From positions 1 through 41,005 of IMG/VR virus record IMGVR_UViG_3300027801_000054: a DNA stretch of 41,005 nt. One strand, given 5' to 3'. Position 1 is the stretch's first letter; the number at the start of each line of letters is the position of its first letter. Positions 1 to 41,005 of this stretch are shown here, piece by piece. Below the pieces are notes generated by a model that was given only the letters and a program-made list of their open reading frames with translations, had not been told where the DNA came from and ran no database searches. This DNA comes from a virus. The translations under genes were made by a program, and so were the position numbers.

Positions 1-11
1 ACTTTTTTTTG

Positions 12-19
12 TATATTAG
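12..19 (+). promoter_or_regulatory. Partial host-type promoter (-7 element) at window edge
   Basis: TATATTAG matches the -7 element of the other promoters in this window (compare TATATTAG at 15466). The -33 element would lie before base 1, so only half is visible. It would start the transcript of the gene at 76. Confidence 0.45.
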
Positions 20-32
20 TATTGTAATTGAG

Positions 33-50
33 TTGGGGGTGAGACCCCAA
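33..50 (+). promoter_or_regulatory. 5'-leader stem-loop before the first gene
   Basis: TTGGGG and CCCCAA form a perfect 6-bp stem with a GTGAGA loop. It sits about ten bases after the predicted transcription start and 26 bases before the ATG at 76. There is no U-tract, so it is not a terminator. It could stabilise the mRNA 5' end or bind a regulator. The GC-rich stem stands out in a very AT-rich context. Confidence 0.5.
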
Positions 51-75
51 ATGTTAAACCTTAAAACACTAAAAT

Positions 76-387
76 ATGAAAAGTAAATTTGAAATTTGGA
101 TTGAGAAAGTTAATAATGAAAGAAAAGAATATTGGGATAAGAATTTCTCATACAAAGAATACGAACTATTAGAAGTTACCAAAGGTAATAAGTATATGAA
201 AGTTATGGATGGTGATACTGTTTGGGCATTCATCTCTATGGTAGATGGTTTATTAAAAAACTCACCAATTAAAAAAGGAGATTTACTAAAACCAGCTGGT
301 TGGAGAACACCGGCAAAACATAGTAGAGGTAACATCTTTGATGGAACTGATTCTTGGACATTTCATGGACCAAGTTATTTGAAATAA
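76..387 (+). CDS. Small conserved-looking phage protein, unknown function
   Basis: This is a 103-residue soluble protein with no signal peptide or membrane segment. The N-terminal third is charged and probably helical. The C-terminal part (about residues 55-103) holds VWAFISMVDG, then GDLLKPAGWRTPAKHSRGN. From memory, that pattern resembles small proteins common in marine T4-like phages, where a short beta-rich domain ends in a 'W-x-x-P-A-K-x-x-R-x-N' stretch. No function is known to me. The ATG is preceded by the leader TTAAACCTTAAAACA, which is shared with the genes at 409 and 802. It is the first gene after the promoter and hairpin at the window start, and probably forms a transcription unit with the next gene. 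Confidence 0.8.
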   Translation: MKSKFEIWIEKVNNERKEYWDKNFSYKEYELLEVTKGNKYMKVMDGDTVWAFISMVDGLLKNSPIKKGDLLKPAGWRTPAKHSRGNIFDGTDSWTFHGPSYLK

Positions 388-408
388 TTAAACCTTAAAA
401 CAATTAAA

Positions 409-708
409 ATGGATACACAAAAACAAATACAATTGATTAGTGAAATCGTTACAGAATTCTTTGATGAGAATGCAATGTACACAGGAATAGATGATATGAA
501 TGAAGAAAATACAACTCATATTATACGAATCGGTACAAGTATATTATGTACTAAATGGAACGTTGGTTATGAAGGTGGTGGATTCGTTCAAGCGGTTGTT
601 GGAAATGATTTAACAATGGCAGTTAGTAGAGCAGATGGAACGTGTATAAAAGCATTGAAATTCTTTGTTCAACTGATGAACAATGTGGGAAGACCAAATT
701 TCGATTAA
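409..708 (+). CDS. Small phage protein, unknown function
   Basis: This is a 99-residue soluble protein. The middle reads WNVGYEGGGFVQAVVGNDL and is followed by a helix ending in FFVQLMNNVGRP. I recall similar small proteins in marine phages but know no function. There is no membrane segment or catalytic motif. The gene lies 21 bases after the previous stop. That gap is filled entirely by the repeated leader TTAAACCTTAAAACAATTAA, so it is probably co-transcribed with the gene at 76 but translated from its own initiation region. Confidence 0.78.
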   Translation: MDTQKQIQLISEIVTEFFDENAMYTGIDDMNEENTTHIIRIGTSILCTKWNVGYEGGGFVQAVVGNDLTMAVSRADGTCIKALKFFVQLMNNVGRPNFD

Positions 709-729
709 TCAAAATAAATACGAAATGAC

Positions 730-760
730 TTGTATAATCCAATAATAAGTCGTATATTAC
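730..760 (+). promoter_or_regulatory. Bacteroidota-type promoter for the gene at 802
   Basis: TTG (730-732), a 20-base spacer and TATATTAC (753-760). The spacer and the flanking AATCCAATAA...AAGTCG are nearly the same as in the promoter at 1012. The predicted start is near 764, giving a leader of about 38 bases. Confidence 0.75.
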
Positions 761-801
761 ATAAGTAATAAGAGAGATAATTAACCTTAAAAACCTTAAA
801 A

Positions 802-999
802 ATGAACATAATTAAAGAGATTAAAGATTTTACTAAGTATTGTAATGAATTTTACAACCTTAAAGGTGGTGTTTACCCAATAGCTACCAAAGAAGAAATA
901 GATTGGGCAATAAGAAAATTCCTTCTACAACCAAACATTGTTCCTATTGATTTTGATTCTCATGATAGAGAACAAGTTAGACAAATAATCGGTAAATAA
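802..999 (+). CDS. 65-residue protein, unknown function
   Basis: This short, soluble and mostly helical protein contains the motif ATKEEIDWAIRKFL and an acidic segment DFDSHDREQVRQIIG at its end. I do not recognise a family. It has its own promoter upstream (730-760). A second promoter begins just after its stop, so it appears to be a single-gene unit. Its leader holds two consecutive copies of ACCTTAAAA directly before the ATG. A tight promoter-gene-promoter layout like this is usual for early host-takeover genes in T4-like phages, but that role is inference. Confidence 0.72.
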   Translation: MNIIKEIKDFTKYCNEFYNLKGGVYPIATKEEIDWAIRKFLLQPNIVPIDFDSHDREQVRQIIGK

Positions 1000-1011
1000 A
1001 CACGAAAAAGC

Positions 1012-1042
1012 TTGGTAAATCCAATAAAAAGTCGTATATTTA
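1012..1042 (+). promoter_or_regulatory. Bacteroidota-type promoter for the deoxyribonucleotidase gene
   Basis: TTG (1012-1014), a 20-base spacer and TATATTTA (1035-1042). The last base of the -7 box is only eight bases before the ATG at 1051, so the predicted leader is about five bases or less. Confidence 0.8.
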
Positions 1043-1050
1043 TAAAGTAA

Positions 1051-1572
1051 ATGAGTGATAATACTAACCTTAACAAAGAAAAAGATTTGAAGAAAAAAAT
1101 AGTTTACATCGATATGGATGGAGTTTTAGTTGATTTAGAAAAGGCGTTTGATAAGTTTTTCAAACTTCACCCTTATCTTAAAGAAAGATACAAAGATAAT
1201 CCTGACCATATCCAAGGTATATTCAGAAACCCACCTCCAATCAAAGGAGCAATTGAAGCCGTAAAGAAATTACACGAAAGTGGTAAGTATGAATTGATGA
1301 TTGCAACTGCAGCTCCTTGGGGAAATCCAGGTTCAAATAGTGATAAAAGATTTTGGATTGAAGATTACTTCGGAAATCTATTCCACAAGAAAATGTTTAT
1401 CACACACAGAAAGGATTTGTTAATGGGTGATTACCTTATTGATGATAGAGTTAAGAATGGTGCTGGTGAGTTTAGTGGTGAGTTGTTAAGATTCGGTTTG
1501 GATTGGGAAAACAACTACACACCAAATGAGTATCCAACTTGGGATAGTATATTAACTAAATTAAATGTATAA
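1051..1572 (+). CDS. 5'(3')-deoxyribonucleotidase-like HAD phosphatase
   Basis: HAD-superfamily phosphatase of the NT5C type, 173 residues, which is the usual length. Motif I is YIDMDGV, with nucleophile D21 and acid/base D23. A threonine-containing motif II lies in MIATAAPW, and the acidic motif near the end is YLIDDRVKNGAGEF. The family removes phosphate from deoxyribonucleoside monophosphates, so here it may adjust dNMP pools together with the thymidylate synthase at 11381. The N-terminal 16 residues are a charged extension before the HAD fold. The promoter sits so close that the mRNA may be nearly leaderless. The family call is firm. The exact substrate is inferred. Confidence 0.88.
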   Translation: MSDNTNLNKEKDLKKKIVYIDMDGVLVDLEKAFDKFFKLHPYLKERYKDNPDHIQGIFRNPPPIKGAIEAVKKLHESGKYELMIATAAPWGNPGSNSDKRFWIEDYFGNLFHKKMFITHRKDLLMGDYLIDDRVKNGAGEFSGELLRFGLDWENNYTPNEYPTWDSILTKLNV

Positions 1573-1669
1573 TCCAATTATATGGTTAAGGGTACTCTTT
1601 ATTAGAATACCTAAAGAAATTAAGTATTGGTTTCATCAGATGTATATGCAAGAAAAAATAAGATTTTAA
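1565..1669 (+). CDS. Possible 34-residue basic peptide
   Basis: A short reading frame starts at an ATG overlapping the end of the nucleotidase gene by eight bases (ATGTATAA) and ends one base before the next ATG at 1671. The product is rich in Ile, Trp, Arg and Lys (begins MYNPIIWLRVLF) and could be an amphipathic, membrane-associated helix. It fills an otherwise empty 98-base gap with exactly the coupling seen elsewhere in this genome. That is the main reason to list it. It has no recognised family and may be chance. Confidence 0.4.
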   Translation: MYNPIIWLRVLFIRIPKEIKYWFHQMYMQEKIRF

Positions 1670-1670
1670 T

Positions 1671-2150
1671 ATGAAAGATAACCACAGAAAAGAACAAACA
1701 GAAAAATTCGCATTAAATGGATTAGCATTTTGTGGAGTACTACTTGTGGTATTGGTATTATTATCATCACTAATGAGTTGTTCAACTGAAGATGATATCT
1801 TTGAACCACAAGAACCAACTCTAGAAATAGATGGTAGATTGATTATGGATTCAAATGGATATTATCACTTAGAACTAAATCAAAATACTAATCAAACAAT
1901 ACACACAGTAAGTGGTACAGTTGGCAATACACTTAATCTACCTCCTTTAAAAGTAGAATGGGAAAGTAACTTACAATGGGTATATCAAGATATGCTAGTT
2001 GATGTAAGTAACTCTTCTTCATATGTTATGGATGGAACTGTTAATAATGTAATAGGACCAGTTAGAACAATGGTAGGAGATACTCTTATACTAACAGGCA
2101 CTATTCGAGAATATCTTATTAGTGATAGTATAAAAATAGTATTAGAATAA
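1671..2150 (+). CDS. Surface lipoprotein with Bacteroidota-style export signal
   Basis: This 159-residue protein has a charged N-terminus (1-17), a hydrophobic stretch (about 18-35) and the lipobox LMSC with the lipidated cysteine at C37. The mature protein begins C-S-T-E-D-D. A Ser and acidic residues right after the cysteine are typical of lipoproteins sent to the cell surface in Bacteroidota. The mature part (38-159) is polar and beta-rich, with no enzymatic motif. A lipoprotein made from a phage genome suggests a role at the infected cell's outer membrane, such as blocking receptors against other phages, as Llp of T5 does. That role is inference. It shares its last base with the next start (TAATG). 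Confidence 0.82.
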   Translation: MKDNHRKEQTEKFALNGLAFCGVLLVVLVLLSSLMSCSTEDDIFEPQEPTLEIDGRLIMDSNGYYHLELNQNTNQTIHTVSGTVGNTLNLPPLKVEWESNLQWVYQDMLVDVSNSSSYVMDGTVNNVIGPVRTMVGDTLILTGTIREYLISDSIKIVLE

Positions 2151-2482
2151 TGAAAGATTTGGAAATTGAATTTCCTGTAACCCCAATTACAGAAAAAACA
2201 TTCATACGTCAAGGATGGGAAAAGTGTACTGAAGAAGAAGTAGATGATGAAGGAGAAGTAACAAAGTTTTTTTATTGGGTACTTCCAATACCAAAAGACA
2301 ATCCAGATGATGATTGTGCACAAATCATTTCATCGGCCAATGATGAGTGGGAAGAGTATCCTAATTTAAAAAAAGGAGAATATTGTGTTGAGTTACTTGG
2401 GTTCTTTGGACTTGGGTTGTGTTGGACAGAGGAAGAACTTGAAATATTATATAAATCACTAACACATTTAGATATTGAATGA
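2150..2482 (+). CDS. Acidic 110-residue protein, unknown function
   Basis: This soluble, strongly acidic protein has clusters such as EEEVDDEGE and an Asp-rich segment PKDNPDDD. A small hydrophobic stretch LLGFFGLGLCW (about residues 82-92) is followed by an acidic helix. It has no signal peptide and no known motif. Its start overlaps the stop of the lipoprotein gene, so the two are probably translationally coupled, and a partnership is possible. Strongly acidic small phage proteins are sometimes DNA mimics, but nothing here proves that. The stop codon lies inside an operator-like dyad (2480-2492). Confidence 0.72.
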   Translation: MKDLEIEFPVTPITEKTFIRQGWEKCTEEEVDDEGEVTKFFYWVLPIPKDNPDDDCAQIISSANDEWEEYPNLKKGEYCVELLGFFGLGLCWTEEELEILYKSLTHLDIE

Positions 2483-2492
2483 CACTTTGTCA
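2480..2492 (+). promoter_or_regulatory. Operator-like dyad 1 upstream of hsp20
   Basis: TGACA-CTT-TGTCA is a perfect inverted repeat with a three-base centre. It overlaps the preceding stop codon. A second copy of the same half-sites lies 32 bases downstream. Confidence 0.5.
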
Positions 2493-2511
2493 TAGACTTT
2501 GTTACAAAAAC

Positions 2512-2524
2512 TGACAAAATGTCA
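2512..2524 (+). promoter_or_regulatory. Operator-like dyad 2 upstream of hsp20
   Basis: TGACA-AAA-TGTCA has the same half-sites and centre length as the dyad at 2480. The 32-base centre-to-centre distance is close to three helical turns, which would place two bound dimers on the same DNA face. Confidence 0.5.
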
Positions 2525-2546
2525 TATGATTATGTTACAATATAGA

Positions 2547-2575
2547 TTGGTACGACTTTGGAACTACTATATACA
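2547..2575 (+). promoter_or_regulatory. Candidate promoter for hsp20
   Basis: TTG (2547-2549), an 18-base spacer and TATATACA (2568-2575). It fits the window's host-type promoter only loosely, with a short spacer and a weaker -7 box. It lies between the two dyads and the hsp20 start. Confidence 0.35.
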
Positions 2576-2602
2576 ACTAATAAATTAAAAAAATAGAATA
2601 TT

Positions 2603-2974
2603 ATGTTTTACACAATTGAAGAAAATTTCGTAGATAAGTTTTTTAAAGATATCTACACAACAAAACCAACTAATAGATTGAATTCACAATTTGAGGGTAC
2701 AATTTTAGAAGATGGTTCACAGCAAGTTACTATTAATACTATTGGACATAATCCAAAAGATATTACAGTAGATGTTACTGAAGAAGAAATCACAGTTAAA
2801 TCTACAAAAGGAGAAAATACTTCTTCGTTTGTTAAGGAAATTGATTTAGTATTAACAGTTGGTACTGATTATGATGGAACTAAAACAACTGCTAAATTTG
2901 ATAATGGGTTATTAACTCTCCTTATTGATAAGAAGAACACCGTAAAGGCAAAGAGCCTTAAAATTCAGTACTAA
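2603..2974 (+). CDS. Small heat shock protein (Hsp20 / alpha-crystallin family)
   Basis: An ATP-independent chaperone of 123 residues. The alpha-crystallin domain covers about residues 35-120: IGHNPKDITVDVTEEEITVKS forms the first strands, and the signature end is AKFDNGLLTLLIDKK, matching the family's 'xxxxNGVLxIxxPK' region. The flanking arms are short, as in phage Hsp20 proteins, which are widespread in marine T4-like phages and may help fold capsid or tail proteins. It forms its own unit, with two dyads and a promoter-like element upstream and a strong terminator downstream. Confidence 0.9.
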   Translation: MFYTIEENFVDKFFKDIYTTKPTNRLNSQFEGTILEDGSQQVTINTIGHNPKDITVDVTEEEITVKSTKGENTSSFVKEIDLVLTVGTDYDGTKTTAKFDNGLLTLLIDKKNTVKAKSLKIQY

Positions 2975-3003
2975 GGTACTTACAATAAGGGTTATGAAAA
3001 ATT

Positions 3004-3033
3004 AAAGGGAGGTTGAAAAATCTCCCTTTTTTT
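3004..3033 (+). terminator. Rho-independent terminator after hsp20
   Basis: AAAGGGAG and CTCCCTTT form an 8-bp stem followed directly by a run of T. It ends the hsp20 transcript. Confidence 0.88.
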
Positions 3034-3042
3034 ATACTTTAA

Positions 3043-3050
3043 TATTTATT
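3043..3050 (+). promoter_or_regulatory. Weak match to the late-type element
   Basis: TATTTATT, 24 bases before the ATG at 3074, differs at one position from the TATTTATA box found before structural genes. It lies just after a terminator, so some promoter is needed here. Confidence 0.35.
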
Positions 3051-3073
3051 ACTATACAATAAACTATATAATT

Positions 3074-3253
3074 ATGAAAGATGTTTACAAACAAAGGGCT
3101 GGTGATACAATCGAGGCTTTAACTACACGAGCTAAGATTGTGTGTGAAATGATAGAAGGAAAACGACCAACCGACCAAAAACAAGCGTTGTCATACATAA
3201 GAGATATCCAAAATGGATTGGGTAAGATACAAGAGTTAATAGACTTGGGATAA
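3074..3253 (+). CDS. 59-residue helical protein, unknown function
   Basis: A small soluble protein, probably all helical, with heptad-like hydrophobic spacing (for example ALSYIRDIQNGLGKIQELID). It has no catalytic motif or membrane segment. It follows a terminator and a late-type promoter candidate, and ends five bases before the membrane protein gene at 3259. Both genes are therefore probably one operon. Because of its size and coil-forming character it may be a partner of the coiled-coil region in the downstream protein, but I do not recognise the family. Confidence 0.75.
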   Translation: MKDVYKQRAGDTIEALTTRAKIVCEMIEGKRPTDQKQALSYIRDIQNGLGKIQELIDLG

Positions 3254-3258
3254 AAAAC

Positions 3259-4557
3259 ATGAAATTCAGAACGTTATTATTAGGACTAACTGCATTGTTT
3301 GTTGCATTTAATGCGGCATTCTTTTCGGTAAGTGGTTTATCTAAACTATTTGCTGGAGCGGCTGTATCTGTAATAATAATGGCAAGTTCATTAGAACTGG
3401 CTAAACTTATAACGGCTGGTTATCTATACAACTATTGGGATAAGATAAACAAATCATTTAGAATTTATCTAAGTGGAGCAGTTCTTATATTAATCCTTAT
3501 AACATCATTAGGTATCTATGGATTTCTAACATCTGCATTTCAAGATACATTTAACCAATTCAGTATAAAAGAAAAACAATTAGCATTCTTAGAACAAAAA
3601 GAAAAGTTTTGGGGTGATGATGTAATACGATATGATGAAGAACTTAAAAGAATTTCTACTAACATTAGTACTCTTTCTAATGCGAAATCTCAATCAATCC
3701 AAGTACGAGACACCTCGGTGGTTGGGGGCATTAGAACAACCATCTCTACTTCCGAACTTAGGATTTCTCAAAAACGTATCGAAGTTGAAGAACAAAATCG
3801 TAAAGGTGTTCAGTCCAAAAGAGAAGTAGCGGCAGATTCACTACAAACAATTCAATTAAAAATATTAGATATTGAATCATCCGAGGGTGTATCATCTGAA
3901 TTAGGACCTTTAGAATATCTTAGTGGGTTATTAGATAAGCCTATGGATGTTATTATCAATTGGTTTATACTAATCATTATCTTTGTATTTGACCCGTTAG
4001 CAGTAGCTCTTGTAATTGCTTTTAGTAATGCAGTTAAAGTTGATAGAGGTATCGTAGATAAAGAAAACGTTATTCGTAAGAGAGAACTATATGAGGAAGT
4101 TCCAGATACAGGTGATGAGGAAAATGATAATGATTGGGAAGATGATGAGGATGTTCAAGATTTCTTAGAAAGAGAAGATAATCAGTTTGAAACTGATACA
4201 GATGATGATAGTGATGGAATATTTACAGTTGCTGGAATGACAAATGATAAAGAACAATCTTTCAATGAGTTTCAAAAGAAACAAGATGAGTTTGATAAAT
4301 CTGATTTAAATAAAGATGGAGTTGTAACCGAAAAAGAGAGAAGAATTAATTACGAAGAATCTGCTTGGAGAAATTCGTTTAAAGGAGCTCCTTTCTATAC
4401 ACACCCATGGTTCGATTGGAGTAAACGAGAACGCTGGGTAAATGATAGGGAAGCAATCAATTATTGGTTAAAGAATAAGGGTGGCAATCACACTGCTCTT
4501 GCTGACTTTCTTAACAAAACAAAGTACCCAGATAACTTCGATAAAAAAACTTACTAA
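3259..4557 (+). CDS. Multi-pass membrane protein with coiled coil and EF-hand loop
   Basis: A 432-residue protein. There are three hydrophobic helices near the N-terminus (about 5-25, 30-55 and 70-92), a long charged coiled coil (about 97-215), a fourth helix (about 232-258), then a very acidic soluble tail. In the tail, residues 349-360 read DLNKDGVVTEKE, an exact EF-hand calcium-loop pattern (D-x-N-x-D-G-x-V-x-x-x-E). The C-terminal 60 residues are aromatic-rich. I recall similar membrane proteins of unknown role in marine phage contigs. It may act at the inner membrane during infection or lysis. It lacks the small size of a holin. Confidence 0.82.
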   Translation: MKFRTLLLGLTALFVAFNAAFFSVSGLSKLFAGAAVSVIIMASSLELAKLITAGYLYNYWDKINKSFRIYLSGAVLILILITSLGIYGFLTSAFQDTFNQFSIKEKQLAFLEQKEKFWGDDVIRYDEELKRISTNISTLSNAKSQSIQVRDTSVVGGIRTTISTSELRISQKRIEVEEQNRKGVQSKREVAADSLQTIQLKILDIESSEGVSSELGPLEYLSGLLDKPMDVIINWFILIIIFVFDPLAVALVIAFSNAVKVDRGIVDKENVIRKRELYEEVPDTGDEENDNDWEDDEDVQDFLEREDNQFETDTDDDSDGIFTVAGMTNDKEQSFNEFQKKQDEFDKSDLNKDGVVTEKERRINYEESAWRNSFKGAPFYTHPWFDWSKRERWVNDREAINYWLKNKGGNHTALADFLNKTKYPDNFDKKTY

Positions 4558-4561
4558 AAAA

Positions 4562-4593
4562 TTAGGTTATATCAAATAATTTTCGTATATTTA
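4562..4593 (+). promoter_or_regulatory. Bacteroidota-type promoter for uvdE
   Basis: TTA (4562-4564), a 21-base spacer and TATATTTA (4586-4593). The TTAGG -33 variant with 21-base spacing recurs at 11345 and 13534. Confidence 0.75.
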
Positions 4594-4623
4594 CTTTATA
4601 AATAAACTATAAAAGAATAAAAT

Positions 4624-5571
4624 ATGAATTTAGGTTACGCTTGTATCAATTCCACATTAGGTTCTCAGAAACCACGAGTAACAACAAATCGAAGTATGAT
4701 TAAACGAACTTTCACAGAAAGGGGTATTGATTATGCTAGTGAACTAGGGTTATTAAACGCTAAAGATTTATTCACAATACTTCAATGGAATAACGAACAC
4801 AACATAAAATGTTTCAGAACATCATCGGATATATTTCCATGGGGTTCTGAGTATGGATTACAAAATGCTCCTGATTACAAGGAAATAAAATCTATATTAC
4901 AATTATGTGGTAAGTTTGCAGATGAACATGGTATTCGTATTACATCACATCCTGGTCCGTTTAACGTATTAGTTTCTCCTCGTGAACACGTGGTAGAGAA
5001 CACTATAAAAGATTTAGAGTTACATGGTGAGGTATTTGATATGATGGGTTTATCTCGTACTCCTTATAATAAACTAAATATACATTGTAATGGTGTGTAT
5101 GGTGATAAGATTTCTGCTATGGATAGATTCTGTAAGAACTTTGAAAGATTATCAGAATCCGTACAGACACGTTTAACGATAGAGAACGATGATAAAGCTA
5201 GTATGTACTCAGTAAAAGATTTAATGTACATACATGAACGTATTGGTATCCCTATTGTATTTGATTATCACCACCATGGTTTTCAAACAGGTGGTTTATC
5301 AGAACAAAAAGCATTAGAACTCGCAATGAGTACATGGCCTAAGGGTATTACACCAATGGTTCATTATTCAGAATCAAAAAGATTACATGAGGGTAATGAT
5401 AAACTAAAAGAACAAGCTCATTCAGATTACATTAATCAATTACCAAATTTATATGGTAACAATGTAGATGTAATGGTTGAGGCAAAAGCAAAAGAACTAT
5501 CCATACTTCCATATATTAATTCAAATAAATGTGAGTATAGTGGATTATTGAGTACATCAAGTTATGAATAA
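4624..5571 (+). CDS. uvdE: UV damage endonuclease (UvdE/UVDE family)
   Basis: The enzyme nicks DNA 5' of cyclobutane dimers and 6-4 photoproducts and so starts repair. At 315 residues it has normal length. The N-terminus LGYACINSTLG...TTNRS is the family signature, followed by IKCFRTSSDIFPWGS. All seven expected metal ligands of the TIM barrel are visible in order: H109 (TSHPGPF), H154 (NIHCNG), E187 (TIENDD), D214 and H217 (FDYHHHGF), H247 (MVHYSES) and E286 (MVEAKAKE). T4 uses the unrelated DenV for this job. A phage exposed to sunlight would benefit. It has its own host-type promoter, and the downstream gene overlaps its stop by eight bases. Confidence 0.93.
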   Translation: MNLGYACINSTLGSQKPRVTTNRSMIKRTFTERGIDYASELGLLNAKDLFTILQWNNEHNIKCFRTSSDIFPWGSEYGLQNAPDYKEIKSILQLCGKFADEHGIRITSHPGPFNVLVSPREHVVENTIKDLELHGEVFDMMGLSRTPYNKLNIHCNGVYGDKISAMDRFCKNFERLSESVQTRLTIENDDKASMYSVKDLMYIHERIGIPIVFDYHHHGFQTGGLSEQKALELAMSTWPKGITPMVHYSESKRLHEGNDKLKEQAHSDYINQLPNLYGNNVDVMVEAKAKELSILPYINSNKCEYSGLLSTSSYE

Positions 5572-5761
5572 AGAAATGAGTATAGAAAGTAAAGATTGGT
5601 TAGATAGAAACGAATGGCCTAATATTCCAATCGATAGTGATGCATACGCACATTATACATATCTATCAGAATTGATGGAACAATTTGCTAAAGAATATCA
5701 CGAAAAACAACTTGTAAAATATGCGTTAGTAACAAAAACAAAGTTTAATAAGTTCTTATAA
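5564..5761 (+). CDS. 65-residue protein, unknown function
   Basis: A small soluble protein rich in Tyr, Trp and charged residues, with an N-terminal stretch SKDWLDRNEWPNIP and a helical C-terminus. The ATG overlaps the uvdE stop (ATGAATAA), which suggests translational coupling. A second in-frame ATG four codons later (5576) is an alternative start. No family is recognised. Position in the uvdE transcript is the only clue to role. Confidence 0.65.
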   Translation: MNKEMSIESKDWLDRNEWPNIPIDSDAYAHYTYLSELMEQFAKEYHEKQLVKYALVTKTKFNKFL

Positions 5762-5770
5762 TAAAAAGTT

Positions 5771-5920
5771 ATGAAAAAAGAAAAGAAAGTAAGACAGTAC
5801 AGAAGTAATCAAGGAAGAAGTCCAAGACAACAAGAAGGGAATGAAAAAATGATGTTTGTAAGTTGTATGGGATTATTAGCTACAATGTTAGGTATGATTG
5901 TATATGGTATATTCTCATAA
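5771..5920 (+). CDS. 49-residue single-pass membrane protein
   Basis: The first 26 residues are very basic and Gln/Arg-rich (begins MKKEKKVRQYRSNQ). A hydrophobic segment follows (about 28-47, MFVSCMGLLATMLGMIVYGI) and ends at FS. Positive charges at the N-terminus predict that this end stays in the cytoplasm. Size and shape resemble small phage membrane proteins of unknown role. Its stop overlaps the next start (TAATG), so it belongs to the same transcript as its neighbours. Confidence 0.68.
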   Translation: MKKEKKVRQYRSNQGRSPRQQEGNEKMMFVSCMGLLATMLGMIVYGIFS

Positions 5921-6138
5921 TGGGACAAATTAATAAACCAGACACAGTTGTTGTTGTACATAAAGGTCCTCGTAAAAACTCTAAAATTAAATTAGAAATA
6001 TTTACTAATGGAACACGAGTTGATGATATTATTAATATGAGAAAACTAAAACCACTAATACCAAAAGAAAACGAAATTTTAGAAATAGGAGTAGGTGTTT
6101 CATTCATAGAAAGATATAAGAAAAAATATAAGTTTTGA
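5920..6138 (+). CDS. 72-residue basic protein, unknown function
   Basis: I chose the ATG at 5920 because it overlaps the upstream stop as TAATG. A longer in-frame extension back to 5863 would run through the previous gene in another frame. The protein is basic, with beta-like segments (VVVVHKGPRKNSKIKLEIF) and a Lys/Tyr-rich C-terminus (RYKKKYKF). This could bind nucleic acid, which is inference. Its last three bases overlap the start of the helicase gene. Confidence 0.68.
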   Translation: MGQINKPDTVVVVHKGPRKNSKIKLEIFTNGTRVDDIINMRKLKPLIPKENEILEIGVGVSFIERYKKKYKF

Positions 6139-7514
6139 AGTTACGTGAAAATCAAATAGAACCAGTAGCAATTGGTGTGGAGTTTATGAAAACTCCTAAA
6201 ATGAAACCTTCGATTATCGTTGCCCCTACGGCATTCGGTAAATCGATTGTTATTGCTGCAATTGCCAAAGAACTTGGTGAAAAGTTATTGGTTCTACAAC
6301 CATCAAAAGAATTATTAGAACAAAACTATAATAAGTTTGTTGCACTTGGTGGAACTGCATCAATCTACTCGGCATCGGCTGGTAGTAAAGAGATGGGAAG
6401 GGTTACTTATGCAACAATTGGTTCGATAATCAATATAGCTCAAGAGTTCAAACAAATGGGAGTTACTAAAATCATCATAGATGAATGTGATAGATACCCA
6501 AGAAACAAATCAGGACAATTAAGAAAATTCGTAGATGGAATGAAAGCATCTCATGTACTTGGTTTAACCGCAACTCCTTTAAAGTTACAAACGAATATGG
6601 GAGATACTGGTCCGTATTCAAAGTTAGTAATGTTAACTAATAGAAGTAAACATGGAATGTTCTTTAAGTTCATACTTCATGTTTCTCAGATTCAAGATAT
6701 TGTTAAGTTAAATTACTGGTCTCCATTAGAATATCAATCATATGATTTCGATACAGGTGCACTAGTTTACAATTCAAGTGGTGCAGAATATACAAGTGAT
6801 TCGATTGCTCGTTCTTATGAGAATCAAAATATTGGTGATAAGATTGTAAAGAAGATTGCAGAAGTACAAGATAGAAAATCTATATTAGTTGCAGTACCAA
6901 CGATAGAACAAGCTACTAATCTCGCAAAGAGAATACCACAAGCAGCAGTAGTTCATGGTGGTACACCTAAACAAGAAAGAAAAAGAATCATAGAAGAATT
7001 TAGAAATCAACAGATACGAGTTATTGTACAAGTTAATGTACTAACAGTAGGATTTGATTATCCTGAATTAGATTGTTTAATTACAGGTAGACCAACTGCA
7101 TCTATATCTTGGTGGTATCAGTTTGTTGGAAGAGGAACTCGTATCCATGATAATAAGAAAAACTGTTTAGTCGTTGATTTCGTGGGTTCTAAGGAACGTT
7201 TCGGAAAAGTAGAGGAATTATACTACAAGCAAGATGGAAAGGAAAATTGGGAACTCTATGGGGAGGATACGAAACAACTAACAGGTATACCAATGCATGA
7301 AATTGGTATTCACTTAGAAGGTGGTATAAACTTATCAGAAAAGAAAAACGAAGATGGTGATATTGAAAAAGTATATATGACCTTTGGTAAGTATAGTGGT
7401 AAGCCTGTTGCATCAGTTCCACCTTATTATAGAAAATGGTTGATAGATAATATCACATGGGGCCCCTGGAACATGAAAATTAAAAATGAAATAGAACGTT
7501 TAGCAGGTTTTTAA
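6135..7514 (+). CDS. Superfamily 2 DEAD/DEAH-type helicase
   Basis: A nucleic-acid-dependent ATPase of 459 residues with the full SF2 motif set: N-terminal LRENQIEPV (Q-motif-like), Walker A PTAFGKS (31-37), DECD box (116-119), LTATP (motif III, about 148-152) and QFVGRGTR (motif VI, 329-336). The architecture matches phage UvsW-like or bacterial RadD-like helicases acting in recombination and fork rescue. The start is a TTG at 6135 that overlaps the previous stop. Starting at the first ATG (about codon 18) would delete the LRENQ motif. The C-terminal 100 residues carry an unassigned domain. Which subfamily it belongs to is uncertain. Confidence 0.88.
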   Translation: MKLRENQIEPVAIGVEFMKTPKMKPSIIVAPTAFGKSIVIAAIAKELGEKLLVLQPSKELLEQNYNKFVALGGTASIYSASAGSKEMGRVTYATIGSIINIAQEFKQMGVTKIIIDECDRYPRNKSGQLRKFVDGMKASHVLGLTATPLKLQTNMGDTGPYSKLVMLTNRSKHGMFFKFILHVSQIQDIVKLNYWSPLEYQSYDFDTGALVYNSSGAEYTSDSIARSYENQNIGDKIVKKIAEVQDRKSILVAVPTIEQATNLAKRIPQAAVVHGGTPKQERKRIIEEFRNQQIRVIVQVNVLTVGFDYPELDCLITGRPTASISWWYQFVGRGTRIHDNKKNCLVVDFVGSKERFGKVEELYYKQDGKENWELYGEDTKQLTGIPMHEIGIHLEGGINLSEKKNEDGDIEKVYMTFGKYSGKPVASVPPYYRKWLIDNITWGPWNMKIKNEIERLAGF

Positions 7515-8593
7515 TGTATAGAAAATTATTATATAATGATGATTGTATTTTAAATATACTCACTAATACTGTTATTTTTAATTTTGAAGAAGATTGGAAA
7601 CTGTATTTGGATTGGGAAGCTGATAACATAGAAGAAGTTGAAGAAGACCTTCTTAAAAAAAATAATATATTACTTTGGAATGGAGGAGCACCCAAGGTAG
7701 AACCCACAGAAACCGGAATATTATCAACTCTTTATGATAAGTCTGGTAATTTAGTAAAGAAAATAGATGTATCTGATGGTATCACAACAACTGAAATATT
7801 TCACTCAAATGGATTCGCAAGTAGTTTAGTACGTAGTACTAACAAGCGTATTATATATTCATCCACATATTCGTTATATGGAAATATAATGAATGAAGTG
7901 AGTATTTCTGAAGAAGATGATTCCAAAGTAGAAACACAGTATCACGAAAACACTAAACCGAACACAACGGCCATAAGAAGTTTTCATTCCCAAGATGGGA
8001 TTAAATTATTCTATGATATCAATGGGGAGGTAATTAAAAAAGAAGAACCAAATAAGATATCATATTTATACAACGGAAATATTACTAAAGTAGAAATATT
8101 AGAAAACAATACAATCATATCAACCGAGCATTACTCAGAAAAAACACAAGTTTTATATAAACGTGATGATCATAAATTAAAAATATTTATTAAATTTAAT
8201 ACAATTACTGGTGAAATTGTTTGGTATAAAAGAAATAAAGCAGATTTTGAATATGAGGTTTACTATGATAATCAGATTAAAATAAAAACAATTTTAAAAA
8301 AATCAAATAAATTATTAAAATTCATAAAATATTTTGATGGTATGGATTCGATTGATAAAAAACTATATCATATAGGTAATGATATGTACAAATGTTCTAC
8401 ATATTTCACATCAGGAAAACTTAGAGGCATAGGGTCGTTATCTGATGATAATAAAATGCAAGATGAATGGGTTTTCTACCACCACAATGGTAACATAGAA
8501 TCAAAACATAAATTTAATGAAGGTAAATTAATTGGTAATTCTTCATTGTTTTATGAAAATGGAAATCTATATAAAGAAATAACTCATGATTAG
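7514..8593 (+). CDS. MORN-like repeat protein of unknown function
   Basis: A 359-residue soluble protein built of short Tyr/Asn/Gly beta-hairpin repeats. The clearest lie near the end (about 315-357): FYHHNGNIESKHKFNEGKL and SLFYENGNLYKE match the 'YxxNGxLxxxxxYxxGxxxG' MORN_2-type pattern. Weaker repeats occur through the middle (YDKSGNL, SLYGNIM). The N-terminal 60 residues are acidic and different (EEDWKLYLDWEADNIEEVEED). Such repeats act as binding scaffolds in Bacteroidota proteins. The gene overlaps the helicase by one base and the next gene by eight, and begins the visibly more AT-rich five-gene cassette. Confidence 0.72.
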   Translation: MYRKLLYNDDCILNILTNTVIFNFEEDWKLYLDWEADNIEEVEEDLLKKNNILLWNGGAPKVEPTETGILSTLYDKSGNLVKKIDVSDGITTTEIFHSNGFASSLVRSTNKRIIYSSTYSLYGNIMNEVSISEEDDSKVETQYHENTKPNTTAIRSFHSQDGIKLFYDINGEVIKKEEPNKISYLYNGNITKVEILENNTIISTEHYSEKTQVLYKRDDHKLKIFIKFNTITGEIVWYKRNKADFEYEVYYDNQIKIKTILKKSNKLLKFIKYFDGMDSIDKKLYHIGNDMYKCSTYFTSGKLRGIGSLSDDNKMQDEWVFYHHNGNIESKHKFNEGKLIGNSSLFYENGNLYKEITHD

Positions 8594-9458
8594 TTTTATT
8601 ATAGCATTTGCAAGTAGGGGTGATAATTTGCATGATTGGAAAGATACCGATGGTGGTATGATAATACTTTCTACTATCCTTGCTATTAAAAATATAAACA
8701 AGGTAATTGATTTACCTAAAGAAATTATATTAGTAGATAATACTAATACTTTTCCTGATATTAAAATTCCTAACTTGAAAATAGTAAAAGGAATTCAACA
8801 TTTAACAGGAGATAAATTAACAGATAAACTTAGGGTAAAATATAAAATAAATGACGTTACAAATCACACCATGTGGGCATCAATCGCATATACCATCGGC
8901 ATTGAGCATTCAATTGGAGATTACATAGTACTACAACATAATGATATATTTTATCAACAAAACCTTTTACCTAATTTATTAAATTTACTAAAAACAAACG
9001 AATATGTTTCAGTAGATTCCAAACACCTAACCTTAACTGGTTATTTAGGAAACAAAGATATTATAGATAGTTTGGGAATGGAGTTTGAATTTGGTTATGA
9101 AGATGGAGGACATATAAAACAAAAAGAATTTGGAATGGCAGATGCCTATTTCTTTTTATGTAAAAAAGAATTCTTTAATGATTATTCTGTTGACTGGGGA
9201 TATGGTGATACCAACCATGGGGCTACAATAAAATGTTTACTCGAAGGTAAATCATTTTTACACCTCGGTCCATTCTTTGGTAATAGAAATTATAAAACAA
9301 AAGATGAACTCCATGTATATGATGTTGATGGAATAGATTTTATTACTCACTTAAAGGGGGGATTTTCCGAACATAAAATGTCTTATAAAATAGAAAATAA
9401 TAAATATAATATGGATGTTTCTAATTTGTATATGAATAAACTTATACTATACTCATGA
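8586..9458 (+). CDS. GT-A-fold glycosyltransferase-like protein
   Basis: A 290-residue protein. The N-terminus SFIIAFASRGD is a Rossmann-type first strand, as in family 2 glycosyltransferases. The segment SIGDYIVLQHNDIFYQ (about 117-132) sits where the metal-binding D-x-D motif is expected, but reads H-N-D. Later come GMADAYFFLCKKEFF and a region with conserved-looking Trp, Gly and Asp. Transfer of a sugar from a nucleotide sugar is the likely role, with acceptor unknown. It overlaps both neighbours (8 and 4 bases), and the next gene is a second glycosyltransferase. The incomplete D-x-D lowers certainty about activity. Confidence 0.65.
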   Translation: MISFIIAFASRGDNLHDWKDTDGGMIILSTILAIKNINKVIDLPKEIILVDNTNTFPDIKIPNLKIVKGIQHLTGDKLTDKLRVKYKINDVTNHTMWASIAYTIGIEHSIGDYIVLQHNDIFYQQNLLPNLLNLLKTNEYVSVDSKHLTLTGYLGNKDIIDSLGMEFEFGYEDGGHIKQKEFGMADAYFFLCKKEFFNDYSVDWGYGDTNHGATIKCLLEGKSFLHLGPFFGNRNYKTKDELHVYDVDGIDFITHLKGGFSEHKMSYKIENNKYNMDVSNLYMNKLILYS

Positions 9459-10177
9459 ACGTAGTTGTAATATATGTTAATAAATCTGATAAGAGTACAG
9501 AAAGTGCAAAACATACTCAACGTATCTTTAAAGAAAAACTTGATATTGATGTTACTTTATTTAATGGAGTAAATGTGGATAGTGTTTGGCAAACATTTAT
9601 TGATTCTAATTTTAATATACTTGACTGGACACACTTTGGAGCTGGACACGTAGATTCTGAAATAGCTACATTCTTTTCTCATTATAATTTGTGGTGGAAT
9701 TGTGTGATGTTAAATGAACCCATGTTGATACTTGAACATGATGCTATTTTAAATGATACGAATCTTGATTTAAATATTTTAAAAAACTTTAAAGGAGATT
9801 TATTAAATTTAGGAGAACCAAATTGGGGTAGCTTTTGGTATGGGGATTTTGAATCTGAATGGATAAATAAACCATCTGGAATTAGAAAAAGATTTGTGTG
9901 TAAAAATAAACATGATTCTTATCAAGTGTGGAATACACAAGAAGGATTTTGTCATTGTGATACAATGTGGTTGTTTGGAGCTCATGCATATTTACTAAAT
10001 CCGAGTGGTGCTGCTAAATTAGTTGAAGGTACTCAACAAGGAATACTTCCAGCAGATGTTTTTATAAGAACTGATTTATTAGATATATATGATTATCTAC
10101 CACATCCAATAAAACAACACTCACAATTTACATTAATACAACGATATGAAAAACAAAAAGACCATAAGAGGATATAG
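9455..10177 (+). CDS. Glycosyltransferase family 25-like protein
   Basis: A 240-residue protein with the GT25 (LPS galactosyltransferase) pattern: VVVIYVNKSD start, then HVDSEIATFFSHYNLWW (family 'E-x-G/A-x-x-x-S-H' region), LILEHDAIL with E94-H95-D96 in place of the usual E-D-D, and GAHAYLLNPSGAAKLVE near residue 175. The family adds galactose or glucose to lipo-oligosaccharide or to proteins. As in the gene before it, the metal motif has a histidine. Its last 32 bases overlap the methyltransferase gene, a long overlap even for this genome. Confidence 0.75.
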   Translation: MNVVVIYVNKSDKSTESAKHTQRIFKEKLDIDVTLFNGVNVDSVWQTFIDSNFNILDWTHFGAGHVDSEIATFFSHYNLWWNCVMLNEPMLILEHDAILNDTNLDLNILKNFKGDLLNLGEPNWGSFWYGDFESEWINKPSGIRKRFVCKNKHDSYQVWNTQEGFCHCDTMWLFGAHAYLLNPSGAAKLVEGTQQGILPADVFIRTDLLDIYDYLPHPIKQHSQFTLIQRYEKQKDHKRI

Positions 10178-10865
10178 CCATATTAACGTAGGTTGTTCAC
10201 ATGAAGAACTAATTGATGAGTGGTTGGGTATAACTATATGGGGAGGAGAATATGAAGGACTTGAAGAACTCAATACTGAAAATGGAATTACAGTATATAG
10301 ACATACCGATAGTGGAGGTGATATCATTAACCATAATGTTAACAATGGATTGCCCTTTGAAGATTCTTCAGTTGAGGTAATATTCTCATCACACTTTATA
10401 GAACATCTTACATTTGAAGAAGGATTGAATTTTCTTAAAGAATGTTATAGAGTTCTTAGACCAGGTGGTATATTGAGGATTATTTGTCCTGATATTATGT
10501 TATGGATAAACAAAATACACGAGGTACATGATTGGAAATTTTTTGAAACATATAAAAACCAACTGGATACTCCATATTGGGAAAATTCGGTTTATCATAT
10601 TAAGGATAAAGTTAAAACAAATACACAAGTTTTAAATTCAATGATTTTTAATTGGGGACATAAGTGGATGTGGGATTATGAATCATTAAAAATGGAATTG
10701 GAATCTGTGGGATTTGGTTCAATAGAACAAATGGAACATCTAAAAAGTAATATCGGTATAATAGAAAACATAGAAACACGATTATCCAAAGATAAGATAG
10801 AAGCAAGAAATTTAGAATCTATGTTTGTAGAATGTAAGGCAATTATAAAGTTAGATTTATCATGA
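10146..10865 (+). CDS. SAM-dependent methyltransferase (type 11-like)
   Basis: A 239-residue class I methyltransferase. Visible are motif I HINVGCS (12-18), an acidic residue after strand 2, LPFEDSSVEVIFSSHFIEHL (motif IV/V region, about 62-81) and the post-motif LRPGGILRIICPD. The 'SSHxIEHL...LRPGGxLRIxxPD' pattern is typical of methyltransferases encoded in glycan biosynthesis clusters. It is not a DNA methylase, since no DPPY or PC motif is visible. With two glycosyltransferases just upstream, sugar O-methylation is the best guess. The start overlaps the upstream gene by 32 bases, and the stop overlaps the next start (ATGA). Confidence 0.82.
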   Translation: MKNKKTIRGYSHINVGCSHEELIDEWLGITIWGGEYEGLEELNTENGITVYRHTDSGGDIINHNVNNGLPFEDSSVEVIFSSHFIEHLTFEEGLNFLKECYRVLRPGGILRIICPDIMLWINKIHEVHDWKFFETYKNQLDTPYWENSVYHIKDKVKTNTQVLNSMIFNWGHKWMWDYESLKMELESVGFGSIEQMEHLKSNIGIIENIETRLSKDKIEARNLESMFVECKAIIKLDLS

Positions 10866-11344
10866 TATCTGAATTACAAAATTTATTAAATAACAAATCT
10901 GATAACCTGTATGTATATACTAAAATGATTGTAAGAGAAAATTCAGAGTTCTCAATGAATGTCAATTCAACAATATCTTCCGAGATATTAACTAATATAA
11001 TTTATTTTATCAATAAACTTAATACAAAAAATGTTATACTAGTATGTAGAAGTTCTAATGAACCATTTGCAGACGAACACCCAACACAAACTCATCTAGA
11101 TTTAATAAAAAACCAAACCGATAAAAACATTATAATATTTTATCAAGACCCATGGCCAGAACCTGTTCCATCATTTATAGAAATGGATACAACTGTGATT
11201 AGATTTGGATTTGATGAAGGATGTGAGTTGGATAAAAAATGTATTGACCCGAACTTTTCAATTGTAATGGAAGATGGTGAGTATAATTTTTTAGTAAATA
11301 AAAACAACTCAATTAATTTAAATAATAAAAAAAGTATAATTTAA
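10862..11344 (+). CDS. Unknown protein ending the glycan cassette
   Basis: A 160-residue soluble protein with alternating beta strands and helices: KNVILVCRSSN (about 56-66), KNIIIFYQDPWPEP (about 88-101) and TTVIRFGFDEGCELD. The order suggests a Rossmann-like or small alpha/beta fold. I do not recognise a family. It overlaps the methyltransferase stop by four bases and is the last gene before the thymidylate synthase promoter, so it probably works with the cassette. The region is especially AT-rich. Confidence 0.68.
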   Translation: MISELQNLLNNKSDNLYVYTKMIVRENSEFSMNVNSTISSEILTNIIYFINKLNTKNVILVCRSSNEPFADEHPTQTHLDLIKNQTDKNIIIFYQDPWPEPVPSFIEMDTTVIRFGFDEGCELDKKCIDPNFSIVMEDGEYNFLVNKNNSINLNNKKSII

Positions 11345-11376
11345 TTAGGAAATTTAAAATAATTTCTGTATATTTA
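11345..11376 (+). promoter_or_regulatory. Bacteroidota-type promoter for thyA
   Basis: TTA (11345-11347), a 21-base spacer and TATATTTA (11369-11376). The ATG follows the -7 box by only four bases, which predicts a leaderless or one-base-leader transcript. Confidence 0.78.
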
Positions 11377-11380
11377 CAAT

Positions 11381-12391
11381 ATGAATAAACTAGATGAACA
11401 ATACCAGAATTTAATTTACGATATATTAGAATTTGGTGTAGATAAGAAAGATAGAACCGGAACAGGAACGATATCCACATTTGGTAAACAAATCAGACAC
11501 AATATGAAGGATGGGTTTCCTTTGTTAACTACAAAGAAAATGGCTATCAAAACTATGATGACTGAATTGAAATGGTTCTTAAAGGGAGATACCAACATCA
11601 AATATTTAGTTGATAACGGATGTAACATTTGGAATGGTGATGCTTATAAAGAATATAATCGAGCAAAGGGGCATCTAATTGAGTTAGAAGATTATACTGA
11701 AGTTGAATTCATTAATATGATTAAAACCGATGATGGGTTTGCAAACTCGTGGGGTGAGTTAGGACCAATTTACGGTAAGCAATGGAAGGGTTGGAAAACG
11801 AATACTGTTAGTATAGACCAAATACAAGACCTTATATCAGAATTAAAAACAAATCCAGATAGTAGAAGGTTAATGGTATCAGCATGGAATGTTGGTGAGT
11901 TAGACCAAATGACTCTTCCACCTTGTCATTATGGATTCCAAGTTTACACTAGGGAGTTAAGTGATAAAGAGAGGTATGATTATTGGTTTAAAAATAATTA
12001 TGAGACAGGTATGGAATACAATGAATCTAACATACCTAATTTTGATGATGATTATTATACGACAACACCTAAGAGGTCTATATCCTTAATGTGGAATCAG
12101 AGAAGTGTAGATACGTTCTTAGGATTACCATTTAACATAGCATCATATGGTATGTTACTCACCCTACTCGCAGAAGAGGTTGGGATGATACCTGGTGAAC
12201 TTATTGGTAATTTAGGTGATACACACTTATATTCTAATCACGTTGAGCAGGCAAGAGAACAGATGGAAAGAAAGCCATTTGAGTTACCAACAATTGAAAT
12301 ACATATGAGTGATATATTAAATGGTGAATTTGATTATGAAATAAAAGGATATGAATTTCACCCAAGTATTAAAGCATCATTAAGTAATTAA
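11381..12391 (+). CDS. thyA: Thymidylate synthase
   Basis: Makes dTMP from dUMP using methylene-tetrahydrofolate. It has 336 residues. Seen: DRTGTGT, FPLLTTKK, GELGPIYGKQW, DSRRLMVSAWN, the catalytic PPCHYGFQ (C182), LPFNIASY with N252, and GDTHLYSNH. N252 is the residue that prefers dUMP (Asp marks dCMP enzymes), and W84, equivalent to E. coli W80, is kept. Hydroxymethylases usually change it, so a methyl-forming enzyme is indicated. An insertion of about 40 residues (about 195-234) after the catalytic loop explains the extra length over the 264-residue E. coli enzyme. The start at 11381 gives the normal N-terminus. The next gene follows after one base. Confidence 0.95.
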   Translation: MNKLDEQYQNLIYDILEFGVDKKDRTGTGTISTFGKQIRHNMKDGFPLLTTKKMAIKTMMTELKWFLKGDTNIKYLVDNGCNIWNGDAYKEYNRAKGHLIELEDYTEVEFINMIKTDDGFANSWGELGPIYGKQWKGWKTNTVSIDQIQDLISELKTNPDSRRLMVSAWNVGELDQMTLPPCHYGFQVYTRELSDKERYDYWFKNNYETGMEYNESNIPNFDDDYYTTTPKRSISLMWNQRSVDTFLGLPFNIASYGMLLTLLAEEVGMIPGELIGNLGDTHLYSNHVEQAREQMERKPFELPTIEIHMSDILNGEFDYEIKGYEFHPSIKASLSN

Positions 12392-12392
12392 T

Positions 12393-12566
12393 ATGGAACA
12401 CAGTAGATTATACGAGGTTAAGATAGAACAACTCGAAAAAGAATTAAAAGAACTTAAACAGAAACTTGATAAACAAGATTCAATAAAAGCAGGTTACAAA
12501 GAAGAAATTGCAAAATGGAATCTTAAATACAAAGACTTGAAAAAGCAAATAACAAAATCAGAATAG
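12393..12566 (+). CDS. 57-residue coiled-coil protein
   Basis: A very charged all-helical peptide with clear heptads (LYEVKIEQLEKELKELKQKL, then KEEIAKWNLKYKDLKKQI). It sits one base after the thyA stop and directly abuts the ATG of the SAM synthetase gene. The operon position is secure. The function is unknown. It may be a small oligomerising partner of one of its neighbours. Confidence 0.72.
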   Translation: MEHSRLYEVKIEQLEKELKELKQKLDKQDSIKAGYKEEIAKWNLKYKDLKKQITKSE

Positions 12567-13532
12567 ATGATTAGAACAGCAGAATGTGTATCTCCGATGC
12601 ACCCAGACAAAATGTGTGATAGAATATCAGACACATTATTAGATTTACATTTAGAACAAGACCCAAACTCACGAGTAGCAATTGAAACTTGTGGTGGAAT
12701 TGGTATGGTGTTTATTACAGGAGAAGTTACTTCGAATGCAGTAGTAACAAGAGAAACTATTGTAAATGTAGTACATAATATAACTACCGATGATACAATT
12801 GAAGTTATTATTAACATCAACTCACAATCGCCTGAGATTGCAAATGGAGTTGATACTGGTGGAGCAGGTGACCAAGGAATAATGATTGGTTATGCTTGTA
12901 GAGATAATAAAGAATTTCTACCACAAGAATATTATTTATCAAGAGAATTAAATAAATTTGTATTTGATAAATATCCATATGATGGTAAAACTCAAGTTAC
13001 TATGAATGGGAACTCATTAAGAGTCGTATGTTCATTTCAGAATGCACCAGGAAAACAATTAGAGAAATTAGTAATGGAATATTTTGAAGATTATCCTGAT
13101 TACTTTATTGAAGCATTACATTGTAATCCTGCAGGTGATTGGAACATTGGTGGGTTTACTGCTGATGCAGGATTAACTGGTAGAAAGTTAGCAGTAGATA
13201 ATTACGGACCTAGAGTTCCACTTGGAGGTGGGGCATTTAGTGGTAAGGATTCTACTAAGGTTGATAGAAGTGCAGCTTACATGGGAAGAAGAGTTGCAGT
13301 AGATATCTTAGAAAAAAGACCAGAGGTACAAGAAGTAATGGTTCAACTTGCATACGCAATTGGATATGACCAACCTCTTCAAGCAACTGCTATCGTTGAT
13401 GGAGAACACGAATTTATCAAAGGATATGATTTATCACCTAAAGGAATAATTGAGTTCTTAGAACTTACGAAACCAATATTCGCATCTACTGCTGGGTTTG
13501 GACACATGGGTGCTGGATTTAATTGGAAATAA
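12567..13532 (+). CDS. metK: S-adenosylmethionine synthetase (short form)
   Basis: Makes SAM from methionine and ATP. Key motifs match bacterial MetK: ECVSPMHPDKMCDRISD (HPDK, with H12 beside the ATP phosphates), GAGDQGIMIGYA, NIGGFTADAGLTGRK and the loop GGGAFSGKDSTKVDRSAAY. At 321 residues it is shorter than the usual 380-400. Deletions fall between the motifs and at the C-terminus, while the catalytic residues appear intact, so it is probably active. It would feed SAM to the phage methyltransferase at 10146 or to DNA methylation, or support methionine metabolism. It sits in one operon with thyA. Confidence 0.94.
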   Translation: MIRTAECVSPMHPDKMCDRISDTLLDLHLEQDPNSRVAIETCGGIGMVFITGEVTSNAVVTRETIVNVVHNITTDDTIEVIININSQSPEIANGVDTGGAGDQGIMIGYACRDNKEFLPQEYYLSRELNKFVFDKYPYDGKTQVTMNGNSLRVVCSFQNAPGKQLEKLVMEYFEDYPDYFIEALHCNPAGDWNIGGFTADAGLTGRKLAVDNYGPRVPLGGGAFSGKDSTKVDRSAAYMGRRVAVDILEKRPEVQEVMVQLAYAIGYDQPLQATAIVDGEHEFIKGYDLSPKGIIEFLELTKPIFASTAGFGHMGAGFNWK

Positions 13533-13533
13533 A

Positions 13534-13565
13534 TTAGGATATGTTAAATAAATTTCGTATCTTTA
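13534..13565 (+). promoter_or_regulatory. Bacteroidota-type promoter for the nucleotidyltransferase operon
   Basis: TTA (13534-13536), a 21-base spacer and TATCTTTA (13558-13565). It begins directly after the metK stop. The predicted leader is about 13 bases. Confidence 0.75.
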
Positions 13566-13581
13566 TATAAGAAAGAATAAA

Positions 13582-14055
13582 ATGAGTAAAAAATACAAAG
13601 TAATATTAATTAGTGGTGGATTTGACCCTGTTCATAAAGGACACATACAATGTATCCAAAAAGCCAAAGAGTTGGCAGAAGAAGTTTGGATTGGATTAAA
13701 TAACGATAAGTGGTTATATAGAAAAAAAGGTAAATCTTTTATGAAAGAAGGGGAACGAAAGTTTATCATGGAATCATTAAGAGATGTAGATTATGTTTAT
13801 GTAATGAATCCACTTATACATGGTGATGATACCGCAATTGATTTCATTGACCATGCAAAACACAAATGGCATGCTACATATAGTGATGATATAAACGGTA
13901 AAATGGCATTTGGTAATGGTGGAGATAGAACAGAAACAACTACACCAGAGAACGATGTATGTAATACATACGGAATAGAATCAGTATGGGGGTTAGGTAA
14001 AAAAGTACAATCATCATCTTGGTTATTAGAAAAATATTTAAATATAGCAGAATAA
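13582..14055 (+). CDS. Cytidylyltransferase-like nucleotidyltransferase
   Basis: A 157-residue protein of the HxGH nucleotidylyltransferase superfamily. The N-terminus VILISGGFDPVHKGH holds the nucleotide-binding motif, with H18 and H21. The usual C-terminal signature (ISSTxxR) is replaced by VQSSSWLLEKYL, which keeps the serines but lacks the Arg. Relatives activate glycerol phosphate, heptose phosphate, phosphoethanolamine or FAD/NAD precursors. In this phage it could make a nucleotide-activated group for the glycan enzymes, which is inference. The substrate cannot be read from sequence. It has its own promoter and overlaps the next gene by one base. Confidence 0.8.
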   Translation: MSKKYKVILISGGFDPVHKGHIQCIQKAKELAEEVWIGLNNDKWLYRKKGKSFMKEGERKFIMESLRDVDYVYVMNPLIHGDDTAIDFIDHAKHKWHATYSDDINGKMAFGNGGDRTETTTPENDVCNTYGIESVWGLGKKVQSSSWLLEKYLNIAE

Positions 14056-14294
14056 TGGATATAGAAAAATTAGTAAAAGAATTTCCAAACGATATGGAAC
14101 TTGGAAAAGAAGTAAGATATAGATACTTCGAGGCAACAAAAGATATGAAAAAGTTTTTAGAAAAATATAAAGATTGTAAAATTTACGAATCACCTGATGG
14201 TGGTAAGACTATATATGTTAGAGGATTCGGTGAGCCGTTATCATCAAGAAAAATATCAACAAATCAATTAAATTTATTCGATGAAATTAATTAA
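14055..14294 (+). CDS. 79-residue protein, unknown function
   Basis: The ATG at 14055 forms TAATG with the previous stop. An in-frame extension to 14019 would lie wholly inside the previous gene. The product is soluble, helical at first and beta-like at the end: CKIYESPDGGKTIYVRGFGEP, then a Gln/Asn segment TNQLNLFDEIN. QLNLFDE resembles a sliding-clamp-binding (QxxLF) peptide at the extreme C-terminus, an observation of pattern only. It overlaps the deformylase gene by 14 bases. Confidence 0.7.
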   Translation: MDIEKLVKEFPNDMELGKEVRYRYFEATKDMKKFLEKYKDCKIYESPDGGKTIYVRGFGEPLSSRKISTNQLNLFDEIN

Positions 14295-14892
14295 AGATCA
14301 AAATAAGTTAAGAACACAACTTTTACCAAAACCAATGTCTCAATCAGCTGTTGATTCTATTTCGGAAAAACTATTAACCGAATTAACCAAACATGGTGGA
14401 TTGGGGTTATCTGCAAATCAAATAGGATTAACAGATAGGGTTTGTTTGATAAACGTAAAAGACCCATTGATATTAGTTAACCCAAGGGTTACTGAAGCAT
14501 CAAAAGAAACCGTTGTTTATGTAGAACAATGTTTATCTTTAGATAAGACAATGAAAAAACCAGTTAAAACTTTAAGACATAAATCATTTACAGTAGAGTG
14601 TGATAACTTGGGAACAGTTATCTTTTCATCTGATAAGACTGATTGGAAGGATTCAAATGAATTCTATCAAGATGAGGGATTATTAGAATGTGTATGTGCA
14701 CAACATGAGATAGACCATTTGAATGGAATTCTCATAACAGATGCAGTTAGAAGATACACTACAACATTTACACGAGGAAAAAAGTACGGTAGAAACGATA
14801 GAGTTATGGTAAAATTATCAGATGGTTCTACTGAATTTATGAAGTACAAAAAAGCTGAACCTTTATTAACAAAGGGAGCTGAAATCTTATAA
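14281..14892 (+). CDS. def: Peptide deformylase
   Basis: Removes the formyl group from new proteins. All three family motifs are visible: GLGLSANQIG (GxGLAAxQxG), EQCLSL with metal ligand C84, and QHEIDHLNG with H142, E143 and H146. It has 203 residues, of which about 45 after the last motif (GKKYGRNDRVMVKLSDG...) are an extension I also associate with other phage deformylases. Phage enzymes of this kind occur in marine T4-like phages and may speed maturation of phage or host proteins. One substitution in motif 1, Ser for the first Ala (GLSA), is conservative. It overlaps the previous gene by 14 bases. Confidence 0.93.
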   Translation: MKLIKDQNKLRTQLLPKPMSQSAVDSISEKLLTELTKHGGLGLSANQIGLTDRVCLINVKDPLILVNPRVTEASKETVVYVEQCLSLDKTMKKPVKTLRHKSFTVECDNLGTVIFSSDKTDWKDSNEFYQDEGLLECVCAQHEIDHLNGILITDAVRRYTTTFTRGKKYGRNDRVMVKLSDGSTEFMKYKKAEPLLTKGAEIL

Positions 14893-14905
14893 TTAAAACG
14901 AAAAC

Positions 14906-15175
14906 ATGGGAAAACTTATATTTACATATACGGATAAAGATTTTATTGAACACAATAGAGAAGCAAGTAAGATTGAATTAGATGTACCAGATGACATGGA
15001 TATTCAAGAATACAAAGTAGTATGTATTAGACTTGCAGCTGCAATCGGTTATACTGAAAAAACTATTACCAAGGGATTTGGTGATTTGATTTACGGAGAA
15101 GAAGATAAACATAACCTAAAAGATTTATTAGATGAACTTGGAATCAAAAAAGATAATAAAAGAATTAACAAATAA
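14906..15175 (+). CDS. 89-residue protein, unknown function
   Basis: A small acidic soluble protein. It begins with a beta strand (KLIFTYTDKDF), then an amphipathic helix (YKVVCIRLAAAIGY) and ends in an acidic/basic tail (LKDLLDELGIKKDNK). No family is recognised. It lies 13 bases after the deformylase gene and its last 44 bases overlap the next gene in another frame. Both are probably on the transcript from 13534. Confidence 0.7.
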   Translation: MGKLIFTYTDKDFIEHNREASKIELDVPDDMDIQEYKVVCIRLAAAIGYTEKTITKGFGDLIYGEEDKHNLKDLLDELGIKKDNKRINK

Positions 15176-15425
15176 ATTACTTACACAAACTTTAATAACA
15201 CAAACCATTATTGATTTATTAATAGATAAAGGGTTTTGTACTTCGGAAGAATTTGATAATAGTTTAACAGAAACTATTACCGATATGCAAGATATAGTTA
15301 TAGAAAACTCTGATTTGGTGGACACACTTGGTAGTTTCTTGAAAGATGATTCTGATTCAAACGATGAATCAGAAGATATATCAGTTATGAGTGGAATGTT
15401 CTACGGCCCGGTGGGCGAAGCTTAA
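15132..15425 (+). CDS. 97-residue acidic protein, unknown function
   Basis: A helical soluble protein with Thr/Leu-rich helices (LTNKLLTQTLITQTIIDLLI) and an acidic stretch (DDSDSNDESED), ending in MSGMFYGPVGEA. No family is recognised. The ATG at 15132 gives a 44-base overlap with the preceding gene, long but supported by the good helical N-terminus and the lack of a convincing later ATG. A promoter for the lysis-type gene starts right after it. Confidence 0.65.
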   Translation: MNLESKKIIKELTNKLLTQTLITQTIIDLLIDKGFCTSEEFDNSLTETITDMQDIVIENSDLVDTLGSFLKDDSDSNDESEDISVMSGMFYGPVGEA

Positions 15426-15442
15426 AAAATACAAGAAAAAGC

Positions 15443-15473
15443 TTGGATATATGAATTATCTTTCGTATATTAG
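15443..15473 (+). promoter_or_regulatory. Bacteroidota-type promoter for the transglycosylase-like gene
   Basis: TTG (15443-15445), a 20-base spacer and TATATTAG (15466-15473). It is preceded by AAGAAAAAGC, as at 1005-1011. The leader carries a Shine-Dalgarno-like AGGAG before the ATG at 15504. Confidence 0.78.
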
Positions 15474-15503
15474 TAGAATAGTTTAATCAAAATAGGAGAC
15501 TAC

Positions 15504-16109
15504 ATGAAAAAACCAATAATATTTTCGGTGATAGTAACATTATTATCATTCGGAGTAATTGATTCGGCAGCATTAAAGAATACCGAAAAAGAATCTAATG
15601 AAATAGATTTAGTTGATATATTTAAGGAACAGGAATTAGAAAAACAATGTTTAATTGATAGTATAAAACTACAAGAGATATATTATACAGAAGAACTTAA
15701 TAACTTCTTAACTGATATAGGATTTAGAGAAAGTGGTAACAGATATGATATCATAAACAAATGGGGTTACATGGGTAAGTACCAATTTGGAAAATCAACT
15801 CTAAAAGGATTAGGATTCAAGGTAACTAAAAATGAATTCTTATCTAACCCACAACTTCAAGAAGAAGCAATGATAGCTTTATTATTACACAACAAAGAAA
15901 AATTACAAAAGTACATTGATGTATTCGATGGACAAACCATTAATGGTATGTTAATTACTGAAAGTGGGATATTAGCAGCAGCACATCTTGGAGGACAGGG
16001 TTCTGTAAAACGATACTTTAAACATGGAAAAGTTTTTAGGGATGGATATGGAACAAAAATAACATCGTACATGGAGAAATTTAGTGGATACGATATACAA
16101 TTAAATTAA
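15504..16109 (+). CDS. Secreted lytic-transglycosylase-like lysis protein
   Basis: A 201-residue protein with an N-terminal signal-type segment (residues 1-23: KKPIIFSVIVTLLSFGVIDS) and a lysozyme-like domain (about 68-195). The core GFRESGNRYD has a glutamate (E76) where the SLT/lysozyme catalytic acid belongs, followed by GYMGKYQFGKSTL (the family 'GxxGxxQF' strand) and GILAAAHLGGQGSVKRYF. It probably cuts cell-wall glycan strands. Export by a signal sequence would mean that release is timed by secretion, as with signal-arrest endolysins. The membrane protein gene just after it could be a partner. A role in lysis rather than entry is inferred from its own host-type promoter. Confidence 0.82.
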   Translation: MKKPIIFSVIVTLLSFGVIDSAALKNTEKESNEIDLVDIFKEQELEKQCLIDSIKLQEIYYTEELNNFLTDIGFRESGNRYDIINKWGYMGKYQFGKSTLKGLGFKVTKNEFLSNPQLQEEAMIALLLHNKEKLQKYIDVFDGQTINGMLITESGILAAAHLGGQGSVKRYFKHGKVFRDGYGTKITSYMEKFSGYDIQLN

Positions 16110-16120
16110 AATAATAAACT

Positions 16121-16399
16121 ATGATAGAATTTTTATCAAACACAACTAATATCATAATCTTGATATCTGCTTTACTTAATCTTATTTTGTTAATAGGTGT
16201 AAGAAACTTATTAAAACAAACGGAACAATTAGAAGATAGACTTATCTCATCAATAAATGAAGTTAGAGGACGTATAGAAAATACGTTAAAAAAGATGAAA
16301 GATATTGATAACAGAGAAGCATTTGAAAAAGATGATGAAGTTGGTGTAACTTTCCAAGAACTTAAAAAATTAATCGAAGACCTTAACAACGAAATATAA
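16121..16399 (+). CDS. Small membrane coiled-coil protein, holin or spanin candidate
   Basis: A 92-residue protein. There is one N-terminal hydrophobic helix (about 8-27, TNIIILISALLNLILLIGV), then a charged coiled coil (about 29-92, TEQLEDRLISSINEVRGRI and onward). This single-helix layout with a soluble coil is seen in i-spanins and in class III holins. It directly follows the transglycosylase-like gene by 11 bases, which supports a lysis role. No sequence motif proves it. An alternative is a structural tether in the membrane. It ends three bases before the sigma factor gene. Confidence 0.62.
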   Translation: MIEFLSNTTNIIILISALLNLILLIGVRNLLKQTEQLEDRLISSINEVRGRIENTLKKMKDIDNREAFEKDDEVGVTFQELKKLIEDLNNEI

Positions 16400-16402
16400 A
16401 TT

Positions 16403-17179
16403 ATGCCAAGACCAAGAAAAAAGAAATCCAAAATATATTTTGGTTCACCTGCTCAAGAAGCTATTGTTGAATACAATGCATCGACTGATTCAGAATTACG
16501 TTCTAAAATATACGAAGATGGAATTAAATATCCATTTGAAAAACTTGCAGAAAATGTATTGAATACATTTAAGTTTTCTTATTTTGATGTATCAAAAAAA
16601 GATATTCAAACAGAAGTAGTTTCTATTATGGTAGAAAAGATGCATATGTTTAAACCTGGAAAGGGAAGAGCATTTTCTTACTTTACTATTATTGCTAAAA
16701 ACCATTTAATTTTAAAAAACAACGGTAACTATAAAAGATGGAAACAAACATCTTTATTATCAGCGATGCCAGAAACTTGGAATCCTGAAAATGATTTTAG
16801 TGAAACTTCTGAAAATGATGAGTTTAAAGAATTTAAACAAATAATGTTAAAGTATTGGGATATGAACTTAAATTCTGTTTTTATCAAGAAACGAGATTTA
16901 CAAATAGCAGATGCAATACTTGAACTGTTTAGAAGAAGTGAATATATTGAAAACTTTAATAAGAAACATTTATATCTCCTAATAAGAGAAATGACAGATT
17001 GTAAAACACACTATATAACAAAGGTTGTAAATGTAATGAAGACTCATCAAAAGAAAATGTTAAATGATTATCATGAGTATGGAGAGTTTAGAGAACCAAG
17101 AAAAAAAGATTTCTGGTCATCTAAAGAAGAAAATAATGATGTTCCTTCAAACCCTTATATAGATAATGATTATTTGTAA
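16403..17179 (+). CDS. gp55-like late-gene sigma factor
   Basis: A 258-residue protein resembling the T4 gp55 family, which directs host RNA polymerase to late promoters. The core (about 45-110) reads PFEKLAENVLNTF, then DIQTEVVSIMVEKMHMFKPGKGRAFSYFT, equivalent to sigma region 2 with 'G-x-A-F-S-Y-F-T'. After it comes a helical linker. The basic start (MPRPRKKKSK) and the acidic-aromatic end (NPYIDNDYL) differ from T4. gp55 uses a C-terminal hydrophobic-acidic peptide to bind the sliding clamp, and this tail could serve the same purpose (inference). Its likely targets are the TATTTATATA elements before the tail genes. Confidence 0.82.
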   Translation: MPRPRKKKSKIYFGSPAQEAIVEYNASTDSELRSKIYEDGIKYPFEKLAENVLNTFKFSYFDVSKKDIQTEVVSIMVEKMHMFKPGKGRAFSYFTIIAKNHLILKNNGNYKRWKQTSLLSAMPETWNPENDFSETSENDEFKEFKQIMLKYWDMNLNSVFIKKRDLQIADAILELFRRSEYIENFNKKHLYLLIREMTDCKTHYITKVVNVMKTHQKKMLNDYHEYGEFREPRKKDFWSSKEENNDVPSNPYIDNDYL

Positions 17180-17195
17180 TATTTATATATAAATA
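17180..17195 (+). promoter_or_regulatory. Late-type promoter element before the carbamoyltransferase gene
   Basis: TATTTATATA (17180-17189) overlaps TATAAATA (17188-17195), the exact T4 late box. The ATG follows at 17203. Confidence 0.55.
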
Positions 17196-17202
17196 GATAT
17201 AT

Positions 17203-18906
17203 ATGGTAAGTGGTTATATTTTAGGAATAAGTTGTGGATATCATGATTCTGCTGCTTCGTTGATAAAGGATGGGAAAGTATTAGGAGCATGTGAGGAAGA
17301 AAGATTCACAGGTATAAAACACGATTCATCTTTTCCAATTAACACTATTAATTGGTTGGTTGAAGAATTTAAAATCAAACCCAATGATTTGAAGGCAGTT
17401 TGTTTTTATGAAAATCCAGAATTAAAATTAGATAGAATTGAAACTTCTACAAAAAAAGGAGGATGGAAAAACTTCTTTAATAGATTAAAAATAATATCTA
17501 GAAATAAGAAAGTATATAAGGATACAATATCACAACTAGAAACTTTACGAGGAAGTGAAACTCAGTTAATTTATTGTGACCATCACTTATCTCATTTGGC
17601 ATATTCATATTATACATCTCCTTTTAATGAATCTGCTTTATTATCGGTTGATGGTGTTGGGGAATGGGAAACTACTTCACTTGCAAAGGCATCGGATGAT
17701 ATTAAAAAAATAGGTTCTGTTAAGTTTCCACATTCTTTGGGAATGTTATACTCTACATTTACTGCATTTTTAGGATTCAAACCAAACGAAGGTGAATATA
17801 AAGTAATGGGATTAGCTCCATATGGAGATGCATCTAAGTATATAAATAAATTCAAAGAACTATATACCACTACTAAAGATGGTGGGTTTGAATTAAACAT
17901 GGATTACTTTACTTATGAGTGGTCAACTAATAGTATGTTTAATCAAAAGTTATCGGAGCTTTTTGAACTACCAAATAGATTACCAGAAGAAACATTAGAA
18001 CAAGTACATAAAGATATTGCAGCATCGCTTCAACAAATTTATGAATTCTTATTTTTTAGATTATTAGATACATTATACAAACAAACCAAATCCGAAAACT
18101 TATGTTTAAGTGGTGGGTGTGCATATAATGGTACTGCTAATGGGAAAATTTTAAAAAGAACAAAATTCACAAACTTATATATTCCACCAGCTCCATCAGA
18201 TGCTGGTTCAGCTATTGGATGTGCATTACACTATGCATATAGTACTCCAGGAAATAGAGTTGATAATTCTAATCCATATTTAGGACCAACATTTAATACC
18301 GATGATGTAGTTACTGCTCTTAAGGTATATGAGAAGGATGTTTGGGGTGAGAGAAAATTATATGAACAGATAACCAATATAGTTGCAAATGAAATTGTAG
18401 ATGGAAATGTAATTGGTTGGGTAGAAGGTAGAATGGAATTTGGTGCAAGAGCATTAGGTAATCGTTCCATACTTGCAAATCCAAGAGATCCTCAAATGAA
18501 ATCTCGTTTGAATAGGGTTATTAAAAAAAGAGAAGGGTTCAGACCTTTCGCACCAATGGTATTAGAAGAATCATCTTCAATATATTTTGATTATGAAGAT
18601 ACCGTACCATTCATGAATCAGGTTGTCAAAGTACGAGATGAACACAAACATCATTTACCGGCAATAACCCATGTAGATGATTCGGCACGAATACAGACAG
18701 TTAATAAAAGACAACATAGAAGAATGTATAATTTACTTGAACGGTTACAGGTTATAAATGAGTATCCACTTGTTATTAATACTTCTTTTAATTTAAAAGA
18801 CCAAACAATGGTATTAACACCACTTGATGCAATTAAAACATTTTTAAATTGTGAGATGGATACTTTAATACTTAACAATTATATTGTAAAAAAGAAAATA
18901 ATTTAA
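17203..18906 (+). CDS. Carbamoyltransferase (NodU/CmcH/TobZ family)
   Basis: A 567-residue two-domain enzyme that uses carbamoyl phosphate and ATP to carbamoylate a hydroxyl group. The N-terminal Kae1-like domain begins ILGISCGYHDSAASL. It has the metal/catalytic His motif DHHLSHLAYSYY (H127, H128, H131), LLSVDGVGEW and EYKVMGLAPYGD. Further on are LCLSGGCAYNG and APSDAGSAIGCAL. The C-terminal domain has GRMEFGARALGNRSILANPRD and REGFRPFAPMV. It is full length with no lesions. Family acceptors are sugars, antibiotics or, in some phages, modified DNA bases. It stands alone behind a late-type element and just after the sigma gene, pointing to late expression. The acceptor is unknown. Confidence 0.93.
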   Translation: MVSGYILGISCGYHDSAASLIKDGKVLGACEEERFTGIKHDSSFPINTINWLVEEFKIKPNDLKAVCFYENPELKLDRIETSTKKGGWKNFFNRLKIISRNKKVYKDTISQLETLRGSETQLIYCDHHLSHLAYSYYTSPFNESALLSVDGVGEWETTSLAKASDDIKKIGSVKFPHSLGMLYSTFTAFLGFKPNEGEYKVMGLAPYGDASKYINKFKELYTTTKDGGFELNMDYFTYEWSTNSMFNQKLSELFELPNRLPEETLEQVHKDIAASLQQIYEFLFFRLLDTLYKQTKSENLCLSGGCAYNGTANGKILKRTKFTNLYIPPAPSDAGSAIGCALHYAYSTPGNRVDNSNPYLGPTFNTDDVVTALKVYEKDVWGERKLYEQITNIVANEIVDGNVIGWVEGRMEFGARALGNRSILANPRDPQMKSRLNRVIKKREGFRPFAPMVLEESSSIYFDYEDTVPFMNQVVKVRDEHKHHLPAITHVDDSARIQTVNKRQHRRMYNLLERLQVINEYPLVINTSFNLKDQTMVLTPLDAIKTFLNCEMDTLILNNYIVKKKII

Positions 18907-18916
18907 ATTTTTAATC

Positions 18917-19037
18917 AACCACACTATACTTATTGTAAGATAGAGGATACTAATAATAGGTTATAAATTCCCTCGAAAATCTCTAATCGTATAATAAAGT
19001 GGTTAGCAAAACAACCCTACTTTCGTGGGGTTTTTTT
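18917..19037 (+). ncRNA. Possible structured RNA ending in a terminator
   Basis: Nested complementary blocks can be traced by eye: 18917-18922 (AACCAC) with 18999-19004 (GTGGTT); 18925-18929 (TATAC) with 18989-18993 (GTATA); and 18939-18945 (GATAGAG) with 18981-18988 (CTCTAATC, one bulge). A Rho-independent terminator follows at once. It could be a small RNA processed from the 3' end of the carbamoyltransferase message, or a protective 3' structure. It is not a tRNA, since no T-arm or anticodon arm is seen. The AT-rich sequence makes chance pairing possible. Confidence 0.35.
19011..19037 (+). terminator. Rho-independent terminator after carbamoyltransferase gene
   Basis: AACCCTAC and GTGGGGTT (one G-U pair) form an 8-bp stem with a TTTC loop, followed by seven T. 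Confidence 0.88.
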
Positions 19038-19199
19038 ATACATAAATATATAAACCCCTCATACACTTCTCTAATTGGGTATTGAATATATATTGGAACT
19101 TTTTTCATTGTATATACCATAGTTATTCTAGACATGTCCGATGTTTTGAATAAGGAAGAGGTTATACAATTCTAACAAAAAACAAAGGAGAACAACAAT
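19038..19199 (+). promoter_or_regulatory. Leader region of the 78-residue membrane protein gene
   Basis: There is no gene here. It contains an AT-rich CATAAATATATAAA (from 19041) that could be a late-type element, an 8-base palindrome GACATGTC (19131-19138) and a strong Shine-Dalgarno AAGGAG (19185-19190), nine bases before the ATG. The region lies right after a terminator, so a promoter must be in it. Its exact position is unclear. Confidence 0.4.
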
Positions 19200-19436
19200 A
19201 TGGAATTTCTAAACAAAATCGGTGATTGGGCAAAATCACTAACAGAAATCGGTATCAGTATCATTGCTCTTGGAGTAGTACTTGAAGTATTATTCAAAGG
19301 TGCATCGATTCCTTTTTGGCCTGAAATATCAGTAGTGGATAACATTATGGGTATTATTGGTTCATTAAGTAATGAAGGCTTACTAGGTTTAGTAGGAGCT
19401 GGAGTTATATACCACATCATGAAAAAGAAAGCATAA
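19200..19436 (+). CDS. 78-residue membrane protein in its own transcription unit
   Basis: Two hydrophobic segments (about 17-34, EIGISIIALGVVLEVLFK, and 55-73, GLLGLVGAGVIYHIM) flank an amphipathic loop PFWPEISVVDNIMGIIGS. The N-terminal helix is amphipathic and the C-terminus is basic (KKKA). I recall close look-alikes in many marine T4-like phages, without known function. Holin-like topology is one option and an abundant virion or membrane protein another. The gene is bounded by terminators on both sides and has one of the best Shine-Dalgarno sequences of the window, so high late expression is likely. Confidence 0.82.
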   Translation: MEFLNKIGDWAKSLTEIGISIIALGVVLEVLFKGASIPFWPEISVVDNIMGIIGSLSNEGLLGLVGAGVIYHIMKKKA

Positions 19437-19468
19437 TATACGCTTTTTACCAATGTACATTAAAAGAG

Positions 19469-19497
19469 AACCTCACCTTAAAAAGTGAGGTTTTTTT
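19469..19497 (+). terminator. Rho-independent terminator after the 78-residue membrane protein gene
   Basis: AACCTCAC and GTGAGGTT form a perfect 8-bp stem with an A-rich loop and seven T. It resembles the terminator at 37395 closely. Confidence 0.9.
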
Positions 19498-19505
19498 GTT
19501 TATCA

Positions 19506-19515
19506 TATTTATATA
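19506..19515 (+). promoter_or_regulatory. Late-type promoter element for the baseplate hub operon
   Basis: TATTTATATA, followed by CAAGATAA. It is 20 bases before the ATG at 19536 and just after a terminator. Confidence 0.6.
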
Positions 19516-19535
19516 CAAGATAATATGGTAAAATC

Positions 19536-19952
19536 ATGAGTACAGAATTCGAATTATTTCCAGGTAAAAGCCTTGGTGGGTTATTTAAGGATATCTACGA
19601 CAACCAACAAACAAAGAAGTTACGAATATCAGAATTGATTGCTGAGATGAGAAAACTTGTCCGTCATTCTCAAGATATGATGGCAATGGGACCGATTATA
19701 CGAGATTTAATTGATTCATCTGTTCGTAATGATGATGCACTTATTAAAATGGCAGCAATAGCCCAAAGGATTATTGGAAACAATCAAAAATCAGAAGGAG
19801 ATAGTGGGTTTTTATCAAACGATGAAAAAGAACAATTACTAAAAGAATTAGATCAAACTATTTCAGAAGTTAGTAATGAACATGATATAAAACTTGATGA
19901 TATTACTAATGAAGTAGAGGAACTAAAACTAAAAGTAGGTAAGAATGAGTAG
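19536..19952 (+). CDS. Helical phage protein next to the baseplate hub, unknown function
   Basis: A 138-residue soluble protein. The N-terminus FELFPGKSLGGLFKDIYDNQ is followed by amphipathic helices with repeated Met and Ile (about 30-80), and a charged coil at the end (about 90-138). No enzyme motif is visible. It is the first gene of the tail operon behind a late-type element and overlaps the gp5-like gene by eight bases. It could be a tail assembly or minor baseplate component, which is inference from position. Confidence 0.72.
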   Translation: MSTEFELFPGKSLGGLFKDIYDNQQTKKLRISELIAEMRKLVRHSQDMMAMGPIIRDLIDSSVRNDDALIKMAAIAQRIIGNNQKSEGDSGFLSNDEKEQLLKELDQTISEVSNEHDIKLDDITNEVEELKLKVGKNE

Positions 19953-21183
19953 ATTAAGTCAAGCAGGAAATATATCGGGTAGAAGTAACCAAACCAGAAG
20001 TGAAGTATTATCTGGTCTCGTCCTAGATATTATTCTCGATGAAAATCATCCTGCCGTAACATCACATGGTATTTCCTCTGAAGTATTCGGACCTAAAAAT
20101 ACTGGAAAAATTGGTTCTGCAAAAATACGTAGAATGGATGATAATACAACTTCATTAGCAGATTTGAAATTCATACGGCCGATGGATGTTGCAAGTATAG
20201 AGTTACCATTAATTGGGGAAACTGTTGAATTGGTTAGACTTTCAAGTGGTAAGTATGTTTATAAAAGAATGCCAAGTTCTGATATTAACAGTAACTCAGC
20301 AAAAAGTAATCCAAATAGTTTGATTAATCCGGATAAGGAAAAACCACCATCAGGAAAATCTGATGATTATTCAACTACATCTCAAACAGGTACACCAAAC
20401 TCTTCAGCATCAGGAACAGATGATGATCCTAAAAATGAATATTTTGAAGCTACTCAAATAAATCCATTACAATTTCACGAAGGAGATAAAGTTATACAAT
20501 CTCGTTTTGGACAATCAATTCGTTTTAGTGGTTATAATAATGTTGATAATGTTTTAGCACCAACCATTATAATAAGAAACAGACAAGGTGATAAATCTTT
20601 AGATGAATTAAAAGAACAAGAATTCTTACTTGAAGATATAGTAGATGATGGTTCAACTATTGTAATGGCAAGTGGAGAACATTTATTAGAATTTACTCCT
20701 GGTCAGATTGACACTCCAATGGAGACTACTCCAATATATGCAGAAGAACCTGAATTAAAAGGAACTGATCAAGTTCTTATTAATAGTGGTAGAATTATAT
20801 TATCATCCAAGGATTCTGAAATGTTATTTTACTCTAAAGGAAACTATTCATTTATATCAGATGGTAAACTTACAATAGATAATGGATTAGATGGAGCGGA
20901 GATGGATTTCAATGGTGATGTTAGAATTACTACAAATGATAATAACACTTTTATTCTCGGTGGAGCTGGAGAAATCTACTTAAATACAGAGTCCACCGAT
21001 GAGCCATTAGTACGAGGTGAAACTCTACTTGATTTGATGGAACAATTAATAGATGCTATAAATGCTCAAATATTCTCAACACCAGCAGGACCTACAATGA
21101 TGGGACCAAACAATCGTGGAGATTTTAATACAATCAAATCCAAATTGAGTACATTCCTATCCACTCTTAATTATACAGAATAA
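19945..21183 (+). CDS. gp5-like baseplate hub/spike protein without lysozyme domain
   Basis: A 412-residue protein. The N-terminal part (about 20-110) has the OB-like beta pattern of gp5/VgrG hubs (VLDIILDENHPAV, IGSAKIRRMDD, MDVASIELPLIGETVEL). A Ser/Asn/Pro-rich linker follows (about 115-160), then beta-rich sequence with alternating short strands (SSKDSEMLFYSKGNYSFISDG), typical of a trimeric beta-helix spike. T4 gp5 carries a lysozyme between these parts. None is present here. The wall-cutting activity is probably on the next gene's M15 peptidase. The C-terminal segment GETLLDLMEQLIDAINAQI is helical. The hub call rests on the OB pattern and gene order. Confidence 0.75.
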   Translation: MSRLSQAGNISGRSNQTRSEVLSGLVLDIILDENHPAVTSHGISSEVFGPKNTGKIGSAKIRRMDDNTTSLADLKFIRPMDVASIELPLIGETVELVRLSSGKYVYKRMPSSDINSNSAKSNPNSLINPDKEKPPSGKSDDYSTTSQTGTPNSSASGTDDDPKNEYFEATQINPLQFHEGDKVIQSRFGQSIRFSGYNNVDNVLAPTIIIRNRQGDKSLDELKEQEFLLEDIVDDGSTIVMASGEHLLEFTPGQIDTPMETTPIYAEEPELKGTDQVLINSGRIILSSKDSEMLFYSKGNYSFISDGKLTIDNGLDGAEMDFNGDVRITTNDNNTFILGGAGEIYLNTESTDEPLVRGETLLDLMEQLIDAINAQIFSTPAGPTMMGPNNRGDFNTIKSKLSTFLSTLNYTE

Positions 21184-21186
21184 CTC

Positions 21187-22521
21187 ATGTCTTTCGCAAT
21201 ATTCAAACAAAGCATGTTAGGTTATATGAAAAATCAAGATGGGATTAAAGCCTTCCCTGAATTTGCAAAAAAGATTACACAAGAATATGATATGTGTATT
21301 AGGAGAGGTTTACAGACAATAAACAATATCCCTATACAAACACCAAACATTGCTTTGATGGAAACTTTAGTTACTCTTGCGTGTACAACTGCACTTTCAA
21401 AACAAAAAGGAAAGCATGTTTTTGCCGATGATATAGGAAAGGGTGTATTAGGTTATTGGACCGGTGCAACTTTAGTAACAGGAATACCACCAATAATTCC
21501 AGCTCCAGGTTCTATGTTAAATATAACAACAACCGCAGCTATAACAACTTCACCTGGAACTTGGACACCAGTTGGACCACTTAGTCCCGTTGATGATAGT
21601 GGATTGTTTTTAGATAGATTAATAGCATCCATGATGTCTCATGTACCAACCATACAAGGATTATATATGACAACATCATTATATCCAGGTGCACCACCAT
21701 TCGTTGCACCAGGTGTATTAACATGGACTGGGTTTACAGTTCCACCAGCAGGACCTAGTGTACCGAAACCAGTAGTTAATCCACCAATTGATTTGAGTAT
21801 TATAGATACACTCCTTCTTACGGTAGAAGAATTATTAGAAATTATTCCTGATAACAACAACACCGTAGCTGGTGCAGCTGCGGTTGTTGCAGCAACAGGA
21901 ACCGAAATACTTACAGATGATGGTGAAGAAAAAAACTCAACATTAGCAGCGATTCAAAGACAATCTGCTCCTGATGTATCACCAGATTTATCAGATACTC
22001 CTGATGAAATAACTCCTTCAGAAAATGCTGCAGAAGCAATACCTTCACAATGTGGAGTAGGATTAAACTATGAGGCCGAGTTATCACCCAATTTAAAAGT
22101 TCGTTCTTTATCATTGGATGTTACGTTCCCACATAAGATAAAAGCAGCACATGGTCTTACTGTTGATGATATTGTGTGTAACTTAAAACACGTAGCGGTA
22201 AATATAGTAGAGCCAATACTAGCAAAATATCCAAATGTAGTAATCAATTCAGCTTTCCGAGGAACACCAAGTTTAGTAGGTAGGGTCTCTCAGCATGAGA
22301 TTGGTGAAGCAATAGATATTCAATTCACAGGACTTGGGCCAAGAGATTATTTACCAATCTCTAAATGGATTGTGGAAACACTCCCATTTGACCAATTTAT
22401 ATTTGAACATGGTAATAGTATATGGTTACATATCACTTGTAAACGTACTGGAACTAATCGTAAAAAGAAAATGACTATGATAAATAAAAAATACGAGATG
22501 GGAATCAAATGTTACTATTAG
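21187..22521 (+). CDS. Tail-associated protein with M15 peptidoglycan peptidase domain
   Basis: A 444-residue protein in three parts. A helical N-terminal region (1-90) is followed by a long Pro/Thr/Ala-rich low-complexity region (about 95-290, strings such as TTTAAITTSPGTWTP). The C-terminal D-Ala-D-Ala carboxypeptidase-type (M15) domain covers about 310-430, with INSAFRG, SQHEIGEAIDIQF and WLHI. H370, D377 and H415 are the expected zinc ligands. It would cut peptide cross-links during DNA entry, the task done by gp5 lysozyme in T4. The gene directly follows the gp5-like hub. The last 15 residues are basic (RKKKMTMINKK). Confidence 0.85.
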   Translation: MSFAIFKQSMLGYMKNQDGIKAFPEFAKKITQEYDMCIRRGLQTINNIPIQTPNIALMETLVTLACTTALSKQKGKHVFADDIGKGVLGYWTGATLVTGIPPIIPAPGSMLNITTTAAITTSPGTWTPVGPLSPVDDSGLFLDRLIASMMSHVPTIQGLYMTTSLYPGAPPFVAPGVLTWTGFTVPPAGPSVPKPVVNPPIDLSIIDTLLLTVEELLEIIPDNNNTVAGAAAVVAATGTEILTDDGEEKNSTLAAIQRQSAPDVSPDLSDTPDEITPSENAAEAIPSQCGVGLNYEAELSPNLKVRSLSLDVTFPHKIKAAHGLTVDDIVCNLKHVAVNIVEPILAKYPNVVINSAFRGTPSLVGRVSQHEIGEAIDIQFTGLGPRDYLPISKWIVETLPFDQFIFEHGNSIWLHITCKRTGTNRKKKMTMINKKYEMGIKCYY

Positions 22522-22553
22522 TGTGAATACGAACCATAAAATCAACAAAGATA

Positions 22554-22561
22554 TATTTATA
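22554..22561 (+). promoter_or_regulatory. Late-type promoter element for the wedge operon
   Basis: TATTTATA, followed by GTAAGATAA, close to the sequence after the element at 19506. It is 21 bases before the ATG at 22583. Confidence 0.55.
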
Positions 22562-22582
22562 GTAAGATAACAAGAATTAGAA

Positions 22583-23230
22583 ATGAATAACAAACAATTA
22601 ATTAAAGTAATAAAGGCACTCGTTGAAGTAGAGGTTGCTAAAAAGCAAGAGCTATTTTTGTCTAAAACATTTCCTAAAATCTTAGAAGCGGAAGTTAGTA
22701 AAAGATTATTGGAAGTTACAAAGACATCAAAAAAGGTACTAAAGAAAAAAACACAGGATCCATTTGATATGGCTAATGAAATTCTTAGAGAAGAACAATC
22801 AGCAACTATTGTACCAATACAAGAAAACACACAAGCACCACAGAGAACATTCTCAAAGAACGCAGTATTAAATCAAGTATTAAATCAAACAACTCCCTTT
22901 TCTAAAGCACAGAGAAGTGGCCAAGGTGGTGGGGCATCTGTATTAGATAGTTTACCACAACAAACACAACAACCAATAGTTCAAGAAAATACTCACATAC
23001 CTTCTTATATGGATGCAGAACCGGATATTGACCAAACAGTTAGTATGGGAACATCTTTAGGAGCAGGTGGAACAGATGCATTAAGAGCTCAAATGGCTCA
23101 CAAAATGGGATATCAACAAATGGCATCTACTCCAAGTAAAACTGGATTAGGAGTTCAGACTGGATTACCTGGTTTAGATAGAATATTAAATAGAGATAAC
23201 TCTGAACTTGTTAAAAAGTTTAAGAGATAA
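22583..23230 (+). CDS. Tail module protein with disordered Gln-rich centre
   Basis: A 215-residue protein. A helical, basic N-terminus (1-60, KLLEVTKTSKKVLKKK-type sequence) is followed by a low-complexity Gln/Ser/Pro region (about 75-150, LPQQTQQP and AQRSGQGGG) and a short conserved-looking C-terminus (GLGVQTGLPGLDRILNRDN). No catalytic motif is visible. It is the first gene of the gp25-gp6 transcript and sits 16 bases before gp25. It is probably a tail assembly factor or minor structural protein. I cannot name a T4 equivalent. Confidence 0.7.
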   Translation: MNNKQLIKVIKALVEVEVAKKQELFLSKTFPKILEAEVSKRLLEVTKTSKKVLKKKTQDPFDMANEILREEQSATIVPIQENTQAPQRTFSKNAVLNQVLNQTTPFSKAQRSGQGGGASVLDSLPQQTQQPIVQENTHIPSYMDAEPDIDQTVSMGTSLGAGGTDALRAQMAHKMGYQQMASTPSKTGLGVQTGLPGLDRILNRDNSELVKKFKR

Positions 23231-23246
23231 AATAAGGAATAAATAA

Positions 23247-23678
23247 ATGGCTTACATTCTTGATAAGAAAATAGTAAAAGATACCGAAGAGTTTTCTAAC
23301 TCCGCGTATGGAATTACTTTGCCAGTACAAAGAGGAAATGGTGGTTACTTTGACCAGGCATTTTCTTCATTTGAACAAGCAAAAAGTAATTTAAAAAATT
23401 TACTATTAACTAATAAGGGTGAACGAATTCTACAACCAGATTTTGGTACAGGATTACAAGAGCTATTATTTGAACAAATAACAGATGATTTAGAAATACA
23501 ACTTGAATCACTAATAACGGATAGTGTTAACTTCTGGTTACCATATATTGATATTGATGAAATTGTAGTAGATATGACGGATGAAATGAAAGATAAAAAT
23601 ACTGCTGGAATTCATTTAAAGTTTTCAGTAGGTGGTCAATTTGAATCACAAGAATTAACATTTACGGTAAGAGGATAA
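23247..23678 (+). CDS. 25: Baseplate wedge protein gp25
   Basis: A 143-residue member of the gp25/W family, part of the baseplate wedge that starts sheath assembly. The family core is clear: LKNLLLTNKGERILQPDFGTGLQELLFE (about 50-77), the segment that carries the conserved R-x-x-x-P-x-F-G-x-x-L pattern. ITDDLEIQLESLITDSVNFWLPYI comes next, and a beta hairpin at the end. T4 gp25 has 132 residues. Gene order gp25-gp6 is the same as in other T4-like phages. Confidence 0.93.
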   Translation: MAYILDKKIVKDTEEFSNSAYGITLPVQRGNGGYFDQAFSSFEQAKSNLKNLLLTNKGERILQPDFGTGLQELLFEQITDDLEIQLESLITDSVNFWLPYIDIDEIVVDMTDEMKDKNTAGIHLKFSVGGQFESQELTFTVRG

Positions 23679-23682
23679 AAAA

Positions 23683-25698
23683 ATGGCATTAAATAGTTCA
23701 ACAAAAAAATCGAATCAAGGTAGGGACATAAAGTACCTTAATAAAGATTTCTCTGGATTTAGAGAAAATCTAATCCAGTACGCAAAAACATATTTCCCTC
23801 AAACTTATTCTGATTTCAACGAAGCCTCTCCTGGAATGATGTTCATTGAAATGGCATCTTATCTTGGTGATGTTCTTTCATATTACACAGATGATACATT
23901 AAAAGAATCATTAATGTTATATTCTGAAGATAAACAGAATGTAGTTGCATTGGCAGAATATCTTGGATATAAGCCAAAAGTAACTTCACCATCAATTGTA
24001 AGATTGGCAGTATATCAAACCGTACCATCAATTGGAACTGGAGATGAAGTAAGAGCAGATTTGGATTATTGTTTGAGAATCAAAGAAGGAATGGTAGTAG
24101 TATCATCAAATTCAGGAACACGATTTAGAAGTACAGAACTACTTGATTTTTCGGTAGAAGATGACAGAGAAATTTCAATTTACGAAAGTAACGAAGGAAC
24201 ACCAACAACATATTTATTAAAAAAATATGTAAATGCAATGTCTGCTGAACTAAAAACAATTAATTATACTTTTGGTAATTCTCCTGAACAATTTTCTAAA
24301 ATACAATTAGGAGATAATAATGTAATTGATATTTATGATGTTAGAGATTCTAATGGAAATAAGTGGTATCAAGTTCCTTACTTAGCACAAGAAATGGTTT
24401 ACGTTGATTATGCAAACTCAGAACAAACAGATAAAGATTTGGCTCAATTCAAAGAATCTGTACCAAATGTTCTTAAAGTTTTAAAAACATCAAGGAGATT
24501 TACAACTAAAATAAATGATGATAATACAACATCACTTGTATTCGGTGCAGGTAATTCTTCAAAAGGAGATGAAACTCTAATACCTAGCTTTAAAAATGTA
24601 GGATTGGGATTAAACTCTTCTATTGATAAAATGGGTGCATCATTTGATCCTTCAAACTTTCTAAAAACAAAATCATATGGTCAAGCTCCAACAGGAGAAT
24701 TTACTATATCTTATTTAGTTGGTGGTGGAGTAAAATCAAATGTAGGTGTAGGTGAATTAAATAATCTTGAAACAATTTCATTTGATGATGATATTTCATC
24801 TTTCCAAGAAGCAGAAAAGGCTCTTTATAGAGTATCCAAAAATTCTGTTGCTGTTGATAATGAAGAAACAGGAACTGGTGGTAAGGGTGCAGATACGATT
24901 GAAGAAATTAGAGAAAATGCATTAGCAAACTTTGGTTCACAAAATAGAGCAGTAACTCGTAAAGATTATCAAGTAAGAGCATTATCATTACCAGCAAAAT
25001 ATGGTGGTATCGCTAAAGCTTATTGTGCACCAGATGGTGAGTTGGATAATAATTCTCCAGCTTCTATATTAGCCAATCAAACTTCACTTAATGAGTTTAC
25101 AGGATTAGTTCAAAAATTAGGTGATACTAAACGAACAGAACAAGAAATAAAAGATGAAGTAACACGATTTTTAGGTGGTAAGAAATCAAATACATCTGAA
25201 AAGAATAATCCATTTGCAATTAATTTATACATACTTGGATACAATTCAGAAAAAACGTTATCTACTTTAAATCAAGCAGTTAAAGAAAACTTAAAAACAT
25301 ATATTAGCGAATACAGAATGTTAACGGATGGTGTTAATTTAATAGATGGATTTGTTATAAACATTGGATGTGATTTTGAAATCCGAGTTTATGGTGGATA
25401 TAACAAAAGAGAGGTGTTGGTTAAAGTTCAACAAGAATTAGCAAAATACTTTAATATAGATAATTGGACGTTTAACATGGCAATCAATATATCGGAAATA
25501 GAATTATTAATCGCAGGTATCGAGGGAGTTCAGTCTGTACCAAAATGTGAAATTATTAACAAGTGTTTAGGAAACTACTCAGAACACTCATATAATATAT
25601 CAGATGCAACTAAAGGTAAAATGGTTTATCCATCTTTAGATCCATCTATATTTGAAGTGAAGTATCCAAACAAAGATTTAAAAGGGAGGGTTATATAA
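23683..25698 (+). CDS. 6: Baseplate wedge protein gp6
   Basis: The largest conserved wedge component, 671 residues against 660 in T4. The N-terminal hallmark is YLNKDFSGFRENLIQYAKTY, followed by EASPGMMFIEMASYLGDVLSYYTDDTLKE and LAEYLGYKPK. The C-terminal half contains the J-like region (FGSQNRAVTRKDYQVRAL, about 420-440, and NIGCDFEIRVYGGYN). gp6 dimers join wedges into the ring around the hub. It starts five bases after gp25, and its stop overlaps the next ATG. No lesions are visible. Confidence 0.94.
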   Translation: MALNSSTKKSNQGRDIKYLNKDFSGFRENLIQYAKTYFPQTYSDFNEASPGMMFIEMASYLGDVLSYYTDDTLKESLMLYSEDKQNVVALAEYLGYKPKVTSPSIVRLAVYQTVPSIGTGDEVRADLDYCLRIKEGMVVVSSNSGTRFRSTELLDFSVEDDREISIYESNEGTPTTYLLKKYVNAMSAELKTINYTFGNSPEQFSKIQLGDNNVIDIYDVRDSNGNKWYQVPYLAQEMVYVDYANSEQTDKDLAQFKESVPNVLKVLKTSRRFTTKINDDNTTSLVFGAGNSSKGDETLIPSFKNVGLGLNSSIDKMGASFDPSNFLKTKSYGQAPTGEFTISYLVGGGVKSNVGVGELNNLETISFDDDISSFQEAEKALYRVSKNSVAVDNEETGTGGKGADTIEEIRENALANFGSQNRAVTRKDYQVRALSLPAKYGGIAKAYCAPDGELDNNSPASILANQTSLNEFTGLVQKLGDTKRTEQEIKDEVTRFLGGKKSNTSEKNNPFAINLYILGYNSEKTLSTLNQAVKENLKTYISEYRMLTDGVNLIDGFVINIGCDFEIRVYGGYNKREVLVKVQQELAKYFNIDNWTFNMAINISEIELLIAGIEGVQSVPKCEIINKCLGNYSEHSYNISDATKGKMVYPSLDPSIFEVKYPNKDLKGRVI

Positions 25699-26759
25699 TG
25701 TATTATTTCGTAACAGCATCAAAAGATTCAACAATTTATTTACAACAACCTACCCAAAATACAGGTAGGGATGAGGTATTGGAAATAACTAAAACGTATT
25801 ATGGTAACTTAAAGGATATTTCTCGTTCTTTAATTCAATTTAATACAAATGAAATATCTGCTTCAAATGCAAGTGGAGATATTTCTGTACATTCTGCTGA
25901 ACTTATTATTAGAGAATGTGAATCAATTGAATCCCCAACAGATTATACACTTCATGCTCATCCTGTTTCCCAATCATGGGATGTTGGAATTGGAACTCGA
26001 TTTGATGTGATATCAATTGAGGGATGTAGTTGGAATAAAAGAACAACTTTATCAAATTGGTTAATCGGTTCGGCTTCATTAGAAAGTTCAGGTTCACACA
26101 ATGGTAAAGGAGGAATGTGGTTAACTGGTTCATCGGCATCACAGACATTTTCTTATTCATCATCTGATATATCAATGAATGTATTAAATACAGTTCAAGA
26201 TTGGGTATCTGGTTCAATTCCAAATAATGGATTAATATTGAAACATGATTCTGAGAAAGAGAATGATACTACTGATTATGGACAATTGAAGTTCTTTTCA
26301 AAAGAAACAAATACAATTTACCAACCTAAAATAAGAATTGGTTGGGATGATTCAACTTATACAACAGGTTCTCTTACAGAACTTGCATCGGATGATATTC
26401 ATGTAACGTTTAAAAGATTAAAAACTTCGTATAAGAGGGGAAGTAAACCTACAATTAGAGTTTTCGCAAGAGAAAAATATCCTCTTAAAACTTACACCAA
26501 CACATATTCTTATAGAGATGTTAAATATTTACCTACAACTACATACTATCAAATTAAAGATGTAGTAACTGGTGAAGTGGTAATTCCATTCGATGATGAC
26601 TATACTAAAATTAGTTGTGATGCAAACGGACACTTCTTTAAATTAAATTTAACAAATTGGGAAATCAATAGAGATTACTATATTGAAACAAAAATAAATA
26701 GAAATGGTGTAGTTGAATACTTTGAAGACAAGGATTTAACATTCACCGTAGAATTATAA
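25698..26759 (+). CDS. DNRLRE-like structural protein of the baseplate module
   Basis: A 353-residue beta-rich protein. The first 200 residues fit the DNRLRE pattern seen in bacterial surface proteins: ASKDSTIYLQQPTQNTGRDE, ISRSLIQFNTNEI, ELIIRECES, VSQSWDVG, then NTVQDWVSG...NNGLILKHD. The C-terminal part (about 230-353) is another beta domain. It occupies the position after gp6, where T4 has gp7. It has no similarity to gp7 that I can see. It may be a carbohydrate-facing or stabilising baseplate component. It is coupled to gp6 by a one-base overlap (TAATG). Confidence 0.72.
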   Translation: MYYFVTASKDSTIYLQQPTQNTGRDEVLEITKTYYGNLKDISRSLIQFNTNEISASNASGDISVHSAELIIRECESIESPTDYTLHAHPVSQSWDVGIGTRFDVISIEGCSWNKRTTLSNWLIGSASLESSGSHNGKGGMWLTGSSASQTFSYSSSDISMNVLNTVQDWVSGSIPNNGLILKHDSEKENDTTDYGQLKFFSKETNTIYQPKIRIGWDDSTYTTGSLTELASDDIHVTFKRLKTSYKRGSKPTIRVFAREKYPLKTYTNTYSYRDVKYLPTTTYYQIKDVVTGEVVIPFDDDYTKISCDANGHFFKLNLTNWEINRDYYIETKINRNGVVEYFEDKDLTFTVEL

Positions 26760-26760
26760 C

Positions 26761-28101
26761 ATGGCAGCTAAACCTGAAGATTTTAAAGTAGGAGAACTTT
26801 TCAAAAAGTCTCCTGATAAACCTAAGCAAGACTTAATGAAGGGTGGATTGCCTCCGCGCCGAGATGAGATTAGAACAGAGCAACTTGCTAAGAAAGGTTC
26901 TAAAGGAATACAAAGGGATAAAAAAACAGGTGGTATTCTTGTACGTAAAAAAAATAACAAACAAGTTAGACCGTTTAGAGATGTCCCACCACCAATAAAG
27001 TGGAATGATAGACCAATCAAGGGAAAGCAAATTTCCCCAAGATATAAATCAGATTGGGTTGATGATGGAGAAACGTTAGAATACGATGATAATCAAACTA
27101 AGTTTAGTGGAGAAACTTCTGGTTATATAGAAAAGCCAAAATATAATGAAGAAGAACTAAAAAAATCCTTAGATGTAAAAGTCGATGAGTTAATAAAAAA
27201 GAAGAAGCCTGAAAAAGGACCTTTTGTTAAACAAAAAATATATAATGATCTTTTAGCTAAGTACGAAGCATTGGTAAAAGTTTCAGAAGATTTTAGACAG
27301 AAATGGAATACTGCTCTTTCTGAAATAGAAAGTTTAAAAAGTAGAATTGCAGAATTGGAAGTTCAATTGGATTTGGCAAAATTACAAGAAGCTTCTGCTC
27401 AAAATGAAACACAAGTTGCGAATAACAGATTTACTACATTATTATCTGATTTTCAAAACGCAGTTATAGCAGGTAGTAAGGAGGGAGTAGAGAGGGTTTC
27501 TCTAAATGCACAAGTCCGAGGATTACAGGCACAAAAGAAAACATTACAACAACTTTTAGAAGTTCAGAAAGCAATTACTAACCAACTTACAAGTCAAGTA
27601 TCGGGAGTTGCCGCAGAAACAGCAGCTGCAGCAAGTGGTTTAACACCATTTACAGGTAATGAAGCATATTGGGGAGTTATAAAAGATAAACCAGCTGATT
27701 GGACTGGGTTTGATGCTTCATGGACAACTTCTAGGAAAAATCCACAAAGTGGAAAGGGTGGTTTTATAAAAATACAAAATCTTAGAGATGATGGTAAAAA
27801 AATAACTAAAGTTAAACTAACAGTTACCGATGCTGGTGGAATAGGTCCTATAATGGGATTTGGTTCTGATTCATCATTGAAACCATCCGCTAATGCTAAC
27901 ATTGAACAGGGTGCAACTCAAGAAATACCATTTTTCTTTAGAAAATCAATCGGAGGTAAGAACAATCCAAAACCAAAGCGTTGGGGAAACAAAGCCAGAG
28001 ATTATACCGGTAAATTTAAAATAGAAGTTGAGTTTGAAGATGGTACTGGTAACTTAAAACAAGAAGGACTTACTTGGAAGATTAGAAAAAATAAAGGATA
28101 A
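26761..28101 (+). CDS. Coiled-coil virion structural protein
   Basis: A 446-residue protein. The N-terminal 140 residues are basic and Pro/Lys-rich (LPPRRDEIRTEQLAKKGSKG, VPPPIKWNDRPIKGK), probably disordered. A long coiled coil follows (about 150-285, EIESLKSRIAELEVQLDLAK and QLLEVQKAITNQLTSQVSG). The C-terminus (about 295-446) is a globular beta domain with Trp-rich start (AYWGVIKDKPADWTGFDASW). A trimeric fibre or tail-assembly rod would fit this shape. It lies two bases after the previous gene and four before the next. Confidence 0.68.
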   Translation: MAAKPEDFKVGELFKKSPDKPKQDLMKGGLPPRRDEIRTEQLAKKGSKGIQRDKKTGGILVRKKNNKQVRPFRDVPPPIKWNDRPIKGKQISPRYKSDWVDDGETLEYDDNQTKFSGETSGYIEKPKYNEEELKKSLDVKVDELIKKKKPEKGPFVKQKIYNDLLAKYEALVKVSEDFRQKWNTALSEIESLKSRIAELEVQLDLAKLQEASAQNETQVANNRFTTLLSDFQNAVIAGSKEGVERVSLNAQVRGLQAQKKTLQQLLEVQKAITNQLTSQVSGVAAETAAAASGLTPFTGNEAYWGVIKDKPADWTGFDASWTTSRKNPQSGKGGFIKIQNLRDDGKKITKVKLTVTDAGGIGPIMGFGSDSSLKPSANANIEQGATQEIPFFFRKSIGGKNNPKPKRWGNKARDYTGKFKIEVEFEDGTGNLKQEGLTWKIRKNKG

Positions 28102-28104
28102 GAA

Positions 28105-30081
28105 ATGGCTATAAAAGGATTTAAAGACATAATCGATAGAAAAGGGTACAAGGTTGACTCTGAGGATAGAAAGGTATTTGAAAAAGAAATATCTAAATCT
28201 AACTTTGGGTTGGGTTGTTCTGATATGATCGAATTTATTTTATTTGATTCAAGTGAAAACCAACTACCACAAGGGGATGATGGTAAATTGGTACGATACA
28301 TTTATATTGATGATGTTAATATATCTGAATATTTTATAATATCAGATAATTCCCAAACAAAAAAGAAAAACGGAACAACCGAATTTATAGTAGATATTGA
28401 AAAATTAATTAGAGAAGCTGGGTATTCAAACGGAATATTTAAAACACAAGTAACTCTTTTAAACAGAAGAGTGGGTGTTGATTCAATTGAAGGTGATAAT
28501 TTATGGATACATGAAATTTCACCATCAAGAACAGAAATTAGAGTTTTACCAAATAGAGCTAAAAAGAAAAATAAAGATTTAGAAAAACGATTGGATGTAT
28601 TTCTTGAAAACGAAACGTTTAGAGATGATGTGATTTATTATGTAAATGTTTTTATAGAGGGATTGAAATTGGAAGAAATTCTTCAAAACTTTTTATTTTC
28701 CAAAGGTAAGGAAAAAGATGGAGTTGATTATATTAATTTAATTAAAAAAGAATTCAATATAGAAAGCTTTGAAGTTTTATTACATAGAATCAAAACAAAG
28801 TTTATTGAATCTATGAACTATTACGCATCAAATAAAAATTGGAGTATTAATGATATAAATTATGGTAACCCAAATGGAGATAAAACAGATTGTATTGATT
28901 TATCAATAGCACAACTATTACAAGATGCACAATCATCTTTGATTAATTGTATTGATTTCTATTTACCAAAACGAGATATACAGAAAGATAATATATTATC
29001 TAAAGAAGAGCAAATTACACTTGATAAGGTTAGTCAAATTTTAAAATCAACCACATCTAATTCAATATACACTTCTACTGTTCCAGATAAGGTAAATGCA
29101 CGAGTACGAGGTTGTACAGATCCAAAAGCTGAAAATTATAATTCATTGGCTCAAGATAACGACGGTAGTTGTACATATAAGGAAGTGATTGTTGAGGAAG
29201 AAGAAATCGAAGGATGTACTGATTCAAGTGCACTTAATTTCAATCCAAACGCTACTTCTGATAATGGAAGTTGTAAATATGAGGGTGTAATTGAAAGTGT
29301 ATCTAAAAAGTATTATATTTGGTCTTCAACTGCAAATATTAAATGGAAATTAAACGGACAAATCCAAACACCTGTTAACGGAAAGATGTATGATTCGTTT
29401 AATATCAAACATGATGTTGGTTCGATTAAATGGACAAATGATGTTAGGGAAGTACCCAAGCCTGATAAAATAGCATCTACTCGTATGTATATTGTTAAAA
29501 ATAGTAACAACCTTCCATTACTTACAAAACCATATCCTGAGTATAACGATATTGCAAATTATTATGGACAAAATCAATTAGGAACAGATAGCTATAATAA
29601 TAATTATGGAGCAGGTAAAACTGTACCCAACCCATGGTATGATACAACAAGGGAAAGCTTTCCCTTATCGGTAACTTATAAAGATGCAGTTGGTAATACT
29701 AAAACATCAAGTAATTTACTTCCAGGTGATACAACAACAATTTGTGCACAAAGAGGTTCGATATCAAAAGGACCTGGTATTGTATGTATTGAGTTAGGAC
29801 CTTGTGTTACAATACCAAAAAGGCCGATACCACCGGTTGTTGTTATTAAACCAATACCACCACCACCAAAACCGAAACCACCGGTTGTTGGTAAACCAAC
29901 ACCACCACCACCGGTATCAATACCGATTGTATCAGTTGGATCAACAACCGGAGGAGGACAAACATCAGGTCAAATGGATGATATGATAGAAGACAATACA
30001 TCATTTACCGGTCAAGGTGGAAGTTACCTTGGTGGAGGAGATATAGTGATACGAAAAAATAGACCTCCACGAGAGAGATAG
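28105..30081 (+). CDS. Structural protein with two GCxD/GSCxY repeats and a proline-rich tail
   Basis: A 658-residue protein. The N-terminal half (1-320) is alpha/beta and charged, without a known fold. Two Cys-pair repeats follow at 336-358 and 370-392, each starting GCTD and ending GSC-x-Y. Such repeats are common in Bacteroidota surface proteins and look like small calcium- or disulfide-stabilised modules. Then comes a beta region (400-560), a polyproline stretch (about 570-610, PIPPPPKPKPPVV) and a Gly/Thr-rich end (GGGQTSGQ, GQGGSYLGGG). The Gly-rich end continues in style into the next protein's start. It is probably a tail-tip or fibre-network protein. Confidence 0.68.
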   Translation: MAIKGFKDIIDRKGYKVDSEDRKVFEKEISKSNFGLGCSDMIEFILFDSSENQLPQGDDGKLVRYIYIDDVNISEYFIISDNSQTKKKNGTTEFIVDIEKLIREAGYSNGIFKTQVTLLNRRVGVDSIEGDNLWIHEISPSRTEIRVLPNRAKKKNKDLEKRLDVFLENETFRDDVIYYVNVFIEGLKLEEILQNFLFSKGKEKDGVDYINLIKKEFNIESFEVLLHRIKTKFIESMNYYASNKNWSINDINYGNPNGDKTDCIDLSIAQLLQDAQSSLINCIDFYLPKRDIQKDNILSKEEQITLDKVSQILKSTTSNSIYTSTVPDKVNARVRGCTDPKAENYNSLAQDNDGSCTYKEVIVEEEEIEGCTDSSALNFNPNATSDNGSCKYEGVIESVSKKYYIWSSTANIKWKLNGQIQTPVNGKMYDSFNIKHDVGSIKWTNDVREVPKPDKIASTRMYIVKNSNNLPLLTKPYPEYNDIANYYGQNQLGTDSYNNNYGAGKTVPNPWYDTTRESFPLSVTYKDAVGNTKTSSNLLPGDTTTICAQRGSISKGPGIVCIELGPCVTIPKRPIPPVVVIKPIPPPPKPKPPVVGKPTPPPPVSIPIVSVGSTTGGGQTSGQMDDMIEDNTSFTGQGGSYLGGGDIVIRKNRPPRER

Positions 30082-30097
30082 TAATATTAAATAAGGA

Positions 30098-30107
30098 TAT
30101 TTATATA
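30098..30107 (+). promoter_or_regulatory. Late-type promoter element abutting the 1767-residue gene
   Basis: TATTTATATA ends one base before the ATG at 30109. If used as a promoter with T4-like geometry, transcription would begin at or inside the start codon, so it may instead serve downstream genes or produce a leaderless message. Confidence 0.4.
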
Positions 30108-30108
30108 C

Positions 30109-33100
30109 ATGGCAGTTAGAGCAAATTTTTATGACCAAATAGAAGGTGGCGGTAGTGGTGAAGATGGAAACTATGGTGACTCATATGAACTTGTCAGAAA
30201 TACTGGCGGAGGAGGGGGAGGTGGAACTGGTGGTTCTACAAAAACGACTGTGTCAGTTATTAGTGGTTGTATGGATAGATCAGCTACAAACTATAATCCA
30301 AATGCAACTGTTAGTAATGGAAGTTGTACATATATAAAAAAAGAAACAAAGATATTATCGGAAAGTAGAAATTTATCAGTTAATATTACATCAAACAAAG
30401 GTGGTAGTATTCTTATAAATGGTAAGGATACTTTAAAAACTCCTGCTAAGATATTCAATTATACTGGAAAGGAATTATTAACACCTAAATATTTTAAGAT
30501 AATAAAAAGTGGATTTACTTCTAATGATGAATATAAATTATATTCCACTAAGAAGAAATTCACTAAAACAATAAAACCATTAATTGAACAATTTGATGAT
30601 GATTTTATAGAACCAGACAATAGAATTCCTATCAGAAATGATAGTGATACTTACCGAGGTTTTGGTGAAGATTCAATGGGAATTAACTTTAATTCCAACG
30701 ATTCGTTTAATACAGGACAGGGTGTTGACTCATACTACTTGGGGTATTCAAGGGGAGTTGAGCCTAATGTAAAAAGACAACAACCCATTGTTGGTTTTGT
30801 TGAGTATGATTATTATGAATTTAGATTAGAGAAAAACGGAGTATCAATCCCCGTATTAGATCAAATAAATAAAATAACAGATACTATAACTAAAACCCAA
30901 CAACTTACTTTAGCGTTTGATTTAAATGATGTTATTATTGATGATGATGAACCCGTTAGTGGAACTGAAATAAAAGTTAATATAGAAGGTTATGTATCTG
31001 CTAATGATATCATACAATATCAAACTTCATGGGGTGAGAGTGGATTTGTTATTGATGAAAGTGATATTAACTTAAAATATACACCAAATAATAATAAAGG
31101 AAACTCTTTTATAAAATTTATAAGTGTAGGTATTAGTGATTTTACCCACACCACTACATTTACACATAATACACCAGATAATCGAAGTAATAAAACTACT
31201 AAAACAAAGGAATTTACTTTACCACTATCTGGAGGACAATACAATATAGTAGTTAATGCCATTAAGGTTGCAGTTGAAGAAGCCCCAGATGCACCAAGTA
31301 TAAAGGCAGACATTACTCGTGTTAAACTTAACATATCAGATTCAAATTCTATAAAAATACCATATAGAAGTGTTAATGCCGATAAGGTAATTTACACTCT
31401 TGGTAATACACAAAGACAAATTGATACAAATGGTAGTTTAATATTAAAAACATCGGATTTCTATAATGGAGTAGGTAACTACACCGTTCATTTACAGGCA
31501 ATATCTGATAGGGGTGGTAGTAGTACCTTAGAAAAAATAACAGTAACAGTTGAAAGTAAAGCCTATTTACCTGGTCCTGATATTACTACTATAAATTATC
31601 CACAAAACATTGTAGGAGCTGATTTTAAAGGAACAAACGTTCCATTTGAAATTTCATGGCAATCTATTAATACCAACTTTATTAACATATATGCTGGAAA
31701 GAAAACTTCTGTTTCATCATTAGGACAATTTCCTGCAATTGGAGTTGCATCTTTTAATGTTGGTGATATTTTAAATAAATTAAATCTTGCAAAAATACGT
31801 CCATTAGAAGTTAATGGTATATTGCAGTTTAATTTATTATTAATTCCTACCAATACCGAGGGAGATTCAAAAACAGATGGTAAGGAAGAACGTATAAGTA
31901 TTTCATTTGATGTAGGTGATTTAAATCTAAGAAGAGCGGATGTAATTTCTGATTTAAGAAATGCATTTGCTAAAGGATTTAATACAGATGTTTTTACAGA
32001 TTCCATTTCTCCATTCTTAACTCATTATTTACATTTAGGGGATGGTAATAATAAATTAGTAGCTACATGGGGTATTGATACGGAAACATTATCAACGTAT
32101 CAGTATAACAACCAAACCAATCAACAAGTAAAAATAAACGAAGAAAAAACATTAGTATTAAAACTATATGAACCACTTCCTAAAAATGTAAATACTAACG
32201 ATACTATTTGGTTATCAAAATTACAGGCAATCCCTATAATAGATCAAATAACTATTGTTGATGATATATCTACACATTGTACACCACTTACTCCTAATTT
32301 CGCATTAGAAACAAACGATGTAATTGGTTATCAAATTTTAGATGATTTAATTGCAAGTGGATCAACTACTTCAAATGAAGTTGTAAATCAATTTATTTCT
32401 TCATCAGAATATTCTTTAGATAATTTAAATATTAACTTTGTAACATCATCTCTTACTTTAGTAGAAAATGGTACTGGTAATTATTTTGAAGAAAGTAGTA
32501 CTTCAGAAATCGATTGGGGTTCATTTGTAAAATACTCTTCCGCGGAAGAACGAGTTGAGAACTTTTATTATAAAGTTAAGTTAATACAATCATATGAAAA
32601 CAGATACAATGGATTAGTATCTGGTAGTTCAATTGATTTAGGAAGTGGAGTATCGAGTACTATTACTGGTTCTGCTACAAGTTCTGTTGCTATTAAAAAT
32701 GAAGCTAAACGAACTCTTGATAAAATAAATGATTCTAAAAAAGGATTTGATGCATTTGAAAAGTTCTTATATACAAGTTCATCAGTAAGTGGATTGACAT
32801 ATCCTGGAGCTGGTGGAAGTGCATTATCTGAATCGAATGATTCATCCGTAACCAGTTGGTATAATAGTATAAAAACAACTTCAAGAATACATGATGGAGA
32901 TAATTCATCAAGATTAGTTAATAATTTACCAGCTCATATACAAAATGATGAAGAAGGTCAATCATTTACTTTATTCTTTGATATGATTGGTCAACACTTT
33001 GATATATTGTGGGCACATATTAATGGTATCAAACAAACTAAAAAATTAGAACATAAATTCGAAAACGGAATTAATGATAAATTGATTTATCATATGTTAG

Positions 33101-35412
33101 AATCTCTTGGTTGGGATGCTGATATGGGTGTACAATCACAATTCTTGTGGGAGTATGCATTTGGTAAAAATTCAGATGGTAGTATTGCCTCTGAGATGAG
33201 TGGTAAAGATAGACAGAATGAAGTTTGGAGAAGATTACTTAATAACTTACCATATTTACATAAACACAAAGGTACACGAAGGGCGTTATCAGCAGCACTA
33301 AGTTGTTATGGTATTCCACAATCATTATTAACTATAATGGAGTTTGGTGGACCACAACCTGGAAATAGAACTACACAATTCACATACGAGGATAGAACAT
33401 CTGCAATTAATATTAGTGGAAGTGATTCTATAATAGTACCATGGAAATCTCATAATGAAAAGTATCCTGATTCAGTAGAATTTAGATTAAATACAGATCA
33501 GAAAAAAGACCAAAGATTAATAAGTACGGCTGGATGGAGTTTGGATGTAGATTATCCTGAATCTGGTTCACTTGCTAAATTAACATTAAACATATTAAGT
33601 GGTAGTACTTATATATCCTCTTCAACTGAACAAGTTGCGTTCTTTAATGATGAATATACACAAATTGCCATTAACAGAATAACGGGAAGTGGTGAAGATA
33701 CCATTGATGTTTATTTAAAAGAAGGATTGCAAGGAAGAATTAGAAATAGTACATCAAGTACTATGAAAGTTCCAAGTAGTAATAATGGATGGGAAACTGG
33801 ACATGAATTAACAATTGGTGGTTCTACGTTAACTGGTTCTATTGATGAATTTAGATTATGGTCTGCTCCTTTGAGTGAATCTGTTATTTCTAATCATACA
33901 TTATTACCAGAAGCTATTAATGGAAATCACATCAAATCATCTACTGAAGATTTAATATTCAGATTAGATTTTGAATATCCAAAAGATAGAAGTTCGGTAG
34001 GAGATACATCTATTAAGAATGTTTCAATAGATACAACATATAGTTCATTTGCAACTGCATCTAATTTTACTTCAATAACACAATATCCTCATCAATATGT
34101 TTCATATGATAGAGATGTAACGGCAGAAGTACCATCAAGTGGATTTAGTAGTGGAAATAAAGTTAGATTTGAAACTCAAACTAAAATATTAGATTTATCA
34201 TATAAAAGTAGGGCTACTAAAAAATCATTTGACCAAGCTCCACTTGATTCGGATAAATTGGGATTATTTTTCTCTCCTATAAAAGAGATTAATATGGATA
34301 TTATGAAATCATTAGGTGGTTTTGAAATAGACGATTATATTGGTGACCCATCTGATGATTATAACACAGAATATTCAGAATTAAATAAATTAAGAAAATA
34401 TTATTTTGAAAGATATCAATTAAACTTATCAGAATATATACAATTAGTTAGATATATAGATAAATCATTATTTGATGTATTAGAATCACTAGTACCAGCA
34501 AGAGCAAAGGTGGCAAGTGGAATATTAATCGAACCACATATACTTGAAAGAAGTAAAGTGGATAGAAAACCTACTGGTGCATCATTACATAATCATACAT
34601 CTACAATCGATGTAAATGATATTAATGTAAAATCTACAAATGAAGGAATATCAGGTACATTAATTACATCAGATATTACGGTTCTAAGTGGTGGTAAAAA
34701 TAATTTTGAAGGAACAGTATCAGAGTCAATAGCACCATCATTAGGAGGTACTAAAGATTCATATACGAGTACAATAGTAGCAAGTAGTGATATAAGCCAA
34801 TATGGATTTATAACTGTAAATAGTGGTTCGGATATGGGTGGAATTTCAATTACTGTTAATGCACAATTTGAAACTTCTCAATCTGGAGAATTTGATTCAA
34901 CTGTATTCAATCAAATTGGTATGGATGTAGATTCACTAACAGTTGCTGGATTTCCAATATATGCACAAAACGGACATACGATAATAACAAGATTAGATAA
35001 AGATAATAATTTTGTAAAAGAAAGAAAAAGAGTAGATGTTATAACAGAGAGTTATAACGTTGATATTCCACAAAACATAGATCCAAATGATGAATCTAAA
35101 GGTAGAGAGTTCGTAACACAAACATTATATCGTAAAAAACTAAACTTTAGAGAATTTTCACAAAGTGGATCTCTTGTTGTTGGTAATACGATAAGTGCAG
35201 TTCCATTGGATGGGTATGTACCATATCATTACAGAAATGTGGCAGATTTAACAACAGGACTGGAAAATTCTTTCTTTAATGGTTCAAAACAAACATCATT
35301 AACTACTTTAGATGGTGGTTCGCCTGTTCAAACGTTCACAACGAATCCAAATACATTAAGAGTAAATCCTGGTGGAAGAGGAAGTGGTCAACCAATATTG
35401 GAAGTAGATTGA
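30109..35412 (+). CDS. Giant tail/baseplate protein with tail-protein-I-like and LamG domains
   Basis: A 1767-residue protein, the largest in the window. The Gly-rich start (about 12-45) is followed by one GCxD/GSCxY repeat (53-75), then beta-sandwich regions (about 80-140 and 240-490, for example YTVHLQAISDRGGSSTLEKI). A region like P2 tail protein I lies about 960-1085 (NLPYLHKHKGTRRALSAALS, CYGIPQSLL). A LamG/concanavalin-like domain follows at about 1100-1260 (GSIDEFRLWSAPLSESVI), then PARAKVASGILIEPHILER (about 1465-1483) and a beta-rich C-terminus. It probably links baseplate to fibres and binds a surface glycan. Size and mix are much larger than any T4 wedge protein. Confidence 0.8.
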   Translation: MAVRANFYDQIEGGGSGEDGNYGDSYELVRNTGGGGGGGTGGSTKTTVSVISGCMDRSATNYNPNATVSNGSCTYIKKETKILSESRNLSVNITSNKGGSILINGKDTLKTPAKIFNYTGKELLTPKYFKIIKSGFTSNDEYKLYSTKKKFTKTIKPLIEQFDDDFIEPDNRIPIRNDSDTYRGFGEDSMGINFNSNDSFNTGQGVDSYYLGYSRGVEPNVKRQQPIVGFVEYDYYEFRLEKNGVSIPVLDQINKITDTITKTQQLTLAFDLNDVIIDDDEPVSGTEIKVNIEGYVSANDIIQYQTSWGESGFVIDESDINLKYTPNNNKGNSFIKFISVGISDFTHTTTFTHNTPDNRSNKTTKTKEFTLPLSGGQYNIVVNAIKVAVEEAPDAPSIKADITRVKLNISDSNSIKIPYRSVNADKVIYTLGNTQRQIDTNGSLILKTSDFYNGVGNYTVHLQAISDRGGSSTLEKITVTVESKAYLPGPDITTINYPQNIVGADFKGTNVPFEISWQSINTNFINIYAGKKTSVSSLGQFPAIGVASFNVGDILNKLNLAKIRPLEVNGILQFNLLLIPTNTEGDSKTDGKEERISISFDVGDLNLRRADVISDLRNAFAKGFNTDVFTDSISPFLTHYLHLGDGNNKLVATWGIDTETLSTYQYNNQTNQQVKINEEKTLVLKLYEPLPKNVNTNDTIWLSKLQAIPIIDQITIVDDISTHCTPLTPNFALETNDVIGYQILDDLIASGSTTSNEVVNQFISSSEYSLDNLNINFVTSSLTLVENGTGNYFEESSTSEIDWGSFVKYSSAEERVENFYYKVKLIQSYENRYNGLVSGSSIDLGSGVSSTITGSATSSVAIKNEAKRTLDKINDSKKGFDAFEKFLYTSSSVSGLTYPGAGGSALSESNDSSVTSWYNSIKTTSRIHDGDNSSRLVNNLPAHIQNDEEGQSFTLFFDMIGQHFDILWAHINGIKQTKKLEHKFENGINDKLIYHMLESLGWDADMGVQSQFLWEYAFGKNSDGSIASEMSGKDRQNEVWRRLLNNLPYLHKHKGTRRALSAALSCYGIPQSLLTIMEFGGPQPGNRTTQFTYEDRTSAINISGSDSIIVPWKSHNEKYPDSVEFRLNTDQKKDQRLISTAGWSLDVDYPESGSLAKLTLNILSGSTYISSSTEQVAFFNDEYTQIAINRITGSGEDTIDVYLKEGLQGRIRNSTSSTMKVPSSNNGWETGHELTIGGSTLTGSIDEFRLWSAPLSESVISNHTLLPEAINGNHIKSSTEDLIFRLDFEYPKDRSSVGDTSIKNVSIDTTYSSFATASNFTSITQYPHQYVSYDRDVTAEVPSSGFSSGNKVRFETQTKILDLSYKSRATKKSFDQAPLDSDKLGLFFSPIKEINMDIMKSLGGFEIDDYIGDPSDDYNTEYSELNKLRKYYFERYQLNLSEYIQLVRYIDKSLFDVLESLVPARAKVASGILIEPHILERSKVDRKPTGASLHNHTSTIDVNDINVKSTNEGISGTLITSDITVLSGGKNNFEGTVSESIAPSLGGTKDSYTSTIVASSDISQYGFITVNSGSDMGGISITVNAQFETSQSGEFDSTVFNQIGMDVDSLTVAGFPIYAQNGHTIITRLDKDNNFVKERKRVDVITESYNVDIPQNIDPNDESKGREFVTQTLYRKKLNFREFSQSGSLVVGNTISAVPLDGYVPYHYRNVADLTTGLENSFFNGSKQTSLTTLDGGSPVQTFTTNPNTLRVNPGGRGSGQPILEVD

Positions 35413-35490
35413 TAAATAATAATTTATAAATTATAGGATTTTATTAAATCCTTATATTTATATATTGAATAACAAGAGGAAAAATACATT
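35413..35490 (+). promoter_or_regulatory. Late-type promoter region of the next structural unit
   Basis: TATTTATATA at 35455-35464 is followed by TTGAATAACAAGAGG, which includes a purine-rich ribosome site, and the ATG at 35491. Confidence 0.58.
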
Positions 35491-36120
35491 ATGGCTTATT
35501 TAAATAACGCAGAAATTACAGTCGATGCTATCTTAACCAAAAAAGGTAGAGAGAAGTTGGCAGCAGGTGAAGGACTTAATATCTCCAAATTCGCCTTAGG
35601 TGATGACGAGGTAGATTACACATTGTACGAACCAGCACATCCAAAAGGAAGTGCATATTATGATTCGGCAATCAAAGCAATTCCGATAACGGAAGCTTCA
35701 CCCGATGAAACACAAGTATTAAGATATAAATTGGTAACATTGCCAAAAGGAACAACTAAGATGCCAAAGGTAGAATTTGGTATCCCATCGATAAGTGTAA
35801 ACCAAAATTCAGGTAAAGTACAACTTTCCCCTACAACTTCACCAAGTGGTAATGGACAGAGTGGTTATACTATGATATTGGCAAACAAGAACGCAGGTTC
35901 TATCGTTGGAGAAGGATTATCAGCAGGAGCAGGTTCATCACCAGCATTTTTAGGTGATGAAATAACAGCAACCGCATCTATTGAAACAGGATTAAATTTT
36001 GTATTCATTCCTAATCCAAATATAACGGCATCAATAAAAACAACAATAACTGTATATGGTAACGAAACTGGTGGTTCACAATCAATTCCAGTAACAATAA
36101 AATATATACAACCAAGCTAA
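35491..36120 (+). CDS. Virion structural protein of the tail module
   Basis: A 209-residue beta-rich protein. The N-terminal part is distinctive: NNAEITVDAILTKKGREKLA, then FALGDDEVDYTLYEPAHPKG and QVLRYKLVTLPKGT. I remember this pattern in structural proteins of marine T4-like phages, without a defined role. The middle (about 110-150) is Ser/Gly-rich, and the end has short Ile/Thr strands like an immunoglobulin-type domain. The TKKGRE...FALGDDEVDY part may be a tail-fibre attachment domain. It is the first gene of a late unit. Confidence 0.75.
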   Translation: MAYLNNAEITVDAILTKKGREKLAAGEGLNISKFALGDDEVDYTLYEPAHPKGSAYYDSAIKAIPITEASPDETQVLRYKLVTLPKGTTKMPKVEFGIPSISVNQNSGKVQLSPTTSPSGNGQSGYTMILANKNAGSIVGEGLSAGAGSSPAFLGDEITATASIETGLNFVFIPNPNITASIKTTITVYGNETGGSQSIPVTIKYIQPS

Positions 36121-36140
36121 CAAACGGAGAATAAAATAAA

Positions 36141-37367
36141 ATGGCAAACATAAGAGGACAAGCAGGAGTGAATTTATCCCAAGAGTTAGCAAACTATTTA
36201 GATGCTAACCAGGGAAATCTCTCATCAGACGGATTATTAAAAATCACCAATCAGTATTTATCTGGTGGTGATAAATTAGGTGCAACGGGAGGTTCAATCT
36301 CCAATGGTATCTATAAAAGATTTGGTGAATTCGATCAAGTTAATGGAAAAATAGAAGTTGTAACAACTGGTCTATGGAGTGGAGATACTGGAAGTATGAC
36401 TTCCTTCTACACATCATCTACACAAACAGAAGCAACTAAAAACTACTATGTTAATGTATATGATAAGAATCCTACAAGTGATGTTGGAGCAGCTGTACAA
36501 TACGCAATTGCATATGGACATAAATACGCAAGTGGTTCTGTTGATTTAACAACATCAGATTCATCTACTTTAGCATCCAAAGCAACATACGCACAATACA
36601 AATCAATATTATTAGACCAAGATGATGATAAATTTACATTTTATTCTTCATCAGCAGCTGGGACACATGATTCAGATGATATCTATGTAATCAATGTAGC
36701 TCGTGCACGTTACAAAGAAAAAATGGATGCAGGAAACTGGTCATTAGTATTAAGTGGTTCTAATGGAACACATACTTTTATTGATGATAGTGGAAAGAAA
36801 TTCTCTGATACAGTAGGTAAATCTGGTAGAGTATTTAATGTAGTAAGTGGTTCATTAAACTTAGGAACAGAAGCTGAAGCTTCAGTATCTACAATGGTTG
36901 ATTCCAATGGTAGAGGTTTTGGTTTATTTTATCCAGACCAAGGTTTGGTAATTCTTAACCCAACTGCAGTTGAGTCATTAGTTGGATCATCAATTGATAG
37001 CGGTTCTAATTCAGGAGCTGTTGTTTATAACGGAACTACACGTGAAGGACAAAATCATTTCTTATTACACAACTCTATTAAGGGTGGTATAGATTTTCAA
37101 GCAAGAAGAACAGAAAATGTTTCTACTTCACATTACTTTATAAGAGCAACGAACAGAGAATTTAACTTCTCTAACAATCCTACATTTGTAACTGGTTCGG
37201 ATAATTCATTCGCTGAATCAACATTTGAGAAAGACCCTAAAACGTTTATCACAACAGTTGGATTATTAAATGATGCAAATGAAATCATTGCGGTGGCTAA
37301 AACATCACAACCGATTCCTAAATCATACGATAAAGAAGTTCTAATTAAAGTTAAATTAGATTTCTAA
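36141..37367 (+). CDS. Structural protein sharing a C-terminal module with the next gene
   Basis: A 408-residue Ser/Thr/Gly-rich protein. The N-terminus GQAGVNLSQELANYLD is followed by KRFGEFDQVNGKIEVVTTGLWSGDTGSM and a helical segment near ARARYKEKMD (about 190). The C-terminal module is EFNFSNNPTF (about 340), then ITTVGLLNDANEIIAVAK and QPI. The same module ends the protein at 37457. I recall it in structural proteins of marine T4-like phages. A neck or tail-fibre role is possible, but no direct T4 homologue is recognised. The gene is 20 bases after the previous one and is closed by a terminator. Confidence 0.76.
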   Translation: MANIRGQAGVNLSQELANYLDANQGNLSSDGLLKITNQYLSGGDKLGATGGSISNGIYKRFGEFDQVNGKIEVVTTGLWSGDTGSMTSFYTSSTQTEATKNYYVNVYDKNPTSDVGAAVQYAIAYGHKYASGSVDLTTSDSSTLASKATYAQYKSILLDQDDDKFTFYSSSAAGTHDSDDIYVINVARARYKEKMDAGNWSLVLSGSNGTHTFIDDSGKKFSDTVGKSGRVFNVVSGSLNLGTEAEASVSTMVDSNGRGFGLFYPDQGLVILNPTAVESLVGSSIDSGSNSGAVVYNGTTREGQNHFLLHNSIKGGIDFQARRTENVSTSHYFIRATNREFNFSNNPTFVTGSDNSFAESTFEKDPKTFITTVGLLNDANEIIAVAKTSQPIPKSYDKEVLIKVKLDF

Positions 37368-37394
37368 AAAACGAATACCCCCTAATCAAATAAA

Positions 37395-37422
37395 AACCTC
37401 ACCTATAAAGTGGGGTTTTTTG
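37395..37422 (+). terminator. Rho-independent terminator after the 36141 gene
   Basis: AACCTCAC and GTGGGGTT form an 8-bp stem (one U-G pair) with a CTATAAA loop and a T run. Confidence 0.88.
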
Positions 37423-37430
37423 TTTTAGTA

Positions 37431-37440
37431 TATTTATATA
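37431..37440 (+). promoter_or_regulatory. Late-type promoter element for the gene at 37457
   Basis: TATTTATATA, followed at once by GAGGAG and the ATG 16 bases after the box. It stands directly behind a terminator, so it is likely to be functional. Confidence 0.65.
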
Positions 37441-37456
37441 GAGGAGTTAAAACCAT

Positions 37457-38644
37457 ATGTTAAAGACACTACAAAAATCGAGCGTATCCAGCAGAGCATT
37501 TCAAGTTAATAAAACTTGGACTGTTACCAATACAGACTATCCTATAATCTCAGGTTCATTTACAATTGGTGAATCATTTGATAAAGAAACTGCGAATTAT
37601 CAACAAATTACCGGAAGTGATGGTATTACAATTGAAAAACTATATACCTACCCTTTATTTAAATCGTTAAAATCAAAATACTATACCGATATTGGAAACC
37701 CATTTACTTTACATGGTAGAATGGAAACTATTGGTGATTCTTTTGAAAGGATTTTAGGTGCAACAGGATATGTTATCTCAATTCCTCAAAAAAAATATGG
37801 AGAAGGTGTAAAACCAACATCTCTTATAATGAGAGATTTAACGAATGATGTAGAGTTTGGTGATGATGGGTATGGAAACATTACATCTACAAATCCAGAA
37901 TATACTCTTGTATCAATTGATTTAGAAAATGGTACAATGGTACTAAGTGATACCGATGATGGTGAATTTGTAGGAACATTGTGGTCTTCACCTGGTGTTG
38001 CTGCATTTGATTTTGAAGTAGGAATAGCTAAATTAACTTTTGCTGGTGATACGGATACTATCAATATAATGAGGGTAGATTTAGAACGAGGAACTATTCA
38101 AACATTAATTGCACTCGATTTTGGAGGATTGGATATTGACCAATTAAGATTTGGTAATATAATGTATTCAGAGGGACAGGTCGTATTTAATGATAGTATT
38201 ACTCCATTTACTGATTATTCAATGAATTTTAAATCAACTAAAACTATTAATGAATTAGAAGTTTTAGTAACAGCAAAAGCAGGAGAGTTTAATTACTCAC
38301 AAAGTCCTTCAGCAGTTAATGTAGATTTAAGTGGTTCTTATGATACTCCAATAACAGAAGTATTCAATTCAATTCCAGCTGGAACTAAAAAAATAAAAGT
38401 AGTAAATGATATTACTCAAAATAAATTTTATAGTGGTTCGTTTAATCAATCAATAAGTGGTTCATGGGATGATTATGATAATAAGTCTTCTACTGACCCT
38501 ACTGGTTCATATTTAGCTCCTTATATAACAACTATTGGGTTATATGATAAAGATGGTGATATGATTGCAATAGCAAAATTACCACAACCAATAAAGAATT
38601 TACCAGATTACGATATGAACTTTATTGTTAGATTAGATACATAA
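37457..38644 (+). CDS. Structural protein, C-terminal paralogue of the 36141 product
   Basis: A 395-residue beta-rich protein. The N-terminal two thirds show repeated short strands (SIDLENGTMVLSDTDDGEF, RVDLERGTIQTLIAL) and no known motif. The C-terminal module starts at EFNYSQSPSA (about 278) and ends ITTIGLYDKDGDMIAIAK...QPI. By hand alignment, 15 of the last 42 residues match the protein at 36141. This copy carries about 50 extra residues in the middle of the module. It is alone between a terminator and the next late-type element, so it is a single-gene late unit. Confidence 0.75.
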   Translation: MLKTLQKSSVSSRAFQVNKTWTVTNTDYPIISGSFTIGESFDKETANYQQITGSDGITIEKLYTYPLFKSLKSKYYTDIGNPFTLHGRMETIGDSFERILGATGYVISIPQKKYGEGVKPTSLIMRDLTNDVEFGDDGYGNITSTNPEYTLVSIDLENGTMVLSDTDDGEFVGTLWSSPGVAAFDFEVGIAKLTFAGDTDTINIMRVDLERGTIQTLIALDFGGLDIDQLRFGNIMYSEGQVVFNDSITPFTDYSMNFKSTKTINELEVLVTAKAGEFNYSQSPSAVNVDLSGSYDTPITEVFNSIPAGTKKIKVVNDITQNKFYSGSFNQSISGSWDDYDNKSSTDPTGSYLAPYITTIGLYDKDGDMIAIAKLPQPIKNLPDYDMNFIVRLDT

Positions 38645-38669
38645 AAATTCGGTTTAATTTAGTTTTCTA

Positions 38670-38679
38670 TATTTATATG
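38670..38679 (+). promoter_or_regulatory. Late-type promoter element for the gene at 38721
   Basis: TATTTATATG, one base from the window's late-type consensus, 41 bases before the ATG. No -33 TTG is found at the right distance, which separates it from the host-type promoters. Confidence 0.5.
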
Positions 38680-38720
38680 TGAAGGTTTAATTAAAACTAA
38701 AATTAAAAAGGAAAAATATT

Positions 38721-38918
38721 ATGGCATTATATCAATTATTAGCTAAAGACAAATCAATAGTAACAGATAACTTGGAACTAACATTAGAACAAGTTCAATC
38801 ATATGCTGAAGATAATGATTTAGAAGGTGTATTTCAATATGATACTTATGAAGATGGGACTGATATTTACGATGCACTCGGAGATGATGACTTATGTTTA
38901 AAAATAGTATCTGAATAA
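38721..38918 (+). CDS. 65-residue acidic protein, unknown function
   Basis: A small soluble protein with a helical N-terminus (LYQLLAKDKSIVTDNLELTL) and a very acidic second half (YDTYEDGTDIYDALGDDDL). No family is recognised. It is preceded by AAAAAGGAAAAA (ribosome-site-like) and a late-type element. It is followed eight bases later by another small gene, so the two probably form an operon leading into the sulfotransferase gene. Confidence 0.7.
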   Translation: MALYQLLAKDKSIVTDNLELTLEQVQSYAEDNDLEGVFQYDTYEDGTDIYDALGDDDLCLKIVSE

Positions 38919-38926
38919 AAATAATT

Positions 38927-39109
38927 ATGGCATCAATCGAAGACATATACAAAGGTTCGGAGTTTTCAAAGTTAAATGGAAGTAGCAAGGATAAAACTCC
39001 TACATCTGCAGACATGGGAAACAAACTACATAAGGATGACAAAGCTTTAGCAACTGCTAGAGGAGGTACATTAAACCAGAAAAAATACTCTGATTCGGTT
39101 ACACGATAA
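38927..39109 (+). CDS. 60-residue basic protein, unknown function
   Basis: A hydrophilic, probably disordered protein rich in Lys, Ser, Thr and Gly (SSKDKTPTSADMGNKLHKDD). It has one short N-terminal helix (ASIEDIYKGSEFSKL) and a basic end (KKYSDSVTR). No motif is visible. It resembles the small, flexible structural or internal proteins of tailed phages only in composition. The TTG start of the sulfotransferase gene follows after nine bases. Confidence 0.68.
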   Translation: MASIEDIYKGSEFSKLNGSSKDKTPTSADMGNKLHKDDKALATARGGTLNQKKYSDSVTR

Positions 39110-39118
39110 AACAATAAT

Positions 39119-39697
39119 TTGAGTTTACTGATAAATAGTTCTGAAAAATGGGCATTTATTCATATACCCAAAACAGGTGGAACATCACTATCTTCCATTA
39201 TTAGGGGAATAGATGGAACACAACAAATTACAGGACATGATTCTATAAGATGGGTTGATGATGTATCCGATTATTATATTTTTACAATAGTAAGAAATCC
39301 GTACACACGAATCGCATCCGCTTACAATCATGAGCTTAGAAAAAAAGCACACAATTATTCATTTGGTGAGTTTTTAAAAAAAGCAAATCCATTTCATCAA
39401 TGGATTCTCCCCCAAAGTTACTACATTAATGCGGGAAAGACGAAACACAGAAAAATATCATACGTAGCTCATTATGAAAATTATGGGAACGATGTAACAC
39501 AAATATTAAATAAAATAAATTGTACTTCAACTATTCCGCATCTTAACCGTAATCCAATTTACGATACACATCCAACTTTAAATCAAGAAAATTATTATAA
39601 ACACTTCTTTACAGAAGAGTGGATGGTCGATTGGGTAAAAGAAAGATATCAAGATGATTTCAAAATATTTAACTATGACATGGACTTACCAAGGTAA
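39119..39697 (+). CDS. Sulfotransferase (Sulfotransfer_2-like)
   Basis: A 192-residue protein. The N-terminus WAFIHIPKTGGTS (residues 11-23) is the 5'-phosphosulfate-binding loop, with K18 as the key lysine. IVRNPYTRIASAYNHE is the 3'-phosphate-binding motif. The family moves sulfate from PAPS to sugars or proteins. It begins at a TTG (39119), because the conserved loop starts 11 codons later and no ATG precedes it in frame. It is short but complete at both motifs. The acceptor is unknown, possibly the same glycan as for the carbamoyl-, methyl- and glycosyltransferases. PAPS must come from the host. It overlaps the next gene by 23 bases. Confidence 0.88.
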   Translation: MSLLINSSEKWAFIHIPKTGGTSLSSIIRGIDGTQQITGHDSIRWVDDVSDYYIFTIVRNPYTRIASAYNHELRKKAHNYSFGEFLKKANPFHQWILPQSYYINAGKTKHRKISYVAHYENYGNDVTQILNKINCTSTIPHLNRNPIYDTHPTLNQENYYKHFFTEEWMVDWVKERYQDDFKIFNYDMDLPR

Positions 39698-40139
39698 AAT
39701 AATTAACGAACTACATGATATGCCAGAAGGCACACATGGATTTATATACAAAATAACAAATGGATTAACTGGTGAATATTACATCGGTAAAAAACAAGTA
39801 CAATCTACTCGTAAGAGAAAGTTTGGTAAAAAGGAAACTGCTGCATTAACTGATAAAAGAATGAAGCGATATGAAATGGTTACCAAAGAATCTAATTGGG
39901 TAGATTATCGTTCCTCAAACAAAATCGTTAGTGGTTGGTTTGATAAGGATGGAAGACCGTATCTAACGGCTAATGATAGACTTGAATTAAAAATACTTAA
40001 ATTTTGTGGAAATAAGAAATCTTTAACTTATTATGAGTTACAAGAACAGTTTTCACATAATGTATTAGCTGATGAATTAGCATTAAACGATAACTTATTA
40101 GGAAAGTTTTTCAGAAAAGACTTGGATATTACAAATTAA
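39675..40139 (+). CDS. GIY-YIG-like endonuclease
   Basis: A 154-residue protein. I take the ATG at 39675 rather than the in-frame one at 39654, because MTWTYQGKIINEL is the typical N-terminus of related phage proteins. The first domain has GFIYKITNGLTGEYYIGKK, matching the GIY-YIG pattern with Y-I-Y and Y-I-G, followed by an Arg/Lys-rich stretch and SNWVDYRSSNKIV, a SxWxxYxSS pattern. Later helices include SLTYYELQEQFSHNVL. Proteins of this shape occur in T4-like cyanophages as putative homing endonucleases. Whether it is a free-standing homing or a degradative nuclease is open. Its last bases hold a promoter for the primase. Confidence 0.78.
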   Translation: MTWTYQGKIINELHDMPEGTHGFIYKITNGLTGEYYIGKKQVQSTRKRKFGKKETAALTDKRMKRYEMVTKESNWVDYRSSNKIVSGWFDKDGRPYLTANDRLELKILKFCGNKKSLTYYELQEQFSHNVLADELALNDNLLGKFFRKDLDITN

Positions 40140-40152
40140 TTTCGTATATTTG
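40122..40152 (+). promoter_or_regulatory. Primase promoter 1 (upstream copy)
   Basis: TTG (40122-40124), a 20-base spacer and TATATTTG (40145-40152), an exact match to the Bacteroidota -7 box. It overlaps the end of the upstream gene. Confidence 0.82.
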
Positions 40153-40232
40153 TTTATAAACCCAAACTAATAGTTTGTTAATTTAAAAATAAATGAACTT
40201 TTCTTTGGATATAAAAATAATCAAGAAAAGAC
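40153..40232 (+). other. Spacer between tandem primase promoters
   Basis: An AT-rich 80-base segment with no convincing gene. A 28-codon frame starting near 40193 runs through the second promoter and is rejected. It contains the short inverted pair AAACTAATAGTTT. Confidence 0.5.
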
Positions 40233-40263
40233 TTGGATATATGGATTTAATTTCGTATATTTG
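40233..40263 (+). promoter_or_regulatory. Primase promoter 2 (downstream copy)
   Basis: TTG (40233-40235), a 20-base spacer and TATATTTG (40256-40263). The spacer is nearly identical to that of the copy at 40122. The ATG at 40283 is 19 bases beyond the box. Confidence 0.84.
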
Positions 40264-40282
40264 TATTATTAAAAGATAAAAT

Positions 40283-41005
40283 ATGCTTTCACACCACGAA
40301 AGGCAAGAGGTTATTAATATATTAAATGATACTTTAGGGATTGGTACATCAATGAAAAACGATGAACAAGCACATCATTGTCCATTTTGTCATCACCATA
40401 AGAAAAAATTACAAATTAACTTAACTACACAGCAATGGCATTGTTGGGTATGTGATGCAAAGGGAAAACGAATACAACGATTATTAAAAAGACTCAATGT
40501 AAGTTCACATAAGTTAAAGAAGGTATATGAAATTTATGGAGATGATTATATTGTATATTCCGATAACAATGAAGATGAAAAGGTAGAACTGAGATTACCA
40601 AGTGAATTTAAATCATTACTAAAGGTGCCTGTTGGGTTTAATCCTACATACAAGAGAGTGGCTGAATACGCAAAACAACGTAATCTTAGTACAGAAGATA
40701 TCAGAAGATATAACATTGGTTATTGTGATGGAGGACACTATGCAGGTCGTATTATCATTCCTTCTTATGATATGGATAATAGAATTAATTACTTTATTGC
40801 ACGTTCTGTATTTCCAGATGAACCATTTAAATACAAGAATCCACCTGTTTCTAAGAATGTTATAATGTTTGAAAACCAAATCAATTGGGATGAACCTATA
40901 ACTTTAGTAGAGGGTGTATTTGATGCAATGGCAGTTAAACGAAATGCAATTCCTATACTTGGTAAATTTATACCTAAAAAATTAAATGAAAATATATATA
41001 AAAAG
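40283..41005 (+). CDS. 61: DNA primase, gp61-like (3' end beyond window)
   Basis: The first 241 residues of a T4-type primase, cut by the window end. The zinc finger is HHCPFCHHHKKKL...WHCWVC, with cysteines 33, 36, 54 and 57, a CxxC-x17-CxxC pattern. A linker follows, then the start of the TOPRIM domain, LVEGVFDAMAV, with metal-binding E210. The primase lays RNA primers on the lagging strand with the gp41 helicase. The open frame extends to the last base without a stop. Its start is preceded by two tandem host-type promoters, so early expression is expected. Confidence 0.92.
   Translation, partial: MLSHHERQEVINILNDTLGIGTSMKNDEQAHHCPFCHHHKKKLQINLTTQQWHCWVCDAKGKRIQRLLKRLNVSSHKLKKVYEIYGDDYIVYSDNNEDEKVELRLPSEFKSLLKVPVGFNPTYKRVAEYAKQRNLSTEDIRRYNIGYCDGGHYAGRIIIPSYDMDNRINYFIARSVFPDEPFKYKNPPVSKNVIMFENQINWDEPITLVEGVFDAMAVKRNAIPILGKFIPKKLNENIYKK

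Follow-up and report, generated by a model that had tools for sequence, protein, structure and literature searches.

A MORN_2-repeat protein and two predicted glycosyltransferases belong to the core of a gene cassette that is exchanged between phages and probably tailors a glycan

A MORN_2-repeat protein, two predicted glycosyltransferases and an orphan protein, g5, are encoded by a compact cassette whose core gene order is kept across eight distinct phage genomes and which is exchanged between phages. We consider it probable that the cassette tailors a glycan, with sugars transferred sequentially, the MORN protein acting as a scaffold, swappable enzymes capping the product, and a host-envelope glycan or a virion component serving as the acceptor. 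The cassette was delineated in a window of 41,005 nt, a linear fragment that comprises positions 1–41,005 of the IMG/VR record IMGVR_UViG_3300027801_000054. The window belongs to a contractile-tailed marine phage. Its baseplate-wedge protein is nearest to that of Microcystis phage Mel-JY01, at 42%, followed by those of an uncultured phage, at 39%, and of Flavobacterium phage immuto, at 37%.

The cassette spans positions 7514–11344 and, as the first-pass annotation had it, consists of five overlapping genes placed between a helicase and thyA, all on the + strand and all starting with ATG. The flanking superfamily 2 (SF2) DNA helicase gene (6135–7514; phrog_16, E = 6.5e-70) ends one base inside the gene for the MORN_2-repeat protein (7514–8593; 359 aa). 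Then follow, with overlaps of 8, 4, 32 and 4 bases, the core genes for a GT2-type (8586–9458; 290 aa) and a GT25-type glycosyltransferase (9455–10177; 240 aa), an optional tailoring gene for a class I SAM-dependent methyltransferase (10146–10865; 239 aa; PF08241, Methyltransf_11, 42.6 bits against a cut-off of 21.2, E = 1e-10), and the orphan core gene g5 (10862–11344; 160 aa). A gap of 36 bases separates g5 from the other flank, thyA (11381–12391; PF00303, E = 1e-91). The overlapping genes are probably translationally coupled. That the cassette is more AT-rich than its sides was borne out: its G+C content is 0.280, where window stretches of equal length average 0.312 (sd 0.013) and none of 372 is as low, and the cassettes of relatives are likewise G+C-poor (0/359, 2/612 and 3/505 stretches as low). 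Transmembrane segments were found in none of the five proteins (maximum 19-residue hydropathy 1.39), all of which look soluble. In both phage groups described below the surrounding genes are those of replication and nucleotide metabolism, not of the late region, which suggests early or middle expression.

Judged by profile score, both predicted glycosyltransferases are what they had been taken for. The window GT2 scores 27.6 bits for PF00535 (cut-off 23.3), a cut-off exceeded in 12 of 12 relatives, and the window GT25 scores 60.4 bits for PF01755 (cut-off 24), exceeded by 10 of 14 relatives. An alignment of 18 GT2 sequences holds 37 invariant columns, including a QHND motif; the canonical D-x-D or x-D-D metal site is replaced by HND in 18/18, with the final Asp kept. 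A profile search against the PDB matched GT2 to SpsA, though weakly (E = 0.42), and a scan of a bacterial genome collection with two short exact patterns confirmed no GT2 homologue. By score the GT25 belongs to Glyco_transf_25, the family of LOS galactosyltransferases and collagen galactosyltransferases; it differs in an E-x-D motif read as EHD, END or ETD among homologues, with both outer acids constant and the middle residue variable, and in that no collagen-like acceptor turned up in the window. The histidines at these metal sites had been singled out by the first-pass annotation. They are present as described, but since HND is invariant and the middle residue of EHD varies, they are what these subfamilies normally carry and, by themselves, nothing unusual. 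PHROG 61, which is named 2OG-Fe(II) oxygenase, matches the window GT25. In the related locus L053, a PhyH oxygenase adjoins the GT25 gene.

The MORN protein consists of a ~71-residue N-terminal domain followed by predicted β-hairpin repeats. In the window, the MORN_2 match (PF07661) is confined to the last repeat at the C-terminus and lies under the Pfam cut-off (21.2 bits against 29.6; E = 2.8e-4); homologues in a second phage group score 55–117 bits. A low-confidence AF2 model (pLDDT 65, pTM 0.30) places β-hairpins almost throughout, and a 3Di search with this model retrieved viral MORN/YwqK proteins over most of its length (best E = 1.7e-11). The window protein resembles MORN_2/YwqK-type proteins in its repeat and, as far as the low-confidence model goes, in a putative hairpin fold; it is set apart from them by its own N-terminal domain and by its coupling to a glycosyltransferase gene. 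The N-terminal domain recurs in the second phage group. A tail-fibre identity for this domain was considered and abandoned, since an HMM search of three relatives detected it in none of their other ORFs. Homologues range from 225 to 727 aa, and MORN and g5 are the fastest-evolving genes of the cassette. In the second group the repeats are fused to GT8 in L016 (by Pfam) and L015 (by similarity), and in L023 they are carried on a radical-SAM-like protein (by sequence). We propose that the MORN protein is a scaffold or acceptor-docking subunit.

The last gene had been left unrecognised, and g5 indeed matched no Pfam or PHROG family. Its AF2 model is an α/β fold (pLDDT 81, pTM 0.81) that found no match in the PDB or BFVD at E ≤ 0.001, and its sequence carries the motifs P.P..VP.F and RFG.D.GCE.D. 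Iterated profiles relate g5, which is present in all eight near genomes, to the N-terminal portion (~170 residues) of five large phage proteins (hhalign probability 94%). Three of these, from the near clade, continue with Hint-type domains (two by Pfam, one by sequence); the two from the second group have no Pfam hit. The large homologues carry an ‘LLEFNTD’-like motif, and Foldseek gave weak matches to glutathionylspermidine synthetase; the ATP-grasp identity that this suggested for g5 was rejected, as PF03738 and PF14403 are absent at E ≤ 1.

Scans of IMG/VR with single genes and with alignments yielded eight distinct near genomes: the window, L008, L009, L011, L012, L014, L025 (record G013) and L053, after L010 (record G003) had been merged with its near-duplicate L009 and L013 (record G006) with L014. 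The order MORN-GT2-GT25-g5 is kept in all eight, with both ends visible in seven; the L008 record starts inside the MORN gene, which is only partly visible. The near relatives keep the order instead of carrying the genes singly and in other arrangements. Scans begun from GT25 or from g5 returned cassette loci only, so the association is not merely a product of GT2-based searching. The five-gene order envisaged in the first-pass annotation holds for these four genes and not for the methyltransferase, which occurs in two of the eight genomes (the window and L053, 56% identical) and is missing from six that keep the rest; methylation is thus optional. Other additions occur in one near genome each: a PhyH 2OG-oxygenase between GT2 and GT25 in L053, and a second GT25, an unknown gene and a sulfotransferase in L025.

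Among the loci of the second phage group (L015–L024), only MORN and GT2 travel together, with GT25 and g5 elsewhere or unseen. The pair lies upstream of a T4-type clamp loader and is directly adjacent in seven of the nine loci over which adjacency was counted, with one or two genes intervening in L017 and L020. These clusters are dense in PhyH oxygenases, methyltransferases, radical-SAM proteins and further glycosyltransferases. Distant GT2 homologues (28–29%) lie in L026 and L027, where MORN is absent; L006 and L007 proved spurious, the L007 match falling in a portal-like protein. Against 50,697 phage records, tblastn with MORN, GT2, GT25 and g5 gave no match, nor did a second-group GT2 and g5; for a MORN protein of the second group, a single weak hit was returned. 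By tblastn, Mel-JY01 and immuto thus have none of the cassette genes searched for, although Mel-JY01 has a glycosyltransferase/methyltransferase cluster of its own, downstream of the clamp loader.

The cassette moves between phages. While the helicase is 89–93% identical to its orthologues, the cassette genes from the same genomes are 36–60% identical. Compared with its close relative G006, the window has flanking and structural genes that are mostly 68–90% identical (baseplate 78–81%, helicase 90%) and a cassette at 42–51%; compared with the more distant G013, its baseplate proteins are 55–57% identical, yet GT2 reaches 74% and GT25 66%. Trees of the flanks join the window and L008 with L012 and G006 (100/100), whereas trees of GT2 and GT25 join them with G013 (100/100). 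AU tests of the conflicting cassette and flank groupings gave p = 3.2e-11 and 0.009, and the flank grouping was rejected by GT2 alone (p = 1.8e-5) and by GT25 alone (p = 0.004); the tested groups were chosen after inspection of the identity table, which makes these p-values somewhat optimistic. In G013 the cassette has been relocated: it comes after phoH, and the uvdE-thyA site that holds it in the others lies ~5 kb further downstream. The GT2 and GT25 trees also disagree on the placement of L053, so pieces of the cassette are swapped separately as well, and g5 has a third history. The idea of one functional, exchangeable block is supported. The cassette genes are under purifying selection that is looser than that on the flanks (near-clade dN/dS 0.12–0.68, against 0.07–0.41 and mostly <0.24), and their rapid exchange fits selection for glycan variety.

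Taken together, a model for the cassette emerges. Soluble GT2- and GT25-type enzymes would add sugars one by one to an acceptor that is accessible on the cytoplasmic side, and the MORN_2 protein would scaffold the enzymes or dock the acceptor. The product could then be capped or modified by swappable enzymes: the methyltransferase in the window, and the PhyH oxygenase, the sulfotransferase or the second GT25 in relatives. Most likely the acceptor would be a lipid-linked or envelope glycan of the host, or else a virion protein; a host glycan altered during infection might block competing phages. The methylated glycan on virion, host surface or DNA suggested by the first-pass annotation is supported as to a glycan-building role; DNA as the target is poorly supported, and the methyltransferase is not an integral part. 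The enzymes could also serve separate pathways, which counts against their joint action.

The main rival to a host-envelope acceptor is virion glycosylation, in which the cassette would modify a capsid, tail or fibre protein and late virion proteins would be the acceptors. The solubility of the enzymes would fit an acceptor protein in the cytoplasm, the window encodes long proteins of fibre type, one of which matches LamG weakly, and GT7-LamG fusions lie in the late region of G013; virion glycans of mycobacteriophages are also reported (Freeman 2023, as cited in PMC12619734). The cassette, however, sits among replication and nucleotide-metabolism genes in both phage groups, away from the late region, and the longest G-x-x run in the window, within a 1767-aa protein, is four triplets, which falls short of a collagen-like acceptor. 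We regard a virion target as possible, though not as the likelier case.

Alternatively, the MORN_2 protein might itself be the glycosylated product of its neighbours. MORN and GT2 are the most persistent pair (8/8 near genomes, one cut by a contig end, besides the adjacency in 7/9 second-group loci), and the wide length range and fast evolution of the MORN protein, the latter shared with g5, could be read in the same way. We find this unlikely: the GT8 fusions and the radical-SAM-like carrier are more in keeping with a binding module than with a substrate, and no repeated glycosylation motif was seen. It seems slightly less probable still that the genes form no unit at all and are unrelated accessory genes sharing a hotspot by chance. 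The optional methyltransferase, the discordant placement of L053 and the separate history of g5 speak for chance assembly; order kept in eight distinct genomes despite ~50% divergence, and the discovery of the cassette as a block at another site in G013, speak against it.

Some phages use glycosyltransferases on their DNA. With thyA adjacent, a member of the superfamily that includes hydroxymethylases, the enzymes might have been thought to glycosylate hydroxymethylated pyrimidines and so let phage DNA escape restriction, and phage DNA glycosylation is also cited in PMC12619734. This is very improbable: thyA is canonical and can be aligned with thymidylate synthases of solved structure across LPPCH and PFNIASY, records of 38–128 kb hold one convincing member of its family each, no hydroxymethylase was found, and seven records, all fragments, contained no TET/JBP protein or cytosine C5-methylase. 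With no precursors for a DNA route found in these records, we favour a short glycan that is built on a cytoplasm-facing acceptor and capped in various ways.

Related systems share parts of this arrangement. A survey of pelagimyophages described glycosyltransferases in hypervariable regions and proposed modification of the host O-chain (PMC7029224). Those phages, too, are marine T4-related myoviruses with glycosyltransferases, radical-SAM cassettes and variable gene content; the survey leaves MORN proteins unmentioned and has GT8 as the most frequent type, whereas here the order MORN-GT2-GT25-orphan is fixed (PMC7029224). The gtrABC serotype-converting clusters of temperate phages likewise pass phage-borne glycosyltransferases between phages, and differ in the membrane flippase and membrane-bound transferase that the window cassette lacks. 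Mycobacteriophage virion glycosylation resembles the cassette in its phage-encoded glycosyltransferases and, possibly, in a virion target; it concerns other phages, for which we know of no MORN partner, tailoring genes or cassette exchange. Our literature search found nothing that joins MORN proteins with phage glycosyltransferases. The conserved gene set, its repeat-protein partner and the orphan g5 appear to be undescribed, while the enzyme classes are all known; the earlier claim of an undescribed system thus stands for the gene combination and the orphan family and not for any single enzyme class.

Uncultured marine phages are rich in glycosyltransferases whose acceptors are mostly guessed. 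Here, a compact core of defined genes in a defined order persists in divergent genomes and recombines as one block, so that few proteins would suffice to test the question. MORN_2-repeat proteins usually go unexplained or under the label ‘antitoxin’; persistent gene coupling and domain fusion link them to glycan chemistry. A bolder and rather doubtful extension is that the cassette is a phage-specific modular glycosylation machine, combining a MORN_2 scaffold or acceptor dedicated to a GT2 subfamily that deposited phage genomes have not shown, the orphan-fold g5 and swappable caps. If true, such a machine would amount to a shuffling glycan signature in phage-phage or phage-host conflict.

Five large proteins encoded by phage loci and records from IMG/VR (L037:195-2549, L048:16378-18333, G003:99143-101053, L019:9486-11102 and L021:12479-14044) resemble g5, the orphan last gene of the cassette, at their N-terminus; the near-clade members of this set carry C-terminal Hint/intein-type domains. 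Thymidylate synthases usually end in V/I, in contrast to the thyA family comprising the window gene (11381-12391) and its relatives, which terminates in SLSN/PLSN. The window also bears a phage-borne gene for the UV-damage endonuclease UvdE (4624-5571; PF03851, E=5e-64).

Three further window genes are all kept among the relatives: a putative metK-like gene, so named from its sequence (12567-13532), an HldE-like cytidylyltransferase (13582-14055) and a peptide deformylase (14281-14892).

A sulfotransferase (39119-39697; PF03567, PHROG 'galactose-3-O-sulfotransferase') is situated amid the late tail genes of the window, and in the late region of the near-clade phage G013 (about 102-106 kb; locus L040:2516-3949 and 4353-5819), two GT7 galactosyltransferase domains are joined to LamG lectin-like domains, with epimerases and a radical-SAM protein adjoining these fusions.

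Downstream of the cassette, a NodU/TobZ-type carbamoyltransferase gene (window 17203-18906; PHROG 1601, E=1e-117) is likewise kept in relatives, and its product may be another glycan-capping enzyme.
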